64,000 nt of DNA from Chitinophagales bacterium. Lineage in GTDB: Bacteria; Bacteroidota; Bacteroidia; Chitinophagales; Chitinophagaceae. Position 1 is the first letter of the stretch. Each line of letters begins with the position of its first letter. The position numbers and the translations under genes are program-made. Below are positions 1 to 64,000 of the stretch, in pieces. The stretch is taken from contig JAATFV010000096.1 of the NCBI GenBank assembly GCA_015655015.1, forward strand, positions 1-64,000, read 5' to 3'. The notes below the pieces were generated by a model. The model did no database searches. It was given only the letters and a program-made list of their open reading frames with translations, and had not been told where the DNA came from.

Positions 1-323
1 AAATCCGCCGCCCCTTCCTTCAGCGAACGGACAGCCAGATCGATATCCCCATAAGCCGTGATCATGATCACCGCCGCATCCGAACCAAATTCCCGCAGCT
101 TCCTCAGCCAGAAAAGACCCTCATTACCCGTATTGATAGAACTATTGAAATTCATGTCCAGCAATATCAGGTCAAAAGACTTTTTCGAGAGAAGAGAACG
201 CATATTCTCCGGATTCTTCTCCGTCACCACTTCGGCCGCTTCCGTCTTAAGTAAGAGCCTTACCGCGGTAAGCACATCCGGATCATCATCGATCACCAGT
301 ATAGAGGCATTTTTTAAATTCAT
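1..323 (-). CDS. Response regulator, NtrC-like receiver domain (truncated by window edge)
   Basis: Only the first 107 residues lie in the window. They form a receiver domain with the acidic pocket at D12-D13, the likely phospho-acceptor D56 in LLDMN and the switch threonine T89 in MITAYG. The stretch around ITAYGDIDLAVRSLKEGA is typical of receivers fused to a sigma-54 AAA+ domain, but that domain is off the window, so the subfamily is inferred. The start is the ATG at 323; another ATG at 327 is in a different frame. The gene is divergent from the exporter operon, whose promoters carry sites that look made for such an activator. Confidence 0.85.
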   Translation of the reverse strand, partial: MNLKNASILVIDDDPDVLTAVRLLLKTEAAEVVTEKNPENMRSLLSKKSFDLILLDMNFNSSINTGNEGLFWLRKLREFGSDAAVIMITAYGDIDLAVRSLKEGAAD

Positions 324-477
324 ACATGTCAATAAAAAAAATAATTAAATAATCCTTCGGCAGATGCAACAGAAAGAAACAACCCGCGTCTTTCCTAAAG
401 CCAACGTATCTACAAGTATACCTTAAATATAATCGTATGGCAATTAATTTTTTACGTCAAAATCAACTAAAAACCAA

Positions 478-519
478 GTGTATCAAAATCGGACAGTTCT
501 TGTATCAAAAATGAACTAT
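478..519 (+). promoter_or_regulatory. Upstream activating block A
   Basis: A 42-bp block with two direct copies of TGTATCAAAA (479-488 and 501-510), 22 bp or about two helical turns apart, separated by a CGGACAGT core. It is repeated at 7907-7948 with seven differences, all transitions. Its start lies exactly 90 bp upstream of the TCTGGCATGTGATTGA element in both places. This is the layout expected for dimers of an NtrC-type activator; which protein binds is inferred. Confidence 0.65.
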
Positions 520-567
520 AATCAGAACTATCTCCGCCTAATAAACTGTAAATCATAGGTATTGCAT

Positions 568-583
568 TCTGGCATGTGATTGA
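568..583 (+). promoter_or_regulatory. Sigma-54-like -24/-12 element upstream of exporter operon
   Basis: TCTGGCATGTGATTGA is identical to the element at 7997-8012. The TGGCAT half matches the -24 box of sigma-54 promoters. The -12 half is imperfect: it reads TTGA rather than TTGC and sits one base closer than the classical spacing. Assignment to sigma-54 therefore rests on the exact repeat and the matched upstream block. Confidence 0.5.
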
Positions 584-688
584 TAGGAATAACGATAAGA
601 ATTTTCTCATGTGTAGTAGTCCTCCTGGCATGTCTATGCCGGGTGGCTTTTTTAAAAAGAGTAAATAAAAAATTAAAAATTCTTTATC

Positions 689-1948
689 GTGGACAGAGCA
701 ATACCCAAAAAGACCTGGACAGCCAAACGCCTCATGACCATTGGCGGGATTTTGGCCTTGATCCTGTTGATCGCAGGAAGTTTCTATTATAACTCCGGAA
801 AATCAAAATTAAACGTTGATACAGAACGCATTACCATCAGTGACATCAAAAAAGGCGCCTTCCAGGAGTCCATTCCTCAGAACGGCACCGTATTACCCCT
901 GACCACCATCTACCTGGTAACCACCGACGGCGGCCGCGTCGAAGAGAAATATGTGGAAGACGGAGCGATCCTCAAAAAAGGAGACCCCATCCTGAGACTC
1001 TCGAACACCGACCTGGAGCTGAACCTGTCCACTCAAATGACCGGCGTTTCCAGCATGCTGGCCAATATGCAGCTGTCAAAGGTCACCGCCGACCAGAATA
1101 CGGTAAGCAAGCTGACCCAGATGGCGGACGTGCAAAGCAGCTTCATTGAAGCAGAAAGGATCTACAACCTGGATAAAAAACTGTTCAGCCAGAAAGTGAT
1201 CGGCTCCCAGGAATACAAACAGGCGGAAAATAACTATACCTATTACAAACAGAAAAGAGACCTGCAGCAGATGATCCTCAAACAGGATACCATATCGAGG
1301 GAACAGCAGCAGCAACAGGATAAGGAATCCTATCAACGCGCCCAGAACACCCTGACGATCCTGAAAACAAAAGTCAGCGGCCTCATCCTGCGGGCCCCTG
1401 TCGACGGTCAGCTCACCTCCCTGGATGCCGAGGTCGGCCAGTCCAAGACCCCCGGTTACAACCTTGGCCAGCTGGACGTGCTCAACGGATTCAAAGTAAG
1501 ACTGCTGGACGTCGACGAACATTATATCTCCCGGATATTCACCGGCCTTAACGGCATCTTTACCTTTGCCGATAAGACTTATAAGCTAAAGATAACGAAA
1601 GTGTATACCCAGGTCACCAACGGCCGCTTCCAGGTTGATATGGAATTCGTAGGCGAAGTGCCCAAAGGCATCCGCAAAGGTCAAACCCTCCAGATCACCC
1701 TGGCCCTCAGCGATGAAACGACGGCTATCCTGGTGCCTAAAGGGGGATTCTATCAGCAGACAGGCGGCAACTGGATCTTCAAGCTTAGCGATGACGGGAA
1801 AACCGCTTATAAAGTAGACATCCAGCTCGGACGCCAGAACACGGATTATTACGAAGTCCTCTCCGGACTTAAGCCCGGAGACAAAGTCGTAACCTCCAGC
1901 TACGAGAATTACGGCAGCATGCAGGAGCTGGTATTGAAAAAAGAATAA
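689..1948 (+). CDS. Efflux periplasmic adaptor subunit (HlyD/MacA-like)
   Basis: A 419-residue membrane-fusion protein. An N-terminal membrane anchor spans about residues 14-34. The first half of a barrel-sandwich (lipoyl-like) domain follows around residues 66-104, a coiled-coil hairpin rich in Gln, Glu and Lys at about 105-225, and the second lipoyl half around ILRAPVDGQL (about 233-245), then beta-barrel and membrane-proximal domains. It should bridge the inner-membrane ABC complex and the TolC-like channel across the periplasm. The start is GTG at 689, preferred because MDRAIPKKTW matches the usual N-terminus of these proteins; the next ATG (734) would remove half of the cytoplasmic tail. 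First gene of the operon. Confidence 0.88.
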   Translation: MDRAIPKKTWTAKRLMTIGGILALILLIAGSFYYNSGKSKLNVDTERITISDIKKGAFQESIPQNGTVLPLTTIYLVTTDGGRVEEKYVEDGAILKKGDPILRLSNTDLELNLSTQMTGVSSMLANMQLSKVTADQNTVSKLTQMADVQSSFIEAERIYNLDKKLFSQKVIGSQEYKQAENNYTYYKQKRDLQQMILKQDTISREQQQQQDKESYQRAQNTLTILKTKVSGLILRAPVDGQLTSLDAEVGQSKTPGYNLGQLDVLNGFKVRLLDVDEHYISRIFTGLNGIFTFADKTYKLKITKVYTQVTNGRFQVDMEFVGEVPKGIRKGQTLQITLALSDETTAILVPKGGFYQQTGGNWIFKLSDDGKTAYKVDIQLGRQNTDYYEVLSGLKPGDKVVTSSYENYGSMQELVLKKE

Positions 1949-2029
1949 ATAAGGGTTTCCTGTGGCAGAAAACTTGCCTGAGGCTGTAACATCCGCTAAC
2001 TTAAAAGCGTCCATTAAAAATTAAACAAT

Positions 2030-2248
2030 ATGCGCCTGAAATTCTTCTACACCGTGGCTCTCCTCTGCTGCATGAGCGCTTTTGCCTCCTCCAGCGAATG
2101 TAGCCGGGGCTGCCGCGATGACCATCCCCGTCCCGGATCTGTAAAAGACATCCCTGCCGGCAAGCCGCTTGTTTCTCAGAAAGAACAACCGGAAAACGAG
2201 GAAGCGGAAGTCACCCCCCTCCTGGTCATAAAATTTCTATATATATAA
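2030..2248 (+). CDS. Small putative secreted peptide within the exporter operon
   Basis: A 72-residue frame with a clear signal-peptide shape: basic start (MRLKFF), hydrophobic core (TVALLCCMSAF) and an AFASS-type cleavage region around residue 20. The predicted mature part is about 50 residues, with two cysteines near its start (ECSRGC), a proline/charged middle and a short hydrophobic end (LLVIKFLYI). It lies between the adaptor and the first ATPase, on the same strand, with an ATG start and modest gaps on each side. I recognise no family. It could be a cargo peptide, an accessory factor, or a chance frame. Confidence 0.4.
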   Translation: MRLKFFYTVALLCCMSAFASSSECSRGCRDDHPRPGSVKDIPAGKPLVSQKEQPENEEAEVTPLLVIKFLYI

Positions 2249-2290
2249 ATATAACTTAACTACATACACTCTCACCTAAATAGCATCAAC

Positions 2291-2968
2291 ATGATCAAGA
2301 TCAGTGAACTCCAAAAAGTCTACCGAACAGAAGAAGTGGAAACGATCGCTCTCAATAAGCTCACTTTCGACGTCAAAGAAGGAGAATTCGTCGCAGTAAT
2401 GGGCCCTTCCGGCTGCGGCAAATCCACCCTGCTTAATATCCTGGGTTTACTGGATGATCCCGATGGAGGCAGCTTTTTATTCAATGGCACTGAGGTCGCT
2501 CATTTCAACGAACGCAAAAGAGCCGACCTCCGCAAACGTAATATCGGCTTCGTCTTCCAGAGCTTCAACCTGATCGATGAGCTGACGGTATTCGAGAACG
2601 TGGAGCTGCCCCTGATCTACCTGGGCGTAAAAGGGCCGGAAAGAAAACAACGGGTAGAGGTCGTCCTGGACAAAATGCAGATCATGCATCGCCGCAATCA
2701 CTACCCCCAGCAGCTGTCAGGCGGTCAGCAACAGCGGGTAGCCGTTGCCAGAGCCGTTGTGAACAACCCCAAGCTGATCCTGGCCGATGAACCTACCGGT
2801 AACCTGGATTCTTCCAATGGGAACGAAGTCATGCAATTACTGACAGACCTGAACGAACAAGGCACCACCATCATCATGGTAACACACTCCGAACACGACT
2901 CCCGCTACAGCCATCGCATCATCCGGATGCTGGACGGACAGACCGTTACCGAAAACATATTGGTATAA
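2291..2968 (+). CDS. ABC transporter ATP-binding protein (MacB/LolD-type)
   Basis: A complete 225-residue nucleotide-binding subunit. Walker A GPSGCGKST is at 38-46, the Q-loop near residue 90, the signature LSGGQ at 142-146, Walker B LILADEP at 162-168, a normal D-loop (NLDS, D173) and the H-loop histidine at 199. It should power the FtsX-like permeases that start 17 bases downstream. Proteins of this family drive mechanotransmission-type export of lipoproteins, peptides or drugs from the periplasm rather than classical membrane transport. The exact substrate cannot be read from the sequence. Confidence 0.9.
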   Translation: MIKISELQKVYRTEEVETIALNKLTFDVKEGEFVAVMGPSGCGKSTLLNILGLLDDPDGGSFLFNGTEVAHFNERKRADLRKRNIGFVFQSFNLIDELTVFENVELPLIYLGVKGPERKQRVEVVLDKMQIMHRRNHYPQQLSGGQQQRVAVARAVVNNPKLILADEPTGNLDSSNGNEVMQLLTDLNEQGTTIIMVTHSEHDSRYSHRIIRMLDGQTVTENILV

Positions 2969-2985
2969 GCAAATCACTCCTGACC

Positions 2986-5379
2986 ATGCTCAAAAACTAT
3001 TTCAAGATCGGCTGGCGCAACCTCCAACGCCACAAAGCCTATGCCTTTATCAATATCATCGGCCTCTCCCTGGGCATCGCCTGCGCCATCCTCATCTTCA
3101 CCCTGATCAGCTTTCACAGCAGCTTTGACGATTTTCATCATGATAAAGACAGGATCTACCGGATCGTAACGGAATTTCATGACGAAAAGATCGACTATGA
3201 GGCTGCCGTACCCCAACCCCTGGGCAAGGCTTTCCGTAACGATTATTCCTTCGCCGAAAAAATAGCCCGGGTCATATCTTATCATGATGTCCTTATCTCA
3301 GTTCCCGGCGAAAAAGAAATAAAAAAATTCCAGGAAGAAGACCAGGTGGCCTTTGCAGAACCGGAGTTCTTCGACATATTCAATTTTCCCCTGGCCGAAG
3401 GCGACCCGTTTACCGCCCTGTCCAATCCCCATTCCGCCTTACTGACGCAGACCATTGCCAAAAAATATTTCGGTACGGCCCCAGCCATCGGCAAGACCAT
3501 CCGTATGGATAATAAGACGGATTTTACCATCACCGGTATCCTGAAAGATCTCCCCTCCAATACGGATCGCAAACAGGGTATCTATCTCTCCTACGATGAT
3601 TTAAAAGATCGCAATGCCTGGATCGCCAGCGATAGCAGCTGGGGAGCGATGGTCAGCGGCAGCATGTGTTTTATCCGGTTGAAGCCATCCATCACTCCCG
3701 AACAGGTAAATAAGGCTTTCTCCCAATTCAGCGCTAAATATTACAAGGGCAGGGATGCAAAGATCTGGCAGTTCCATCTCCAGCCCCTTTCCGATATACA
3801 TTTCAATTCGGATTTCGATGGGTATGCCGATAAAAAATATCTATGGGCGCTGGGTTTTATAGGCTTGTTCCTCATCGTAACGGCCTGCGTGAATTTTGTC
3901 AACCTGGCGACGGCACAAGCCCTCAACCGGTCTAAAGAAGTAGGCATCCGCAAAGTGCTGGGCAGTCTCCGCTCCCAGCTCTTCTGGCAATTCATGGCAG
4001 AGACGACCCTGATCACCGGTTTTGCCCTCATAGTAGCCTATGGCCTCGCACTGATAGCCCTGCCTTCCCTGAACCAGCTATTTAAATCAAAGATGGAGCT
4101 GCATCTTTTCAGCAGCTGGCCCCTGCCCCTATTCCTACTGATCCTTAGCGGTCTCGTCATCTTCCTCTCCGGCTCCTATCCCGGACTGGTATTGGCCAGG
4201 TTCCAGCCGGTGCTCGCCCTTAAAAGCAAATTATCACAGGCACATATCGGGGGATTTTCACTCAGGCGTATCCTCGTGGTCACGCAATTCACCATCTGCC
4301 AGATCCTCATCATCGGAACGATTGTCATCGCCTCCCAGATGCACTACTCAAAAAATATCGACCTGGGATTTAATAAAGACGCCATTGTCACCTTACCCAT
4401 TCCCATACACGATAAGACCAAAATGAATACCCTGCGCGACAGGCTGACAGCAATAGCCGGAGTAGAAAAGATCACCCTCTGCCACCGCCCCCCCGCTTCC
4501 AACTCCAATAATACGACCGAAGTACGGTATGACAACCGCTCAGAAGACGAGCATTGGTCCATCAACCTGAAAAGCGGAGATGATCACTACCTCTCCACTT
4601 TCGGACTGAAACTGGTAGCCGGCAGGAACTTCTATCCTTCCGACACTATCCGGGAATTTGTGGTCAATGAGACCTTCGTGAAAGAATTAAATCTGCCCTC
4701 CCCACAAGATGTACTCGGAAAAAGACTGTCCGTCAACGGTGGCTCAATGACTGCCCCCATCGTCGGCGTCGTAAAAGATTTCCATAACTATTCCCTGCAT
4801 AATGAGATCGCCGCAACCTGCATCATGCCTGACTATAATAGCTATGAAAGCTGCAGTATAAAGATCAATCTCGCCAATACCCGCTCCGCCCTGGCCGCCT
4901 TTGAAAAGACCTGGAACGACATCTATCCTGAATACTTGTACTCCTACCATTTCCTGGATGACGGTATCGCTGAATTCTATGAAATGGATAAGATTATGCT
5001 CACCCTGGTAGAAGTCTTTGCAGGGATCGCCATCTTCATCGGCTGCCTGGGCCTATACGGACTCGTCTCCTTCATGGCCTTGCGCAGGACAAAAGAGATT
5101 GGCGTAAGAAAAGTGCTGGGCGCCAATTTCGGGAATATCTTATGGCTGTTCGGAAAGGAATTCAGCCGCCTCCTGCTCATCGCCTTTGTCATAGCCGCCC
5201 CCATTGCCGGGTACTCCATGCACCGGTACCTGCAGGATTTCAAATACCGCATCGAAATAGGAGCAGGCATCTTTATACTGGCCATTTTATTCACCTTCCT
5301 GATAGCCGCATTGACGATCGGTTATCGTTCGGTACGATCCGCACTCGCCAACCCGGTAACAAGCCTTCGGTCAGAGTAA
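2986..5379 (+). CDS. ABC transporter permease, FtsX-like (first)
   Basis: A 797-residue permease with the two-module architecture common in Bacteroidota: N-terminal membrane segment (about 20-42), a periplasmic MacB-PCD-like domain (about 45-280), three membrane segments ending near residue 400, a central segment around 425-445, a second periplasmic domain, and a C-terminal FtsX core with three segments (about 665-785). SKEVGIRKVLG and TKEIGVRKVLG, the FtsX-family coupling-helix signatures, appear once in each half. It probably works with the ATPase just upstream and pairs with the following permease. Confidence 0.9.
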   Translation: MLKNYFKIGWRNLQRHKAYAFINIIGLSLGIACAILIFTLISFHSSFDDFHHDKDRIYRIVTEFHDEKIDYEAAVPQPLGKAFRNDYSFAEKIARVISYHDVLISVPGEKEIKKFQEEDQVAFAEPEFFDIFNFPLAEGDPFTALSNPHSALLTQTIAKKYFGTAPAIGKTIRMDNKTDFTITGILKDLPSNTDRKQGIYLSYDDLKDRNAWIASDSSWGAMVSGSMCFIRLKPSITPEQVNKAFSQFSAKYYKGRDAKIWQFHLQPLSDIHFNSDFDGYADKKYLWALGFIGLFLIVTACVNFVNLATAQALNRSKEVGIRKVLGSLRSQLFWQFMAETTLITGFALIVAYGLALIALPSLNQLFKSKMELHLFSSWPLPLFLLILSGLVIFLSGSYPGLVLARFQPVLALKSKLSQAHIGGFSLRRILVVTQFTICQILIIGTIVIASQMHYSKNIDLGFNKDAIVTLPIPIHDKTKMNTLRDRLTAIAGVEKITLCHRPPASNSNNTTEVRYDNRSEDEHWSINLKSGDDHYLSTFGLKLVAGRNFYPSDTIREFVVNETFVKELNLPSPQDVLGKRLSVNGGSMTAPIVGVVKDFHNYSLHNEIAATCIMPDYNSYESCSIKINLANTRSALAAFEKTWNDIYPEYLYSYHFLDDGIAEFYEMDKIMLTLVEVFAGIAIFIGCLGLYGLVSFMALRRTKEIGVRKVLGANFGNILWLFGKEFSRLLLIAFVIAAPIAGYSMHRYLQDFKYRIEIGAGIFILAILFTFLIAALTIGYRSVRSALANPVTSLRSE

Positions 5380-5467
5380 ATATTATTATAAAATTTTGAA
5401 TATTAAATGTTAACACAAAATCCATAACTTAAAACACAAAATCAAACCTCAACATAGCCTAAATCCC

Positions 5468-7855
5468 ATGTTCAAAACGCATCTTCGACTGGCCCTGAGA
5501 AACCTCCGCAAACACCCGGTCTTTTCTCTTATCAATCTCGGCGGTCTCTCCGTGGGAATAGCCGCCTCCTTTATCCTGCTCATCTATTCGCAACGGGAGC
5601 TGACCTGCGACGATCACTTCCGTGATGCGGATAAGATCTATCGTATAGGCACCGACTTTTTTAATATGGGAGGGTTTGCCAAAAGCCAGCCCATGCTCCG
5701 CGACCTTCTTCAGACCTCCTGTAAAGACGTCTTATACGCCACCTCCCTGGATTGGTCCCCCGAAGACATACCGGTGCGGGTCAGCATGCAGGACAGGGCA
5801 TTCACAGGTTTCTCTCCTTATTTTATAGACTCCTCCTTTTTTAAGGTCTTTTCCTATGAGGCGCAGGCCGGCATCCTCCCTCAAAAAGGCCTCTCCCCCA
5901 ATGAAGCCATTCTTTCGGCAGCCAATGCAAGGAAGCTCTTCCCGGGAGAAGATCCCATCGGTAAGACCCTACTGATAGGAAAAGGAAATGCCCCTTATAC
6001 CGTCATCGCCGTACTAAAAGAAAATGTAGAGAAATCTCATCTGGATCCCCAGCTATTATTACCCCAGGCCTGGGATCGGACAGTTCCGGCCCCTGTCAGC
6101 TGGAATAACGCCGCCCTCTATAATTACGTAAAATTAAAAGAGCAGGGATCAAAGGCCGGGCTGGACAGCTGGCTGGATCGCCTTTTGCAAAAGGTCGTCT
6201 ACCCCTCCGGCGGATCCTTAATTTCCTTCACACAGTGGAAGCAAACAGACGCCGCCGTAAGATTCATTACTCAACCCCTGAAATCCATCTACTTCCATTC
6301 CGATCTGAAATTCGAGCTCTCTCCCGGCGGCAACCTCACCCAGGTGAAACTATTAAGCGCGATCAGCATCTTTCTCATTTTGCTGGCGATCATCAATTAT
6401 GTCAACCTGGTAACAGCCCGCTCTTCCATCCGCTCCAAAGAGATAGGAGTAAAGAAGACATTTGGCGCCTCCCGGAGCCACCTGGCAGGACAGATCATCC
6501 TGGAGTCCATATTATTCAGCATCTTAGCTATGTTCCTCTCCTGCGGACTCATCCAGGTGATCCTCTTCGCGTATCAGTCCTCCACCGGAGCCTCGCTGAC
6601 AGGCCCGATCCCCCTCATCGCCGGTCATTATGCCGCACTGCTGCTCTTCTCCCTGGCCGTAGGGATCATCGCAGGAGCTTATCCTGCTTTTTATCTGACA
6701 GGCTTCCGGCCCCTCCTGAACATTCACCCGGGGAAAAACAAACCGGAAAAAAATAATCCCGGGCTTAGGAGCTCCCTGGTGCTGATACAATTTGTCATAG
6801 CCGCCGCACTGATCTTCGTATCCTTCATCATTTACGGACAGCTTCAATACATGAAGAATAAGGACAAAGGCTTCCGGGGAGAAGGAGTGATCCTCGTTGA
6901 AAATGCAGGTGATCTACAAGATCAGGCCGCCGCTTTTCAGCACCTCGTAGAACAACAATCCCCCGTCATCAGCACCAGCTTCTGCAACCGGACACCTGCC
7001 GGAAAAAGTATCTGGATGTATACCTACCGGACTCCCTCCATGAAAAAGGACCTTCCTTTGCAAACCTTTCCCGTAGACGACCAATACCTCTCCACCCTGG
7101 AAATACACCTCACCAACGGCAGGAATTTCCAAAAGAACCTCATAACAGACACCAACTCTCTCATATTGAATGAATCTGCTGTCGCCGCCCTGGGGCTCTT
7201 CGACCCCGTAGGCGCCACCATCAACGGCAATCAGAAAGTCATCGGCGTAATAAAAGACTTCAATTATACTTCCCTTCGGGAAAAGATCAGCCCCGTCGTA
7301 TTAAGATATATCCCGCAGGGTAACGAATTGGCTATAAAGATCAGAGGAGGGCACACCGCTGCCTTCCTGGACTGGCTGAAGAGCACGGGAAAGAAGTTCA
7401 TGCCCGATACGCCCCTTTCCATTAGCTTCCTGGACGATGATTTCCGGCGACTGGCCGCCAAAGAGCAGCTCCTGGGCAATGCTATCACCTTTTTTACCGT
7501 CCTGGCCATCTTTTTAGCCACCCTGGGGCTCATCGGTCTTACCTTATTCACCATAGAACGACGCACAAAAGAGATCGGCATCCGCAAAGTATTAGGCGCC
7601 GGGCTCAGCGATATCCTGGGACTTCTGTCCAAAGATTTCATCCGGCTGGCCATCCTTGCCTCGCTCATCGCCCTGCCCCTGAGCTGGTGGCTGGTGCACC
7701 GCTGGCTGGATAACTTTGCCTATCGTATCTCTATCAATATAGGAGTCTTTTTTATCACCCTGTCCATCATCGTCCTGATCGCATTTTCCGTAATAGGCCT
7801 GCTGACCCTTCGGACCGCAAGCGCCAATCCCGTTAAAAGTCTGCGGACAGAATAA
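5468..7855 (+). CDS. ABC transporter permease, FtsX-like (second)
   Basis: A 795-residue relative of the preceding permease with the same order of N-terminal membrane segment, two MacB-PCD-like periplasmic domains and two FtsX cores. The coupling-helix signatures are SKEIGVKKTFG in the first half and TKEIGIRKVLG in the second. The two permeases are clearly divergent, so this is an old duplication. An 88-base AT-rich spacer without a visible promoter separates them, and they are probably co-transcribed. Confidence 0.9.
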   Translation: MFKTHLRLALRNLRKHPVFSLINLGGLSVGIAASFILLIYSQRELTCDDHFRDADKIYRIGTDFFNMGGFAKSQPMLRDLLQTSCKDVLYATSLDWSPEDIPVRVSMQDRAFTGFSPYFIDSSFFKVFSYEAQAGILPQKGLSPNEAILSAANARKLFPGEDPIGKTLLIGKGNAPYTVIAVLKENVEKSHLDPQLLLPQAWDRTVPAPVSWNNAALYNYVKLKEQGSKAGLDSWLDRLLQKVVYPSGGSLISFTQWKQTDAAVRFITQPLKSIYFHSDLKFELSPGGNLTQVKLLSAISIFLILLAIINYVNLVTARSSIRSKEIGVKKTFGASRSHLAGQIILESILFSILAMFLSCGLIQVILFAYQSSTGASLTGPIPLIAGHYAALLLFSLAVGIIAGAYPAFYLTGFRPLLNIHPGKNKPEKNNPGLRSSLVLIQFVIAAALIFVSFIIYGQLQYMKNKDKGFRGEGVILVENAGDLQDQAAAFQHLVEQQSPVISTSFCNRTPAGKSIWMYTYRTPSMKKDLPLQTFPVDDQYLSTLEIHLTNGRNFQKNLITDTNSLILNESAVAALGLFDPVGATINGNQKVIGVIKDFNYTSLREKISPVVLRYIPQGNELAIKIRGGHTAAFLDWLKSTGKKFMPDTPLSISFLDDDFRRLAAKEQLLGNAITFFTVLAIFLATLGLIGLTLFTIERRTKEIGIRKVLGAGLSDILGLLSKDFIRLAILASLIALPLSWWLVHRWLDNFAYRISINIGVFFITLSIIVLIAFSVIGLLTLRTASANPVKSLRTE

Positions 7856-7906
7856 CAGCCATTCCGGGACAGCACCTCCCATAAGTCTTATCCGGGACAA
7901 GTCACA

Positions 7907-7948
7907 GTGTATCAAAACCGGACAGTCCTTGTATCGAAAGCGGGCTAT
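7907..7948 (+). promoter_or_regulatory. Upstream activating block B
   Basis: The second copy of the 42-bp block at 478-519. Direct repeats TGTATCAAAA (7908-7917) and TGTATCGAAA (7930-7939) are again 22 bp apart around CGGACAGT. The distance to the downstream TCTGGCATGTGATTGA element is again 90 bp, start to start. It lies in the 195-base spacer between the second permease and the second ATPase and marks that ATPase as the start of its own unit. Confidence 0.65.
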
Positions 7949-7970
7949 CTGCCAGGTGATTGACAGATAG
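7945..7970. repeat. Inverted repeat CTATCTG-N12-CAGATAG
   Basis: A perfect 7-bp inverted repeat overlaps the end of activating block B. Its 12-base centre CCAGGTGATTGA resembles the -24-like element (GGCATGTGATTGA). It is absent from the matching place in the first promoter region, so it is either an extra operator or a decayed promoter copy. Confidence 0.4.
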
Positions 7971-7996
7971 TATCTTGCGGATCAGCTAGTTACCAG

Positions 7997-8012
7997 TCTG
8001 GCATGTGATTGA
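7997..8012 (+). promoter_or_regulatory. Sigma-54-like -24/-12 element upstream of second ATPase
   Basis: TCTGGCATGTGATTGA is identical over 16 bases to 568-583, and 39 bases separate it from the ATPase start codon. The match in both sequence and distance to the upstream block supports a shared activator-dependent promoter. Confidence 0.5.
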
Positions 8013-8050
8013 AAGAGTATAATCAACTGTAAAACGCTAATTAATAAGTA

Positions 8051-8716
8051 ATGATAGATCTTAAGCGCATCTCTAAATGGGTTTCGGTTGGCGGCAAGCC
8101 AAATTTCATTTTAAAGGACATCAACCTGAATATTCAGGAGGGAGAATTTGTCTCCATCATGGGCCCTTCCGGCTCCGGTAAATCCAGCCTGCTGAATATT
8201 ATAGGCATGCTCGACGATGCCTCCGAAGGAGAATATTATTTCCTGGACAAAAGCGTGCACACGCTGAAAGAAAAACAACGCTCACAACTTTACAAGCAAT
8301 ACATCGGCTTCGTATTCCAGGCCTACCACCTGATCGACGAGCTGACCGTCTATGAAAATATAGAGACGCCGCTCATCTACCAGAACGTTAAATCCTCCGA
8401 ACGCCAGGCCATGGTAGCCGATATCCTCGATCGCTTCCAGATCGTTGGAAAGAAAGATCTCTTTCCCACCCAATTGTCCGGCGGTCAGCAACAATTGGTA
8501 GGTATCGCCCGCGCCCTGATCGGCAAGCCCAAATTATTACTGGCCGATGAACCTACCGGCAACCTCAACTCCCGCCAGGGCGAAGAGATCATGGAATTAT
8601 TCCGGCAGCTGAACAGCGAAGGCGTCACCATTATACAGGTCACCCACTCGGAAAAAAATGCGGGTTATGGATCGAGGATCATCAACCTCCTGGACGGAAG
8701 AGTGGAATTGATATAA
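8051..8716 (+). CDS. ABC transporter ATP-binding protein, divergent (second ATPase)
   Basis: A 221-residue ABC ATPase with intact Walker A (GPSGSGKSS, 38-46), signature LSGGQ (142-146), Walker B LLLADEP (162-168) and H-loop H199. Two normally invariant positions differ from its partner at 2291: the signature helix reads GGQQQLV instead of GGQQQRV (R149 to L), and the D-loop reads NLNS instead of NLDS (D173 to N). This may indicate a weakly active partner in a heterodimer; that is inference. It is followed after 28 bases by the TolC-like gene and has its own activator-type promoter. Confidence 0.88.
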   Translation: MIDLKRISKWVSVGGKPNFILKDINLNIQEGEFVSIMGPSGSGKSSLLNIIGMLDDASEGEYYFLDKSVHTLKEKQRSQLYKQYIGFVFQAYHLIDELTVYENIETPLIYQNVKSSERQAMVADILDRFQIVGKKDLFPTQLSGGQQQLVGIARALIGKPKLLLADEPTGNLNSRQGEEIMELFRQLNSEGVTIIQVTHSEKNAGYGSRIINLLDGRVELI

Positions 8717-8744
8717 CCATAAAAAAATACGATCGCAGCTATAA

Positions 8745-10199
8745 ATGTTTATCATCATGCAACGAGGAAAACTATTCTTAACGGGAGGGATCCTGCTTTT
8801 TCTTTTCCACTACACGGCTACGGCACAAACGCTGACGGACTCGGGTACCGTCTATACCCTTCAACAATGTGTCGACAGCGCCCTTAGGAACAATCCTACC
8901 GTTCAAACGGCCGCATTCACCGTGGAAAGCGCCCGGCTCAACGCCCGCCAGCAACAGTCTAATATGCTGCCCACGGTTGCCGGATTCGCCCAGTACGGCG
9001 GCAACAGCGGTAAAAGTATTAACAACTATACCAATACGTACGTTAACCAGAAATACGGCTCCGGATACGGACAGCTGCAGGGCAGCTGGGTGCTCTTTAA
9101 CGGTCTTAGCATAGAGAACTTCGTCCGCCAGTACGCGCTGCTCTATGAGGCCAATAAGAAGGACTGGCAGCAGGCCAAAGACCTGATGACCGTCAATGTC
9201 ATCCTTGCCTATCTCAATGTCCTCAGCACACAGGAGCAGCTGGGCATGGCCCGCAGCCAGGCCGAAGCTACCCGCCGCAGGGTAGAGCTGCTGACCACGC
9301 AGGATCAGGAAGGCGCCATTGCCCCCTCCGACCTCACCGACATGAAAGGACAGCTGGCTACCGATGAGCTGACCGTCATGACCACCATCAATGCACTGGA
9401 AGCCTACAAGCTCGCCCTGGCCCAGTACATGAACATCCCTTATTCCCCCACCTTGAAATTCGCCAGGCTGGGAGAAGACCTTACCCCGACCCCCTACGGC
9501 GCCACAGTAGACCAGATCTACCAGGCGGCCCTTCAGAACCTGGCGCAGGTACAGGCCGCCCATCTTCATACGGCCAGCACGGAAAAAGGAGTGAAAGCCA
9601 CCCGGGGTAACCTGTTCCCTACCCTCTCCCTGGTAGGCCAGGTCAATACCAATTATTCTACGGTGCCGGCATCGATCTATCAGAACACCACCATTGCACA
9701 GACCCAAAGTTATGTGACGGTCAACGGCAACCAGGTACCCGTATTCTCTCCCCAGGATAATTACAAGAACCAGAAGATAGGTTTCAACGACCAGTTCAAT
9801 AACAACCTCTACACCTTCGTCGGACTCAACCTCAACATTCCCATCTTCAACGGCCTTCGGTTGAGGACCGCCTACAAACAGGCGCAGGTGGCCCGCGAAC
9901 AGGCCGCCTTCACCGAGAAGACGACCCTCATCCAGCTGAGACAATCCGTGGAATCCTATTATGTGACGATGATGTCCAACTACAGGATCTATGCTACCCT
10001 GCAGGACCAGGTCACTAATTACGAGGAGTCTTACCGGGCAGCCGGGATCAAATACGACGCCGGAGCGTTGAAGTCCCTGGATTTTATTATTTACAAGACG
10101 AATATAGACCGGGCCAGGTTGAATTTCATACAGGCCAAATACAATTATATCCTCCAGACCAAAGTATTGGATTATTACCAGGGTAAGTTAACCTGGTAA
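8745..10199 (+). CDS. TolC-family outer-membrane efflux protein
   Basis: A 484-residue outer-membrane factor. A signal peptide covers about residues 1-28 and ends in ATAQ. The mature part has the repeated long amphipathic helices of the TolC fold, rich in Ala, Gln and Leu, starting with YTLQQCVDSALRNNPTVQ, and a second internal repeat starting near EKGVKATRGNLFPTLSL. It should form the outer-membrane channel of the tripartite exporter. It ends the cluster. An alternative ATG start at codon 5 (8757) would give an equally good signal peptide. Confidence 0.9.
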   Translation: MFIIMQRGKLFLTGGILLFLFHYTATAQTLTDSGTVYTLQQCVDSALRNNPTVQTAAFTVESARLNARQQQSNMLPTVAGFAQYGGNSGKSINNYTNTYVNQKYGSGYGQLQGSWVLFNGLSIENFVRQYALLYEANKKDWQQAKDLMTVNVILAYLNVLSTQEQLGMARSQAEATRRRVELLTTQDQEGAIAPSDLTDMKGQLATDELTVMTTINALEAYKLALAQYMNIPYSPTLKFARLGEDLTPTPYGATVDQIYQAALQNLAQVQAAHLHTASTEKGVKATRGNLFPTLSLVGQVNTNYSTVPASIYQNTTIAQTQSYVTVNGNQVPVFSPQDNYKNQKIGFNDQFNNNLYTFVGLNLNIPIFNGLRLRTAYKQAQVAREQAAFTEKTTLIQLRQSVESYYVTMMSNYRIYATLQDQVTNYEESYRAAGIKYDAGALKSLDFIIYKTNIDRARLNFIQAKYNYILQTKVLDYYQGKLTW

Positions 10200-10238
10200 T
10201 AACATCCGTTTTATCGCAGGAGATTATGGGCCGATTTT

Positions 10239-11663
10239 TTAAAATAAATCCCTCAATAAAACAAAACTATCGACATATTGTGCCGAATGCTCGTTCTGCT
10301 TCACTCCATATACAGTGACCATAGTGATGAAAATGGTCTTATTGGTTTTAGTAGCGCTTCGGTATGCCAGCACTTTATGCTGCAATTCCTTAGCATATTT
10401 AGCAGTGATTTCGTAGGGTACATTGGCAAATTTCATTTCACAAAGATTAATGCACCTGTCGGCGCGATCTATAACGAGATCTATCTGCGCACCTGCCTCT
10501 TTATTATACCAGGCCGACTGTTCGGAGTAAATGCTTCCTATTTGTAATGCTTGTTTTATTTTGTGTACATGTTTAAGACAGATATTTTCAAAGGCATAGC
10601 CACTCCAGGCCTTCCAGCTGTTCCCGCTGCTTATAAGCGCCCATGCGCCTTTCTCATGTGACTTCGATTTTTCAATGAACTTTAAATAAAAAAGAGAGTA
10701 CTCATCCGATAATCTATATATGGCATCCTTTACTTTTTTGTTCAAAGGAGCATAGGAAGTTATAAAGCCGCTTTCTTCCAGCTCTGTCAGAACACTGCTA
10801 AGATAACCCCCGCTTTTTAATCTGGCTGTTTTGACCAGTTCATTACGGGTAAGGCCATTCTGGCGCAAACTCAATGTTCTTATGATGGAAATATGTATTT
10901 CCGAACCGTCATACAAAGACTGATACAATTTTTCAAACTCCTGCCGGAGAGGGGCCTTTTCAGAAAAACAGATATTGTCAATATTTTGTATGGCGCTTTT
11001 GCCGGATCTCACTTCATCCAAATAATGAGGCACCCCACCCATTACCATATACAGCTGAACTATCTGGTACTGATCCAGCTTAATATTTTTTAATTTAAAG
11101 AAAGCCTGCGTTTCAGCCAGCGTAAATGGCAGCAATCTTATCTGTCTTGTTATCCTGTTATGAAGTCCCCCCTTGTTGTACACTATTTTATTGATCATCC
11201 AGGATGCCGCCGATCCGCAAATAACGACTATTATATCTTTCCGTTTGGTACACCATGAATTCCAGAAATAATCAAAGGCGCCTAAAAATCCGGAATGCAT
11301 CGTATCGAGCCAGGGCAGCTCGTCAAAAAAGATCACCTTCTTTTTTCTGGTGCTGAGAGTTTCGACATATCGGCCAAGTATCGAAAATGCTTCCGGCCAG
11401 TTGGCAGGAGTGGCAGGGCGGATAGGTGTTCTCCAATATTTTCCCAGCGCATCCGCAAAGTTAAAAAGTTGTATTTCGGAACTGGTTTTTTGGCTGCCTG
11501 ACAACTCGAAACATATATGTTTTTCATACACCGTTCTTATCAGAAAAGTCTTACCGACTCTCCGGCGGCCATATATTGCAATAAGTTCAGCTTTGGGAGA
11601 AGCCAATGCATCTTGCATGATTGCAATTTCGTCTTCCCTCCCTGCTATTGCCTCCAATGCCAT
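10239..11663 (-). CDS. AAA ATPase (archaeal-ATPase/DUF234 type) with C-terminal PD-(D/E)XK-like domain
   Basis: A 474-residue protein. Walker A GRRRVGKT is at 32-39 and Walker B IFFDELP near 111-117. A winged-helix-like segment lies around 262-330. The C-terminal part carries E359, then QIDLVID with D395 and CEMKFA with E409/K411, the spacing of a PD-(D/E)XK nuclease-type core. Proteins of this family are common in archaea and Bacteroidota, often in several copies, and their role is not settled. The gene is visibly more AT-rich than its neighbours and shares no pathway with them, which suggests acquisition. Its promoter side carries the palindrome array at 11691-11832. Confidence 0.85.
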   Translation of the reverse strand: MALEAIAGREDEIAIMQDALASPKAELIAIYGRRRVGKTFLIRTVYEKHICFELSGSQKTSSEIQLFNFADALGKYWRTPIRPATPANWPEAFSILGRYVETLSTRKKKVIFFDELPWLDTMHSGFLGAFDYFWNSWCTKRKDIIVVICGSAASWMINKIVYNKGGLHNRITRQIRLLPFTLAETQAFFKLKNIKLDQYQIVQLYMVMGGVPHYLDEVRSGKSAIQNIDNICFSEKAPLRQEFEKLYQSLYDGSEIHISIIRTLSLRQNGLTRNELVKTARLKSGGYLSSVLTELEESGFITSYAPLNKKVKDAIYRLSDEYSLFYLKFIEKSKSHEKGAWALISSGNSWKAWSGYAFENICLKHVHKIKQALQIGSIYSEQSAWYNKEAGAQIDLVIDRADRCINLCEMKFANVPYEITAKYAKELQHKVLAYRSATKTNKTIFITMVTVYGVKQNEHSAQYVDSFVLLRDLF

Positions 11664-11690
11664 ATAGATTCAATTTTAAAAATCTCACCC

Positions 11691-11832
11691 ACGCCAAAAG
11701 TACCATCTTTACCATAGATTTGGCGTATCTTAAATTCTCACCTACGCCAAAAGTACCATTTTTCACCCACATTTGGCGTATCTCAAATCCTCACTTACGC
11801 CAAAAGTGGCATTTTCAACCCACATTTGGCGT
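11691..11832. repeat. Three 36-bp palindromic units at a 53-bp period
   Basis: Units at 11691-11726, 11744-11779 and 11797-11832 each begin with ACGCCAAAAGT and end with TTTGGCGT, giving perfect 8-bp inverted ends around a 20-base centre. Starts are exactly 53 bp apart, about five helical turns, so all units face the same side of the DNA. The linkers are related (TATCTTAAATTCTCACCT and variants). The array fills the spacer between the end of metX and the ATPase start codon, whose first base is 28 bases away. Confidence 0.85.
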
Positions 11833-11887
11833 AGGTGACACTCACCCGATAATGTAACAGGCAGGATTTTATTGTTGAAAGTATTCG

Positions 11888-12904
11888 CTAAAAGCGGCTC
11901 ATCCACGCTCTCAGGTGAGTGGCGATCTTCCCCCCCTCCACCATAAAGCCATCATGGCCATAAACAGAATCGATCTCTATCAGCGTAGCGTCCGGCAGGT
12001 TCCGGGCCATATGGCGCTGTTCCTCCAGCGGACAGAGAATATCGCTCCCAATCCCCATGATCAGCGTTTTTTGCGTGATCGCCTGTAACACCCCATCGAT
12101 CCCCCCCGCACGCCCCCGGGCCAGCTGATGACTATCCATCGCCTTGGTTAACAGCCAGTAACAATAGGCGTTAAACCGGCTTATCAGCTTATCTCCCTGG
12201 TAATTTATATAAGAGCTGGCCTTAAAATGATCCAGCTTCTCCGGATCGGGGTCCGTCTGTTTGGCCACCATAATCCCATAATTCCGGTAGGTAAGGATGC
12301 CGATAGCCCTTGCAGCCTTCAGCCCCTTTCGGCCGGCCTCCGGCGAGGCCTCCTGCCAGGTCCCGTCGGCCTCGATGGCCAGTCGCTGCGCCGTATGGAC
12401 GGCGATCCCCCAGGCGCTCTCCGAAGGCGAGGTGGCGATCAGGAACAGCTTTTCAATTCTTTCGCTCTCCATGACGGCCCACTCCAACGCCTGGTAGCCC
12501 CCCATGCTCCCCCCCATCAGAAGATGGATCTTTTCGATGCCCAGGTGCTCCCGGAGCAAAATATGGGCCCGTACCATGTCCCGGATAGTGATCATGGGGA
12601 AATGACTGTAATAAGGCTGCCCCGTCCCGGGATCCGTGCTCAGAGGCCCCGTACTGCCATAACAAGAGCCTAAAATATTGGCACAGACAATGAAATATTT
12701 ATCGGGGTCGATCCCCTCCTTTGCGCCTATCACACCCGACCACCAATGCCCGGCATCGGAATTTGCCGTAAGCGCATGGCAGACCCATACCGTATTGCTC
12801 CGGTCCGCATTGAGCCGGCCATAGGTATGGTACGCGATCGTAATACCGGCCAGGGATTGCCCGTTTTCCAGGTTAAAAGGCTGCTCATAATTATAATACT
12901 TCAT
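11888..12904 (-). CDS. metX: Homoserine O-acetyltransferase
   Basis: An alpha/beta-hydrolase that transfers an acetyl group from acetyl-CoA to homoserine in methionine synthesis. The nucleophile elbow GGSMGG puts the catalytic serine at about residue 133; the acid is in GSDILCP (about 288) and the histidine in YGHDG (about 317). The HALTAN and GSCYGSTGP motifs are those of MetX rather than plain esterases. The 338-residue length is normal. The ATG at 12904 is chosen over an in-frame TTG two codons upstream. It is divergent from the OsmC gene and close to the sulfhydrylase at 13538, making a small methionine locus. Confidence 0.92.
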   Translation of the reverse strand: MKYYNYEQPFNLENGQSLAGITIAYHTYGRLNADRSNTVWVCHALTANSDAGHWWSGVIGAKEGIDPDKYFIVCANILGSCYGSTGPLSTDPGTGQPYYSHFPMITIRDMVRAHILLREHLGIEKIHLLMGGSMGGYQALEWAVMESERIEKLFLIATSPSESAWGIAVHTAQRLAIEADGTWQEASPEAGRKGLKAARAIGILTYRNYGIMVAKQTDPDPEKLDHFKASSYINYQGDKLISRFNAYCYWLLTKAMDSHQLARGRAGGIDGVLQAITQKTLIMGIGSDILCPLEEQRHMARNLPDATLIEIDSVYGHDGFMVEGGKIATHLRAWMSRF

Positions 12905-13040
12905 CCGCAATTATTTGTCTTCAAGGGTCATCTGCCGGCTGGCTGAGATGCTCCCAATTCTCTATTTCGATGCAAAATAAGGGCTTAGATGAATTACATT
13001 TCAAAAATCTTTATGAACTACATTTGCAAAAATCTTTTTT
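12905..13040. promoter_or_regulatory. Divergent metX/osmC promoter region
   Basis: On the plus strand TACATTTG at 13019-13026 matches the -7 box and would start transcription just before the OsmC ATG. It is the second of two direct copies of GAAnTACATTT (12991 and 13015). A hairpin at 12925-12955 (GGG/CCC and CATCT/AGATG stems) would sit in the metX leader about 20 bases before its ATG. No known SAM riboswitch pattern is visible. Confidence 0.5.
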
Positions 13041-13463
13041 ATGATACAAATTGAGGTTAACAGGGTCAACGGGGATTTTGGCTTTGAGGCAAAAGACGCT
13101 GCCGGGCATATCGCCCGCATGGATAGCAGCCCGGAGACCGGGGGACTTGATTTCGGCATCCGCCCCATGCAAATGCTGCTGATGGGCCTGGGAGGCTGCA
13201 GCGGCATCGACATCGTATCCATCCTGAAAAAGCAAAGACAGACCGTAGAAGGATTCCGTATGCTGATCGAAGGGGAAAGAGAGCCGGGTAAAGAACCATC
13301 CTTATGGCAGACCGCCCATATCGTATTCGAGCTGAAAGGAGCTATTGATCCCGACAAGGCCCAAAAAGCCTGCGAGCTGTCCATGGATAAATACTGTTCC
13401 GTAGCCGCAACCCTTCGGGAAGCCCGCTGCAACATCACCTGGGAAATGCGGATCGTCAGTTAG
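13041..13463 (+). CDS. OsmC-family protein
   Basis: A 140-residue OsmC/Ohr-fold protein. The two conserved cysteines are in GGCSGIDIVS (about residue 53) and KYCSVAATL (about residue 117), which in this family form the thiol peroxidase centre. The HIARMDSSPETGGLDFGIRP segment before the first cysteine is typical of the YhfA-like branch rather than Ohr. It may reduce organic peroxides or act on a sulfur compound; its position between metX and the sulfhydrylase favours a link to sulfur metabolism, but that is inference. Confidence 0.85.
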   Translation: MIQIEVNRVNGDFGFEAKDAAGHIARMDSSPETGGLDFGIRPMQMLLMGLGGCSGIDIVSILKKQRQTVEGFRMLIEGEREPGKEPSLWQTAHIVFELKGAIDPDKAQKACELSMDKYCSVAATLREARCNITWEMRIVS

Positions 13464-13537
13464 CCCGGCACAGCCATCAACCCGGACCATCCGTCCCCCT
13501 TAACAATACTATTTAATTTTCATAACACCCGTTCTAT

Positions 13538-14707
13538 ATGTCACATCACCGCATCACACAAGCCATCCGCATCCGCACCGACCGCACCAACGAAAGAGAG
13601 CATTCCTCCCCCCTCTTCCTCACCAGCAGCTTCACTTTCGACGACTCCGAACAAATGCGGGCCGCTTTCGCAGACGAGACGGACGATAATATATACAGCC
13701 GCTTCAGCAATCCTACCGTACAGGAATTCACAGACCGCATGGTCGCCCTGGAAGGGGCAGAAGATGGCTTTGCCACCGCCTCCGGTATGAGCGCTATCGT
13801 CGCTTCCTTCATGAGCTTCCTGAAAAAAGGCGACCACCTGCTCTCCTGCAATGCCGTCTTTGGCAGCACACATACCATCATCACCAAATACCTCCCGAAA
13901 TTCGGCATCGAATATACCTACGTCAACGCCGGCAACCCGCAGGAATGGGAAGCCGCCATCCGGCCCAATACTAAAATGATCTACCTGGAGACCCCTACCA
14001 ATCCGGGATTGGAGATCATCGACCTGGAAGCCGCCGGCCAGCTGGCCCGCAAACATAATTTGATCCTCAATGTAGATAATTGTTTCGCCACCCCCATCGG
14101 TCAGACCCCCATCCAATACGGAGCGGACCTGGTCGTGCATTCCGCTACCAAATGGCTGGACGGACAAGGACGCGTATTAGGCGGGGTCATCGTAGGGAAA
14201 AAAGAGCTCATCCATGAGATCTATCTCTTCTGCCGCAGTACAGGCCCTTCCCTATCCCCCTTTAACGCCTGGGTCCTGAGCCGCAGCCTGGAAACACTGG
14301 ACGTACGCATGGAAAGACACTCGGCCAATGCACTGCACATTGCACAGGCCCTGGAACAACATCCCAAAATTTCCTGGCTGAGGTACCCCTTTCTACCCAG
14401 CCATCCGCAACATGCTATCGCCCGATCACAAATGAGCAATGGCGGCGGTATTATCTGCTTCGAGCTGAAAGGCGGACTGGACAGCGGAAAAAAATTCCTG
14501 GACAATCTCCAGATGCTTTCAAAAACAGCGAACCTGGGAGACACCCGCAGCATCGCCTCCCATCCTGCCAGCACCACCCACGCCAAGCTCACCCCGGAAG
14601 AAAGACAATTGGTCAACATCACACCAGGACTCATCAGGATCTCCGTCGGACTGGAACATAGGGACGATATCCTGCAGGATATCTTACAGACCCTGGATAA
14701 ATGTTGA
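13538..14707 (+). CDS. metZ: PLP-dependent O-acetyl/succinylhomoserine sulfhydrylase
   Basis: A 389-residue Cys/Met-metabolism enzyme of aspartate-aminotransferase fold. The PLP lysine is in VHSATKWLDGQG (about residue 209); ATASGMSAI, YSRFSNPTV, LETPTNPGL and VDNCFATP mark the cofactor and substrate pockets. It should convert activated homoserine and sulfide to homocysteine, or act as a cystathionine gamma-synthase; with an acetyltransferase (metX) close by, O-acetylhomoserine is the likely substrate. The 74-base gap after the OsmC gene suggests co-transcription. Confidence 0.87.
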   Translation: MSHHRITQAIRIRTDRTNEREHSSPLFLTSSFTFDDSEQMRAAFADETDDNIYSRFSNPTVQEFTDRMVALEGAEDGFATASGMSAIVASFMSFLKKGDHLLSCNAVFGSTHTIITKYLPKFGIEYTYVNAGNPQEWEAAIRPNTKMIYLETPTNPGLEIIDLEAAGQLARKHNLILNVDNCFATPIGQTPIQYGADLVVHSATKWLDGQGRVLGGVIVGKKELIHEIYLFCRSTGPSLSPFNAWVLSRSLETLDVRMERHSANALHIAQALEQHPKISWLRYPFLPSHPQHAIARSQMSNGGGIICFELKGGLDSGKKFLDNLQMLSKTANLGDTRSIASHPASTTHAKLTPEERQLVNITPGLIRISVGLEHRDDILQDILQTLDKC

Positions 14708-14772
14708 GGAAGGAATTTCCGGGAATTATAATATTCCACTTCGATATGCGTTAGTAGCTAACAACCAAGGCC

Positions 14773-16149
14773 ATGAGCCTACTTAGACTAATAAAAGCTA
14801 TACTACATATCGGAGTACGAAAGAGCTTTTCCTTCGAAGAAGCGAGAAAGATCAAGGCGCTTAATTTCGGTGTCTTACTAAGTCTTCCTTTACAGGTAGT
14901 CTTCGGATGCCTGAATGTCCTGAATCATTATTATTTTCTCGCCCTCTTCAACGGACTACTGGTAACAGGCAATATCCTCACCGCTTTATTACAGCACTAT
15001 GGACATCTCAAGGCAGCCAGGATCCTTTATATCACCGGCATCATCGTATTCTTCACCTATACCCCGATCCATTTTCACAACAGCTCGGAATATGTGCTGA
15101 TCCTGAATATAGCAGCCATCCTGCTATTGTTCGATCAGACCACCACCTACTGCATCATGATCCTGGTGGATATGGCCTGCTTCGTCTTCGTAAAAATAAG
15201 TATCGGCTTCGTCACACCCATCGCTGAGCTTTCCGCTTATCGGAATATCCTTAGCCTCGCTACCTTTTTTTTATGCCTGACCGGCATCCTGCTCTATCAC
15301 CGGCATCAGCAGAGACACTATCAGTCGAGACTGGAAAAAATGAATGAAGAGCTGAATAAGAGATCCGAGAACCTGGAAAACCTGAACAAGTCCAAAGAAA
15401 AAATATTTTCCATCCTTTCTCACGACTTGAGACAGCCGCTGATCTCCGTGAAATCGCTCCTCTATCTGATGAACCAGAATGCCGTATCATCGTCGACCTT
15501 GCTGGAAATGTCCGGTAAGATCAACAGCAGCATTGACCATATGCTGCTGAGCCTGGACAATACCCTGAACTGGTCCATCAGCCAGCTGAACGGCTTCCGC
15601 ACCACCCCCGAGAACCTCGATCTCTATGAAATAGCAGGAAATGTGCACGAGTTCCTGGAAGAGAACATCCAGGGCAAAAACCTGGTCTATATCGACAATA
15701 TCCAGGTCAATGCCAGGGTATCGGCAGACAAAGAACAGTTGACGATCATCTTACGCAACCTGCTCTCCAATGCCATCAAATTTACCCGCACCGGCGGATT
15801 GATCCACCTGTTCGCAAAAGAACACGTTTTACACTGGGAGATCAGTATTGAAGATAATGGCATCGGCATGGATGAAGAAATGCTGAGCAAGCTCTTCAAC
15901 GCAGACGAGCATTTCACCCGCCGGGGTACGGCAAATGAAAAAGGCACGGGCCTGGGCCTGCGATTGATCAAAGAATTGATACAAATGAACGAAGGTAATA
16001 TCTCCGTCGCCAGCACGCCGGGAAAAGGAACCACCTTCTCCGTAATGCTTAAAAAGGCAGTCATACCTGTTGTGATACCCACCCCCATAACAGTCTCCTC
16101 CGCCATTCCCAAAGACAAGAACCTTCCCGGCAGGCTCAGCTATAGCTAA
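14773..16149 (+). CDS. Sensor histidine kinase, membrane-bound, orphan
   Basis: A 458-residue kinase. About six membrane segments span residues 30-175, with no large periplasmic sensor domain between them. A short coiled-coil linker (about 182-212) leads to the H-box ILSHDLRQPL with H217, then the ATPase domain with NLLSNAIKF, DNGIGMD and GTGLGLRLIK. Residues after about 430 form a Pro/Val/Thr-rich tail of unknown use. No response regulator is adjacent; the nearest is the NarL-type gene at 22211, but pairing them is speculation. Confidence 0.88.
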   Translation: MSLLRLIKAILHIGVRKSFSFEEARKIKALNFGVLLSLPLQVVFGCLNVLNHYYFLALFNGLLVTGNILTALLQHYGHLKAARILYITGIIVFFTYTPIHFHNSSEYVLILNIAAILLLFDQTTTYCIMILVDMACFVFVKISIGFVTPIAELSAYRNILSLATFFLCLTGILLYHRHQQRHYQSRLEKMNEELNKRSENLENLNKSKEKIFSILSHDLRQPLISVKSLLYLMNQNAVSSSTLLEMSGKINSSIDHMLLSLDNTLNWSISQLNGFRTTPENLDLYEIAGNVHEFLEENIQGKNLVYIDNIQVNARVSADKEQLTIILRNLLSNAIKFTRTGGLIHLFAKEHVLHWEISIEDNGIGMDEEMLSKLFNADEHFTRRGTANEKGTGLGLRLIKELIQMNEGNISVASTPGKGTTFSVMLKKAVIPVVIPTPITVSSAIPKDKNLPGRLSYS

Positions 16150-16215
16150 AATCAAACGGCCCGGCAAAGCCAGGCCATCTGAATATTTGTACAATGAAGG
16201 AAACACAACCCAATA

Positions 16216-17541
16216 TTATTCGCCCCAGATCTCTTCTTTACCCTGCAGCCATAATTTGACCAATTCGGTCGTGACTGACTTCGGTCTTTCCAGGGGGAAT
16301 CCTAAGGCCCTGTCCCAGCACAGACTTGCCAGTACGCCCAGCGCACGGCTCACACCGAACAGGACAGTATAGAATTCATATTCTACCATACCATAATGCA
16401 CCAGCAGCGCACCGCTATGTGCATCTACATTCGGCCACGGATTTTTGATCTTCCCCAGAGATTGAAGAATGGGAGGAACCGTCTCGTAGATATTCCATAC
16501 TGTCTGCACGATGGAATCATTCTTTATATGCTTCTTACCGAATTCCATCTGTGCGGTAAACCGGGGATCTGTCTTACGCAATACGGCATGCCCGTATCCC
16601 GGCACCACTTTCCCTTCATTCAGGGTCTTGCGGACATAAGCATCGATCTGCTCCTTACTGGGCAGCTCGACACCCAGCTCTTTGCGCATATCCAGGATCC
16701 ATTTGATCACTTCCTGGTTGGCCAGCCCATGCAAGGGGCCTGCCAGCCCATTCATTCCGGCCGCAAAGCTCAAATAAGGATCACTGAGCGCTGAACCTAC
16801 CAGGTGGGTGGTATGAGCGCTTACATTCCCGCCTTCATGATCGGCATGGATCGTCATATACAAACGCATCAGCTCCCGGAAGGTCTCGTCCTCATAACCC
16901 AGCATATGGGCGAAATTACCAGCCCAGTCCAACAGGCCATTCGGGTGAATATGATCCTCATCCTTATATTTTCTGCGATAGATATAGGCGGCAACACGGG
17001 GCAGCCGCGCGATCAGATCCATGGCATCGTCAAATACCGCCTCCCAATAATCCTTTTTATTCATCCCCTCCGCATACCTCTCGGCAAACTTGCTTTCCGT
17101 CTGCAGGGCCATAATAGCAATGACAAACTGGGTCATGGGATGGGTGGAGATCGGCAAAGCCTCGATCGCTGCAAAGACATGATTGGGTACATGGCTGCGG
17201 CGCTGCCAGTTAGCCGTGATCTCATGCACATCGTCCTCCGTGGGCAGCTCCCCCAATAACATTAAATGGAACAATCCCTCAGGCAAAGGCTCCGTCCCCC
17301 CCTGCGCCTTGGGCAGCTTCTGCTGAAGGTCCGGGATGGAATACCCCCGGAACCGTATCCCTTCCTGTGCATCCAGTAAAGAGGTCTCGCTCACCAGGCC
17401 GGTAATTCCCCGCATACCCTGGTAGATCTGTGAAAGGGTTACCTCCCCTATTTTCTTATTCCCGTGCTCTTTTAATAAATCCTTTATTTCCGCAGCCACG
17501 ATATCAGCTTTGGACTTGAACCTGTCTTTTATAATTGCCAT
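16216..17541 (-). CDS. gltA: Citrate synthase, eukaryote-like type
   Basis: A 441-residue enzyme that condenses acetyl-CoA and oxaloacetate in the TCA cycle. The sequence resembles mitochondrial citrate synthases rather than the E. coli type: [37 protein letters not shown] and [11 protein letters not shown] contain the catalytic His, His and Asp. That type is usual in Bacteroidota, so it is not evidence of recent transfer. It stands alone, convergent with the histidine kinase. The ATG at 17541 gives the expected N-terminus. Confidence 0.93.
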
Positions 17542-17689
17542 GTCTGAGCTATTTTAGAAATCCGCGTTAAATGCGCCACGCTTCCGGCGTTTTAAAGATA
17601 GACCAACTGATTTTGCCCGATAAAGTTAGCGCACGAAATGTTGTAGAACAAATGATTTGCCGGGTTTTACATTATTTTAATCCGTAACG

Positions 17690-18784
17690 CTATTTGGGGG
17701 TTCTTACGTATAAAACAACCGCCAGCACACTGAAAATAATATTGGGCAGCCAGGCAGCCAGGATCGGCGGGAAATCGCCCTTGGTGGAAAAAGTAACGGA
17801 GAATTTATCCATCACCACAAAAAGGGAGGCCATAACAATACCCACCGCCAGCTGAAAACCACTGCCCCCCCGGATCTTACGGGTGGCGATTATAGCCCCG
17901 ATCAGGGTCATAATGATAACGGAAAAAGGAGTGGCGTCGCGGTGATAACGCTCCACTTTAAAAGTATTCAGCCCTTCCGAGCCTCTTATCTCCTCCATAT
18001 GGATAAATTGCTTCAGCTCCGGAGTAGTCAGCTTGTCTTTCAGATAATCATCCCGCCTTAGCTCCTTCGGAACCACGTTCAGATTTACATGCATGCTATC
18101 GATCTTTTTTACCGACTCCTTCAGCCCGTCTATCCTGCGCTCGATAAGCCCGGTCAGCTTCCAGTCCTTTTTACCGGCATCCCACCGTATCGTCTCCGCC
18201 CGCAAATTGTAATACACTTCATTATTCCGGATCTTTTGCATGAAGAAATTACTCGCCGTCTTATTGACCGTATCATAATAGCGAAACCCTACAAAAGTGG
18301 TTGGGTCTACCCGCAGATAATAATTATTGGTCCGGTAAGGATCGGAATTGTACGAGCTGTTGCCGTCCACATACACCGCCTGAAAATCCGTCCGGATCTC
18401 ATTGGCCCTGGGCACCCAATACTGACTGGCCAGCCAGAACAGCAGCGCCAGGAATACAGAACCGATTATATAGGGCCGCAACATCCGGTTATAACGAACG
18501 CCCCCGGCCAGAATGGCAATGAATTCGGAGCGACCCGCCATTTTAGAGCTGAAGTAAATGACGGCAATAAAGGTTATCAGGGGAAAGATCATCGACATGA
18601 TAAAGGGGATGAACCCGATATAATAGTGTGTGACGAGGTCCCAGGCGCCCAGTTTGGACTTGACAAAATCATCCGCCTTCTCACTGGTATCGATCACCAC
18701 AGCGATCGTGGTAATCACGAGCAGGGTGAAAAAGAAGGTCCCGAGGAATTTTTTGAGTATATACTTGTCAAGTAATTTAAACAT
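17690..18784 (-). CDS. LptF/LptG-family permease
   Basis: A 364-residue YjgP/YjgQ permease, an inner-membrane subunit of the lipopolysaccharide export machine. Three membrane segments lie in the first 115 residues, a periplasmic beta-jellyroll-like domain at about 125-265, and three segments at the C-terminus. The ATG at 18784 (MFKLLDKYILKKF) is preferred to an in-frame TTG three codons upstream. It follows tgt on the same strand, a gene order I know from other Bacteroidota. Which Lpt paralogue it is cannot be decided here. Confidence 0.85.
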   Translation of the reverse strand: MFKLLDKYILKKFLGTFFFTLLVITTIAVVIDTSEKADDFVKSKLGAWDLVTHYYIGFIPFIMSMIFPLITFIAVIYFSSKMAGRSEFIAILAGGVRYNRMLRPYIIGSVFLALLFWLASQYWVPRANEIRTDFQAVYVDGNSSYNSDPYRTNNYYLRVDPTTFVGFRYYDTVNKTASNFFMQKIRNNEVYYNLRAETIRWDAGKKDWKLTGLIERRIDGLKESVKKIDSMHVNLNVVPKELRRDDYLKDKLTTPELKQFIHMEEIRGSEGLNTFKVERYHRDATPFSVIIMTLIGAIIATRKIRGGSGFQLAVGIVMASLFVVMDKFSVTFSTKGDFPPILAAWLPNIIFSVLAVVLYVRTPK

Positions 18785-18803
18785 CCGCGGCAAAAATAAG
18801 GGG

Positions 18804-18832
18804 CCGGCCGCAAGCTACAAGCTACCGGCCGG
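18804..18832. repeat. GC-rich hairpin between tgt and lptG
   Basis: CCGGCCG (18804-18810) and CGGCCGG (18826-18832) form a perfect 7-bp stem around a 15-base loop that itself repeats CAAGCTA. It lies in the 114-base spacer upstream of the permease start. No T-run follows on the minus strand, so it is more likely an mRNA processing or stability element than a terminator. Confidence 0.45.
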
Positions 18833-18898
18833 ACTTAATTAATATCATTTAACAGTTTGTATATGATCTTTACACCTATTTACCTTAATCTTAAGAAG

Positions 18899-20038
18899 TT
18901 ACAACCGCGTCTGCAGGATCTCCACCTGCTCCCGTTTCCACCCCCTAAAGTCTCCCCGGATAATATGCACCCGGGCCTCCCTGACCAGCTGAAGATAAAA
19001 AGCCAGGTTATGCACGCTGGCGATCGTCAGCCCCAACACCTCCTTCGATTTCACCAAATGCCGCAGGTAAGCCTTGCTGTAATAGTGGCTCCAGGCAGAA
19101 TCGGTCCCTTCATCGATAGGGGAAAAATCCTTCTCCCACTTCTTATTATCGATATTGATCACTCCTTTCGAGGTAAACAGCATGGCATTCCGCCCATTTC
19201 GGGTGGGCATCACGCAATCGAACATATCCACCCCCCTATCGATACACTCCAGGATATTCCAGGGAGTCCCAACCCCCATAAGGTACCGGGGCTTCTGCAC
19301 AGGCAGGTCCGTACAGCAGGCCTCGCAGATGTCGTATAGCTGCTGTTCCGGCTCTCCGACACTCAATCCGCCGATGGCATTGCCTACGGCGTCCTTACCG
19401 GATACATACGCGCAGCTGGCCTTCCGGAGATCGGAATACACACTGCCCTGAACGATCGGGAAAAGGTTTTGCGTATACCCGTATTTGTCATCCGTGCTGT
19501 TAAAATGGCTGAAACAACGATCCAGCCAGCGATGTGTCAGGTGCATGGACTTCTCCGCATAGGCATACTCACTGGGGTAAGGAGGACATTCGTCAAACGC
19601 CATTATGATGTCCCCCCCGATGATCCGCTGAATATCCATTACCTTCTCCGGGCTGAATAAATGCCGGGATCCGTCGATATGAGATTGGAATACAACCCCC
19701 TCCTCCTGTATCTTCCGGGTGCCCGACAAAGAAAAGACCTGGTATCCCCCGCTATCCGTCAAAATAGGACGGTCCCAGCCCATAAAACGGTGCAACCCGC
19801 CCGCCGCCTCCAGCACCTCCAGCCCGGGACGCAGGTACAAATGGTAGGTATTGCCCAGAATAATACGGGCCTCCACCTCTTCTTTTAATACCTGCTGGGG
19901 AACCGTCTTTACGCTGCCGGCAGTACCGACAGGCATAAAGATAGGGGTCTGTATCTCCCCATGATCGGTGATCATTTTTCCTGCCCTGGCCCCCGAATCC
20001 GGGCAGCCGGGCTCTAGTTCAAATCGTAATGCAGCCAT
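18899..20038 (-). CDS. tgt: tRNA-guanine (queuine) transglycosylase, zinc site lost
   Basis: A 379-residue Tgt that exchanges G34 of GUN-anticodon tRNAs for preQ1. The nucleophile region DSGGYQVFSL, FDECPPYPS and YLMGVGTPWN are present. The usual zinc-binding CxCxxC before YSKAYLRHL is replaced by T-D-S-A-W-S: all three cysteines are missing, while the later histidine (HNLAFYL) remains. I believe related Bacteroidota also lack this site, but cannot check. It precedes lptG and has a -7 box at 20049-20056. Confidence 0.9.
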   Translation of the reverse strand: MAALRFELEPGCPDSGARAGKMITDHGEIQTPIFMPVGTAGSVKTVPQQVLKEEVEARIILGNTYHLYLRPGLEVLEAAGGLHRFMGWDRPILTDSGGYQVFSLSGTRKIQEEGVVFQSHIDGSRHLFSPEKVMDIQRIIGGDIIMAFDECPPYPSEYAYAEKSMHLTHRWLDRCFSHFNSTDDKYGYTQNLFPIVQGSVYSDLRKASCAYVSGKDAVGNAIGGLSVGEPEQQLYDICEACCTDLPVQKPRYLMGVGTPWNILECIDRGVDMFDCVMPTRNGRNAMLFTSKGVINIDNKKWEKDFSPIDEGTDSAWSHYYSKAYLRHLVKSKEVLGLTIASVHNLAFYLQLVREARVHIIRGDFRGWKREQVEILQTRL

Positions 20039-20048
20039 AATAAGGGCG

Positions 20049-20056
20049 CAAAATTA
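20049..20056 (-). promoter_or_regulatory. -7 box for tgt
   Basis: TAATTTTG on the minus strand matches TAnnTTTG and lies 10 bases upstream of the tgt ATG, implying a very short leader. Confidence 0.5.
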
Positions 20057-20164
20057 CGGAATTAGGGTCGCTCAATCCCTTAGTTTCGTTAATTGTCCCC
20101 CTTACCTACCGAATTTTTAAATGGAATACAGCCCAAAATCAGCGCTTATATGTACTTTCGTAAA

Positions 20165-20172
20165 TAGGTTTG
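20165..20172 (+). promoter_or_regulatory. -7 box for glycosyltransferase; decides its start
   Basis: TAGGTTTG matches TAnnTTTG. It lies inside the longest open frame but upstream of the ATG at 20202, so the longer start at 20121 would precede the transcript. The shorter start is therefore preferred. Confidence 0.5.
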
Positions 20173-20201
20173 GATATGCCCGGACCAATCGTAGAAAGCT
20201 T

Positions 20202-21332
20202 ATGACTAAATTGAACCTGAGTTTGCCCTGGCGTGAAATATTGTTTGTCGCTTTTTGTTTGATCACCCTGATACAATTATTCTATTACGGCTGGTTTTTC
20301 AGGCGGCTGGCATTCTTTTTACCCCCCGCCAAAGATCAGTCGCAACAACACCCCGTCAGCGTTATTATCTGCGCCCGGGATGAAGCGTCCAAGCTGGTCA
20401 CTCATCTCCCCGGCGCCCTGGTACAAACCTATCCCAGCACACACGAAGTCATTGTCGTCAATCACAATAGCCAGGACGATACCCGCTTCCTCCTGGATGA
20501 GCTCAAAAAAACCTTCAAAGGCCTGCACATCGTCAACCTGGAACAGGAAGCCATCGGCATTCCCGGTAAAAAATATCCGCTGAGCATGGGCATCAAGGAA
20601 GCAAAATATGAGATCGTCCTGCTGACAGATGCGGATTGCGTCCCGGCCACGGAATTCTGGATGCAGAAAATGCAGGACGGATACCATAATGGCATTGAAG
20701 TAGTGCTGGGTTACAGCCCCTATAAAAAAAGCCCCGGCTTCCTGAATAAGATCATCCGGTTTGACACCTTTCACACCGCCCTACAATACTTCTCTTATGC
20801 CCTGGCCGGCATCCCTTATATGGGGGTAGGCAGAAATCTTTCCTATAAAAAAGACGTCTTTCTCCGGAATAAAGGATTTTCTGCCATCAATCATCTGCCC
20901 GGCGGCGATGACGACCTGTTCATCAACAAAGTAGCCACCAGATCCAATACCGCTATCGTGGTGGACCCCGACACCTTCACCCTGTCGGAACCTAAGAAGT
21001 CGTTCAGGGAATGGTTCAGGCAGAAGACCCGCCACTACAGCACGGCGAAATACTATAAGCCCTTGCATAAATTCCTGCTGGGCGCTTATTCCCTCTCACA
21101 TACCCTTTTCTACCCTTTTTTCATCGCCGCCCTCTTCTTCAGCTGGCGCCTGGCCCTGCCAATCTTTGGTCTCCGCCTGCTGGTACAGGGCTATATCTAT
21201 TATAAAGCGATGCAAAAATTACAGGAAGAAGATCTTTTTGCCTGGTGGTGGCTCCTGGATATCTGGATGTTCGCGTATTATCTCATCTTTGTACCCACAT
21301 TATGGAAAAAGCCACGGCCCACCTGGAATTAG
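20202..21332 (+). CDS. Glycosyltransferase family 2, membrane-anchored
   Basis: A 376-residue GT2 enzyme. An N-terminal membrane segment (about 10-32) is followed by the GT-A domain: PVSVIICARDE, then TDADC as the metal-binding DxD region, and GGDDD followed by RQKTRHYSTAK, similar to the acceptor-site and Q/RxxRW-type motifs of processive enzymes. Two to three membrane segments close the protein (about 290-370). The sugar and acceptor are unknown; a cell-envelope polysaccharide is likely. Its 3' end overlaps rsmG by 31 bases. An in-frame ATG at 20121 exists but lies upstream of the -7 box. Confidence 0.85.
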   Translation: MTKLNLSLPWREILFVAFCLITLIQLFYYGWFFRRLAFFLPPAKDQSQQHPVSVIICARDEASKLVTHLPGALVQTYPSTHEVIVVNHNSQDDTRFLLDELKKTFKGLHIVNLEQEAIGIPGKKYPLSMGIKEAKYEIVLLTDADCVPATEFWMQKMQDGYHNGIEVVLGYSPYKKSPGFLNKIIRFDTFHTALQYFSYALAGIPYMGVGRNLSYKKDVFLRNKGFSAINHLPGGDDDLFINKVATRSNTAIVVDPDTFTLSEPKKSFREWFRQKTRHYSTAKYYKPLHKFLLGAYSLSHTLFYPFFIAALFFSWRLALPIFGLRLLVQGYIYYKAMQKLQEEDLFAWWWLLDIWMFAYYLIFVPTLWKKPRPTWN

Positions 21333-22108
21333 TGACGCGCTACTTTACAGACTTTTCTCCGGTACAGCTGCAACAGCTTGCCGCCCTCGAAGAATTGTAC
21401 AAAGACTGGAATGCTAAGATCAATGTGATCTCCCGTAAAGACATAGACAGCCTGTACGAGAAACATATATTGCACTCTCTCGCCATCGCCGCAGCCTTCG
21501 AATTTACGAAAGGCATGGAAGTGATCGATATCGGCACAGGCGGCGGTTTTCCGGGCGTTCCCCTCGCCATCTTTTTCCCGGAAGTACAATTTCACCTGGT
21601 AGATAGTATCGGAAAAAAGCTCAAAGTAGTGGAAGCCGTTAAAGAAGCGACCGGCCTGCTCAATATCACTACCCAACATGGACGGGCGGAAGAAATAAAG
21701 AACAGGAAATTCGATACGGCCGTATCGAGGGCAGTAGCCCCCTTAAAAGATTTGTGGACCTGGGCCAAACCCCTTCTGCGCAAGCCGCCGAAGCACCAGC
21801 CTCTTCGGCGCCAGCCTTCTTCACCCGGCCAGCCCGATGTTCTCCGGACCGATATTGCATCGCCCGGTCAGTCCGCCCCCCCCCGGACCAATACCACCTT
21901 GCCCGTCACAGCCCCCCAGCTCCCCGGCTCCCCGGACCCGGACGACGAAATCCCGCTCCCTATCCCCAATGGCCTGATCTGCCTGAAAGGGGGGGACCTG
22001 GCCGCCGAGATCTCAGAAAGCGGCTGCCGGCCGAGAATAATGGAGATCAACGAGATCTTCAGCGAAGAATACTTCCTCCAGAAATATCTGCTTTATGTCC
22101 CCTTGTGA
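21302..22108 (+). CDS. rsmG: 16S rRNA (guanine-527-N7)-methyltransferase with Pro/Ser-rich insertion
   Basis: A 268-residue RsmG; the family is normally about 210. The SAM-binding core IDIGTGGGFPGVPLA is at about 75-89 and VSRAVAPL at 141-148. Between WAKPLLRK (ends 161) and NGLICLKGG (starts 223) lies an insertion of about 60 residues rich in Pro, Ser, Arg and Thr, coded by 21782-21967, which includes a run of nine C at 21876-21884. The normal C-terminus (IFSEEYFLQKYLLYVPL) follows in frame, so the gene appears intact. The ATG at 21302 overlaps the glycosyltransferase end. Confidence 0.9.
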   Translation: MEKATAHLELVTRYFTDFSPVQLQQLAALEELYKDWNAKINVISRKDIDSLYEKHILHSLAIAAAFEFTKGMEVIDIGTGGGFPGVPLAIFFPEVQFHLVDSIGKKLKVVEAVKEATGLLNITTQHGRAEEIKNRKFDTAVSRAVAPLKDLWTWAKPLLRKPPKHQPLRRQPSSPGQPDVLRTDIASPGQSAPPRTNTTLPVTAPQLPGSPDPDDEIPLPIPNGLICLKGGDLAAEISESGCRPRIMEINEIFSEEYFLQKYLLYVPL

Positions 22109-22161
22109 TATTAAGTTATTCCATACTATGTCTTTATAGGTCCTGCCCCGCCGCGAAAAAC

Positions 22162-22176
22162 TACCACAAAATGGTA
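22162..22176. promoter_or_regulatory. Operator-like inverted repeat upstream of NarL-type regulator
   Basis: TACCACAAAATGGTA, with TACCA/TGGTA arms, lies 34 bases before the regulator's start codon. The candidate -7 box GATCTTTG (22199-22206, 7 of 8 matches) ends 30 bases after the repeat. The same arrangement recurs at 22885. Confidence 0.55.
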
Positions 22177-22210
22177 TTTTTTTGTCATCAATTGGGTTGA
22201 TCTTTGCTCC

Positions 22211-22867
22211 ATGACTATCTCTGTTTGTATTGTCGATGACAATAAAGATATCCGCTCCGCACTGGAGCAGATCGTGCTGATGGCGGAAGGCTATACATTA
22301 GCAGGCAGCTTCTCCGATGCGGAAGAGGCTTTATTAAAGATTCCCCTGGTAAAACCCAATGTGGTCCTCATGGATATTAATCTCGGGGATGGCGAGAGTG
22401 GGATAGACTGTGTACGACAGTTGAAGCCCCAGAACCCCGAGATCCTTTTTATGATGTGCACCATCTACGAGGAGGACGAAAAGATATTCGAAGCCCTGAC
22501 AGCCGGCGCCAACGGTTATATCCTCAAAAAGACGGCCCCTGCCAAACTGCTGGATGCACTCCGGGAGCTACACGAAGGGGGAGCGCCCATGAGCAGCCAG
22601 ATCGCCCGGAAAGTGGTAAACGCTTTCCAGATCAGGGCCGCAGCAGCCGAACCAGTAGGGGCAAGCACCCAGGGCAAATCCATCAATATTCTGTCCAACA
22701 GGGAAAATGAGATCCTGGAACTATTGGCTAAAGGCATGCTGTACAAAGAGATCGCCGGCCGGCTGTTCATTAGCCAGGAAACGGTGCGAAAGCATGTTTA
22801 CCACATATACGAAAAATTACATGTAAACAACCGGGTAGAAGCCATCAATAAATTCTACCGCCGCTAG
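22211..22867 (+). CDS. Response regulator, NarL/LuxR family
   Basis: A 218-residue two-domain regulator. The receiver has the acidic pair at D9-D10, phospho-acceptor in VVLMDINLG (about D55) and the conserved lysine in YILKKTAP. The C-terminal LuxR-type helix-turn-helix begins at LSNRENEILELLAKGMLYKEIA, with KTVRKH-like recognition sequence QETVRKHVYHIYEKL. It is not next to a kinase. Near-identical inverted repeats lie upstream and just downstream of the gene, so it may bind both: its own promoter and the promoter of the transcript at 22937. Confidence 0.9.
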   Translation: MTISVCIVDDNKDIRSALEQIVLMAEGYTLAGSFSDAEEALLKIPLVKPNVVLMDINLGDGESGIDCVRQLKPQNPEILFMMCTIYEEDEKIFEALTAGANGYILKKTAPAKLLDALRELHEGGAPMSSQIARKVVNAFQIRAAAAEPVGASTQGKSINILSNRENEILELLAKGMLYKEIAGRLFISQETVRKHVYHIYEKLHVNNRVEAINKFYRR

Positions 22868-22884
22868 TCTCAACTCATAAAAAT

Positions 22885-22899
22885 TACCACAAAGTGGTA
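22885..22899. promoter_or_regulatory. Operator-like inverted repeat downstream of NarL-type regulator
   Basis: TACCACAAAGTGGTA is a perfect inverted repeat (TACCAC-AAA-GTGGTA), one base different from 22162-22176. It overlaps the -33 position of the promoter whose -7 box is at 22923-22930. Confidence 0.6.
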
Positions 22900-22922
22900 T
22901 TGTTTTACCCCCGGGGGCTATC

Positions 22923-22930
22923 TACATTTG
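22923..22930 (+). promoter_or_regulatory. -7 box for candidate non-coding transcript
   Basis: TACATTTG fits TAnnTTTG exactly and ends 31 bases after the operator, as in the regulator's own promoter. Nothing protein-like follows on this strand. Confidence 0.5.
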
Positions 22931-23026
22931 CCCATAGGGCTGTCCTCAGATCAAGTACTGCATTAGTCATTTTACCTTATCTATGGTAGACCACCCGTCT
23001 ACCGCCCGAAGGGCCATCATAAGATA

Positions 23027-23058
23027 CGGCATAAAAAATGCCGGCATTTTTTATGCCG
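23027..23058. repeat. Perfect 32-bp palindrome
   Basis: CGGCATAAAAAATGCC is followed immediately by its exact reverse complement, leaving no loop. Each half also contains its own GGCAT/ATGCC pairing, so the single strand can form either one long or two small hairpins. Confidence 0.7.
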
Positions 23059-23061
23059 CTC

Positions 23062-23088
23062 AAGAGCCAGGCCTGTGGCCTGGCTCTT
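23062..23088. terminator. Hairpin terminator between small transcript and M1 peptidase
   Basis: AAGAGCCAGGCC, loop TGT, GGCCTGGCTCTT: a perfect 12-bp stem. The plus side continues ATATATCC, the minus side TTGAGC, so it is a better plus-strand terminator, although it lies 8 bases past the peptidase stop codon and could serve both strands. Confidence 0.6.
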
Positions 23089-23095
23089 ATATATC

Positions 23096-25051
23096 CTATT
23101 CCATTTTAACACCCGACAGATCCAGCTTATTCTTTTTCCGGTCCACATCCGCCATCCGCTGCGAAGGATCTATTTCAATAACACTCACATCGGTCAACCG
23201 GTGGTTCAACGCAAAAACATAGGTCGGATGGGTCCATTTCCAGGGCGTAAACACCGTCCGGGGAACAGAGGGATCCTCAACCGGCTTTTCACCGAACGTC
23301 AGGTACTGGGGAATATAGGCCATCTCCTTACTCCCGTCCCTGTACTTTACCAGCACATCGATAGGCATTGGCATCCTGCCCTCATTCTTAAGTCTTATAT
23401 TGACCTTGCCATTCGCCTCCCACAAGCTGTCAATGCTATAATCAATGGTTTTCGTCGTACTTACCCAATATTCCTTATACCAGTCCAGCTGCATCCCGCT
23501 CACCTTCTCCGCCACCCTTACAAAGTCGCTGGCATTGGGGTGCTTAAAACGCCACAAATGATAATACTCCAGCAGGATCCTATCCAGCACAGAATCGCCA
23601 ACGATATAGCCCAGCTGATTAAGGAACATCTCCCCCTTTGAATAAGAGGCGATACTATACGCAAAATTCGTATTGAAATGATCCGCATGAGTGGTCAGGG
23701 GTTCTTCCAGATCGCTTCGCACCAGGGAAAAATAAGCTCCATACGCTTCCGGATGATGCAGCGGTAATTCCTCTCTTTGCTTTTCCACGATCTGCTTCAG
23801 CGCCGCATTGCCGGGGTCATGCTGCAGCCTCGTCTCATAATAATAGCTCTGCACACGGGCCGCAGCGTAACTGGTAAACCCCTCATCCATCCACGCATAC
23901 AGCGACTCATTCGTTCCCATCATCCCCTGGTACCAGCTATGCATCCATTCATGAAAGGCTGTCCCCACACTGGGACCGTTGATCAGCGTGCTCATAGGGT
24001 ATTCCATGCCCCCGTCTCCCCCATGTATGAAAGAGTATTGCTTATACGGATATTTGCCAAACGTCTTCTCTATAAAAGGCAGCACCGTCACAGCAGCATC
24101 CGCCAGGATATTCCAGAGCGTATCCTGCCTGGCCTCGTTATTCTTGTTCTTATAGATCACATGGATGACAAGACCGCCCGGAGTGATACGTATCAGATGT
24201 TTAAAGTCCGGATCGGCAGCCCACATAAAATCATGCACGTTCGGTGCGACAAAATGCCAGAGAAGCTTGTCGCCGGCAGGCGCCGTCACCTTCACCCCGG
24301 AACTCTCATATCCATGCCCCACCTGGTCCGGATTCTGGAGATAACCCGTACCGCCTACAAGGTAGTGCTTATCCAGGCTGATCTTTACATCATAATCCCC
24401 CCAGACCCCATAGAATTCCCGGGCGACATATGGCGTAGGATGCCATCCTTCATAGTCGTATTCACACATTTTCGGATACCACTGACTCATGGAATACCGG
24501 ACGCCGGTATTGGGATTATCCCTCCCGCTGCGGCGAACCTGCAAGGGCACCTGGGCTTCGAATTGCATATCAAAGACCACCGTAGATCTCGGCAGAATAG
24601 GCTTGCTGAGCTTTACCTCCAGGATCGTCTCGTCCACCTGGAAAGCCTGAGGCGCCCCATTCATGCTGAGAGACAGCACTTTCTGATAGCCGATCTCATC
24701 CGGCTTCAGATGCAGGATACGGTCCTTTACCCGCGTATCCCAATCCAATTGCTCCTGTCCGCCTCTGCTGCCATAAGAGATCTTTCCCAGCTCACGGCTG
24801 CGGGCATCCATCATGCTGCCCGGCTGAAACGCATTCCAGTATAAATGGTAGAATACCTTGTATAAAGTGTCCGGGGAATTATTCGTATAGGCCAGCGTTT
24901 GCTTGCCGGCAAACCGGTTACTGGCCGCATCCATATTAATATCCATCGTATACTTCACCCGCTGCTGCCACCTGTCAGGCTGTGCGAACAAAGACAGCCC
25001 TGACACCAGGGCTGTTATCAATACAAAAACAACTCTTTTAAAAGTATTCAT
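23096..25051 (-). CDS. M1-family zinc metallopeptidase (aminopeptidase N-like), exported
   Basis: A 651-residue secreted peptidase. The signal peptide covers about residues 1-23 (ends LSLFAQ). An N-terminal beta-domain is followed by GGMEYPMSTL, the counterpart of the GAMEN exopeptidase motif, and the zinc site HEWMH with the third ligand in WMDEGFTSYA, 18 residues later as in gluzincins. It probably cleaves peptides in the periplasm. The PepSY-like gene 20 bases upstream is likely co-transcribed. Confidence 0.9.
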   Translation of the reverse strand: MNTFKRVVFVLITALVSGLSLFAQPDRWQQRVKYTMDINMDAASNRFAGKQTLAYTNNSPDTLYKVFYHLYWNAFQPGSMMDARSRELGKISYGSRGGQEQLDWDTRVKDRILHLKPDEIGYQKVLSLSMNGAPQAFQVDETILEVKLSKPILPRSTVVFDMQFEAQVPLQVRRSGRDNPNTGVRYSMSQWYPKMCEYDYEGWHPTPYVAREFYGVWGDYDVKISLDKHYLVGGTGYLQNPDQVGHGYESSGVKVTAPAGDKLLWHFVAPNVHDFMWAADPDFKHLIRITPGGLVIHVIYKNKNNEARQDTLWNILADAAVTVLPFIEKTFGKYPYKQYSFIHGGDGGMEYPMSTLINGPSVGTAFHEWMHSWYQGMMGTNESLYAWMDEGFTSYAAARVQSYYYETRLQHDPGNAALKQIVEKQREELPLHHPEAYGAYFSLVRSDLEEPLTTHADHFNTNFAYSIASYSKGEMFLNQLGYIVGDSVLDRILLEYYHLWRFKHPNASDFVRVAEKVSGMQLDWYKEYWVSTTKTIDYSIDSLWEANGKVNIRLKNEGRMPMPIDVLVKYRDGSKEMAYIPQYLTFGEKPVEDPSVPRTVFTPWKWTHPTYVFALNHRLTDVSVIEIDPSQRMADVDRKKNKLDLSGVKME

Positions 25052-25071
25052 GTGAAATATGCCGTTAATTT

Positions 25072-25527
25072 TTAAAACCAGAGGGTGTAATTATCTTTCA
25101 GCAATTGTCCTTCACTGCTGAAAAGGAGGCTCTTTTTATTCAGACCTTTTTTAAACACACCGATGCCAAATTGTTCCTTGCCCTCAGGCAGATAATGGAT
25201 CACTACCGTTTTCACGTCCCAATCGGCATACTTGCTTTTGGATAAACCGTCTCTGACAGCGCCCGGCAGCTTTTCCTGATCGATCTTTTTCTCCGAGCCC
25301 AGCCACTCACCCTTACTGGTATACCTGGCTGTATATTTATCTCCATCCAGGAGAAAGCTGGCCTGCCAGGAAGATACCTTGTCCTCCCAGCTCACCGTCT
25401 TTGCACTGGGATATTTCTGATTAAAGGAATCCGTTACCACGCCTGATAATTTCCGAAACTGCGCATTAGCAGCGGTAGCCATAAGAAAGGTACCGGTGAT
25501 CAGCATCAAATAGAGAAGCTTCTTCAT
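25072..25527 (-). CDS. Exported PepSY-like (BLIP-fold-like) protein
   Basis: A 151-residue protein with a signal peptide (MKKLLYLMLITGTF, cleavage near ANAQ). The mature part holds two related units, beginning VTDSFNQKYPSAKTVSWED and VRDGLSKSKYADWDVKTV, each with the Phe/Tyr-Pro/Ala-x-x-x-Trp pattern of the PepSY-like domain of Bacteroidota. Members are thought to bind or inhibit peptidases; sitting directly before an exported M1 peptidase gene fits that idea but does not prove it. The ATG at 25527 is chosen because it starts the signal peptide; the frame is open 13 codons further upstream. Confidence 0.75.
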   Translation of the reverse strand: MKKLLYLMLITGTFLMATAANAQFRKLSGVVTDSFNQKYPSAKTVSWEDKVSSWQASFLLDGDKYTARYTSKGEWLGSEKKIDQEKLPGAVRDGLSKSKYADWDVKTVVIHYLPEGKEQFGIGVFKKGLNKKSLLFSSEGQLLKDNYTLWF

Positions 25528-25563
25528 AAAACGAAATTTTAAGTTGGTATAGTGATGATCCGG

Positions 25564-25571
25564 CAAAAGTA
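25564..25571 (-). promoter_or_regulatory. -7 box for PepSY-like gene and M1 peptidase
   Basis: TACTTTTG on the minus strand matches TAnnTTTG and is 36 bases upstream of the ATG at 25527, downstream of which lies the signal peptide. It supports the shorter start. Confidence 0.5.
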
Positions 25572-25623
25572 AAATATAAACTTCCCGGAACTCCTAAATA
25601 AGTGTTAATTGCCTGTTGTCCGC

Positions 25624-26382
25624 CTAATCCAGGTCACCAGTCTCTTCTTCCGGTTCATCCTCCGTTTCCCTGTTCTCAGCGCTGGTAAAGGCCGCACCGT
25701 TTCCTCCGCCTTTCCGGCTGCCCGAGCCCGCTACCGTCAGGACGATCTCTCCCTTTACCCCTTTCTCCCGGAAATAATTACAGACTTCCCGCAGACTGCC
25801 CCTCCTGTTCTCTTCAAATAGCTTAGTCAGCTCCCGGCTCACACAACAGGCACGATCTTCCCCAAAATAGCCGATCAGATCTTCCAGGGTCTTTACCAGC
25901 CGTACCGGAGATTCATAAAATACCAGCGTCCGCTCCTCCATGGCCAGTTGCTTCAACAAGGTCTGCCTCCCTTTTTTCAGGGGCAAAAAACCTTCGAAAC
26001 AAAACCGGTTCATCGGCAGCCCGCTATTCACCAGGGCAGGCACAAAAGCAGTGGCGCCCGGCAGGCACTCCACTTTCACCCCCGCAGCATTACATTCTCT
26101 CACCAGTAAATAGGCCGGATCGGAGACGCCCGGCGTACCGGCATCCGTGAGCAATGCCATGGTCTTGCCCTGCAATAGCTGATCCACCAGGTGATGAAGG
26201 ATCTTGTGCTCATTATGCTGGTGATAAGGAGAAAGAGGCTTGATGATCTGATAATGATTCAACAACCTGGAAGAATTCCGGGTGTCTTCCGCGAGGATCA
26301 GGTCTACCTTCTTCAGCACTTCCAGTGCCCGTAACGTGATATCCTGCAGATTGCCAATGGGGGAAGGAACAATATAGAGCAA
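25624..26382 (-). CDS. rsmI: 16S rRNA (cytidine-1402-2'-O)-methyltransferase
   Basis: A 252-residue tetrapyrrole-methylase-fold enzyme that methylates the ribose of C1402 in the ribosomal decoding centre. IVPSPIGNLQDIT, LAEDTRNSSRLL, LLTDAGTPGVSDP and LPGATAFVPALVNSG are the family's SAM and dimer motifs. The last 30 or so residues form a Gly/Ser then Glu/Asp-rich tail beyond the fold. The start is TTG at 26382, eight bases after the purS stop, with AAGGA just before it; no ATG is available. Last gene of pssA-purS-rsmI. Confidence 0.9.
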   Translation of the reverse strand: MLYIVPSPIGNLQDITLRALEVLKKVDLILAEDTRNSSRLLNHYQIIKPLSPYHQHNEHKILHHLVDQLLQGKTMALLTDAGTPGVSDPAYLLVRECNAAGVKVECLPGATAFVPALVNSGLPMNRFCFEGFLPLKKGRQTLLKQLAMEERTLVFYESPVRLVKTLEDLIGYFGEDRACCVSRELTKLFEENRRGSLREVCNYFREKGVKGEIVLTVAGSGSRKGGGNGAAFTSAENRETEDEPEEETGDLD

Positions 26383-26390
26383 TATCCTTA

Positions 26391-26636
26391 TTAATTTACA
26401 GAGATCTCGAAGTACTCCATGACGGGATTGGCCAATAACTTCCTGCCCGCTTCTTCTGCAATTTGCCTGGCCTCATCGGCCGTTCCGGCTTCTACCTGCA
26501 GGGTAATGCTTTTACCGATACGCACATCGCTGACAGTATGTAATCCCAGGCTCTGTAAGCCACTCATCACCGCCTTTCCCTGCGGGTCCAATAATTCCTT
26601 AAGCGGCATAACTTTCACCTGAACAGAAAAGGTCAT
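26391..26636 (-). CDS. purS: Phosphoribosylformylglycinamidine synthase subunit
   Basis: An 81-residue PurS, the small subunit that joins PurL and PurQ in the fourth step of purine synthesis. The fold is beta-alpha-beta-beta-alpha-beta, with VKVMPLKELLDPQGKAV and the highly typical SDVRIGKSITLQV and NPVMEYFEI. The large and glutaminase subunits are not in the window. It lies 24 bases after pssA and overlaps nothing, apparently read in one transcript with pssA and rsmI, an odd mix of pathways. Confidence 0.88.
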   Translation of the reverse strand: MTFSVQVKVMPLKELLDPQGKAVMSGLQSLGLHTVSDVRIGKSITLQVEAGTADEARQIAEEAGRKLLANPVMEYFEISVN

Positions 26637-26660
26637 ATTCTTTGGTTTTGAAGGGCGAAA

Positions 26661-27428
26661 CTACGAAATATTTTTTTTTACGGTCAACAACGATACGACA
26701 ATGTAGAAAATGAACACCACCGGCACCGCCAGCCATTTTAAAAAGATCGCTGCAATAATGGCCAACGCCAATAAAACAAGTTTTGGCAGGTTATTCCTGA
26801 CAGAATAATCCTTGAACTTTAAGGCCATTAAAGGCAGGTCGCTCACCATCAGCCAGGCTACCAGCACAATGATGCCATATAATGCCCATTTATTCAATAA
26901 AACAGCCACGGCCGACCCGCTATTGGAATACCAGTAGATCAGGGGCAGAGAGGCGATCAACAGACCCGCTGCCGGTATAGGAACTCCCTTAAAGCCATAT
27001 TGCTGGGATTCGTCAATATTGAACCTGGCCAGCCGGTATGCTCCCGCACAGGGAATCAGAAAGGCAGGCAGAAACCATAACGTGGAGACATCCAGCCCGT
27101 CTTCCTGCCGTATAAAGCTCATCCGCAGGAACTGATAAAGGATCATGCCGGGCGCTACGCCAAAGCTCACTACATCCGCCAGCGAATCCAGCTGCTTGCC
27201 CATAGGCGACGTAGCCTTGAAGAGCCTGGCTACCAATCCATCCAGGAAATCCACCAGGGCGGCCAGCCCAATGAAAAGAGAAGCTGCCCCCACCCTTTCC
27301 GGTATACCAATATATTGCGCCCCTTCCGAATTGTACATAATAGCGATGCCATTCTGCAAGATGAGGACCAGCGCAACACAGCCACATATCAGGTTCAGCA
27401 AGGTAAACAGGTTCGGTATATTTTTCAT
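26661..27428 (-). CDS. pssA: CDP-diacylglycerol-serine O-phosphatidyltransferase
   Basis: A 255-residue membrane enzyme making phosphatidylserine, the precursor of phosphatidylethanolamine. The CDP-alcohol phosphotransferase motif is complete at DFLDGLVARLFKATSPMG followed by QLDSLAD (D-G-x2-A-R-x8-G-x3-D-x3-D). About seven membrane segments follow each other through the protein, starting with NIPNLFTLLNLICGC. A phosphatidylserine decarboxylase gene would be expected elsewhere. First gene of the minus-strand trio. Confidence 0.9.
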   Translation of the reverse strand: MKNIPNLFTLLNLICGCVALVLILQNGIAIMYNSEGAQYIGIPERVGAASLFIGLAALVDFLDGLVARLFKATSPMGKQLDSLADVVSFGVAPGMILYQFLRMSFIRQEDGLDVSTLWFLPAFLIPCAGAYRLARFNIDESQQYGFKGVPIPAAGLLIASLPLIYWYSNSGSAVAVLLNKWALYGIIVLVAWLMVSDLPLMALKFKDYSVRNNLPKLVLLALAIIAAIFLKWLAVPVVFIFYIVVSLLTVKKNIS

Positions 27429-27536
27429 GTCCGAAAATTAGGATTTTATTTTTGCATGGAAACCTCAATGTTTATTCAGGAAGACTCCAATATTGCTACA
27501 AAAAAGATTGATATTCTGCTTCTTTATCAGCGCCAG

Positions 27537-28826
27537 CTATCCCTTCATCAGCTTTTCGATCTCTTCCGTAGTAATAGGCGCTTTCTCCAGAAGATCCTTA
27601 TTCCCGTTACGGGTGATCCAGACATCATTTTCAATACGGATCCCCATTTGCTCTTCTTCAATGTAGATGCCCGGCTCGACAGTCAGCACCATTCCTTCCC
27701 GGATCTCCCCCGATCGCGCTCCCAGGTCATGAACATCGATCCCCAGGTGGTGCGACACCCCATGATACATGTATTTCCAGTAAGCAGGGCTTTCCGGCGT
27801 TTGATTTTTGACGTCAGCCTTCGTAAGCAACCCTATTTTCACAAACGCTCTATTAGCTTCCTCTCCCATTTTCTTATGATAGCTGGCAAAAGAAAGGCCA
27901 GGCTTTAACAAACTTTTGGCATACCGGTGTAAATGCAAACAGGCGTCATACACCTCTTTCTGCCGTTTGCTGAACTTTCCATTCACCGGCACCGTCCTGG
28001 TCAGGTCAGCGCAATACCCGCCATATTCCGCCCCAAAATCCATCAGCACCAGCTCCCCATCCCGGCATTCCCCGTTATTGGTAATATAATGTAAGGTCCT
28101 TGCCCTGTCCCCGCTGGCGACAATGCTGCTGTAGGCCGGGCCCGGTGAACGCTGTGACAGAAAAGAATGATAGATCTCCGCCTCGATCTCGTATTCCATC
28201 ACACCAGGTCTAATAAACCCCAGTAACCGGGAAAAAGTTCTATGGGTAATATCCATTGCTCCCTGCATCACCCCGATCTCCATGGGAGTCTTGATAGCAC
28301 GCAATTCCTTCAGGATCCTGGCGGACCGGTGATAGGAATGTAAGGGATAACGCTTCTTCATTTCCCGGATGAACCGGTATTCCCCGGTTGTCACGGGTCC
28401 CCATTTCCGGTCATTTTCATTCGAATTAAGATAGATATTCTCCGCCAGATGCACCCATTGCTGCAATAAAGCATCGACAGCATCCCGCCACACGATCGTC
28501 CGGATCCCCGATATTCGCTTGCCTTCTTCTGCTTTGAGCCTTTTCCCATCCCACTTTTCCTTTAGCTCATTGGGACGCACCAATACCAGGACTTCCCGGT
28601 ACCGCGGATCCGGATGGTCCGGAAAAAGGATCACCATGCTGTCTTCCTGGCTTATACCGGATAACCAGAACAGATCGCTGTTTTGCCGGAAGGGATAAAA
28701 CGCATCGCCATTGGAAGGCATTTCATCGTTACTGACAAAAATAGCGATCGAGCCGGGCAACAAAGCCTCACTAAATCGCGTCCTGTTCAGGGAAAAAAGC
28801 TCCGGCTGCCGCGGGAAATACTTCAT
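27537..28826 (-). CDS. pepP: Xaa-Pro aminopeptidase (aminopeptidase P, M24B)
   Basis: A 429-residue enzyme that removes an N-terminal residue preceding proline. An AMP-N domain (about 1-150) precedes the pita-bread domain. Metal ligands are visible in MDFGAEYGGYCADLTRT (two Asp), YHGVSHHLGIDVHD (His), LTVEPGIYIE and GIRIENDVWIT (two Glu). The ATG at 28826 is preferred to an in-frame TTG two codons upstream. It is divergent from pckA and convergent with nothing, ending about 110 bases from pssA. Confidence 0.9.
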   Translation of the reverse strand: MKYFPRQPELFSLNRTRFSEALLPGSIAIFVSNDEMPSNGDAFYPFRQNSDLFWLSGISQEDSMVILFPDHPDPRYREVLVLVRPNELKEKWDGKRLKAEEGKRISGIRTIVWRDAVDALLQQWVHLAENIYLNSNENDRKWGPVTTGEYRFIREMKKRYPLHSYHRSARILKELRAIKTPMEIGVMQGAMDITHRTFSRLLGFIRPGVMEYEIEAEIYHSFLSQRSPGPAYSSIVASGDRARTLHYITNNGECRDGELVLMDFGAEYGGYCADLTRTVPVNGKFSKRQKEVYDACLHLHRYAKSLLKPGLSFASYHKKMGEEANRAFVKIGLLTKADVKNQTPESPAYWKYMYHGVSHHLGIDVHDLGARSGEIREGMVLTVEPGIYIEEEQMGIRIENDVWITRNGNKDLLEKAPITTEEIEKLMKG

Positions 28827-29060
28827 ACTCAATAATTTTTTATCTGGCTCAAGTATTTATTCGACCCAGCCCGGCAAATTTATTGAATGATTATCAATTA
28901 CACCCATTCGCCGAATACTCTCCAAACTAACAATCGTTAGTTAGCAGTATTTTAACCAACAGGCACTATTATTTGATAATTTCAAATTTAGAAGCCTTAT
29001 TCAGCCATCCATTAGATAAAATTAATTTTAAATTTGCCGCCTAAACAAACGATTGCTGCT
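28827..29060. promoter_or_regulatory. Divergent pepP/pckA control region with AACTAAC inverted repeat
   Basis: At 28925-28942 AACTAAC-AATC-GTTAGTT is a perfect 7-bp inverted repeat with a 4-base centre, the shape of a TetR-type operator. TAAATTTG at 29029-29036 fits the -7 box and sets the pckA start at the ATG 29061 rather than the TTG at 29034, which lies inside the box. Confidence 0.5.
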
Positions 29061-30665
<1,605 letters not shown>

Positions 30666-31196
30666 AAAAAAATGTTAAAAAAAATTTGGAATTAAAAATA
30701 AAATGCTGAACTTGGCGGATCAAATTTAAATTCACATTTACAATCTGATCTACGATTGTTTGCCAAAACTAACTCCATCAACTTCCTTGGTGGGGTTTTT
30801 GTTTTTATACGTCTTCCCCCACCATGCCACCCGTCCCCCACCATCCATCTATCACCCGCCACCGCCAAAACACGCAACTTTCACTGCTCCAATAGACCAT
30901 CACGAAAAAATTAGACCATCACGAAAAAATACCCCGCAAAGCAACCAGCCGCAACCACAAGTACAAACAGTTATATATAAGGGCTGTGTTGCATAAGGCA
31001 CCTATCTTCGCATCGGGACATACCGTAATTAGCGGGCATACCAGAAGATCAGTGCCGTTGCAATACAGACCGGATGTATAAAAGCAATCAGGATGCATCA
31101 AACACCTGACTGCATCAAAACGATCCGGGGGGCATCAAACAAAAAAAGGGTCTAAAAATTCAAAAAAAGTCCGGAAACCATAAAAAAGGCAGGAAC
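30666..31196. other. 531-base convergent spacer, no gene
   Basis: Between the 3' ends of pckA and the deoxynucleoside kinase. It holds the terminator at 30772-30806, a C-rich stretch (30810-30880), a direct repeat TAGACCATCACGAAAAAAT near 30894-30932, and three copies of GCATCAAA between 31093 and 31139. Open frames here are short and compositionally odd. No RNA gene is recognised. Confidence 0.6.
30772..30806 (+). terminator. Rho-independent terminator after pckA
   Basis: ACTCCATCAA and TTGGTGGGGT pair over 10 bp (with G-U pairs) around CTTCC, followed by TTTTTGTTTTT. Confidence 0.7.
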
Positions 31197-31832
31197 CTAA
31201 AAAAGCCCGTACAGCTGAGAGTCGATCCTTGTAATGATCTCCCCAAGATGCTCTTCATTCTCCGGGAATTTATTCTTATCGATATCCACGATCAGTAAGG
31301 GCCCCTCTTTATAACCCTCGATCCATTTATTGTAGAAATCGTTCAGGCGCTTAAGATAATCCAGCCGTATATTTTCTTCATACTCCCTTCCCCGTTTCTG
31401 GATCTGCGCCACCAGGGTCGGCACCGAAGCCTGGAGATAAATAAGGAGATCGGGAGGCTCCACCATCCGTTTCAGCGTCTGGAAGAACTGAAAATAATTA
31501 TTATAGTCTCTTTTGCTCATCAGCCCCATCTCATGCAGGTTAGGCGCAAAAATATGAGCATCTTCATAAATGGTCCGGTCCTGGATCACCGTTTCCGTAC
31601 CGGTGTGGATCTCCAGCAGCTGATTGAGCCGGCTGTTCAAAAAGAAGATCTGCAGGTTGAAGCTCCACCGGGGCATGTCCTCATAAAAATCATTCAGGTA
31701 AGGATTATGATCAACATCTTCAAATTGGGGGATCCAACGATAATGTTTGCTGAGCATTTCCGTCAAAGTAGTCTTACCAGCGCCAATGTTTCCAGCTATT
31801 GCGATATGCTTGGGCTTCTTGTTTTTTGCCAT
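31197..31832 (-). CDS. Deoxynucleoside kinase
   Basis: A 211-residue kinase of the dNK family that phosphorylates deoxynucleosides for salvage. P-loop GNIGAGKTTL is at about 13-22, the DRT-type motif in QDRTIYEDAHIF near 82-94, and the LID arginines in QKRGREYEENI. The match is to the dGK/dAK-like bacterial enzymes; which base it prefers is not readable. It lies between the pckA spacer and trpS, transcribed with trpS or alone (about 115-base gap). Confidence 0.88.
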   Translation of the reverse strand: MAKNKKPKHIAIAGNIGAGKTTLTEMLSKHYRWIPQFEDVDHNPYLNDFYEDMPRWSFNLQIFFLNSRLNQLLEIHTGTETVIQDRTIYEDAHIFAPNLHEMGLMSKRDYNNYFQFFQTLKRMVEPPDLLIYLQASVPTLVAQIQKRGREYEENIRLDYLKRLNDFYNKWIEGYKEGPLLIVDIDKNKFPENEEHLGEIITRIDSQLYGLF

Positions 31833-31947
31833 GATTTTAAGTTCTGCTTTCGGGATCCCAAAAAGATTTTAAGGTATTGATTCTTTCGTTGATTTTAGGT
31901 TTTTAACCGGGACATTTTAAGAAAATAAAAAAATTGCCCAACGCCAT

Positions 31948-32985
31948 TTAAAAATAATTCAGCCCAATGGCGTCTTTAGCTAATTGCAGGGTTATGGCGG
32001 CGCTTGCCCTTGCCTTGGCCGCGCCCTGCTCCATCACCTTCCGAAGATAGGGTTCATCGTTACGGATCGCTTCCGCCCTTTCACGGATCGGGGAAATGAA
32101 TTTCACCATTCCTTCCGCCAGCTCTTTTTTCATATCACCATAACGAATAGTGCCTGCCTGATAATCCGATTCGAATTTTTGTAGGACATCTTCCGTACTG
32201 ACCAGCTTCAGCAGCTGGAACAGATTGGCGACGGACTCCGGTTTCCCCCCCAAAACTTCCCGTTCCCCGCCGTTCGTTTTTACCGAAATACCGCTTCCGC
32301 TTTCGGTCTTGGCCTTGGAGATCTTCTTCCGGATCGTTTCATCATCGTCAGCCAGGTAGAGGGTAGCCATTTGATTTTCGCTCTTGCTCATTTTCCCCGC
32401 CCCGTCCAGGCTGGGTACTTTCGCCAGCTCCTCACCGAAGTTAAATGCATAGGGCTCCGGGAAGACAGCTTCTCCATAACGTTGATTGAACCGGTTGACA
32501 TAATTCCGGGCAATTTCCAGGTGTTGCTCCTGGTCCTTCCCTACCGGCACATAAGTAGCCCGGTGCAGCAGGATATCGGCCGCCTGCAGGACGGGATAGG
32601 TCAGCAGCCCCGCATTCACGTTCTGTGGCTGCAAACGTACCTTGTCTTTGAAAGTGGGAGTCTTTTCCAATTCCCCCACATAAGCCAGCATATTCAGGAA
32701 AAGATATAATTCTGCCGTCTCCGGTACATGGCTTTGGCAATAGAGGGCCACCTTATCCGGATCCAGCCCGCAGGCAATATTCTCGGCCAGCACCCGGCGC
32801 ACATGCCCTTTTAGCTCTTTTGTTTCCTTCAGCGTGGTCAGGGCATGCAGGTCCGCTACCATGAAATAACAGGTATAAGTCTCCTGCATCCGGACATAAT
32901 TCCGTACAGCCCCAAAATAATTCCCCAGGTGTAAAAAACCGGTGGGCCGAATGCCGCTCATGACAATTTCTTGCTTTTTTTCCAT
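31948..32985 (-). CDS. trpS: Tryptophanyl-tRNA synthetase
   Basis: A 345-residue class I synthetase charging tRNA-Trp. The HIGH-type motif is GFLHLGNYFGAV (about 16-27), the KMSKS loop is GAGKMSKSE (about 196-204), and PVLQAADILLH and VGKDQEQHLE belong to the catalytic fold. The length is normal. It is divergent from gatC, the start codons 50 bases apart, which pairs two translation genes around one promoter region. Confidence 0.93.
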   Translation of the reverse strand: MEKKQEIVMSGIRPTGFLHLGNYFGAVRNYVRMQETYTCYFMVADLHALTTLKETKELKGHVRRVLAENIACGLDPDKVALYCQSHVPETAELYLFLNMLAYVGELEKTPTFKDKVRLQPQNVNAGLLTYPVLQAADILLHRATYVPVGKDQEQHLEIARNYVNRFNQRYGEAVFPEPYAFNFGEELAKVPSLDGAGKMSKSENQMATLYLADDDETIRKKISKAKTESGSGISVKTNGGEREVLGGKPESVANLFQLLKLVSTEDVLQKFESDYQAGTIRYGDMKKELAEGMVKFISPIRERAEAIRNDEPYLRKVMEQGAAKARASAAITLQLAKDAIGLNYF

Positions 32986-33012
32986 AAGAAGGGCGAAGAT
33001 AGCAAAAGTCGC

Positions 33013-33020
33013 TATTTTTG
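33013..33020 (+). promoter_or_regulatory. -7 box for gatC
   Basis: TATTTTTG matches TAnnTTTG and lies 15 bases upstream of the ATG at 33036; it overlaps the TTG at 33018, ruling out that longer start. Confidence 0.5.
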
Positions 33021-33035
33021 CCCCAAAGCATTTGC

Positions 33036-33338
33036 ATGGAAGTGAATGATGTTTTAATAGACAATCTATCCAACCTGGCCCGCCTGGAATTCAATGCGGA
33101 AGAGAAAGAAGAGATCAAAAAAGATCTCCGGCGGATGATCGATTTTGTGGAAAAGCTGGGGGAGCTCGACACCAAAGGAGTCGAGCCCTTATTGCATATG
33201 AGCCCGGTGATAAACGTATTACGGGAGGACGAAGTAAAAGGTTCCGTCAGCCAGGAGCAGGCCCTCGCCAATGCCCCCGAAACAGATGGCACTTATTTTA
33301 AAGTACCCAAAGTCATCCGCAACCCTTCCAAAACCTGA
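33036..33338 (+). CDS. gatC: Asp-tRNA(Asn)/Glu-tRNA(Gln) amidotransferase subunit C
   Basis: A 100-residue GatC, the small subunit that holds GatA and GatB together in the enzyme converting mischarged Glu-tRNA-Gln or Asp-tRNA-Asn. LARLEFNAEEKEEIKKDLRRMI and LDTKGVEPLLHM are typical, as is the C-terminal ...FKVPKVI. GatA and GatB are not adjacent. The start at 33036 follows from the promoter position. Confidence 0.88.
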   Translation: MEVNDVLIDNLSNLARLEFNAEEKEEIKKDLRRMIDFVEKLGELDTKGVEPLLHMSPVINVLREDEVKGSVSQEQALANAPETDGTYFKVPKVIRNPSKT

Positions 33339-33410
33339 ATTCTTCAAAGCCTGAATCCTATAAACCCCGGATCTTTCAAAAATCCGCCCCTTCCAAACCA
33401 GAATCTCCCA

Positions 33411-33472
33411 AAAACCGAATATATCTCCCTAAAAACGAATATATTTCCCATAAACCGAATATATTTCCTAAA
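33411..33472. repeat. 20-bp tandem repeat, three copies
   Basis: Units at 33411, 33431 and 33451 share AAACCGAATATATTTCCC with one or two changes each and a strict 20-bp period. Degenerate relatives continue upstream to about 33340. The array directly precedes the ABC ATPase start at 33481. Confidence 0.7.
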
Positions 33473-33480
33473 ACCTGACT

Positions 33481-34188
33481 ATGAATACCCCCATTATACA
33501 TCTTGAAGATATCCGTAAAAGCTATCTTATGGGAAAACAGGCCTTGCCTGTCCTCAAGGGAATTTCGCTGGATATTTTCAAAAATGAATATGTCGCTTTA
33601 ATGGGCCCCTCCGGCTCAGGCAAGAGCACCCTGATGAATATCCTGGGATGCCTCGACTCCCCTACGGCTGGCAGTTATATTCTTAATGGTCAGAATGTTA
33701 GTACCATGCCCGACGACGACCTGGCGGACGTCCGGAATATAGAGATAGGCTTCGTATTTCAGCAATTCAATCTCCTTCCCCGCCTGACAGCCCTGGAAAA
33801 TGTAGCCCTTCCCCTGGTGTACGCGGGAATTCCAAAGAAAGTAAGGCAGGAAAGGGCCATGAGCGTCCTGGAAAAGGTCAGTCTCACGGACAGAAGCCAC
33901 CATAAGCCTAATGAGCTCTCCGGCGGACAATGCCAGCGGGTAGCCATCGCCAGAGCCCTCGTCAACAATCCTTCCCTGATCCTGGCGGATGAACCCACGG
34001 GCAACCTTGACACCAAGACCTCCGAGGAGATCATGGAGATCTTCTCCCATATACAGTCCGCCGGCAATACGGTAGTGCTCGTCACACATGAGGAAGATAT
34101 CGCCAACTACGCGCACCGGGTAGTACGTTTACGCGATGGAGTGGTCGAGACAGATCGCAGACAGGCCCCTGCAGCTATGACGTATTAA
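33481..34188 (+). CDS. ABC transporter ATP-binding protein (LolD/MacB-like), stand-alone
   Basis: A 235-residue ATPase with Walker [11 protein letters not shown]-loop FVFQQFN, signature LSGGQCQRV, Walker B LILADEP and H-loop VTHEE, all intact. Such subunits energise FtsX-like permeases, but no permease gene is next to it, unlike the cluster at 2291. It should either partner a permease encoded elsewhere or serve lipoprotein release. Both flanks contain tandem repeats, and the stop codon lies within one (34179-34230). Confidence 0.88.
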
Positions 34189-34230
34189 GCACCTGTCACG
34201 GATAGACGTATTAAGCACCTGTCACGGATA
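34179..34230. repeat. Perfect 26-bp tandem duplication at the ABC gene stop
   Basis: 34179-34204 and 34205-34230 are identical. The first copy encodes the last codons and stop of the ATPase (TAT-TAA); the second is non-coding. A partial third echo (TTTAAGCAGC) follows. Confidence 0.8.
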
Positions 34231-34353
34231 TTTAAGCAGCAATGACGGAGACATTGAGCAGTTATCAGCCATAATACGTTAAGCAGCTATTAGCCATTAA
34301 CAAAATTATGAGCCATTAACAGAAGCAGCCCCCGGACAGGAATCTTCCAAACT

Positions 34354-34395
34354 TCAAACAAACACAACAAACACTCAAACAAACACAACAAACAC
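34354..34395. repeat. Perfect 21-bp tandem duplication before the adenosyltransferase
   Basis: 34354-34374 and 34375-34395 are identical, made only of A, C and one T. They end 13 bases before the ATG at 34409 and so lie in the likely ribosome-binding region. Confidence 0.75.
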
Positions 34396-34408
34396 AAAAA
34401 TCAGCTCA

Positions 34409-35062
34409 ATGGCTTTTAAAATATATACCAGAACCGGCGATAAAGGGAAAACAGCCCTTATCGGAGGAACGAAGGTTCCCAAAAGCAATATCCGGATCGA
34501 ATCCTATGGAACGGTCGATGAGCTGAATTCATTCATCGGGCTTCTGAACGATCAATTGACAGGGGTGCTGCCCGATCCTCCTCTTCCTGACAGCAGTCTC
34601 ATCGGCTCACCGGTTTCATCTCCTCCTGCCAGCCATCTCTCTGCCACAGCCGTCTCCGGCCTCCTCAGAGAGATACAGGATCGCCTGTTCACGATCGGAG
34701 CCTCCCTGGCCTGCGACCCGGATAAAGAGTCCCGCCTGAAGATCCCGGATCTGAAAGAGGAAGATATTGACTTGCTGGAAAAGGAGATCGACAGGATGAA
34801 CGAGGTCTTGCCGGATATGAAATCTTTTATTCTACCGGGAGGGCATGTAGCCGTTTCCACGGCCCATATCACCCGCTGTGTCTGCCGTCGCGCTGAAAGG
34901 ATCTGCGTGCAAATGCAGGAGCAGCAGCTGTTTATCGAACCCGTAGTCCTTAAATATCTTAACAGGCTCAGCGATTATCTCTTCGTTTTAGCCAGATGGA
35001 TCGGACATGTATTGAATGCTCCGGAGATCCCCTGGAAGCCAAGAATCGGCAACGGATCCTGA
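34409..35062 (+). CDS. Cob(I)yrinic acid a,c-diamide adenosyltransferase, PduO-type
   Basis: A 217-residue PduO-type enzyme that makes adenosylcobalamin from cob(I)alamin and ATP. The N-terminal ATP loop IYTRTGDKGKTALIGG is intact, as are ESYGTVDELNS, FILPGGH and the trimer-interface CRRAER and FVLARW. Relatives run directly from the second helix into LLREIQDRLFTIG; here about 30 residues rich in Pro, Ser and Leu (about 51-82) are inserted between them. This falls in a loop and may be tolerated. The gene stands alone between two repeat tracts. Confidence 0.9.
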   Translation: MAFKIYTRTGDKGKTALIGGTKVPKSNIRIESYGTVDELNSFIGLLNDQLTGVLPDPPLPDSSLIGSPVSSPPASHLSATAVSGLLREIQDRLFTIGASLACDPDKESRLKIPDLKEEDIDLLEKEIDRMNEVLPDMKSFILPGGHVAVSTAHITRCVCRRAERICVQMQEQQLFIEPVVLKYLNRLSDYLFVLARWIGHVLNAPEIPWKPRIGNGS

Positions 35063-35080
35063 CCTGTCCGGCCCATCAGT

Positions 35081-35175
35081 CATATACAGCATATACAGGC
35101 ATATACAGTATACAGCATATACAGGCATATACAGTATACAGAGAAAGTATACAGTACATATACAGCATATACAGA
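35081..35175. repeat. CATATACAG satellite array
   Basis: About 95 bases built from CATATACAG, CATATACAGG and TATACAG. A 26-bp higher-order unit at 35090-35115 is repeated exactly at 35116-35141. It occupies the spacer between the adenosyltransferase and lolD 3' ends. Confidence 0.8.
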
Positions 35176-35242
35176 GGGCTGGATCCGCCTGGCGCTCCAT
35201 TGCATGTACCGCTGGAAGTCCCCCCTTTAAGAAGTCCCCCCT

Positions 35243-35896
35243 TCAATTAGTGATCAGTCCATCCGTCATATGCAGGGTCCGGTCGCTCATCCGGGCCAGC
35301 TCTTCGTTGTGCGTAACGATAAGAAAGGTCTGTTGAAACCGGTCCCGGAGATCGAAGAACAGCTGGTGCAGCTCTTTGGCATTGGCAGAATCAAGATTAC
35401 CGGTAGGCTCATCCGCGAAAACGATGTCCGGGTTATTGATGAGGGCGCGGGCTACCGCTACCCGCTGTTGCTCCCCGCCGGACAGGGCGCCGGGCTTGTT
35501 CTCTACCCGGTGACCGACTCCCAGGGTATTTAACAGGGCCACGGCCTGCTCTTCCACCTCTTTTTTTCGGCGTCCGGCGATCCAGCCGGGGATGCACACG
35601 TTTTCCAGGGCGCTGAATTCGGGCAATAAATGATGAAACTGGAATACAAACCCGATATGCCGGTTCCGGAATGCGGCCAGCTGGCGGCCCTTTAGCTGAT
35701 TGATTTTCTTATCCTGCAAAAAGATCTCCCCTTTGGCCGGCTCGTCCAGGGTGCCCAGGATATGCAGTAAAGTGCTCTTCCCCGACCCGGAAGGTCCTAC
35801 AATGCTGACGATCTCTCCTTTGTGGATGTTCACCTCCACGCCCTTCAAAACCCACAGATTCCCGTAATATTTGTGTATTCCCTTGGCAGTTAACAT
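35243..35896 (-). CDS. lolD: ABC transporter ATP-binding protein, LolD-like
   Basis: A 217-residue ATPase that best fits LolD, the energy subunit of the lipoprotein-release complex. Walker [12 protein letters not shown]-loop FVFQFHHLLPEFSALENV (the LolD-type wording), signature LSGGEQQRV, Walker B IVFADEP and VTHNEELA are complete. The LolC/E permease is not adjacent. It is convergent with the adenosyltransferase across the satellite array. Confidence 0.88.
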   Translation of the reverse strand: MLTAKGIHKYYGNLWVLKGVEVNIHKGEIVSIVGPSGSGKSTLLHILGTLDEPAKGEIFLQDKKINQLKGRQLAAFRNRHIGFVFQFHHLLPEFSALENVCIPGWIAGRRKKEVEEQAVALLNTLGVGHRVENKPGALSGGEQQRVAVARALINNPDIVFADEPTGNLDSANAKELHQLFFDLRDRFQQTFLIVTHNEELARMSDRTLHMTDGLITN

Positions 35897-36282
35897 ACTA
35901 TTAAATTAATTCCACCGTTGGGGGACAGATAGTCCAATGGGGACTTATCCCCGGCCCGGGCTCAAAATAAGACATTCAACACGGCAGGACGCTGTTTTTC
36001 CACGATCTGCCGGGTATCAATAACGGTACAAACGTACAGGATAGGACCCATATAACAGGTAGACAGGCTGGAAATTTAGAAAAAATTGTACAGGATAACC
36101 CTTGGTAGAAAGGTTAAATTTCAGTTGGTATTTGGTGGTTTCGTATTAAAAATTACTTTTGCGGAAAATTAAGCAGTCCGTAACGACTTAAAACAGGATC
36201 CGTAACACAGGAAAACAGAAATTTAAACAGCCGGTAAACGGCGGAATATAGAAAATATTTAGAAAATTAAAACAAGATAACG
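35897..36282. other. 386-base spacer with a strong promoter, no gene
   Basis: Between the divergent lolD and DUF2795 genes. The right part carries the promoter at 36131-36161 and a leader of about 115 bases containing several GTAA/CAGG-type short repeats (for example CCGTAAC and CCGGTAAACGGCGG). The left part shows no clear signal besides a few direct CAGG repeats. Confidence 0.6.
36131..36161 (+). promoter_or_regulatory. Consensus Bacteroidota promoter of DUF2795 gene
   Basis: TTTG at 36131-36134, a 19-base spacer and TACTTTTG at 36154-36161 match the -33/-7 consensus almost perfectly. It predicts high expression and a leader of roughly 115 bases. Confidence 0.65.
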
Positions 36283-36504
36283 ATGTTTTGGACACTTGAA
36301 TTAGCCAGCTATTTAGAAGACGCTCCCTGGCCGGCTACCAAAGATGAATTAATCGATTATGCCATTCGTTCGGGTGCTCCTATCGAGGTCGTGGAGAATT
36401 TACAGGAATTGGAAGATGAAGGGGAGATCTATGAGGGCATCGACGACATCTGGCCCGACTACCCAAGTCAGGAAGATTTCTTTTTCAACGAGGACGAGTA
36501 CTGA
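36283..36504 (+). CDS. DUF2795-family small acidic protein
   Basis: A 73-residue acidic protein. The segment APWPATKDELIDYAIRSGAP and the following helix VVENLQELEDEGE match the DUF2795 fold, a short helical domain common in Bacteroidota and other bacteria, with no settled role. The C-terminus is very acidic and aromatic (PSQEDFFFNEDEY). The strong promoter, long leader and a good terminator show it is its own transcription unit and is probably abundant. Confidence 0.88.
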   Translation: MFWTLELASYLEDAPWPATKDELIDYAIRSGAPIEVVENLQELEDEGEIYEGIDDIWPDYPSQEDFFFNEDEY

Positions 36505-36525
36505 TGACCGTTAGCTCATAAGCTT

Positions 36526-36566
36526 AAACAAGGGGTGCCCTGGAACAGGCACCCCTTGTTTTTTTA
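36526..36566. terminator. Bidirectional terminator between DUF2795 gene and fabI
   Basis: AAACAAGGGGTGCC and GGCACCCCTTGTTT pair over 14 bp around an 8-base loop, with a T-run on the plus side and an A-run on the other. It serves the DUF2795 gene and overlaps the fabI stop on the opposite strand. Confidence 0.8.
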
Positions 36567-37376
36567 TTTTTCCATTTGTTCAATGACCCCGTCACTTACT
36601 CCTGTAAAAGAGAATCCTCCATCGTGGAAAAGATTCTGCATCGTCACCATCTTCGTCAGATCACTGAACAGGGTCGTACAATAGCCGGCACATTCATCGG
36701 CAGTAGCATTGCCCAGGGGGCTCATCTTTTCAGCATAGGTAATAAAACCGTCAAATCCCTTTACCCCGCTGCCGGCCGTAGTCCGGGTAGGAGACTGCGA
36801 AACGGTATTTATCCGCACCTTCTTTTTCATGCCATAATAATAGCCAAAACTGCGGGTGATGCTTTCCAGCATAGCCTTGGCGTCCGCCATCTCATTATAG
36901 TTCGGGAATGCCCGCTGAGCGGCAATATAAGTGAGGGCCACCACGCTGGCGCCCTCATTGAGGGCATCCAGGTCCCAGGCCGTGCGGAGTACCCGGTGAA
37001 GGGACATAGCCGAAATATCCAGTGTCTTCTGGCTCCATGTATAATACAGCTCCGTATAATGCTTGCCTTTACGCATATTGAGGCTCATCCCGACCGAATG
37101 CAGGATAAAATCGATCCCTCCCCCAAAATGTTTCATGGATTCCTCGAATAATTTCTTCAGGTCATCCATATTGGTCACATCGGCGCCGATCACCGGAGCG
37201 TTGGTGGCCTCTGCCAGCTTGTTGATCTCGCCCATACGTAAGGCCACCGGGGCATTTGACAGCACCAGCTGGGCGCCTTCCTCATGACAGCGTATAGCCG
37301 TTCTCCAGGCCAGGGACTTGTCATCCAATGCCCCGAATATGATCCCTTTCTTACCTTTTAGCAGGTTGTATGCCAT
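36564..37376 (-). CDS. fabI: Enoyl-ACP reductase (NADH)
   Basis: A 270-residue short-chain dehydrogenase catalysing the last reduction in fatty-acid elongation. The Rossmann start GIIFGALDDKSLAWR, the SVGMS region and the FabI catalytic pattern YNEMADAK (Tyr-x6-Lys) are present. The frame is open 53 codons upstream, but the -7 box at 37407-37414 and the family length fix the ATG at 37376. Triclosan-type inhibitors act on this family. Confidence 0.93.
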   Translation of the reverse strand: MAYNLLKGKKGIIFGALDDKSLAWRTAIRCHEEGAQLVLSNAPVALRMGEINKLAEATNAPVIGADVTNMDDLKKLFEESMKHFGGGIDFILHSVGMSLNMRKGKHYTELYYTWSQKTLDISAMSLHRVLRTAWDLDALNEGASVVALTYIAAQRAFPNYNEMADAKAMLESITRSFGYYYGMKKKVRINTVSQSPTRTTAGSGVKGFDGFITYAEKMSPLGNATADECAGYCTTLFSDLTKMVTMQNLFHDGGFSFTGVSDGVIEQMEK

Positions 37377-37406
37377 AGATTGAATTTTTTTACCGGAATT
37401 TGATGC

Positions 37407-37414
37407 CAAATATA
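37407..37414 (-). promoter_or_regulatory. -7 box for fabI
   Basis: TATATTTG on the minus strand matches TAnnTTTG, 30 bases upstream of the fabI ATG. Confidence 0.55.
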
Positions 37415-37546
37415 GTAGATTAAAAATTTCCGGAACGGGGAAGGCTAAAAACATCAGCTTTTTAATGACAATTTTTTTATTGCCGGCTGCCGACGGCGAT
37501 CCGCCCACAAGCGAACAATCCCAAAAAAATGACAAAAGATTTTTTC

Positions 37547-37753
37547 CTAATGCGGAGGAAATACCCTGATAATGATCCCTACAATAAATACCGTATAGAC
37601 GATCACAAATACAAAGTTCGCCATCAGGAACAGGAACAATCTCCCCGCAGAATCCCGCGGCCGCAGCACACGCTGCAGGTACCTGTTCAAGTAATAAGCC
37701 GGCAGGAGCGAAAGAAGAAGGATCAGTAATATGACAAGAGAACGTCCTCTCAT
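37547..37753 (-). CDS. Small two-helix membrane protein coupled to recN
   Basis: A 68-residue protein with two hydrophobic segments (about 6-25 and 42-63) separated by a basic stretch (LNRYLQRVLRPRD). Its ATG overlaps the recN stop as ATGA, which implies translational coupling and supports a real gene. I recognise no family. A role in the envelope is possible; co-transcription with recN may be incidental. Confidence 0.6.
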   Translation of the reverse strand: MRGRSLVILLILLLSLLPAYYLNRYLQRVLRPRDSAGRLFLFLMANFVFVIVYTVFIVGIIIRVFPPH

Positions 37754-39405
37754 TCTGTCACCATTTCCCGGGCATTCTCCAGCGCCGCAGCTGTAGGCTT
37801 TTCCCCGCTCAGCATTTGCGCAATGGTGGTAATGCGTTCATGCTGCGTCAGCAGGCGTATGCCGGTCTTGATATGTTCACCTTTGACCTCCTTATATACG
37901 AAATAGTGTGCATCCGCCTTGCCCGCGATCTGCGGCTGATGGGTGATACAAATGATCTGGCGTTTCTTTGACAGGTCTTTGAGTATGATCCCTACCTGCC
38001 TGGCGGCCTCACCTGAGATCCCGGTGTCGATCTCATCGAATATAAGGGTCGCCAGGTCCATGGACTCAGCGACCAGCGATTTTATACATAACATCAGCCG
38101 GCTCAGCTCTCCGCCGGAAGCTACTTTCCGGATAGGCTCAAAGCGATTGCTTTTATTGGCATCAAAGAGGAATTCAATGGCATCCATACCTGAAGCATTC
38201 AGTTCGTCCGGCTGCAATTGTACTTTAAGCCTGGCATTAGGCATCCCCACCTGCCGGAGAAGCCTGGTCACTTTTTCCTCTAATGGCCCTGCCTGCGCAT
38301 GCCTGTTTTTCGAAAGGACCGCAGCCTGTTTTTTTGCTTCCTGGAGTAACCGGGTGACCTCTTTTTCTTTTGCCGAGATCTGCTCTTCCATATTCAGGGA
38401 AGCTTGTAATTTATTTCCCAGCTCATCCCGAAGGGCCAGCAATTCGCCGGTGGTCTGCACGCCGTGTTTCTTCAGTAGTTTATATCCTGCTGAAATGCGC
38501 TCATTGATCGCTTCGATCCGCTGGGGATCATAATTCACCTGGTCATTGATCCGCTCCACCTCTCCGGCGATATCCTGCAATTCAATCTGCAGGGACTGCA
38601 TTCGCCCGGCCAGGCCAGGCAGATCCGAATGGAACGGAGAGACAGCTTGTAAGGAATGATAAAAAGATTTCAGCTGCTGCACCAGGGGTAACTCCCCCTC
38701 TTCTAATTCATTATATATTTTTGATAAGGCAGTCTTGATGCCTTCCGCATTGTTCAGCAATTTTAATTCCTGGTCTGATTCTTCCAGCTCATTTTCCCGG
38801 AGACCAACATCGTTCAGCTCATCAAAGAGGAATTTATTATAATCCAGCTCTTTATTGAACTGTGCTTTCTGTTCCTGCAGGACAGCGAGCTCCTTTCCCG
38901 CTGCCAGCCAGGATCGGTACTGCAGCTGGTACTTATCCAATAACGTCCCCTGCCCGGCAAGCGCATCCAACACTTCCCGCTGGAAATCCGACTCGCCTAA
39001 TTCCAGGGTATCGAACTGCCGGTGAAGATCCACCAATAAAGAGCCCAGCTTCCTCAGCTGCTCCAGGTTCACCGGCGTATCATTCACAAAAGCCCTTGAT
39101 TTACCATTAGGCGCGATCTCCCTGCGGATCACCACTTCCTCCTCGACATCTAAATCATTGGCCTTAAAAAAAGCCGCTGCCTCTTTTTTATTTCCCAGGG
39201 CAAAGGTGCCCTCTACAAAACATTTTTTGTCCCGTTGGAGCAATACCGCCGTATCCGCACGATCACCCAGGATCAGGGATAGGGCGCCCATCAGGATAGA
39301 TTTACCGGCTCCTGTCTCCCCGGTAATGACATTCATCTTCCCCGAAAAATCAATAGTGAGGGAGTCAATGATCGCATAGTTCTGTATGTGAAGCCTTTGT
39401 ATCAT
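37750..39405 (-). CDS. recN: DNA repair protein RecN
   Basis: A 551-residue SMC-like ATPase of double-strand-break repair. Walker A GETGAGKSILMGAL is at about 33-46, the coiled-coil arms fill about 150-375, and the C-terminal half has the signature VASGGELSRLMLCIK and Walker B LIFDEIDTGISGEAA. The usual N-terminal wording (LHIQNYAIIDSLTIDF) fixes the ATG. It is the second-last gene of the minus-strand run. Confidence 0.93.
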   Translation of the reverse strand: MIQRLHIQNYAIIDSLTIDFSGKMNVITGETGAGKSILMGALSLILGDRADTAVLLQRDKKCFVEGTFALGNKKEAAAFFKANDLDVEEEVVIRREIAPNGKSRAFVNDTPVNLEQLRKLGSLLVDLHRQFDTLELGESDFQREVLDALAGQGTLLDKYQLQYRSWLAAGKELAVLQEQKAQFNKELDYNKFLFDELNDVGLRENELEESDQELKLLNNAEGIKTALSKIYNELEEGELPLVQQLKSFYHSLQAVSPFHSDLPGLAGRMQSLQIELQDIAGEVERINDQVNYDPQRIEAINERISAGYKLLKKHGVQTTGELLALRDELGNKLQASLNMEEQISAKEKEVTRLLQEAKKQAAVLSKNRHAQAGPLEEKVTRLLRQVGMPNARLKVQLQPDELNASGMDAIEFLFDANKSNRFEPIRKVASGGELSRLMLCIKSLVAESMDLATLIFDEIDTGISGEAARQVGIILKDLSKKRQIICITHQPQIAGKADAHYFVYKEVKGEHIKTGIRLLTQHERITTIAQMLSGEKPTAAALENAREMVTE

Positions 39406-39469
39406 ATATAATGCTGGAAGCCAATAGCCGGTTTAAGAAGCAGCAAATTAAGTAATTTGTAGGGATTCG

Positions 39470-40981
39470 TCATTCCCTTTTGCATCGGGTTATCCCCGCT
39501 TTTGCTTTTTGATCCAGGGAATTCTTATAATCATGGTCTTTCAATGACAGACATTTTTCAAAATAGGCGATCGCAGTAGCCCCGTCTCCACGCTGCTCAT
39601 AAATATAGCCCGCCTGAAGAGCCGCTTTAGCCGCATAATATTCCTTTAAGCCTTCCCCGGTTTTCAAGGTGGTGAGGTAGGCCGCAATAGCCTCATCCCC
39701 TCTTCCCAACCCATCGTAGATCCGCCCCAGCCGGTAGGCAAACTCACATTTTTCTTCCGGCGACCGGAAATCGGCAGAGCTCACTCCCTGCAGAGATAAC
39801 AGCGCTTCCCCATTATAGCCCCCATCACTCAACAACCGGGCTTTTAATAATCGCTTGTCAGGCCATTTCCCGCTCCTGGCCTCTTTCAAAGCCTGCTTGT
39901 CCGCATCGGATTCCGATCCCCCCCTTCGGATGATCTGCTCCCGGAATGAAGCCGCTTTCTGCTCATCCCCCGCCAGGTAATAGTACCAGCTGAGTTTCTG
40001 CAAAGCATCTTTCACATAAAATCGGCCTTTGAAATCCCGGATAAAACGCTCCAGGTAGATATGAGCATCCGGCTCCAGGTGGTTCAGGCTGGCATACCCC
40101 ATTTCCAGGTCCCATACAGGCATATTGAGATAACCCGGCCCATTGTTCCGCTGCCGGATTATTTGCTGGGCATAAGCCGATTGCTGGTCATTAATGCTCA
40201 GGTTGGCTGCCAGGTAAGCATAGAGGTAGTTATTTTTCACATCCAGCTTATTTTGCCGGATAAAAGTAAACACCTCCTCTTTTTTATTTTCAATATAGAA
40301 TTTCAGATAGAGGTAATAAAAAATAGCTTCATCATGATACAGCATGGCCCATTGATCACCAGCCGACAAAAAATGCTCCAGCTGCTGCATGCCTTTCGTC
40401 ATATTGCCCTTGATGCCCAACAGTCCGCTCAGCCACTTATAGCCATCCGGTATAGTACCGGCAACGACCTGCATAGTCCCGCTCAGCATGACTGCCGGCT
40501 GAAAGGAAGAAAATTTTTGCTGATTTTCCTTACTCTGCAAAAAGGAACGCCTGAACTCCCAGCCGGCGTCCCAGTTATTCCCGAATTTTATTTTTATCGC
40601 CGCCCATTGGAAATGGATCACGGACTTCGTGAACAGGTAAAATGGAGAGGATTCCGGCCCCTCGCTCATCAATTGTATCCTCTTATCCTGCCTGCCCACC
40701 CTGGCTTGATATTCCGCAGGGTCTTCATTAAAAAAGAGATTGAAAAAATCGATATAATTTTCCAGGTAGAACGGGATCAGGTTGTTCGGATCTCTTTTCT
40801 TTTCAGTATCCAGCATTCGCTGGCCCGATACTAATTTTAATTGGATGATCTCCCGGTAAGCCTGCTGACAGGCATTATTAAAATCAAAGTGTTTCTGCCC
40901 GAAGACCCAGCAGGGGGATAGAAATAGTAACAGATAAAAAATCCGGGAGGATATAATTAGATTTTTCAAATGGATGGTCAT
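39470..40981 (-). CDS. Exported TPR-repeat protein
   Basis: A 503-residue protein with a signal peptide (LKNLIISSRIFYLLLFLSP, cleavage near FGQ). The rest is helical, with tetratricopeptide-type repeats best seen at the C-terminus (for example the repeat around AAKAALQAGYIYEQRGDGATAIAYFEKCL). The ATG at 40981 puts the signal peptide at the N-terminus; the frame is open 23 codons further upstream. It lies between recN and the zinc-ribbon gene and may be a periplasmic scaffold. Exact role unknown. Confidence 0.75.
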   Translation of the reverse strand: MTIHLKNLIISSRIFYLLLFLSPCWVFGQKHFDFNNACQQAYREIIQLKLVSGQRMLDTEKKRDPNNLIPFYLENYIDFFNLFFNEDPAEYQARVGRQDKRIQLMSEGPESSPFYLFTKSVIHFQWAAIKIKFGNNWDAGWEFRRSFLQSKENQQKFSSFQPAVMLSGTMQVVAGTIPDGYKWLSGLLGIKGNMTKGMQQLEHFLSAGDQWAMLYHDEAIFYYLYLKFYIENKKEEVFTFIRQNKLDVKNNYLYAYLAANLSINDQQSAYAQQIIRQRNNGPGYLNMPVWDLEMGYASLNHLEPDAHIYLERFIRDFKGRFYVKDALQKLSWYYYLAGDEQKAASFREQIIRRGGSESDADKQALKEARSGKWPDKRLLKARLLSDGGYNGEALLSLQGVSSADFRSPEEKCEFAYRLGRIYDGLGRGDEAIAAYLTTLKTGEGLKEYYAAKAALQAGYIYEQRGDGATAIAYFEKCLSLKDHDYKNSLDQKAKAGITRCKRE

Positions 40982-41097
40982 CTTGCCGGTAAAAATCACA
41001 CAAATACAACATCCCTCCAAATAAAAAGAGGTTATTACGGCGTTAACCATAATAACCTCATCTCATAATATATCCTGAAAACTTATATCCGGGAACG

Positions 41098-41853
41098 TTA
41101 TTTTACCTCGATCGCGTCATTCAGCTCATTGTCCACCAGGATACGACCGCAGTTCTCACAAACGATGATCTTCTTACGCTGGCGTATTTCACTCTGCCTT
41201 TGCGGAGGGATAGCATTAAAACAACCTCCACAGGCGTCACGTAAGACCGGCACCACAGCCAGTCCATTCCGGTAATTGCTGCGGATACGATCGTAGGAAT
41301 GCAACAGGCGGGGCTCTACTTTTTCCCTTGCTTCGACAGATAATTTATTGAAATGCTTTTCCTCTTTTTCTGTAGTGGCGATGATCTTATCCAGCTCATC
41401 TTTCTTATTCTTCAGCACACCCTCTTTAGTGGCAATGTTCTTCTTTGCCTTTTCCAGCAGCTGCACTTTCTCCGCAATCTCTTCATTCGCATCCTTGATA
41501 TGTTTTTCAGCCAGCTTCACTTCCAGCTGCTGCATCTCGATCTCCTTATTGATCGCTTCGAACTCACGGCTGTTCTTTACGTTCTGACTTTGCTTGTCAT
41601 ACTTCTTTATCAGCCCGTCCGACTCTTTTATAATTTCCTTCTTCTGGTTGATAAACTCCTGGATGCCATTGATCTCTTCTTCCACACGGGTCTGGCGGGC
41701 ATGCAACCCCTGGATCTCATCTTCCAGGTCGCTTACTTCCATAGGCAATTCGCCCTTCAGGATCTTATACTCGTCCAACTTTGATTCAACTTTTTGGAGG
41801 GTCACCAAAGACGTGAGCTTTTCCTCAACAGAGAATTCTTTTACGTTTGACAT
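41098..41853 (-). CDS. Coiled-coil zinc-ribbon protein (CT398-like)
   Basis: A 251-residue protein. Residues about 10-175 form a long charged coiled coil with heptad-like Lys/Glu pattern. The C-terminus has a four-cysteine zinc ribbon, CGGC followed by CENC, about 25 residues apart. This is the CT398-like family found widely in bacteria and proposed to interact with RNA polymerase sigma-54 or with secretion parts in chlamydiae; function in Bacteroidota is not established. It is 33 bases from the Nif3-like gene and probably in its operon. Confidence 0.85.
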   Translation of the reverse strand: MSNVKEFSVEEKLTSLVTLQKVESKLDEYKILKGELPMEVSDLEDEIQGLHARQTRVEEEINGIQEFINQKKEIIKESDGLIKKYDKQSQNVKNSREFEAINKEIEMQQLEVKLAEKHIKDANEEIAEKVQLLEKAKKNIATKEGVLKNKKDELDKIIATTEKEEKHFNKLSVEAREKVEPRLLHSYDRIRSNYRNGLAVVPVLRDACGGCFNAIPPQRQSEIRQRKKIIVCENCGRILVDNELNDAIEVK

Positions 41854-41886
41854 AGTTAAATTTGTTTAGCCGTTTCCAACGGCCCC

Positions 41887-42984
41887 TCAATAATAATTGA
41901 CCGGATTTGTTTTTGTATCCGATTTAAGGACTGCAAAATTAAGAAATTTTTCCCGCAAAACCTCAAAAAGCAGATCAATCGTGAATTGCTCGCTTTCAAA
42001 GTGACCAATATCGGCGATCACCAGGCGATCATTTGCGTCGAAAAACTCATGATATTTAACATCTGACGTTATATAAAAGTCCGCCCTTTCAGCTAAAGCA
42101 TTGGAAATCAGGAAACTACCTGCCCCGCCGCAAAGAGCGCATTTTTTGACCGGCCGACCCGTCAGCCGGGTATGCCGGATAACGGGTGTTCCAAAGACCT
42201 CCCGGATCCTCTCCAGGAACAGGATTTCCTCCATAGGTTCCCGTAATTCCCCGATCAGGCCCGATCCAACCCCCGGATGGGCATTGGCCATGTTCACCAG
42301 GTCATAGGCCACCTCCTCATACGGATGTGCCGCCACCATCGCCTCCACGACACGCCGGCTAAGATGGGCGGGTAGAACAGTCTCCACCCGGACCTCTCTT
42401 TCTTCATGCCGGATACCAGGGCGGCCAACAAAGGGCTGTGATCCCTCCCCCCCCTTAAAAGTACCGGTACCCTCCGCAGTAAAGCTGCACTCGCTATACC
42501 CCCCGATCTGTCCGGCCCCGGCAGCAAATATGGCATTCCGCACTGGCTCCAGATGGGCAGCGGGTACAAAGCAGAATAACTTCCGGAGGTTATTCCCTTT
42601 TGGGAGTAACGGCCGGCTGTTCACAAGCCCCAGCAGCGCCGCCATTCGCCCGTTCACGCCCTCCGCCATGACATTATCCAGGTTGGTATGGATGGCATAA
42701 ATGGCAATATCATGCTTGATAGCGGCGATTACCGCCCTTTCGATATAATTACTGCCATTGATCTTCTTTAATCCGCTAAAAATAATGGGATGATGGGCAA
42801 CGATCAGGTTGACTCCCCTGGAAATAGCCTCCTGCACCACCGCTTCCGTAGTATCCAGCGTCGTCAACACCCCGGAACATTCCCAATCCCCGCTGCCCGT
42901 TAACAGCCCGGCATTGTCATAATTTTCCTGGTAGGCCAGCGGAGCGATCGACTCCAGATAAGAAAGGATGGTGGCAATTTGCAT
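41887..42984 (-). CDS. Nif3-like dinuclear-metal-centre protein
   Basis: A 365-residue Nif3/YbgI-family protein of hexameric toroid type. Metal ligands are visible in IVAHHPIIFSG (His pair), IHTNLDN, and near the C-terminus GHFESEQF (His and Glu). The about 130-residue insertion in the middle (about 130-250), ending ...YEEVAYDLV, is the PII-like domain of the longer subfamily. Molecular function is debated (possibly GTP cyclohydrolase-like or a metallochaperone). Coupled to the flanking genes by 17- and 33-base gaps. Confidence 0.87.
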   Translation of the reverse strand: MQIATILSYLESIAPLAYQENYDNAGLLTGSGDWECSGVLTTLDTTEAVVQEAISRGVNLIVAHHPIIFSGLKKINGSNYIERAVIAAIKHDIAIYAIHTNLDNVMAEGVNGRMAALLGLVNSRPLLPKGNNLRKLFCFVPAAHLEPVRNAIFAAGAGQIGGYSECSFTAEGTGTFKGGEGSQPFVGRPGIRHEEREVRVETVLPAHLSRRVVEAMVAAHPYEEVAYDLVNMANAHPGVGSGLIGELREPMEEILFLERIREVFGTPVIRHTRLTGRPVKKCALCGGAGSFLISNALAERADFYITSDVKYHEFFDANDRLVIADIGHFESEQFTIDLLFEVLREKFLNFAVLKSDTKTNPVNYY

Positions 42985-43001
42985 GGCTGTATTGATATTT
43001 C

Positions 43002-45431
43002 CTACGGTTGTATGATCTTCTCCACATGACTCAGCTTCCCCTCTTCATTGACCCCCTCCAAAACAATCCGTATCTTTTTGGTAATATCATTGTTGTAGAA
43101 CTGGATATTGATCCTCTTATTATCCTTGTCCGTAAGCACAAACGGCTTCCAGTACAAGGTCGTGCGAAGGTCCTCCTGTTCATTCTGGGCTGAATTTTCT
43201 GAATAGTTCGGCACATAGAACTCCTTCATGGGAGAATACCCCGTCAATAAGGCGCGATCCAGCCCTTTAAAGCTGGCATCCGATTTCTTCTCATCTCCTC
43301 CCTTCTTAGTATACACGGCAATTACACCTCCCGCTCCTCCGCCAAACCCTACGCCCGAGCCCGGCCGGAATACTTTCACCATTGCCACATCCGACACAGG
43401 AGTAGATTGCAGCTGCGATTCGTCTACCTGCATTTCATTCAGGTATAAAGAAGGTTTGGAACCCCGCCACGTGAGGGAAGGAGCGCCGCCGGGACCTTGT
43501 CCGGTGGTAATCTGCAACCCCGCTACCTTTCCTTGCAGGTACTGAAAGATATCCATCATCGCGACGGCATAGGGATCGTTGATCAGATCGAAAGTATAGG
43601 CATCTCCCCCGCTGAACATGCCTGAAGTATATTTTTCATCCAGCTTTTCCGCATCCGTTTTTACCCTGCCTTTCACCGTAACCGCTTCCAGGGTCTTCAC
43701 TTTCTGGTCCGTTATAGGTTTGACACGGGCGATCTCTTCCGTAATGAACCGGTTTCTTCTTAAATAAATGGAATCCTCGGCCGTCCACCCTTCATAAGAC
43801 TGCATCAGCGGTCTCACCATCCTGGATCCTTTTATAAGGCCGGTATTGAACGTCACAGCCGCTTCATTGGATAACTTACGATTCACATTGAACTGGTAAA
43901 AAGCTCTTACCGTGTCATAAAAGACCAGGCCGGTGATCCCGAATTTCAGCCCCGACAAATGAGGCACGGATAACATCTGCGTACTCGAATCCTTCCGGCT
44001 GAGTATCACGTTCAGAGACTCTTCCTTGCTGATCTTATACGGGTCCACTCCCAATACATCCACTTTAATAGAAAGATAATTCTGCTCCGGAGTTTTAATG
44101 ACAGGCAGTTTTCCTTTAACCAGCAGGTCCCAGTTAAACCGGCGCCAGCCATGTGTCATCATCACCAGGTCCAGATGCCCCGCCGTACTATCGGACTTAT
44201 TGGAAAAATAATAATAGGGATTGTGCACCTTCCCCTTCAATTCTCCTGTCAGCAGGAGCCGGGAAATAATATTATCGTCACCGGGAAATTCGCCGTCAGC
44301 CGTTGCATCTGTGACCGACAGGGAAAAATTAGTACGCAGCGTATCCGGCACCTCGATCTGGAGATTGTTCTTTCCTCTTTTATTGACGCTCTTTTCCAGG
44401 ATCGCCAGCTCAGGGTTGAATTCATAGTCACGATTATTGACAAATACTACCCGCTCTGACACCGGTTGCTCCAGCTCATTGAAGACGGTGATCTGCAGCA
44501 CTCCCGTCGGCAGCTGGCCGGTAGGTATCGTTCCCCCGCTCATAAAATTCTCTTCCAGGTTGATCTTTGCCTTATATACCAGGTGCTGGTGCATATGCGC
44601 AATGATCGTGAGATGTTTGTATTCAGGGGCTCCTTCCGCCGCACGGGCAACGGAGAACAACACTTTCTGATTGCCGCTGATGGCCCTTAATACCGCTCCC
44701 GTCGTTTTCACCTCCGGCAAGGGAGTCCGACGCTCTACCCCATGTTCATCTTTCCAGACGGCTACCAGGGAATCGCCTTTTTCCGGCGTTACGAGGAATT
44801 TGCCCATCCCATCATGCTCGGAACTAAAGACCAGCAGCTCCTTACCCTTTGCATCCTGTAAGGAGCCATTCACAGCGACGGGTATTCCGAATTGATCATT
44901 CGCCTTAAAGGCCACCATGCTTTCCAGCCCGACTACCAGGTCTCCTCCCTCCGGAAAGAACTGGATACGCGCCTGCTTCGGGGGGGCAGTGAATTCCGAG
45001 TCCATTTTTTTATCGTAAATACGAATATCTTTCTCATAATAAAAAGCCGTATCGAAATTCGTCATCCAGGTCGTATAAGCCCTGAAATGAAGATGCCTGC
45101 TTTTTAACGTTTTCGGAATGTCATAACTGCCCGCCGTAGTAGACTCCATGACAGGAGATACCTTACGCTCCAGGATCTTACCGTCCCCGTCAGACAGCTC
45201 CGTATAAAAGTTTTTACTGAAAGGAGAAGGATCGGGACCGGTGAAGATATATGCCTTGAACCAAATGGTCTCACCCGGATTGTACATATTTTTATCGAAG
45301 TGCACATGAACTTTTTCCTGCGGGTAATTAGTCGCATAGACATTCATCATGGAATCCAGCTTCTGGGCATAGGACAAACAAGGGAACAGAAAGACCAGGG
45401 CAATTAATACTACGTAGCGATAATTGTTCAT
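43002..45431 (-). CDS. Exported protein with macroglobulin-like N-terminus and TonB-receptor plug domain, no barrel
   Basis: An 809-residue protein with a signal peptide (about 1-22). The N-terminal part around EKVHVHFDKNMYNPGETIWFKAY resembles the MG2 domain of alpha-2-macroglobulins. Near residues 620-710 lies a TonB-dependent-receptor plug-like domain, with IFQYLQGKVAGLQI, LTWRGSKPSLYLNEMQV and VMVKVFRPGSGVGFGGG-type glycine segments. Only about 100 residues follow, too few for a 22-strand barrel. I know such proteins as a Bacteroidota-specific family without an assigned function. First gene of the minus-strand run. Confidence 0.8.
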   Translation of the reverse strand: MNNYRYVVLIALVFLFPCLSYAQKLDSMMNVYATNYPQEKVHVHFDKNMYNPGETIWFKAYIFTGPDPSPFSKNFYTELSDGDGKILERKVSPVMESTTAGSYDIPKTLKSRHLHFRAYTTWMTNFDTAFYYEKDIRIYDKKMDSEFTAPPKQARIQFFPEGGDLVVGLESMVAFKANDQFGIPVAVNGSLQDAKGKELLVFSSEHDGMGKFLVTPEKGDSLVAVWKDEHGVERRTPLPEVKTTGAVLRAISGNQKVLFSVARAAEGAPEYKHLTIIAHMHQHLVYKAKINLEENFMSGGTIPTGQLPTGVLQITVFNELEQPVSERVVFVNNRDYEFNPELAILEKSVNKRGKNNLQIEVPDTLRTNFSLSVTDATADGEFPGDDNIISRLLLTGELKGKVHNPYYYFSNKSDSTAGHLDLVMMTHGWRRFNWDLLVKGKLPVIKTPEQNYLSIKVDVLGVDPYKISKEESLNVILSRKDSSTQMLSVPHLSGLKFGITGLVFYDTVRAFYQFNVNRKLSNEAAVTFNTGLIKGSRMVRPLMQSYEGWTAEDSIYLRRNRFITEEIARVKPITDQKVKTLEAVTVKGRVKTDAEKLDEKYTSGMFSGGDAYTFDLINDPYAVAMMDIFQYLQGKVAGLQITTGQGPGGAPSLTWRGSKPSLYLNEMQVDESQLQSTPVSDVAMVKVFRPGSGVGFGGGAGGVIAVYTKKGGDEKKSDASFKGLDRALLTGYSPMKEFYVPNYSENSAQNEQEDLRTTLYWKPFVLTDKDNKRINIQFYNNDITKKIRIVLEGVNEEGKLSHVEKIIQP

Positions 45432-45536
45432 ACAGATAAAATTACGGCTTTAAATCTCCGACAATCAGGGAAACTAATTAAAATGCGCATAATTTCGGGA
45501 ATGTTTTAGAACTTTCATGAAGAAAAAAATGTTAAA

Positions 45537-47048
45537 ATGGTTTTAACAAAATCCTCCAAAGACCTCTATACGGAATATAAGGATCGTATGCAAAAAATTG
45601 CCGATGTAAAATATGCGGCAGCCGTTTTGCAATGGGACCAGGAAACCTATTTACCCGTTAAAGGAGCAGCCTTCCGTGGCCGGCAGCTGGCCAGCTTATC
45701 GGAAATAGCCCATGAGTGGCTCACAGCCGGGTCCCTCGGTGACCTTTTGACGGAATTGAATGCCCGGTCAGATCTTTCCGGAGACCAGCAACGAAATGTA
45801 GCGTTGAGCCTGGAAGATTACACAAAACAAAAGAAATTCAGTCCTGCCTTTGTCCGCCTTTTAAGTGAAACGACCTCCCGCAGCTTTCACGCATGGATCA
45901 AAGCCCGGTCAGCCAATTCATTCACTCTCTTTAAAGAAGACCTGGATAACGTCGTGCAGCTAAAAAAGCAGGAGGCTGAAATGGCCGGTTACGAACAGCA
46001 TCCCTATAATGCCCTGGTGGATCAATTTGAAAAAGGCTGCACCGTAACGCTGCTGGATAAGGTGTTCAGCCAGGTAAGGCCCCCGCTGCAGGACCTGCTG
46101 GACCGCATCCGGGCCCAACAACAGGTAGACGATTCCTTCCTGCATCAATTCTATCCCAAACAACAACAATGGGATTTCGGCATGGAGCTGATCCGGCAAA
46201 TGGGGTTTGATTTCGAAGCCGGCAGGCAGGACCTCTCCGAACACCCATTCACCACCAGCTTTAATAACAAGGATGTCCGGATCACTACCCGCATAGACGA
46301 AATGGATTTCAGTCATATGACCTGGAGCTGCATCCATGAAACAGGCCATGCCTTATATGAACAGGGACTACCGGAAGAATACTACGGCCTGCCGCTGGGC
46401 GAATACGCATCCCTGAGCATCCATGAGTCACAATCCCGGTTATGGGAAAACAATGTTGGAAGGAGCCGCGCCTGGTGGCAACATTGGTATCCGATCCTCC
46501 AGGCTGCCTTCCCCTCCCAATTAAAGGAGGTGTCCCCGGAGCAGTTTTACAAAGGCATCAATAAGACCGGGGCCTCCCTGATCCGAACCGAAGCCGATGA
46601 AGTATCCTATCATTTCCATGTGATGATCCGGTACGAGCTGGAAAAAAGCCTGATCGAAGGCTCTCTTTCCGTACATGATATTCCAGCCTACTGGAATCAG
46701 CAATATGCCAGTTATCTGGGAGTGACCGTGCCGGACGATAAAAGGGGCTGTTTGCAGGACGTACACTGGAGCCATGGCAGTTTTGGCTATTTCCCCACCT
46801 ATAGCCTTGGCAGCTTCTATGGGGCCCAACTATTCTTAGCAGCTAAAAATCAGGACAATACGATCGAAAAATCCATCGAAAAAGGAGAAACGGCCTCCCT
46901 GCTGGCCTGGTTGCGCCAGCATATTCATCGGCATGGGCGGTGTTACACCAGTGAGGAATTATGCCAGCAGGCCACAGGGCAAACCCTGGATATTCAACAT
47001 TTTTTACATTACTTACTTGATAAATACAATAATATTTACAACTTTTGA
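45537..47048 (+). CDS. Carboxypeptidase, M32 family
   Basis: A 503-residue zinc carboxypeptidase. The HEXXH site is HETGHALYEQG (about 263-273), and the third ligand plus the M32 fingerprint is HESQSR about 27 residues later. The N-terminus (LQWDQETYLPVKGAAFRGRQLA) and the late DVHWSHGSFGYFPTYSLG are equally typical. No signal peptide, so cytoplasmic, releasing C-terminal residues from peptides. It is followed after 15 bases by the lipoprotein gene. Confidence 0.92.
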   Translation: MVLTKSSKDLYTEYKDRMQKIADVKYAAAVLQWDQETYLPVKGAAFRGRQLASLSEIAHEWLTAGSLGDLLTELNARSDLSGDQQRNVALSLEDYTKQKKFSPAFVRLLSETTSRSFHAWIKARSANSFTLFKEDLDNVVQLKKQEAEMAGYEQHPYNALVDQFEKGCTVTLLDKVFSQVRPPLQDLLDRIRAQQQVDDSFLHQFYPKQQQWDFGMELIRQMGFDFEAGRQDLSEHPFTTSFNNKDVRITTRIDEMDFSHMTWSCIHETGHALYEQGLPEEYYGLPLGEYASLSIHESQSRLWENNVGRSRAWWQHWYPILQAAFPSQLKEVSPEQFYKGINKTGASLIRTEADEVSYHFHVMIRYELEKSLIEGSLSVHDIPAYWNQQYASYLGVTVPDDKRGCLQDVHWSHGSFGYFPTYSLGSFYGAQLFLAAKNQDNTIEKSIEKGETASLLAWLRQHIHRHGRCYTSEELCQQATGQTLDIQHFLHYLLDKYNNIYNF

Positions 47049-47063
47049 GGAGAAATCCAGCCT

Positions 47064-47483
47064 ATGAAGCCACGATACCCGTTCTTTTTACTGATTTTTA
47101 TCTGTTCGCTGATCTCCTGCAAGAAATTCATACAGCAACAGGAAGAAAAAGCTGCACTAGCTATCATCACCAACGGGTTTTGGTATATTCAGCACTATCA
47201 GCAAAATGACAGCGACATTACCGCTTCTTTCTCAGGTTATCTCTTTAAATTTGACGCGAATGGAATGGTGACCGGCGCAAAAGACACTGTTTCTGTGAAA
47301 GGAACCTGGTCTACGAATATAGCCGCAAGGGCAATAATAACCAATTTTCCTACGGCTGTACCGCCCGTTATGTATCTGAATGAGACCTGGAAGATCACAG
47401 ACAGTTATACGGATAGCGTGGTTGCCACTTCAAAAGATACCTTAAATAATACTTCCAATATCCTGCATTTGAAAAAGCAATAG
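47064..47483 (+). CDS. Small lipoprotein, lipocalin-like
   Basis: A 139-residue lipoprotein: hydrophobic signal (PFFLLIFICSLISC) with the lipobox LISC, cysteine at about residue 19. The mature part is beta-rich and begins LAIITNGFWYIQHYQQNDSDIT, similar in layout to the small lipocalin-like lipoproteins of Bacteroidota. No catalytic motif. Co-transcribed with the carboxypeptidase. Confidence 0.7.
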   Translation: MKPRYPFFLLIFICSLISCKKFIQQQEEKAALAIITNGFWYIQHYQQNDSDITASFSGYLFKFDANGMVTGAKDTVSVKGTWSTNIAARAIITNFPTAVPPVMYLNETWKITDSYTDSVVATSKDTLNNTSNILHLKKQ

Positions 47484-47572
47484 TTGCTCTGATCCCTTAA
47501 AATACTCCTTTCGCCCTTTCCCTGGCAAATACGTCCGGCTGGAGGGAATGTTTTTTTGCATCAAAATTCATT

Positions 47573-50500
47573 TTGTTGATCAGAATACGATTCATTTTGT
47601 GCTGCTGCCTCTGTTCGATCGGGATCATTAGCGCCCATGCGCAAGTGCCTGTCCCGGAATTTTCCGCATCCACCGTTTCCGGCTGCGGCCCCCTGTCCGT
47701 TAGCTTTAAAGACCTTTCCGCCGGCGCCCCGATCTATTGGACCTGGGACTTCGGCAACGGGCAAATATCCAGCCTGCAGAACCCTTCGACAACTTATGGC
47801 GCTCCCGGCACCTATACCGTCACCCTGATCGTTAGAAATAAGGACGGGGCCAATTCAATCCGGAAAACGGATTATATCACCGTCTTTCCTTTCCCATCCG
47901 CCAATTTTGGCTCAGACCTTACCGTAGCCTGCGCACCTGCCAGCGTCCGGTTTAATGACCTGTCCACCCCTGGTCAGGGCTCTCTTACACAATGGACATG
48001 GAATTTCGGGGACGGGGCTACCAGCAACCAGCCCAATCCTTCCCATACCTATTCCGCAACGGGTTATTATACGGTCGCCCTGAAGGTTACCAATTCGGGA
48101 GGATGTTCCAATACTGCTTCGAGGGGACGTTATATCCGTGTCATCCCCGGCGCCCAGGCAGCCTTTTCCTGGTCACAGGGCTCCCCGGGTTGTTCCGCAC
48201 CGTTTGATATTAATTTTATCAACCAGACGGCAGGCCCGGGAACGCTGTCTTATGCCTGGGACCTGGGCAACGGTTCCACATCGACACAGACCGCTCCCAT
48301 AACTACCTACCCTTCCAATAATCCTTATAGCGTAACGCTCATAGCAAAAAGCAGCCTGGGCTGCAGTGACACGGTCACAAAAGCAGTCAGCTTTCAGGGA
48401 GGGACACCGGTTATTACTGCGCCCGACCAGGCCTGCGTCAATACCACCGTCAATTTCCAGAACGGTTCCTCGCCCGCCCCCGTTTCCTCCTCCTGGGATT
48501 TCGGCGACGGATCTACCGCATCCGTAGCTAATCCGGATAAGACTTATACAGCCCCGGGCACTTATACGGTCACGCTGACGAATATATATTCATCCTGCAC
48601 CGCTTCCATTACCAAAACTATTAAGATCGTCACTGCCCCTGTGGTCAACTTTATAGCGGATAAAACAGCCGCCTGCGTTGCCCCGCTGACCGTCACCTTT
48701 ACAGACCAGACACCCAACGCCAATGGCTGGCACTGGGATTTCGGGGATGGCGGCACTTCGACCGATCAAAACCCGCAGCATACTTATACAGGTTTGAGCA
48801 ATTTCGATGTACAGCTCACTGTCACCACCGCAGCGGGCTGTACTGCTACCGGTATTAAAAAACAGTTCATCCGGATAGCAGCCCCGACAGCAACGATCAA
48901 TGCCGCAACGGCGCAGGGATGTATCGCCCCTGCCGTCATTCATCCCACAGCGAATGTAGCTGCCGTGGACGGGGTAGCTGGCTATACATGGTCTTCCCCG
49001 GACGCATCTTCCTCTTCCGGAGTTAATACAGCTAACCCTTCCTTCACCTATGCCGCCGAAGGCCGTCATGACCTGAGTCTGACGATCACAACAACCGGCG
49101 GATGCACGTTCAGTCAGACATTTACGAACGCCATCCTCACCGGGGCTCCCACCACCCCGCTTTTCGACGCGGATAATAGCAGCCCCTGCGCACACCTGCC
49201 GGTGACTTTCACGTCCACTTCCACTCCTGTGGATTCCTGGCTCTGGCAGTTCGGCGATGGCAGCACCAGCACGACCGCAGGTACCGTACAGCATACCTAT
49301 AATGCCACCGGTGATCACGATGTCAGCCTTACTATCGTTCATAGCGGATGTAAAACGTCCCTCACCAGGCAAATCGACGTCAATCCACCCATAGCCGGCT
49401 TTTCTTACACGATAGATTGCGAAACCCGGAAGAAAGTCACTTTTACGGACACTTCGAAGATCGATCTTACTAAAGGCAACCCAAGCTATAAATGGACTTT
49501 CGGCGACGGAAGCCCCGACGTACTGGTGAATGCGCCCCCTTATCCACCCGCAGCGCTGCTACATACATTTCCGGCAATAGGCACCTACACCGTCACAGAA
49601 ACCGTCACCAACGGGAGCTGCTCGGATACCAGGACGACTATTATTGACCTCGCTTCCGTTATACCTTCTTTCACCGTACCGGACAGCGTATGCAAGCATG
49701 CCAATTTTACCATAACCTCTACCAGTACACCTGCCTCCTCCATCGCATTTTATTCCTGGAGGATCGGCGCGGCCCCTTTCACACCAAAATCAGCCTCGGC
49801 CACCTATACTACCAGCTTGCCGAACACGGGAGATTACACGGTTGATCTGACAGCAACAGATGCCGGCGGCTGCCCTTTTACCGCCCCGCAAAAGACCGTC
49901 CACATCATCGGACCAGCCGCTAAATTCACCCCGGCTGCCGGCGGCTGCGCCAATAGTCCTATTCCATTCACGGATCAGTCTACTCCTTTTAATGCTAATT
50001 ATCCGATAACATCCTGGACATTGGACGGCGGAGACGGAACGCCTGCCGCAACGGCTCCCCCATTCACCCACAGTTATGCGCAGACGGGCTCTTACACGGC
50101 CATCCTCACCGTGACGGACTCCAAAGGCTGCACGGATAAATTCACTGCCCTTACCACGGTGCAGATAACAGCTCCCCAAGCCGGCTTTTTTGCACCGGAC
50201 ACGCTCTATTGCCCCAACGCGCCATTACCCTTCACGGATTCTTCCCGGGGAGATAATCTCGTCTACAGCTGGGATTTTGGCGACGGGGCCGCCATCAACG
50301 GTCTTACCACGCCCGGTACCACCCACCCCTATACGACCGACGAAAAATACTACAGCGTAAAGCTAAAGGTCACCGATGGGGCCGGCTGCTCCGACTCCGT
50401 CACGCGGACCGGCTATATCCATATCCAATCCCCCATAGCCTCCTTTACCCAGCAGGACACTACCGGCATCTGCCTGCCCATGCAGACTTCATTCTTCCCC

Positions 50501-51985
50501 GCAGGACAATATTACGATTCCCTTTATTGGGGCTTCGGCGACGGCTCGACGTCCAACCTCGACACGACATCGCATTTCTATAATAATTATGGCACATTCC
50601 ATGATACCTTATACCTGAAAGGCGCCGGAGGATGCATCTCCTTCGCTACCCAAAATGTGTACGTCTATAATCCCAATACAACGGGATTTGCCTACGGCCC
50701 TAAATTGACCGGCTGCGATTCCCTCCGGTTGGATTTCCAGCTCACCCCTCCCCCCTATACCCGGTTCACCCTGAACTTCGGAGATGGAAAGGCAGACTCC
50801 TCCGGCAATAAAACGCCGTCCCATGAATATAACTTACCCTCTACCTATGGCCCCCAGCTGATCTTGCAGGATTCTACCGGCTGTATCGTGACCATCGGCG
50901 CATTGGGCGGTAACATCAAAGTATTGGGAGCGATCCCTTTCTTTAACATGAATGAAAAAAAATTCTGTGACGCCGGTACTATCTTCTTCACTGATTTTAC
51001 CATTTCCAATGATAAACCCGTTAACATGGCCTGGGATTTTGGGGACGGCTCGACGGCAACAGGTACGGTGGATGACCCCAACACAGAGAACCCCTCGCAT
51101 TCATATACATTCCCCGGTCTCTTTACCCCAAGGCTGACCTTGACGACCAACAGCGGCTGCACCGAAAATTATACCGATACCGCCTATATTTACCAGACAC
51201 CCCATCCCGTGATCACACTGCCCAACCCGTCTTGCATCAATGTTCCGCTCCAGTTCCAGGGCAGCCTGACGACACCCGCAGATCCGGTCGATACCGTGAA
51301 CTGGGCCTGGAACTTTGGAAATGGAACGACATCCGCAGGGGAAGATCCGCTTATATCCTTTTCACAGGCCGGCCCATATACCGTCAGCCTCCGCACATTT
51401 GTCACCTTCGGCTGCAGCGATACCACCAGCCTGCCCATTACAATCAACCCTTCGCCTGTCATCAAGGGACCTCCGGAGATTACCACACCGGTAGGGATCC
51501 CGGTCACGATCCCCTTCTCCTACAGTACCGATGTTACCGGTTATGCCTGGACCCCTCCCGCTGATCTCAGTTGCGCCGATTGTCCCAACCCGTCAGCCAG
51601 CCCCACTTTCAGCACTTTGTACAGTGTAACAGTGACGGATATCAACAACTGCATGTCCAGGGATACCATCCTGGTCAAAACCGTTTGTAATGGTAAAAAT
51701 TACTTTGTGCCGAATACCTTTTCACCCAACAACGACGGCGTCAATGATGTCTTTTATCCAAGGGGGAACAGCCTCTATAATATACAATCCATGCGGGTGT
51801 TCAACCGCTGGGGACAAATGGTATTCGAACGAAGGAATTTCCCGGCCAATACGGCGTCTGAAGGATGGGACGGAACTTTTAATGGTCATCCGGCTCCGTC
51901 TGATGCCTACGTTTATATTATAGAAGTAGTTTGTGACAATGCGCAGATCGTCGCCCTGAAAGGAGACGTTACCCTTATCCGATGA
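47573..51985 (+). CDS. Large PKD-repeat surface protein with gliding-motility C-terminal sorting domain
   Basis: A 1470-residue exported protein, SprB-like in layout. A signal peptide (ends near SAHAQ) is followed by about 14-16 PKD-type beta-sandwich repeats, recognised by WDFGDG-like motifs (WTWDFGNG, WTWNFGDG, YAWDLGNG, WHWDFGDG, YKWTFGDG, YSWDFGDG, MAWDFGDG and others) about 80-90 residues apart. The C-terminal 95 residues begin YFVPNTFSPNNDGVNDVF and form the CHU_C/type B sorting domain of the type IX secretion system. The start is TTG at 47573; no in-frame ATG is near. The next gene is its likely SprF partner. Confidence 0.9.
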   Translation: MLIRIRFILCCCLCSIGIISAHAQVPVPEFSASTVSGCGPLSVSFKDLSAGAPIYWTWDFGNGQISSLQNPSTTYGAPGTYTVTLIVRNKDGANSIRKTDYITVFPFPSANFGSDLTVACAPASVRFNDLSTPGQGSLTQWTWNFGDGATSNQPNPSHTYSATGYYTVALKVTNSGGCSNTASRGRYIRVIPGAQAAFSWSQGSPGCSAPFDINFINQTAGPGTLSYAWDLGNGSTSTQTAPITTYPSNNPYSVTLIAKSSLGCSDTVTKAVSFQGGTPVITAPDQACVNTTVNFQNGSSPAPVSSSWDFGDGSTASVANPDKTYTAPGTYTVTLTNIYSSCTASITKTIKIVTAPVVNFIADKTAACVAPLTVTFTDQTPNANGWHWDFGDGGTSTDQNPQHTYTGLSNFDVQLTVTTAAGCTATGIKKQFIRIAAPTATINAATAQGCIAPAVIHPTANVAAVDGVAGYTWSSPDASSSSGVNTANPSFTYAAEGRHDLSLTITTTGGCTFSQTFTNAILTGAPTTPLFDADNSSPCAHLPVTFTSTSTPVDSWLWQFGDGSTSTTAGTVQHTYNATGDHDVSLTIVHSGCKTSLTRQIDVNPPIAGFSYTIDCETRKKVTFTDTSKIDLTKGNPSYKWTFGDGSPDVLVNAPPYPPAALLHTFPAIGTYTVTETVTNGSCSDTRTTIIDLASVIPSFTVPDSVCKHANFTITSTSTPASSIAFYSWRIGAAPFTPKSASATYTTSLPNTGDYTVDLTATDAGGCPFTAPQKTVHIIGPAAKFTPAAGGCANSPIPFTDQSTPFNANYPITSWTLDGGDGTPAATAPPFTHSYAQTGSYTAILTVTDSKGCTDKFTALTTVQITAPQAGFFAPDTLYCPNAPLPFTDSSRGDNLVYSWDFGDGAAINGLTTPGTTHPYTTDEKYYSVKLKVTDGAGCSDSVTRTGYIHIQSPIASFTQQDTTGICLPMQTSFFPAGQYYDSLYWGFGDGSTSNLDTTSHFYNNYGTFHDTLYLKGAGGCISFATQNVYVYNPNTTGFAYGPKLTGCDSLRLDFQLTPPPYTRFTLNFGDGKADSSGNKTPSHEYNLPSTYGPQLILQDSTGCIVTIGALGGNIKVLGAIPFFNMNEKKFCDAGTIFFTDFTISNDKPVNMAWDFGDGSTATGTVDDPNTENPSHSYTFPGLFTPRLTLTTNSGCTENYTDTAYIYQTPHPVITLPNPSCINVPLQFQGSLTTPADPVDTVNWAWNFGNGTTSAGEDPLISFSQAGPYTVSLRTFVTFGCSDTTSLPITINPSPVIKGPPEITTPVGIPVTIPFSYSTDVTGYAWTPPADLSCADCPNPSASPTFSTLYSVTVTDINNCMSRDTILVKTVCNGKNYFVPNTFSPNNDGVNDVFYPRGNSLYNIQSMRVFNRWGQMVFERRNFPANTASEGWDGTFNGHPAPSDAYVYIIEVVCDNAQIVALKGDVTLIR

Positions 51986-52022
51986 TCAGGCAATGATAAT
52001 CAAGTAATAAAATAGATACTAT

Positions 52023-53045
52023 TTGAAAACACGCTTAGCACATATCCTGTTTTGTCTTTTCGCCCTGCCATCCGCCCGGGCGCAGGATATTCATTTTTCT
52101 CAGTTCTTCGAGGCGCCGCTCCTGCGCAACCCCTCCCTGGCCGGGATATTTGCAGGAGACTACCGGGTACAGGCAGTCTTTCATGACCAGTGGAACAGCT
52201 TCTCCAACGCTTACCGCACAGGTTCCCTCAATGCAGAATATAAAATGCCCATCGGGAAAGGCCACGATTTCCTGACCACCGGCCTGCAGGTATTATATGA
52301 TAAAGCAGGGTCAGCAGCCTTGTCCACCACCGAATTTTTGCCCGCCCTGAATTATCACAAATCATTGAGCGACGAGAAAACAATGTATCTCTCCCTGGGG
52401 TTCATGGGTGGTCTGGTGAATAAATCAATTGATCTTTCCAAAATCACTACCAATAGCCAGTATAACGGTACCGCCTATGACCCGGCCCTCCCCGACGGGG
52501 AAACCCTCATCACCCCGAATATTCTTTACTGGGACGGCAGCCTGGGTATGAGCTTCAATACCAGCTTTGGAAGAGATCAGGGCAATACCATGTTCATAGG
52601 CGCAGCCTTGCATCACCTCAATCGTCCCAAAAACTCTTTTTATAAGAACCCTTCCATCGAGCTGGATCCCAAATATGTTTTCTCAGCAGGCGTGAAGCTC
52701 ATCATTAATGATTTCACTTACTTCACCCTCCAGGCTGATCATTCCAGGCAGGGCAGCTCACAGGAAACGATCGGTGGCGCACTATTCTCCTATAAGCTGG
52801 GAGATGATCCCGCCAATTCAGGATATATCCTGCACCTCGGCGGCTTCCTCCGTTGGAAAGATGCCCTGATCCCCGTATTAAAACTGGACATGAACGCCCT
52901 GTCGGTAGCCCTTAGCTACGATGTGAACGTCTCTCCCCTAAAGACCGCCAGCCAGGGACGGGGAGGAGTAGAACTATCTATCTCGTATATAGGATTTCTG
53001 GACCGCGAAAACGCAAAATACAGGATACTCTGTCCCAGGTTTTAA
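52023..53045 (+). CDS. PorP/SprF-family type IX secretion outer-membrane protein
   Basis: A 340-residue outer-membrane beta-barrel. The signal peptide ends at SARA-Q, and the mature start QDIHFSQFFEAPLLRNPSLAG is the family hallmark. PorP/SprF proteins attach to and help secrete a specific type B-sorted partner, which fits the 1470-residue protein ending 37 bases upstream. The start is TTG at 52023, the first codon of a good signal peptide. Whether it also serves other cargo is unknown. Confidence 0.92.
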   Translation: MKTRLAHILFCLFALPSARAQDIHFSQFFEAPLLRNPSLAGIFAGDYRVQAVFHDQWNSFSNAYRTGSLNAEYKMPIGKGHDFLTTGLQVLYDKAGSAALSTTEFLPALNYHKSLSDEKTMYLSLGFMGGLVNKSIDLSKITTNSQYNGTAYDPALPDGETLITPNILYWDGSLGMSFNTSFGRDQGNTMFIGAALHHLNRPKNSFYKNPSIELDPKYVFSAGVKLIINDFTYFTLQADHSRQGSSQETIGGALFSYKLGDDPANSGYILHLGGFLRWKDALIPVLKLDMNALSVALSYDVNVSPLKTASQGRGGVELSISYIGFLDRENAKYRILCPRF

Positions 53046-53070
53046 TCCTACTTTTACAAAAAAATTTACT

Positions 53071-53550
53071 ATGAGCGCAATTAAGCCAGAGCCAGGTCAG
53101 GCAGCACCGGACTTCAGCCTCTATGACTCCGACAAGAAAAAAGTCTCCCTGAGCGACTATAAAGGAAAAAATGTCCTGTTGTTATTCTTCCCACAGGCTT
53201 TTACCGGTACCTGCACCAAAGAACTCTGCAGCACCCGGGACAATATCGCTGTTTATAACCAGGCCAACGCCCAGGTATTAGGCATCAGCGTAGATTCCAT
53301 CTTCACGCTGGCAAAATATAAAGAAGAACAGCAGCTGAATTTCCCCCTGCTGAGCGATTTTAATAAAGAAGTTTCGACCGCTTATGGAACGCTCTACGAC
53401 AATTTTGTTTTTGACATGAAAGGAGTATCCAAACGCTCCGCTTTCGTCATCGACAAGTCAGGGATCGTACAATATGCCGAAGTATTGGAAACAGCCTCCG
53501 ATCTGCCCGATTTTACCGCGATACAGGCAATACTGTCAGGACTTAACTAA
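53071..53550 (+). CDS. Peroxiredoxin (AhpE/BCP-like)
   Basis: A 159-residue thioredoxin-fold peroxidase. The peroxidatic cysteine is in FFPQAFTGTCTKELC (about residue 50, with the Thr-x-x-Cys pattern), and a second cysteine, possibly resolving, is five residues later. It should reduce hydrogen or organic peroxides in the cytoplasm. It follows the SprF gene after 25 bases on the same strand, but a candidate -7 element (TACTTTTA, 53049-53056, 7 of 8) suggests its own promoter. Confidence 0.87.
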   Translation: MSAIKPEPGQAAPDFSLYDSDKKKVSLSDYKGKNVLLLFFPQAFTGTCTKELCSTRDNIAVYNQANAQVLGISVDSIFTLAKYKEEQQLNFPLLSDFNKEVSTAYGTLYDNFVFDMKGVSKRSAFVIDKSGIVQYAEVLETASDLPDFTAIQAILSGLN

Positions 53551-53560
53551 TTGAGAATGA

Positions 53561-53604
53561 ATACAAATAGAATTAACCCCCACTAGCGTTAATTCTATTT
53601 GTAT
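53561..53604. promoter_or_regulatory. 17-bp perfect inverted repeat overlapping a promoter
   Basis: ATACAAATAGAATTAAC (53561-53577) and its exact reverse complement (53588-53604) flank a 10-base loop. TATCTTTG at 53602-53609 fits the -7 box and overlaps the right arm. No T-run, and low GC, so an operator is more likely than a terminator. Confidence 0.6.
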
Positions 53605-53654
53605 CTTTGAGCGAAAACTTGTATATTGGAGTCACGTGTAAAATGCAGTAAAGT

Positions 53655-53993
53655 ATGAGGATTTTTTACATACTGTTATCCATTATTCTACTGAGTTCCA
53701 CCCAGGTCAAAAGCCAGGCAAAAGGTTTTGCGCCAGATCCCGAGCCCAGGATCATTAAATTTTACCCCAACCCCGCAGTCTCCTTTATTACCTTCGAAAT
53801 AGCAAAAGAATCCAACAAGACTTATACCTTACTGATCTTCAATTTTTTGGGGAAAAAGGTAAAAGAGGTTCCGGACGTCTCCTCCAAAACCGTCGTTAAC
53901 CTTAGCGATCTCAGCCGCGGTATCTATATTTTCCAGCTAAAAGAGCAGAACGGAAGGGTCACCGACTCCGGCACCTTCCAGATCAACAAATAA
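53655..53993 (+). CDS. Secreted protein consisting of little more than a type A sorting domain
   Basis: A 112-residue protein. After a signal peptide (about 1-20, ends VKSQA) there is only a short linker and the Por secretion-tail domain: IKFYPNPAVSFITFEIAK at about 34-51, LLIFNFLGKKVKEV, and the ending LSRGIYIFQLKEQNGRV. Usually this domain sits at the end of a large cargo. Here no cargo domain exists. It is either a truncated gene, a decoy or a regulator of the secretion system. Upstream lies the inverted-repeat promoter at 53561-53609. Confidence 0.8.
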   Translation: MRIFYILLSIILLSSTQVKSQAKGFAPDPEPRIIKFYPNPAVSFITFEIAKESNKTYTLLIFNFLGKKVKEVPDVSSKTVVNLSDLSRGIYIFQLKEQNGRVTDSGTFQINK

Positions 53994-54006
53994 ACGCCCT
54001 TATAAT

Positions 54007-55182
54007 TTATAATACCTGAACGATGAGGAATTTCAGGTAATTCGTATTTTCCCATCCCTGTATAATGGGATGATCGCTGGCTTGCGCCTGAAAGCTGACC
54101 TGCCTTAATTGTCTCCGGGCATCCTTTGCCGCCTGTTGGATCGTCTCCAGGAACATTTCCGGAGACACCAGGTTCGTACAGGAAGAAGTCACCAGGAATC
54201 CCCCCTTTTTTACCAGCTTCATCCCCCGCAGATTGATCTCCTTATATCCCGTGAGGGCTTTTTCTATCGTTCCCCGGCTCTTCGTAAAAGCCGGAGGGTC
54301 CAGCATGACCACATCATACTGACGCCCCTCCCTGCTCCATTGCTTCAGGGCATCAAAGGCATTCACAGCCTCATAACGACAAATGCCCTCCAGCCCGTTC
54401 AGCGCCGCATTATGGCGGGCCTGCAACACGGCATTCTCAGAAATATCAAGGCCCAGCACAGACTTTGCCCCATAATAAGCTGCATGCGTTTCAAAACTCC
54501 CCGTATAACAAAAAGCGCCCAGTACATCCGCCCCTTTAACAATATGACGGATCGCCCGGCGATTATCATGCTGGTCCAGGAAATAACCCGTCTTCTGGCC
54601 ATTTTCAAGGTCCACCTGCAATTGAAGGCCGTTCTCCCGAATGACGATCCGGGTATCGAAAGGCGCAGTCAAAAAGCCCTTTTGCTGGGGCAATCCTTCC
54701 AGTTCACGTACCGGCACGTCATTACGCTCATAGATCCCCTTCGGCTGGAAGAGCTGCTCCAGGGCCTTTACGATGGCGGGTTTCCAGCGGTCGATCCCCA
54801 GCGATAAGGTCTGGATCACAAAATAATCATTGAATTTGTCGATGATCAGGGCAGGCAGAAAATCCGCTTCCCCGAATACCAGGCGGCAATTCTCGGTATA
54901 CCCCAGCCTTTGTCTGTATTCCCAGGCCTCCTTCAGACGCCCGTAAAAAAAGGATTCATCAATGGTCGCTGACTTATCCCGGGTCAGCAGACGGACCAGT
55001 ATCTGGGACTGCGGATTGATATATCCCTTGCCGACGAACTTCTTATCATGGGTATATACCTCGACGATCCCCCCCGCTTCCACATCCTCATCGACCATAT
55101 TTACCTCATTGGCAAATATCCACGGATGCCCGCCCTCTATTCGACGGCTGATCTTTTTATTCAGGTAAACTTTTTTCGTCAT
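54007..55182 (-). CDS. RlmI-like 23S rRNA cytosine methyltransferase (PUA plus SAM domain)
   Basis: A 391-residue class I methyltransferase. The N-terminal PUA domain starts VYLNKKISRRIEGGHPWIF. The SAM-binding part has GADVLGAFCYTGSFETHAA and the catalytic region YDVVMLDPPAFTKSR, then SSCTNLVSPEMF with the cysteine used by m5C enzymes. The ATG at 55182 fits RlmI length; the frame is open 31 codons further upstream. The -7 box at 55188-55195 ends only 5 bases before this ATG, so the message may be almost leaderless. Confidence 0.88.
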   Translation of the reverse strand: MTKKVYLNKKISRRIEGGHPWIFANEVNMVDEDVEAGGIVEVYTHDKKFVGKGYINPQSQILVRLLTRDKSATIDESFFYGRLKEAWEYRQRLGYTENCRLVFGEADFLPALIIDKFNDYFVIQTLSLGIDRWKPAIVKALEQLFQPKGIYERNDVPVRELEGLPQQKGFLTAPFDTRIVIRENGLQLQVDLENGQKTGYFLDQHDNRRAIRHIVKGADVLGAFCYTGSFETHAAYYGAKSVLGLDISENAVLQARHNAALNGLEGICRYEAVNAFDALKQWSREGRQYDVVMLDPPAFTKSRGTIEKALTGYKEINLRGMKLVKKGGFLVTSSCTNLVSPEMFLETIQQAAKDARRQLRQVSFQAQASDHPIIQGWENTNYLKFLIVQVL

Positions 55183-55187
55183 GGGCG

Positions 55188-55195
55188 CAAAGGTA
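55188..55195 (-). promoter_or_regulatory. -7 box for the RlmI-like gene
   Basis: TACCTTTG on the minus strand matches TAnnTTTG and lies 5 bases from the ATG. Transcription starting about 7 bases downstream would begin at the start codon. Confidence 0.45.
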
Positions 55196-55293
55196 AGGCT
55201 ATCTCCTACGGGGAAAAGGCTAAATTTGCCCTGCCGGAGAGCCACCCTGCCAGTATAGAGGTTTTTATAAGACAATTTGTCCTTAAATCCGGC

Positions 55294-55323
55294 TTGGCAA
55301 AATTATTGACTAGCTTACCTTTG
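55294..55323 (+). promoter_or_regulatory. Consensus promoter of grpE-dnaJ
   Basis: TTG at 55294-55296, 19 bases, TACCTTTG at 55316-55323. The ATG of grpE is 17 bases downstream. No CIRCE-type heat-shock inverted repeat is visible nearby. Confidence 0.6.
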
Positions 55324-55339
55324 TCTCAACTTTTGGACT

Positions 55340-55930
55340 ATGAATATAGAAGATAATAATTATTCGGCGGGAGATCCCGCTTTTAATGCCGGAGAAAATG
55401 GTCCGGATGCCGTGGAAGATATGAATACGGATGAAAATGTTGCAGGTACGACCCACCTAAATGATAACATGCCGGGAGATGATGAAGGAGATAAGCTCAA
55501 AGAGGAATTACAGGCCCAAAAAGATAAATACCTGCGCCTGTTCGCCGAATTTGACAATTTCAGAAAACGGAGCGCCAGAGAAGCGCTGGAATTGAGGCAA
55601 ACTGCTGGTAAAGAGGTAATTGTATCCCTATTGGATGTAATGGACGATTGCGACCGGGCAGAAAAACAGCTGCAAAACGCAGCCAACATCGATCAGGTTA
55701 AGGAAGGTATCCAGTTGGTATTCTCCAAGCTTCGCTCTGTTTTGCAGGGGAAGGGCCTTAAAGCCATGGTGAGCATTCATACCAATTTCGATGTGGAAAA
55801 ACACGAGGCCATTACAGAGATCCCCGTTCAGGATCCCTCCCTCAAAGGAAAAGTAATCGACGAAGTGCAAAAAGGCTATTACCTGAATGACAAGATCATT
55901 CGTTTTGCCAAAGTGGTGGTAGGCAAATAA
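55340..55930 (+). CDS. grpE: Nucleotide-exchange factor GrpE
   Basis: A 196-residue co-chaperone that releases ADP from DnaK. The N-terminal 55 residues are acidic and disordered, followed by a long helix (about 56-110, LKEELQAQKDKYLRLFAEFDNFRKR) and the C-terminal beta-domain with GVQMVFSK-like IQLVFSKLRSVL and HEAITEIPV. It is 52 bases from dnaJ, same strand, in the usual order without dnaK. Confidence 0.92.
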   Translation: MNIEDNNYSAGDPAFNAGENGPDAVEDMNTDENVAGTTHLNDNMPGDDEGDKLKEELQAQKDKYLRLFAEFDNFRKRSAREALELRQTAGKEVIVSLLDVMDDCDRAEKQLQNAANIDQVKEGIQLVFSKLRSVLQGKGLKAMVSIHTNFDVEKHEAITEIPVQDPSLKGKVIDEVQKGYYLNDKIIRFAKVVVGK

Positions 55931-55982
55931 TTAAAAGCAGCTTTAGGCTCAGCATGAAGCTCAAAAATGATTCTGTTTTATT

Positions 55983-57146
55983 ATGTCTAAGAGAGATTAC
56001 TACGAAATACTCGGCGTATCAAAAGGAGCTCCTGCCGATGATATTAAAAAGGCTTACCGCAAAGTCGCCATGCAATTCCACCCCGATCGCAACCCGGGAG
56101 ACAAAGCTGCAGAAGAGAAGTTCAAGGAAGCAGCGGAAGCCTATGAAGTATTGAGCGATGCAGACAAAAAAGCGCAGTATGACCGCTATGGACATGCCGG
56201 CGTGAGCAATAATGGCCGCGGAGGGTTCAATGGCGGCGGTAATATGAACATGGATGACATCTTCAGCCAGTTCGGAGATATCTTCGGAGACGATGTTTTC
56301 GGCAGCTTCTTCGGAGGTGGCAGAAGAGGCGGCGGCAGCTCCCGCTCCCGGGGAGTGAAAGGCAGCAACCTTCGCGTAAAGATCAAGCTCAACTATGAAG
56401 AGATCGCCAAAGGCGTTACCAAAAATATTAAGGTAAAAAAATATGTCCCCTGCACTACCTGCAGCGGCAGCGGCGCTAAAGATAAGAGCAGCATCCAAAC
56501 CTGCTCCACTTGTGGCGGCAGCGGCCAGGTACGGAGGGTCAGCAACACCTTTCTGGGACAAATGCAGACCGTGACGACCTGCCCGACCTGTAATGGAGAA
56601 GGCTCCCTGGTGACGGCGAAATGTGCTTCCTGTAAAGGAGAAGGCAGGGTCTACGGAGAAGAGACCGTAACGATCGATATTCCTGCAGGCGTACAGGAAG
56701 GCATGCAATTGAGCGTAGGGGGAAGAGGAAATGCCGGCGAAAGAGGCGGAGCGCCCGGCGACCTGATCATCCTTATCGAAGAGGAACAACATGCCGACTT
56801 ACATCGGGATGGACTTAATGTAGCATATGAGCTCCATATTTCCTTTTCCGATGCAGTTTTTGGATTACAGGCGGAAGTTCCCACCATCGACGGAAAAGCA
56901 AAGATCAAAATACCGCCAGGCACCCAAAGCGGCAAAATATTCAGGCTGAAAGGGAAAGGCTTCCCCGGCGTCAACTCCTACGAAAGAGGCGACCAGTTGA
57001 TCCACATAAACGTCTGGACACCCCAGCACGTAAGCCCGGAAGAAAAATCCATCCTGGAGAAATTAGCAGATTCTCCCAATTTCCAGCCAAAACCGGATAA
57101 AAATGAAAGGAGCTTTTTTGATAAGGTAAGAGAGATGTTTTCCTAA
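55983..57146 (+). CDS. dnaJ: Chaperone DnaJ
   Basis: A 387-residue type I J-protein. The J-domain ([15 protein letters not shown]) with HPD in [10 protein letters not shown], a Gly/Phe-rich region (about 75-120), four CxxCxGxG zinc motifs ([32 protein letters not shown]) and the C-terminal substrate domains are all intact. It stimulates DnaK ATPase and holds unfolded proteins. Downstream the VWA gene is convergent with a 14-base gap. Confidence 0.94.
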
Positions 57147-57160
57147 TCTTATAGGTAAGA

Positions 57161-58924
57161 TCACTCCCCTTCCTTCTTATGCCTCTTCTGATGTCCGTAA
57201 ATTTTTCGGGCCTTCTCGATAAGGCCGATGAATTCCTCCTGCATTCCATCTTCCGGATCGCGGGACTTCTCTGCCATATCAATAGTCCCCTTCCAGCTTG
57301 CCTGAGCCATGAACCGGGATCTCTTCAGCAATCCGCCAAACATGGCAATAGAAGAGGCAAAACGATAACAAGGCTGCAAGTCCTCAAAAGCAGTCAATTG
57401 ATAGGGACACGTATAAAAGGTCATCCTTTCCAGCGTATCATGCGGAAGCTTATAATTAAGCACTACCTGCCCAAGCCTGCTTTTGTCAGCCGACAGGCCG
57501 GAACTGTCCGGATCCGCCGGCGTTATTTCAAATAAAGCCAGTAAAGAATGTCCAGAACCGACCTCCCCTCCCTGCACTTCATTCAGGGAATCCGACAACG
57601 CTTTCACTTTATTATCAAAGCCTATCAGCCGGTAATTCTTCACCAGGGCAGGATTGAATGATATATTCAGATAGGCGTCATCAGCTACCGCATAAACGGT
57701 CTGGGTGAACTCCCGGACCAGGACCTTCTCCGCTTCCCGCTCATCGTCCAGGTACGCAAAATTTCCATTCCCCTTTTTAGCCAGCACTTCCAGCTTGGAA
57801 TCCTTATAATTTCCCATTCCCACACCCAGACAGGTTAGATAGATCCCCCACTCCCTATACTGGTCCACCAACTTTTCCATCTCTTCCTCCGAGGTCTCCC
57901 CTACATTAAAGTCCCCATCCGTGGCCAGGATCACCCGGTTATTGCCTCCCTTTACGAACTGGCTCCGGGCCACCCGGTAAGCAGCGCGGATCCCCGCTTC
58001 TCCCGGAGTAGGCCCCCCGGGATACATATCTTCGATAGCTTTTTGGATCTTTTTCTTTTCCCCTCCGGACGTAGGTGGCAGCCACACTCCCACAGAGCTT
58101 CCATACACGACGATCGACACGGTATCGATCTCCCGTAAATTATTGACCAGCAATCTGAAAGCGGATTTCAGCAATGGCAGCTTATTCGGCATGTCCATAG
58201 AGCCGGATACATCTACCAGGAACACCAGGTTGGCCGGAGGTATCTTCGCAGGATCCACTTTCCGGGCGCAGACCTTTAAGAAAAGTAATTGATTGGTAGT
58301 ATTCCAGGGGCATTCCGACAGATCAGAATGTATAAAAAAACAACTGTCCGCCGCAGGAGGCGTATAACCGAAATTGAAATAATTCAGCAATTCCTCGATA
58401 CGCACGGCATCCGGAGGAATCGTGCTGCCCATATTCAGAAAGCGGCGCACATTGCTGTAAGAAGCTTTGTCGATCGTAACGGCAAACCCGGTCTCCGGAA
58501 ATTTCCCGGCAGGAATAAATTCATTTTCCACCAGGGAGCTATAAGTCTCTCCCCCCACCGTCCAGCCTTTCCAATCCCCGCCTTTCAGATCCTTTGTAAG
58601 GGAGAGCAATCGCTTCCTCGCAACCTCCGGCGGGTGAAACAGCAGCTTGAGCACGATATTCTGATAGTCGGTCGCGTTGACGAGCAGCGACAAGGTCTGG
58701 TACCCTTCCGCCGAAACAGTCAGCGAATCCGTGGATTGAGGCACAGGTATCCCAAAGGCCCCGGAACTGCCCGAATGATAAAGATACCCATTGGAGTGGA
58801 GCAGTATTTTTACATTTGGCAAGAGGCTGTTGTTCTCATCTTTTATCTCCCCCCGCAAATAGAACTGTGCAAAAGAAGAATAAAACAATAAAGAACCTAT
58901 AACAAGTAATGCTACATTTTTCAA
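57161..58924 (-). CDS. Exported von Willebrand factor A-domain protein (YfbK-like)
   Basis: A 587-residue protein. The signal peptide ends near SFAQ, then a carboxypeptidase-regulatory-like beta domain (about 20-95). The VWA domain holds the metal site DVSGSMDMPNKL (about 240-251), with Thr and Asp ligands at LATDGDFNVG. The C-terminal part matches the DUF3520 region of YfbK-like proteins. The start is TTG at 58924, which begins the signal peptide (KNVALLVIGSLLFYSS). Probably binds another protein through a metal-dependent adhesion site; partner unknown. Confidence 0.87.
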   Translation of the reverse strand: MKNVALLVIGSLLFYSSFAQFYLRGEIKDENNSLLPNVKILLHSNGYLYHSGSSGAFGIPVPQSTDSLTVSAEGYQTLSLLVNATDYQNIVLKLLFHPPEVARKRLLSLTKDLKGGDWKGWTVGGETYSSLVENEFIPAGKFPETGFAVTIDKASYSNVRRFLNMGSTIPPDAVRIEELLNYFNFGYTPPAADSCFFIHSDLSECPWNTTNQLLFLKVCARKVDPAKIPPANLVFLVDVSGSMDMPNKLPLLKSAFRLLVNNLREIDTVSIVVYGSSVGVWLPPTSGGEKKKIQKAIEDMYPGGPTPGEAGIRAAYRVARSQFVKGGNNRVILATDGDFNVGETSEEEMEKLVDQYREWGIYLTCLGVGMGNYKDSKLEVLAKKGNGNFAYLDDEREAEKVLVREFTQTVYAVADDAYLNISFNPALVKNYRLIGFDNKVKALSDSLNEVQGGEVGSGHSLLALFEITPADPDSSGLSADKSRLGQVVLNYKLPHDTLERMTFYTCPYQLTAFEDLQPCYRFASSIAMFGGLLKRSRFMAQASWKGTIDMAEKSRDPEDGMQEEFIGLIEKARKIYGHQKRHKKEGE

Positions 58925-58999
58925 TGGGATATATTGGATCTCAAATTAATGTGTTCTTTCTTCTTTGTCAAGCCCTCATTTGTTATTTTAACAGTTCCC

Positions 59000-59536
59000 C
59001 TACTCCACCAGCTTATAGATCGACGAGATATTCCTCCCAAGCCCGTCGTAATCCAGCCCATACCCCAGTAAGAATTTATTGGGGACAGCAAAGCCCAGGT
59101 AATCCACGGCTATCGGATAGACGGTCGCTTCCGGCTTATGCAGCAGGGCAGCGATCTTCAGCGAAGCAGGTTGCTGGTGCTCCAGCTGTGGCAGGAATTC
59201 GCTCAGGGTCTTGCCCGTATCCACAATATCCTCCAGGATCACTACATGCCTTCCGATCAGGTCTATGTCCAGTCCGATCGCGGTAATGACATGGCCGGAA
59301 GATTTCGTTCCCTTATAGGACGCCAGCTTGATAAAGCAGATCTCCGCTTCAATGGTAATCTCTTTGAACAGATCAGAAGCGAACATAAAGGCCCCATTGA
59401 GGATAGCGATAAAGAGAGGCTTCCTCCCCGCATAATCCCGGTCGATCTGCTGAGCGATCGACTTTATCTTTTCTCCGATCAGCCCGGCGCTTAAATAAGG
59501 CTCAAATTCTTTATCGTGGACCCTGATAGTGGACAT
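59000..59536 (-). CDS. hpt: Hypoxanthine phosphoribosyltransferase
   Basis: A 178-residue salvage enzyme that joins hypoxanthine or guanine to PRPP. The PRPP motif is VVILEDIVDTGKTL (about 94-107), with LFIAILNGAFMFASDL as the earlier pyrophosphate loop and VDYLGFAVPNKFLLGYGLDYD as the purine-binding end. It ends close to the VWA gene and is followed upstream by the glucosaminidase gene (23 bases), possibly one operon. Confidence 0.92.
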   Translation of the reverse strand: MSTIRVHDKEFEPYLSAGLIGEKIKSIAQQIDRDYAGRKPLFIAILNGAFMFASDLFKEITIEAEICFIKLASYKGTKSSGHVITAIGLDIDLIGRHVVILEDIVDTGKTLSEFLPQLEHQQPASLKIAALLHKPEATVYPIAVDYLGFAVPNKFLLGYGLDYDGLGRNISSIYKLVE

Positions 59537-59559
59537 GTTGACTGGTTTTCAGTAACTGA

Positions 59560-60633
59560 TTAATTCATTTTTCTCCCATCTGTGATCATTGGCCTTGCGG
59601 GAGCGGAAGACTGTAAATAGATCTTCCCCCCGACTACCGGCTGCGTACCGGAATTCAGCTGGTTCATCTCCAGCAGGTCCTGGTAACGAACACCTTCCGC
59701 CTGGCAAATATCATATAAGCTCTCTCCCTCCCGGACAATATGGAATTCAACGGCCCCGGTCTTCCGCTTTCGTTGCAGGAACAGCAGCTGATCCCTGTCC
59801 AATACATCCTCCTCCTTCATATCATTGAACTCCAGCAAACGGGATAGGGGTAATTCATATTGATCGGCTACCGACAGGAGAGAAACTCCTGCTTTCACAT
59901 AAATAACACGGGTCTTATTGATGAGGAATTCCCCTGAGGGGTAGGACACCTCCGTATGTACATTATCCGTATGTACATTAACAGTAGTATCTCTTCCTTT
60001 ACCCGGCAGCGGAAGAAAAGTATTATCCCCATTCTTTACCGGATTGCTGACCTTTGTTATAGAGCCGGCAACAGCGCCGGGCGCCGTCAGCACAACTTCG
60101 TCCGCCGGGCTCATCCTGCCCATGGCGATCAGCGTATATTGCTCCAGGTTATAATTATTGATCAGCTTGATCAGTATCTGGGAATAACGGATATTCGTCG
60201 CATACCCTGCCTTCCGCAAACCATAGGCCCATCCTTCATAGTCCGTAGGATCGAGCTTGAAGAGAAACGCATAACGGGAGCTTCCCCGCAGGAACTCCGA
60301 ATGGTCCCGGTAAGAATCTTCCGCACTGGCATAACTGCGAAAACATTCCCCCCGGCTGTCGTCATCATGGTATACGACATCCCCCTTCCATTCGTCCTTG
60401 CACTTAATCCCGAAATGATTGTTGGCTTTTTTTACCAGCTCGCTGTTACCCGCTTCCGTCTCATGTATGCCCTGCGCCAGGATAATGGAGGCCGGGATGC
60501 CCGAACGCTGCATTTCCGCCATCGCCAGGGCTTTGTAAGTATTGATATAGGAAATGACGTCCGCACTGTTCTGCGCCTGCCCGTTTTTTCCTGCCATGAC
60601 GATCAGGCAGGCTATTACGAATTTTACCTTCAT
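59560..60633 (-). CDS. Exported glucosaminidase with LysM domains
   Basis: A 357-residue peptidoglycan hydrolase. The signal peptide ends near NGQAQ. The glucosaminidase domain covers about 25-165, with ASIILAQGIHETEAGNSELV containing the catalytic glutamate and NNHFGIKCKDEWKG following. Two LysM repeats lie at the C-terminus: VIYVKAGVSLLSVADQYEL (about 240) and FHIVREGESLYDICQAEG (about 298). It should cleave N-acetylglucosaminyl bonds in the cell wall. Confidence 0.9.
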   Translation of the reverse strand: MKVKFVIACLIVMAGKNGQAQNSADVISYINTYKALAMAEMQRSGIPASIILAQGIHETEAGNSELVKKANNHFGIKCKDEWKGDVVYHDDDSRGECFRSYASAEDSYRDHSEFLRGSSRYAFLFKLDPTDYEGWAYGLRKAGYATNIRYSQILIKLINNYNLEQYTLIAMGRMSPADEVVLTAPGAVAGSITKVSNPVKNGDNTFLPLPGKGRDTTVNVHTDNVHTEVSYPSGEFLINKTRVIYVKAGVSLLSVADQYELPLSRLLEFNDMKEEDVLDRDQLLFLQRKRKTGAVEFHIVREGESLYDICQAEGVRYQDLLEMNQLNSGTQPVVGGKIYLQSSAPARPMITDGRKMN

Positions 60634-60673
60634 TGGAGACCTTTTACCTTCATTACCATTACGAGACCCGAAT

Positions 60674-61312
60674 TTATTTCTTCCGGATGAACAATAGTCC
60701 GTCCCGAATAGTCAGCATCACCCTTTCCACCGAATCGTCGGCATTTACCCACTCATTAAATGCCTGTATCGCTTTAGCGCTCTTCCCCGTTATCTCCTTT
60801 TCCAGCACCTGACCGTGAAATAACACGTTATCGGCGATGATCAACCCTCCTGACCTCAGTCGCGGCAATACTAATTTATAATATTCTGTATAATTTACCT
60901 TATCGGCGTCTATAAACACCAAATCCCAGACCTCCTCAAGGGCCGGGATGATCTCTAACGCATTTCCACGGTGTAAAATTATCCGATCCTGCCAATTTGC
61001 CCGCCTGAAATTTTCAGCAGCCAGATCCGCATCCTCCTCTCTCAATTCAATCGTATGCAGCCGGCCGTCCTTCCCCAGCCCCCTGGCCAGGCATAAGGCG
61101 CTATAGCCCATAAAAGTCCCTATTTCCAGGATCCGGTCAGGACGCAACACACAGCTGATCATTTCCAGGAATTTTCCCTGCAAATGACCGCTTAACATAT
61201 GTGCCTGGGAATGATGTGCCTGCGTATACTCAGCGATCTCCTTCAACAGGGGGCTCTCCCCGGAAGAATACCGTTCCGCATAGTCCTGCACCAATGGGTT
61301 GATAAGTTCCAT
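60674..61312 (-). CDS. Class I SAM-dependent O-methyltransferase
   Basis: A 212-residue enzyme of the catechol/caffeoyl-CoA O-methyltransferase family. The SAM loop is ILEIGTFMGYSALCLARGL (about 60-78), with HTIELREED and the metal-binding FIDADKVNYTEYYKL (about 132-146) and ADNVLFHGQV. Substrate unknown. It lies 40 bases upstream of the glucosaminidase gene on the same strand. Confidence 0.88.
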   Translation of the reverse strand: MELINPLVQDYAERYSSGESPLLKEIAEYTQAHHSQAHMLSGHLQGKFLEMISCVLRPDRILEIGTFMGYSALCLARGLGKDGRLHTIELREEDADLAAENFRRANWQDRIILHRGNALEIIPALEEVWDLVFIDADKVNYTEYYKLVLPRLRSGGLIIADNVLFHGQVLEKEITGKSAKAIQAFNEWVNADDSVERVMLTIRDGLLFIRKK

Positions 61313-61401
61313 TCCGGTAAATTTCCGGCAAAGATAACCTTTTAAAAAGCATCAAAAATTGGCCTGCAACGCATGCTGCTTATAGAAGCCGGGCACCTAT
61401 T

Positions 61402-61504
61402 CCGCCACCCTGCCGCTAATTTCGTCGCCCTGCTGTTAGTTTCCGTCACCCCGCTGTTAGTTTCCGTCACCCGCCGTTAGTTTCCGCCACCCTGCTGTTA
61501 GTTT
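61402..61504. repeat. 21-bp tandem repeat, five copies, overlapping the symporter 3' end
   Basis: Read on the minus strand the unit is AAACTAACAGCAGGGTGGCGG. Copies lie at 61484-61504 (21 bp), 61464-61483 (20), 61443-61463 (21), 61423-61442 (20) and 61402-61422 (21, diverged). The symporter's C-terminal residues and its stop (61467-61469) are within the first two. Confidence 0.8.
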
Positions 61505-63008
61505 GTATCAGCCTTTTTTTTGAAATGCCCAGCAGGCCGAGAAAGGTTAATATGCCGTTAATCAGCAGCAATTCGATCCCTATCTGGAACCCTCCCAGCC
61601 AGGAGGCGGAATACCGGCTGATAAAATAACAACAGGTAGGCGCCAGCAGGCAAATGGCTGTCACGATCCAGTGATTGGGCAGACTCCGCTTCGTAAGGAT
61701 CCCGAATGCAAATAAGCCCAGCAGGGGGCCATAGGTATAGCCGGCCAGGTCGAGAATGATATAGATGATCGACTTGCTGTCGATCCATTTGAACACGAGG
61801 ATGCAGATCAGAAAAATAATAGCAAAACAGATATGCACCGTTATACGGGTCCTCTTTTTTTGCTGCTCATTGAGGTCCGTCTTATTCCGCAGGTCCAGCA
61901 GATCGATGCAAAAGGAAGAGGTCAGCGCCGTCAGCGCCCCATCGGCGCTTGGGAAAAGAGCGGAGATCAATCCAATGATGAAAATGATCGAAACGGCTTT
62001 GGGGAGGTAATGAAGGGCCAGTGTCGGAAAAAGATCGTCGCCGATCACATTCTGCCCGTTCAGGAGTAATTGATGGTCCTGATAAACCGCCCCATTATGC
62101 GTTATAAAGAGATACAACAATCCCCCCAGTAACAGGAAGAGAAAATTCACCAGCACCAGCACCACGCTAAAGGAGACGATATTTTTCTGAGAGTCCTTCA
62201 GGTTCCGGACGCTGATATTCTTCTGCATCATCTCCTGGTCCAGGCCTGTCATGGCGATCATGATGAATATACCGCCAATGATCTGCTTGCCGAAGAATCC
62301 CTTGTCCCTGATATCCGTATTGAAGACCCGGGTAAACCCTCTTTCATCCAGCGCCTGTAGCGCGCCGCCAAAGCTCAGGTTCATATGCTGCAGGATATAG
62401 ATCGTACACACGACGAGTCCCAGCAACATAAAAGAAGTTTGCAGGGTGTCCGTGTAAACGATCGTTTTTACCCCTCCTTCAAAAGTATACAGCAGGATCA
62501 TTAACAGGATGATAAACGTGGTCAGCGCAAAAGGCACCCCCATTTCTTTCAGGATAAAAATATGCAATACATTGATAACAAGATAAAGGCGGGCGGTAGC
62601 CCCCACGGTACGCGAGATGATAAAGAACAGCGAGCCCGTCCGGTAGGCGATCTTGCCAAAACGGGTAAGGAGGTAATTATATATGGAAGTTAATTGCAGC
62701 CGGTAATAGAGGGGCAACAGGACAAAAGCGATCACCATGCATCCAAGCCAGTTGCCGATCACGACCTGGAAATAACCGAAAGCTTTATGGGCCACTCCCG
62801 CAAAATCTCCCACGGTCCCGGGCACCGATACAAATGTCACTCCGGATAAAAGGGTGCCGATCATGCCAAAAGATACCAGCATCCAGTTGGAATTCCGGTT
62901 GCCGATAAAAAAACTATCGTTATTGGAATGACGCGAAGTACGCCAGGCTACGCCTAACAATACCAGGAAATAACCGATCACGAAAGAAAACAGCAGAAAT
63001 GGGGACAT
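61467..63008 (-). CDS. Sodium:solute symporter family protein
   Basis: A 513-residue inner-membrane transporter with about 13 membrane segments. The SSS signature region is present (GMIGTLLSGVTFVSVPGTVG near the N-terminus, and the GLISALFPSADGALTALTSS segment around residue 350). Substrate (sugar, amino acid or other) unknown. The last residues ETNSRVAETNGG are coded by the tandem repeat at 61402-61504: a 1-bp shorter second unit brings in the stop codon. Confidence 0.88.
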   Translation of the reverse strand: MSPFLLFSFVIGYFLVLLGVAWRTSRHSNNDSFFIGNRNSNWMLVSFGMIGTLLSGVTFVSVPGTVGDFAGVAHKAFGYFQVVIGNWLGCMVIAFVLLPLYYRLQLTSIYNYLLTRFGKIAYRTGSLFFIISRTVGATARLYLVINVLHIFILKEMGVPFALTTFIILLMILLYTFEGGVKTIVYTDTLQTSFMLLGLVVCTIYILQHMNLSFGGALQALDERGFTRVFNTDIRDKGFFGKQIIGGIFIMIAMTGLDQEMMQKNISVRNLKDSQKNIVSFSVVLVLVNFLFLLLGGLLYLFITHNGAVYQDHQLLLNGQNVIGDDLFPTLALHYLPKAVSIIFIIGLISALFPSADGALTALTSSFCIDLLDLRNKTDLNEQQKKRTRITVHICFAIIFLICILVFKWIDSKSIIYIILDLAGYTYGPLLGLFAFGILTKRSLPNHWIVTAICLLAPTCCYFISRYSASWLGGFQIGIELLLINGILTFLGLLGISKKRLIQTNSRVAETNGG

Positions 63009-63077
63009 AGGCCAATTTAATAATAATTAGGAAATACAAGCTTAATAATTGAATTTTAATTTGAATTAAACATAATT

Positions 63078-63617
63078 ATGAAGACTCAATCCGTAGCGGT
63101 CTTTTGCGGCTCTCAAACAGGAAATGATCCCCTGTTTGCCAGCCATACGGCGGAATTAGGCAGGCTCATCGCCCTATTAAAATTGAAATTGATCTATGGA
63201 GGCGGCAGTACAGGCCTGATGGGAATTGTAGCAGATGCCGTCCTGGCAGGAGAAGGCCATGTCGCAGGCATCATTCCCGAACGATTGAAGGAGTGGGAAC
63301 GCCATCATAAAGGCCTGACAGAGCTGGCCATCGTTCCCGACATGCATACCCGTAAAAAAATGATGTATGACCGATGCGACGCCGCCATCATCCTCCCGGG
63401 GGGCTTCGGCACCCTGGATGAACTTTTCGAGATGCTGACCTGGAATCAATTGAAGATCCACGACAAAAAGATCTATATCCTCAATTCAGGCGGATTTTAC
63501 AACCACCTGCTAGGCCATTTACGCCAGATGGAAAAAGAAGGTTTCCTCTATGATGCCCTGGAAGAAAGGATCCACTTTTGTGAAACACCGGTGGAAGTCT
63601 TCAACAGGATTGTCTAG
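63078..63617 (+). CDS. LOG-family protein (TIGR00730-type)
   Basis: A 179-residue Rossmann-fold enzyme. FCGSQTGNDPLF at the N-terminus, LIYGGGSTGLMGIVADAVL, TRKKMMYDRCDAAIILPGG and the motif PGGFGTLDELFEMLTWNQL identify the LOG family, whose members release nucleobase from 5'-monophosphates (cytokinin activation in plants; nucleotide salvage in bacteria). It is divergent from the symporter. Confidence 0.9.
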   Translation: MKTQSVAVFCGSQTGNDPLFASHTAELGRLIALLKLKLIYGGGSTGLMGIVADAVLAGEGHVAGIIPERLKEWERHHKGLTELAIVPDMHTRKKMMYDRCDAAIILPGGFGTLDELFEMLTWNQLKIHDKKIYILNSGGFYNHLLGHLRQMEKEGFLYDALEERIHFCETPVEVFNRIV

Positions 63618-63753
63618 CCAGGGTCTTTAACAGGCCCCGTCTGACCAGGATATCCTCCAACAGGATCGTATACATCCCTGCCAGCCTTGCTTCCAAACAC
63701 TGGTCCCTGCATCTACCCGGCAACCCGCCCGTATTCCGGGAAGACAGTAGTTG

Positions 63754-64000
63754 CTACCTTCTCGGATGCAGGTAAAAGTCAAAGCCCGCCCGGACAACCG
63801 GCAGAACGGTTCCATTGAAGTCCCGGTAAGGAGAATACTGGCTGTTCAGAACATCCAGGCTAACGGAAATAAAGAAACTGCTCTGGCCCACAATCCGTTG
63901 CCCGTAACCGACTCCCAGCAGCAAGCTGGCGGCATTCGTGGTCTGAGAGGCCGATCCGCCCCCGGGATACATATCCTTTGCACTATAATTGATGAAATTA
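63754..64000 (-). CDS. Outer-membrane-like protein, truncated by window edge
   Basis: An open frame runs from the stop at 63754 to the right edge without a start in the window (82 residues). The visible part alternates polar and apolar residues with small glycines (LLLGVGYGQRI, FFISVSLDVLNS, VRAGFDFYLHPRR), the pattern of outer-membrane beta strands, and ends with an aromatic residue close to the end. No family can be given. The 136 bases before it, after the LOG gene, hold nothing recognisable. Confidence 0.55.
   Translation of the reverse strand, partial: NFINYSAKDMYPGGGSASQTTNAASLLLGVGYGQRIVGQSSFFISVSLDVLNSQYSPYRDFNGTVLPVVRAGFDFYLHPRR

Follow-up and report, generated by a model that had tools for sequence, protein, structure and literature searches.

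What is an array of long palindromes doing directly in front of a gene for a predicted ATPase-nuclease, and which protein reads it? In the window (the whole stretch of 64,000 nucleotides analysed here), the pattern ACGCCAAA-N20-TTTGGCGT has three exact matches, at 11691-11726, 11744-11779 and 11797-11832, which follow one another at a period of exactly 53 and 53 bp, and 100 dinucleotide shuffles of the window yielded none. This confirms the three palindromes and the 53-bp period of the original prediction. Its description of them as 36-bp palindromes stands for the outer arms and fails for the full length, as the inner 20 bp are not palindromic. We therefore treat the array as six alternating half-sites, whose GC cores, counted on the sequence, lie 30, 23, 30, 23 and 30 bp apart. 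The array lies within the interval that separates the start codon of a minus-strand gene (10239-11663, ATG at 11663) from the neighbouring ORF, whose end is at 11888, and 27 bases stand between the ATG and the nearest palindrome. The features referred to below are as follows.

10239..11663, minus strand: gene for a protein of 474 residues with ATPase_2 (PF01637), winged helix and DUF234 (PF03008) (Pfam, PADLOC, AlphaFold2)
10242..10628, minus strand: DUF234 region, residues 346-474 (Pfam, conservation, model)
10710..10904, minus strand: winged helix-turn-helix, residues 254-318 (AlphaFold2 model)
10728..10730, minus strand: codon of Lys312 in the wing, which co-varies with half-site position 9
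10773..10814, minus strand: start and body of the recognition helix, residues 284-297 (co-variation with the half-site)
11691..11726, no strand: palindrome 1 (proximal), two inward-facing half-sites with GC cores 30 bp apart
11695..11702, minus strand: TACTTTTG, a putative promoter element fitting TAnnTTTG, in that half-site of palindrome 1 which is nearer the gene (sequence)
11744..11779, no strand: palindrome 2 (middle), exact pattern match
11748..11755, minus strand: second TACTTTTG, inside palindrome 2 (sequence)
11797..11832, no strand: palindrome 3 (distal), exact pattern match

The gene encodes a predicted ATPase-nuclease

The window protein is a full-length match to the PADLOC phage-defence candidate PDC-S27 (PDLC04984, E 5.5e-198, residues 5-474), with which it shares its domains, and both PF01637 and PF03008 score above the Pfam cut-off. 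The AlphaFold2 model (pLDDT 90.7, pTM 0.88) arranges the protein as ATPase, winged helix (residues 254-318) and C-terminal domain, the winged helix being composed of helices 254-265, 273-280 and 286-297 and strands 301-304 and 315-318. Across 40 sequences the ATPase motifs (G32 R33 R34 R35 G37 K38 and D114 E115) are invariant, as are E359, E409 and K411 of the C-terminal region, which is PD-(D/E)XK-like and in which D395 is nearly invariant. Judged by its sequence, the protein is a predicted nuclease and a defence candidate. PDC-S27 has been counted 3503 times in Archaea and 4562 times in Bacteria, and validation is pending for most such PADLOC candidates (PMC12988326).

The best solved structure that Foldseek returned for the model was a Pyrococcus Walker-type ATPase, followed by Orc/Cdc6, clamp-loader and NB-ARC proteins; sequence-based matches were 2fna, 2qen and TnsC. 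Two of the Foldseek neighbours, Orc1/Cdc6 on origin DNA (2qby) and the Walker-type ATPase 2qen, show 15% and 18% identity to the model, with TM-scores by query length of 0.32 and 0.52. Like the window protein, Orc1/Cdc6 and 2qen combine an AAA-type ATPase with a winged helix. We know of no C-terminal nuclease in 2qby or 2qen, and nothing here suggests a replication role for the window protein.

Paired sites accompany the gene across the family

We collected the upstream DNA of relatives at 28 loci of named genomes (one of them without upstream DNA) and at further loci, comprising members in the window's phylum and class as well as viral, phage and plasmid members. Most relatives carry inverted repeats just 5' of the start codon, with arms that differ from member to member; exceptions include L043 and L045, by the inverted-repeat score, and several viral members. 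At most 180 bp upstream, an inverted-repeat score of at least 12 was reached by 33 of 45 family genes versus 2 of 53 neighbouring ORFs, and a score of at least 9 by 43 of 45 versus 10 of 53. A scan with free spacing found at least 10 of 12 complementary bases in 97 of 128 loci (these being plain, unweighted counts that include some near-duplicates) versus 6 of 128 shuffles. With the spacing between cores preset to 28-31 bp, such a pair was present in 94 of the 128 loci, the window's gene included (5/384 shuffles); a family that never has such neighbours, originally named as a refuting outcome, is thus not what was observed. The looser threshold of at least 8 of 12 was reached in 118 loci (75/384 shuffles), with the pair absent in 10 of 128, and control spacings of 18-21, 38-41 and 48-51 bp gave 11, 4 and 2 of 128 loci at 10 of 12 or better. 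The 128-locus count omits L035 (no upstream DNA), L109, L111, L112 and L153 (truncated), L119 (near-identical to L121), L001-L003 and L006-L008 (pattern places and fragments), L053-L082 (the sister family PDC-S01), L083-L088 (places from a PF01637 search) and L089-L100 (places matching the pattern with 3 mismatches).

Our first motif model collapsed to a symmetric GC core, and the asymmetric half-site was therefore built in a second step, with the spacing preset to 28-31 bp. Because of this preset, the claim about spacing rests on the free scan and the control at other spacings, and partly on the count of adjacent half-sites. In the free scan, 64 of the 97 pairs have 29 or 30 bp between their cores. 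The same two distances occur in 155 of 158 cases of inward-facing adjacent half-sites up to 70 bp apart, a count for which one pair per locus had been chosen beforehand with 28-31 bp allowed; outward neighbouring half-sites are looser (22-25 bp in 47/79). Read inward, the common half-site is TATAnTTnGCCAAAA(C/G)T, and the window array fits the family geometry. The helical phase proposed originally for the array holds only loosely, since what the family conserves is the distance of 29-30 bp within a pair and not the 53-bp period.

Half-site bases co-vary with the winged helix

We computed co-variation between 13 site positions and 465 protein columns in 116 proteins, weighted to an effective number of 95; among the 118 loci, L028 and L110 were left out of the protein analyses as their proteins are short. 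The four top pairs all involve residues in the recognition helix or wing, namely 284 with position 7 (z 10.8), 312 with position 9 (9.1), and 287 with positions 4 (6.8) and 3 (5.9). They are followed by 122 with position 0 (5.8), 312 with position 11 (5.8), 284 with position 8 (4.6) and 290 with position 4 (4.5). Of the top 30 pairs, the winged-helix region (100 columns) accounts for 13, the ATPase (228 columns) for 9 and the nuclease region (137 columns) for 8, so that the list is not clean. Along the recognition helix, residues 284, 287 and 290 follow one another at intervals and go with positions 7/8, 3/4 and 4 of the half-site, respectively; 312 lies in the wing. The fifth-ranked pair, 122 with position 0, joins an ATPase residue outside the winged helix to the outer end of the half-site, and its co-variation may reflect ancestry or a second contact.

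Several of these associations can be read as residue-base pairs. Counted in loci, with half weight per arm, Ser284 goes with C7 in 34/34 and Thr284 with C7 in 18/20, Asn284 with T7 in 19/19 and Asp284 with G8 in 17.5/21; Lys312 accompanies A9 in 50/52 and Arg312 T9 in 17.5/22, while Arg290 is found with G4 in 27.5/35 and Thr287 with A4 in 18/21. We also counted supported independent pairs on a quickly made tree from which the winged-helix columns had been removed. The change went in the same direction in 5.6 of 7 pairs for Ser/Thr284-C7, 6.6 of 7 for Asn284-T7, 5.7 of 7 for Asp284-G8 (0.2 opposite), 4.3 of 5 for Arg312-T9, 6.8 of 13 for Arg290-G4 (6.2 without a difference), 6.8 of 8 for Thr287-A4 and 1 of 2 for Asp287-C4, and in the opposite direction in at most 0.2 per draw. 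Median p values for the seven traits were 0.03, 0.016, 0.06, 0.125, 0.016, 0.016 and 1.

In leave-one-out prediction, with training restricted to proteins less than 60% identical, residue 284 predicted position 7 in 176 of 210 half-sites (114 by the majority rule) and residue 312 predicted position 9 in 190 of 206 (majority 161), the two largest gains among all columns with more than 100 predictions. Gains were also obtained for position 4 from residue 290 (116/210, majority 83) and from residue 287 (101/196, majority 82), and for position 8 from residue 284 (183/210, majority 154). Residue 312 gave little gain for position 11 (128/206, majority 126), and residue 287 none for position 3 (109/196, majority 113). 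Site distance correlates with the distance between nuclease regions (partial Mantel r 0.204, 0/500) and with that between helix-turn-helix regions (r 0.128, 1/500); as the former correlation is the higher, part of the signal is ancestry or something else. The original proposal of a binding site for the encoded protein is nevertheless supported by the conserved geometry across the family and by the co-variation of the sites with the protein's own recognition helix and wing. From these sequence comparisons, we consider it very probable that the encoded protein reads the palindrome sites.

The sites stay beside their own genes

In the window's genome (8.1 Mb, 97% complete), the pattern was found nowhere else at up to 2 mismatches, and allowing 3 mismatches added 12 further places, fewer than the 27 of a reversed-pattern control. 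A search of 395 genomes of the class, with N19-21 allowed in the pattern, located it at 8 places. Six of these are beside PDC-S27 genes: three belong to the window, two immediately precede other PDC-S27 genes and one immediately follows such a gene. The remaining two lie inside unrelated coding sequence, and the reversed-pattern control gave none among the matches listed for the 395 genomes. The search of this and related genomes proposed originally has thus returned places mostly beside family genes, rather than palindromes evenly present in genomes lacking the gene, the outcome named in advance as adverse. In a second genome (3.1 Mb), the site of one paralogue was found at only two places at up to 3 mismatches, and these flank its own gene. 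A viral contig carrying the window's palindrome (L189) was set aside as a chance match, as the palindrome lies inside a long coding sequence; we saw no PDC-S27-like ORF in the first 4 kb of the contig.

In 14 genomes with at least two usable paralogues, the predicted fit was better to a protein's own site than to the paralogue's in 22 of 24 pairs (the exceptions being L144/L188 and L170/L181); training for this test excluded both loci of a pair and kept their close relatives in. The compared pairs have different half-sites, including L004 and L005 of the window's genome. L005 (G000:C50:20435-21862) is a second intact PDC-S27 gene in that genome, 49% identical and with different half-sites. The same genome holds PDC-S27 fragments at G000:C208:966-1495 and C256:857-1237, two of three pieces having internal stops, which are apparently decayed copies.

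The sites overlap candidate promoter elements

TAnnTTTG is the consensus of the Bacteroidota -7 box. Among 88 loci taken as Bacteroidota, the window's phylum (the name was inferred from named relatives, e.g., L009), the motif occurs in the right half-site in 39 versus 3 in the mirrored left half, and within the last 75 bases it was found in 67 loci on the gene strand versus 9 on the other. The complete -33/-7 arrangement was matched in 23 of the 88 only, and by eye we saw no good -33 box for the window's gene. In 14 Bacillota loci, TAnnTTTG occurs 0 times in the right half and once in the mirror half; there the best -35/-10-like pair, scored without a chance control, lies beside or across half-sites. 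Judged by consensus promoters, a half-site sits between the -35 and -10 hexamers in L024 and L036. By consensus match, then, the sites overlap putative promoter elements, and the use of one site geometry on two promoter grammars favours a DNA operator.

Some loci carry copies downstream

A cognate half-site lies at most 250 bp after the stop codon in 26 of 118 loci (3 of the 118 had less than 250 bp of downstream DNA), and 16 of the 26 are full pairs with the upstream spacing. The density of half-sites is 1.42 per kb downstream versus 0.10 per kb in genes and far flanks, and reaches 11.25 per kb upstream, in the DNA from which the half-sites had been derived. L141 and L027 have a downstream copy of the spacer, too, in the same orientation. 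No downstream copy follows the window's gene. Such copies suggest a loop or a cassette boundary, for which the homology edges described below give mixed evidence. In two genomes with no gene match at that place, G652 and G229 (L201 and L199), one half-site-like sequence stands at the place of the relatives' downstream palindrome; it may be a scar, a target or part of a terminator.

A probable private operator and its alternatives

The array is probably the private operator of a self-repressing ATPase-nuclease defence candidate. We base this reading on the site, its geometry, its presence across the family, the promoter overlap by consensus and the co-variation, all computed here. Under it, the three palindromes would be the cognate operator of gene 10239-11663, and the winged helix of the protein itself would bind each half-site. 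An inward-facing pair, its cores 29-30 bp apart, would be occupied by two subunits, and additional pairs would let more subunits assemble into a larger oligomer. With the pair positioned at or next to the promoter, binding would repress the gene and keep the predicted nuclease at a low level. The site would change in step with a few winged-helix residues, so that family members, same-cell paralogues included, would have largely private sites. In genes that have a cognate pair shortly past the stop codon as well, the protein may connect the two gene ends in a loop.

The downstream sites speak against the operator reading, as simple repression does not need them. In a second reading, which we consider unlikely, the palindromes form a private address tag by which the ATPase-nuclease holds both ends of its gene; loss or duplication of the held state, through an invader with a matching site, replication or excision of the gene, would release or direct the nuclease. 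Diversified, mutually exclusive tags would then serve rival mobile or defence cassettes as a code for self and non-self. In a third reading, the palindromes are the ends of a mobile cassette, which the protein recognises on both sides and helps to excise or insert, with a secondary role as operator. Besides the 26 loci with downstream half-sites and their 16 full pairs, this is consistent with L045 and L046, which are 89% identical from -95/-93 to +83, near the outer ends of the array and the downstream palindrome, and with the finding of no other shared stretch above 60 bp between L045 and the G048 locus with its flanks. However, L042 shares its upstream flank with L045 and its downstream flank with L046, which means that +83 does not mark the fixed end of an element. 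A first search for empty sites found no clean one, and a second found one (G402 versus G479), relative to which there is an insertion of about 2 kb, but its edges do not coincide with the palindromes. The gene-less sites of G229 and G652 are not clean, the downstream half-site is absent in 92 of 118 loci by the 250-bp test, and the Pfam result for the window's protein includes no transposase domain. Overall, we judge the mobile cassette to be quite unlikely.

The arrays might also act as RNA, with transcribed hairpins that regulate translation or serve as the antitoxin RNA of a type III-like toxin-antitoxin pair, and both the strong predicted folding of the array (z -5.9) and the position of the repeats directly 5' of the gene fit this. 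It is nonetheless very improbable, given the half-site between the consensus promoter hexamers of L024 and L036, a spacing nearly fixed across phyla and site bases that co-vary with a winged helix; G-T mismatches are in no significant excess over A-C mismatches (43 versus 32, p 0.25), and the sole Rfam match around the gene falls outside the array (E 0.013, 14.4 bits versus a cut-off of 70). Short palindromes are common as operators, and the sites could belong to a different, host-encoded regulator that happens to control the PDC-S27 gene. We see little chance of this, since the sites accompany the gene across phyla, differ between compared paralogues, turned up nowhere else in the two genomes searched and co-vary with the protein's own helix. 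REP elements are present as many dispersed copies and go with RAYT transposases. Palindromic repeat units beside one gene do recall REP or CRISPR arrays, and with REP/RAYT pairs the locus shares palindromes adjoining the gene for a nucleic-acid enzyme. Here, however, the palindromes stay at the gene, the enzyme fold is different, and the Pfam result for the adjacent gene contains no Y1 (HUH) transposase domain. The sites are not dispersed (two genomes; 8 places in 395 genomes), for which reason we reject REP-like spreading; the original suggestion of copies spread by the protein is not supported, the site lying only beside its gene in the window's genome and in one other. We reject a CRISPR array by anatomy, as the 53-bp units can be aligned in full, at 72-83% identity with the reference unit, and leave no unique spacers; the chance that the array is REP-like or CRISPR-like is practically nil.

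Relation to known regulators and defence systems

Among known systems, BrxR-type WYL repressors of defence islands are likewise defence-linked proteins that bind an inverted repeat at their own promoter, and inverted repeats were reported upstream of 193 of 347 BrxR homologues (PMC9122601). BrxR is a dedicated regulator, whereas here the predicted ATPase-nuclease itself would regulate, through pairs that are 29-30 bp from core to core and often repeated. The RptR repressor also acts on repeats in a defence promoter that are bound by the locus's own regulator; it is a separate small repressor with a 6-bp palindrome, TAGCTA, described as highly conserved, in contrast to the private sites of PDC-S27 (PMC12255303). 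The available portion of the PDC-S27 survey does not mention upstream sites (PMC12988326), and in the open-licence literature, preprints aside, we found no paper describing them; the palindromes, their geometry and a partial recognition code come from the present analysis. As a defence candidate, PDC-S27 is abundant and uncharacterised. The family-wide DNA site provides it with a concrete predicted ligand, and the fixed geometry together with a partly readable code allows a guess about its function to be put to binding and reporter tests. The family further offers a natural set of many distinct winged-helix/operator pairs, and the downstream copies raise the question of whether the genes are held as loops or move as units.

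Sister family and phage relatives

The sister family PDC-S01 (L053-L082) has 8 matches in the window's genome. An inverted-repeat score of at least 12 within 300 bp was found in 7 of 29 of its genes (L055 was left out for its short upstream DNA); two of the seven repeats lie more than 200 bp from the gene, and the geometry is mostly other. In some PDC-S01 genes one inverted repeat stands near the start, again mostly of other geometry. A search for viral relatives with a Lachnospiraceae query found none. In Wolbachia phage WO (MN180249.1; L118, also L101 and L102), a PDC-S27 relative adjoins head-tail genes, and two repeated units upstream of L118 have CCGCGG cores 25 bp apart, off the usual 29-30 bp. 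The viral contig IMGVR_UViG_3300021319_000137 carries two PDC-S27 genes (L106 and L107), each with different upstream repeats.
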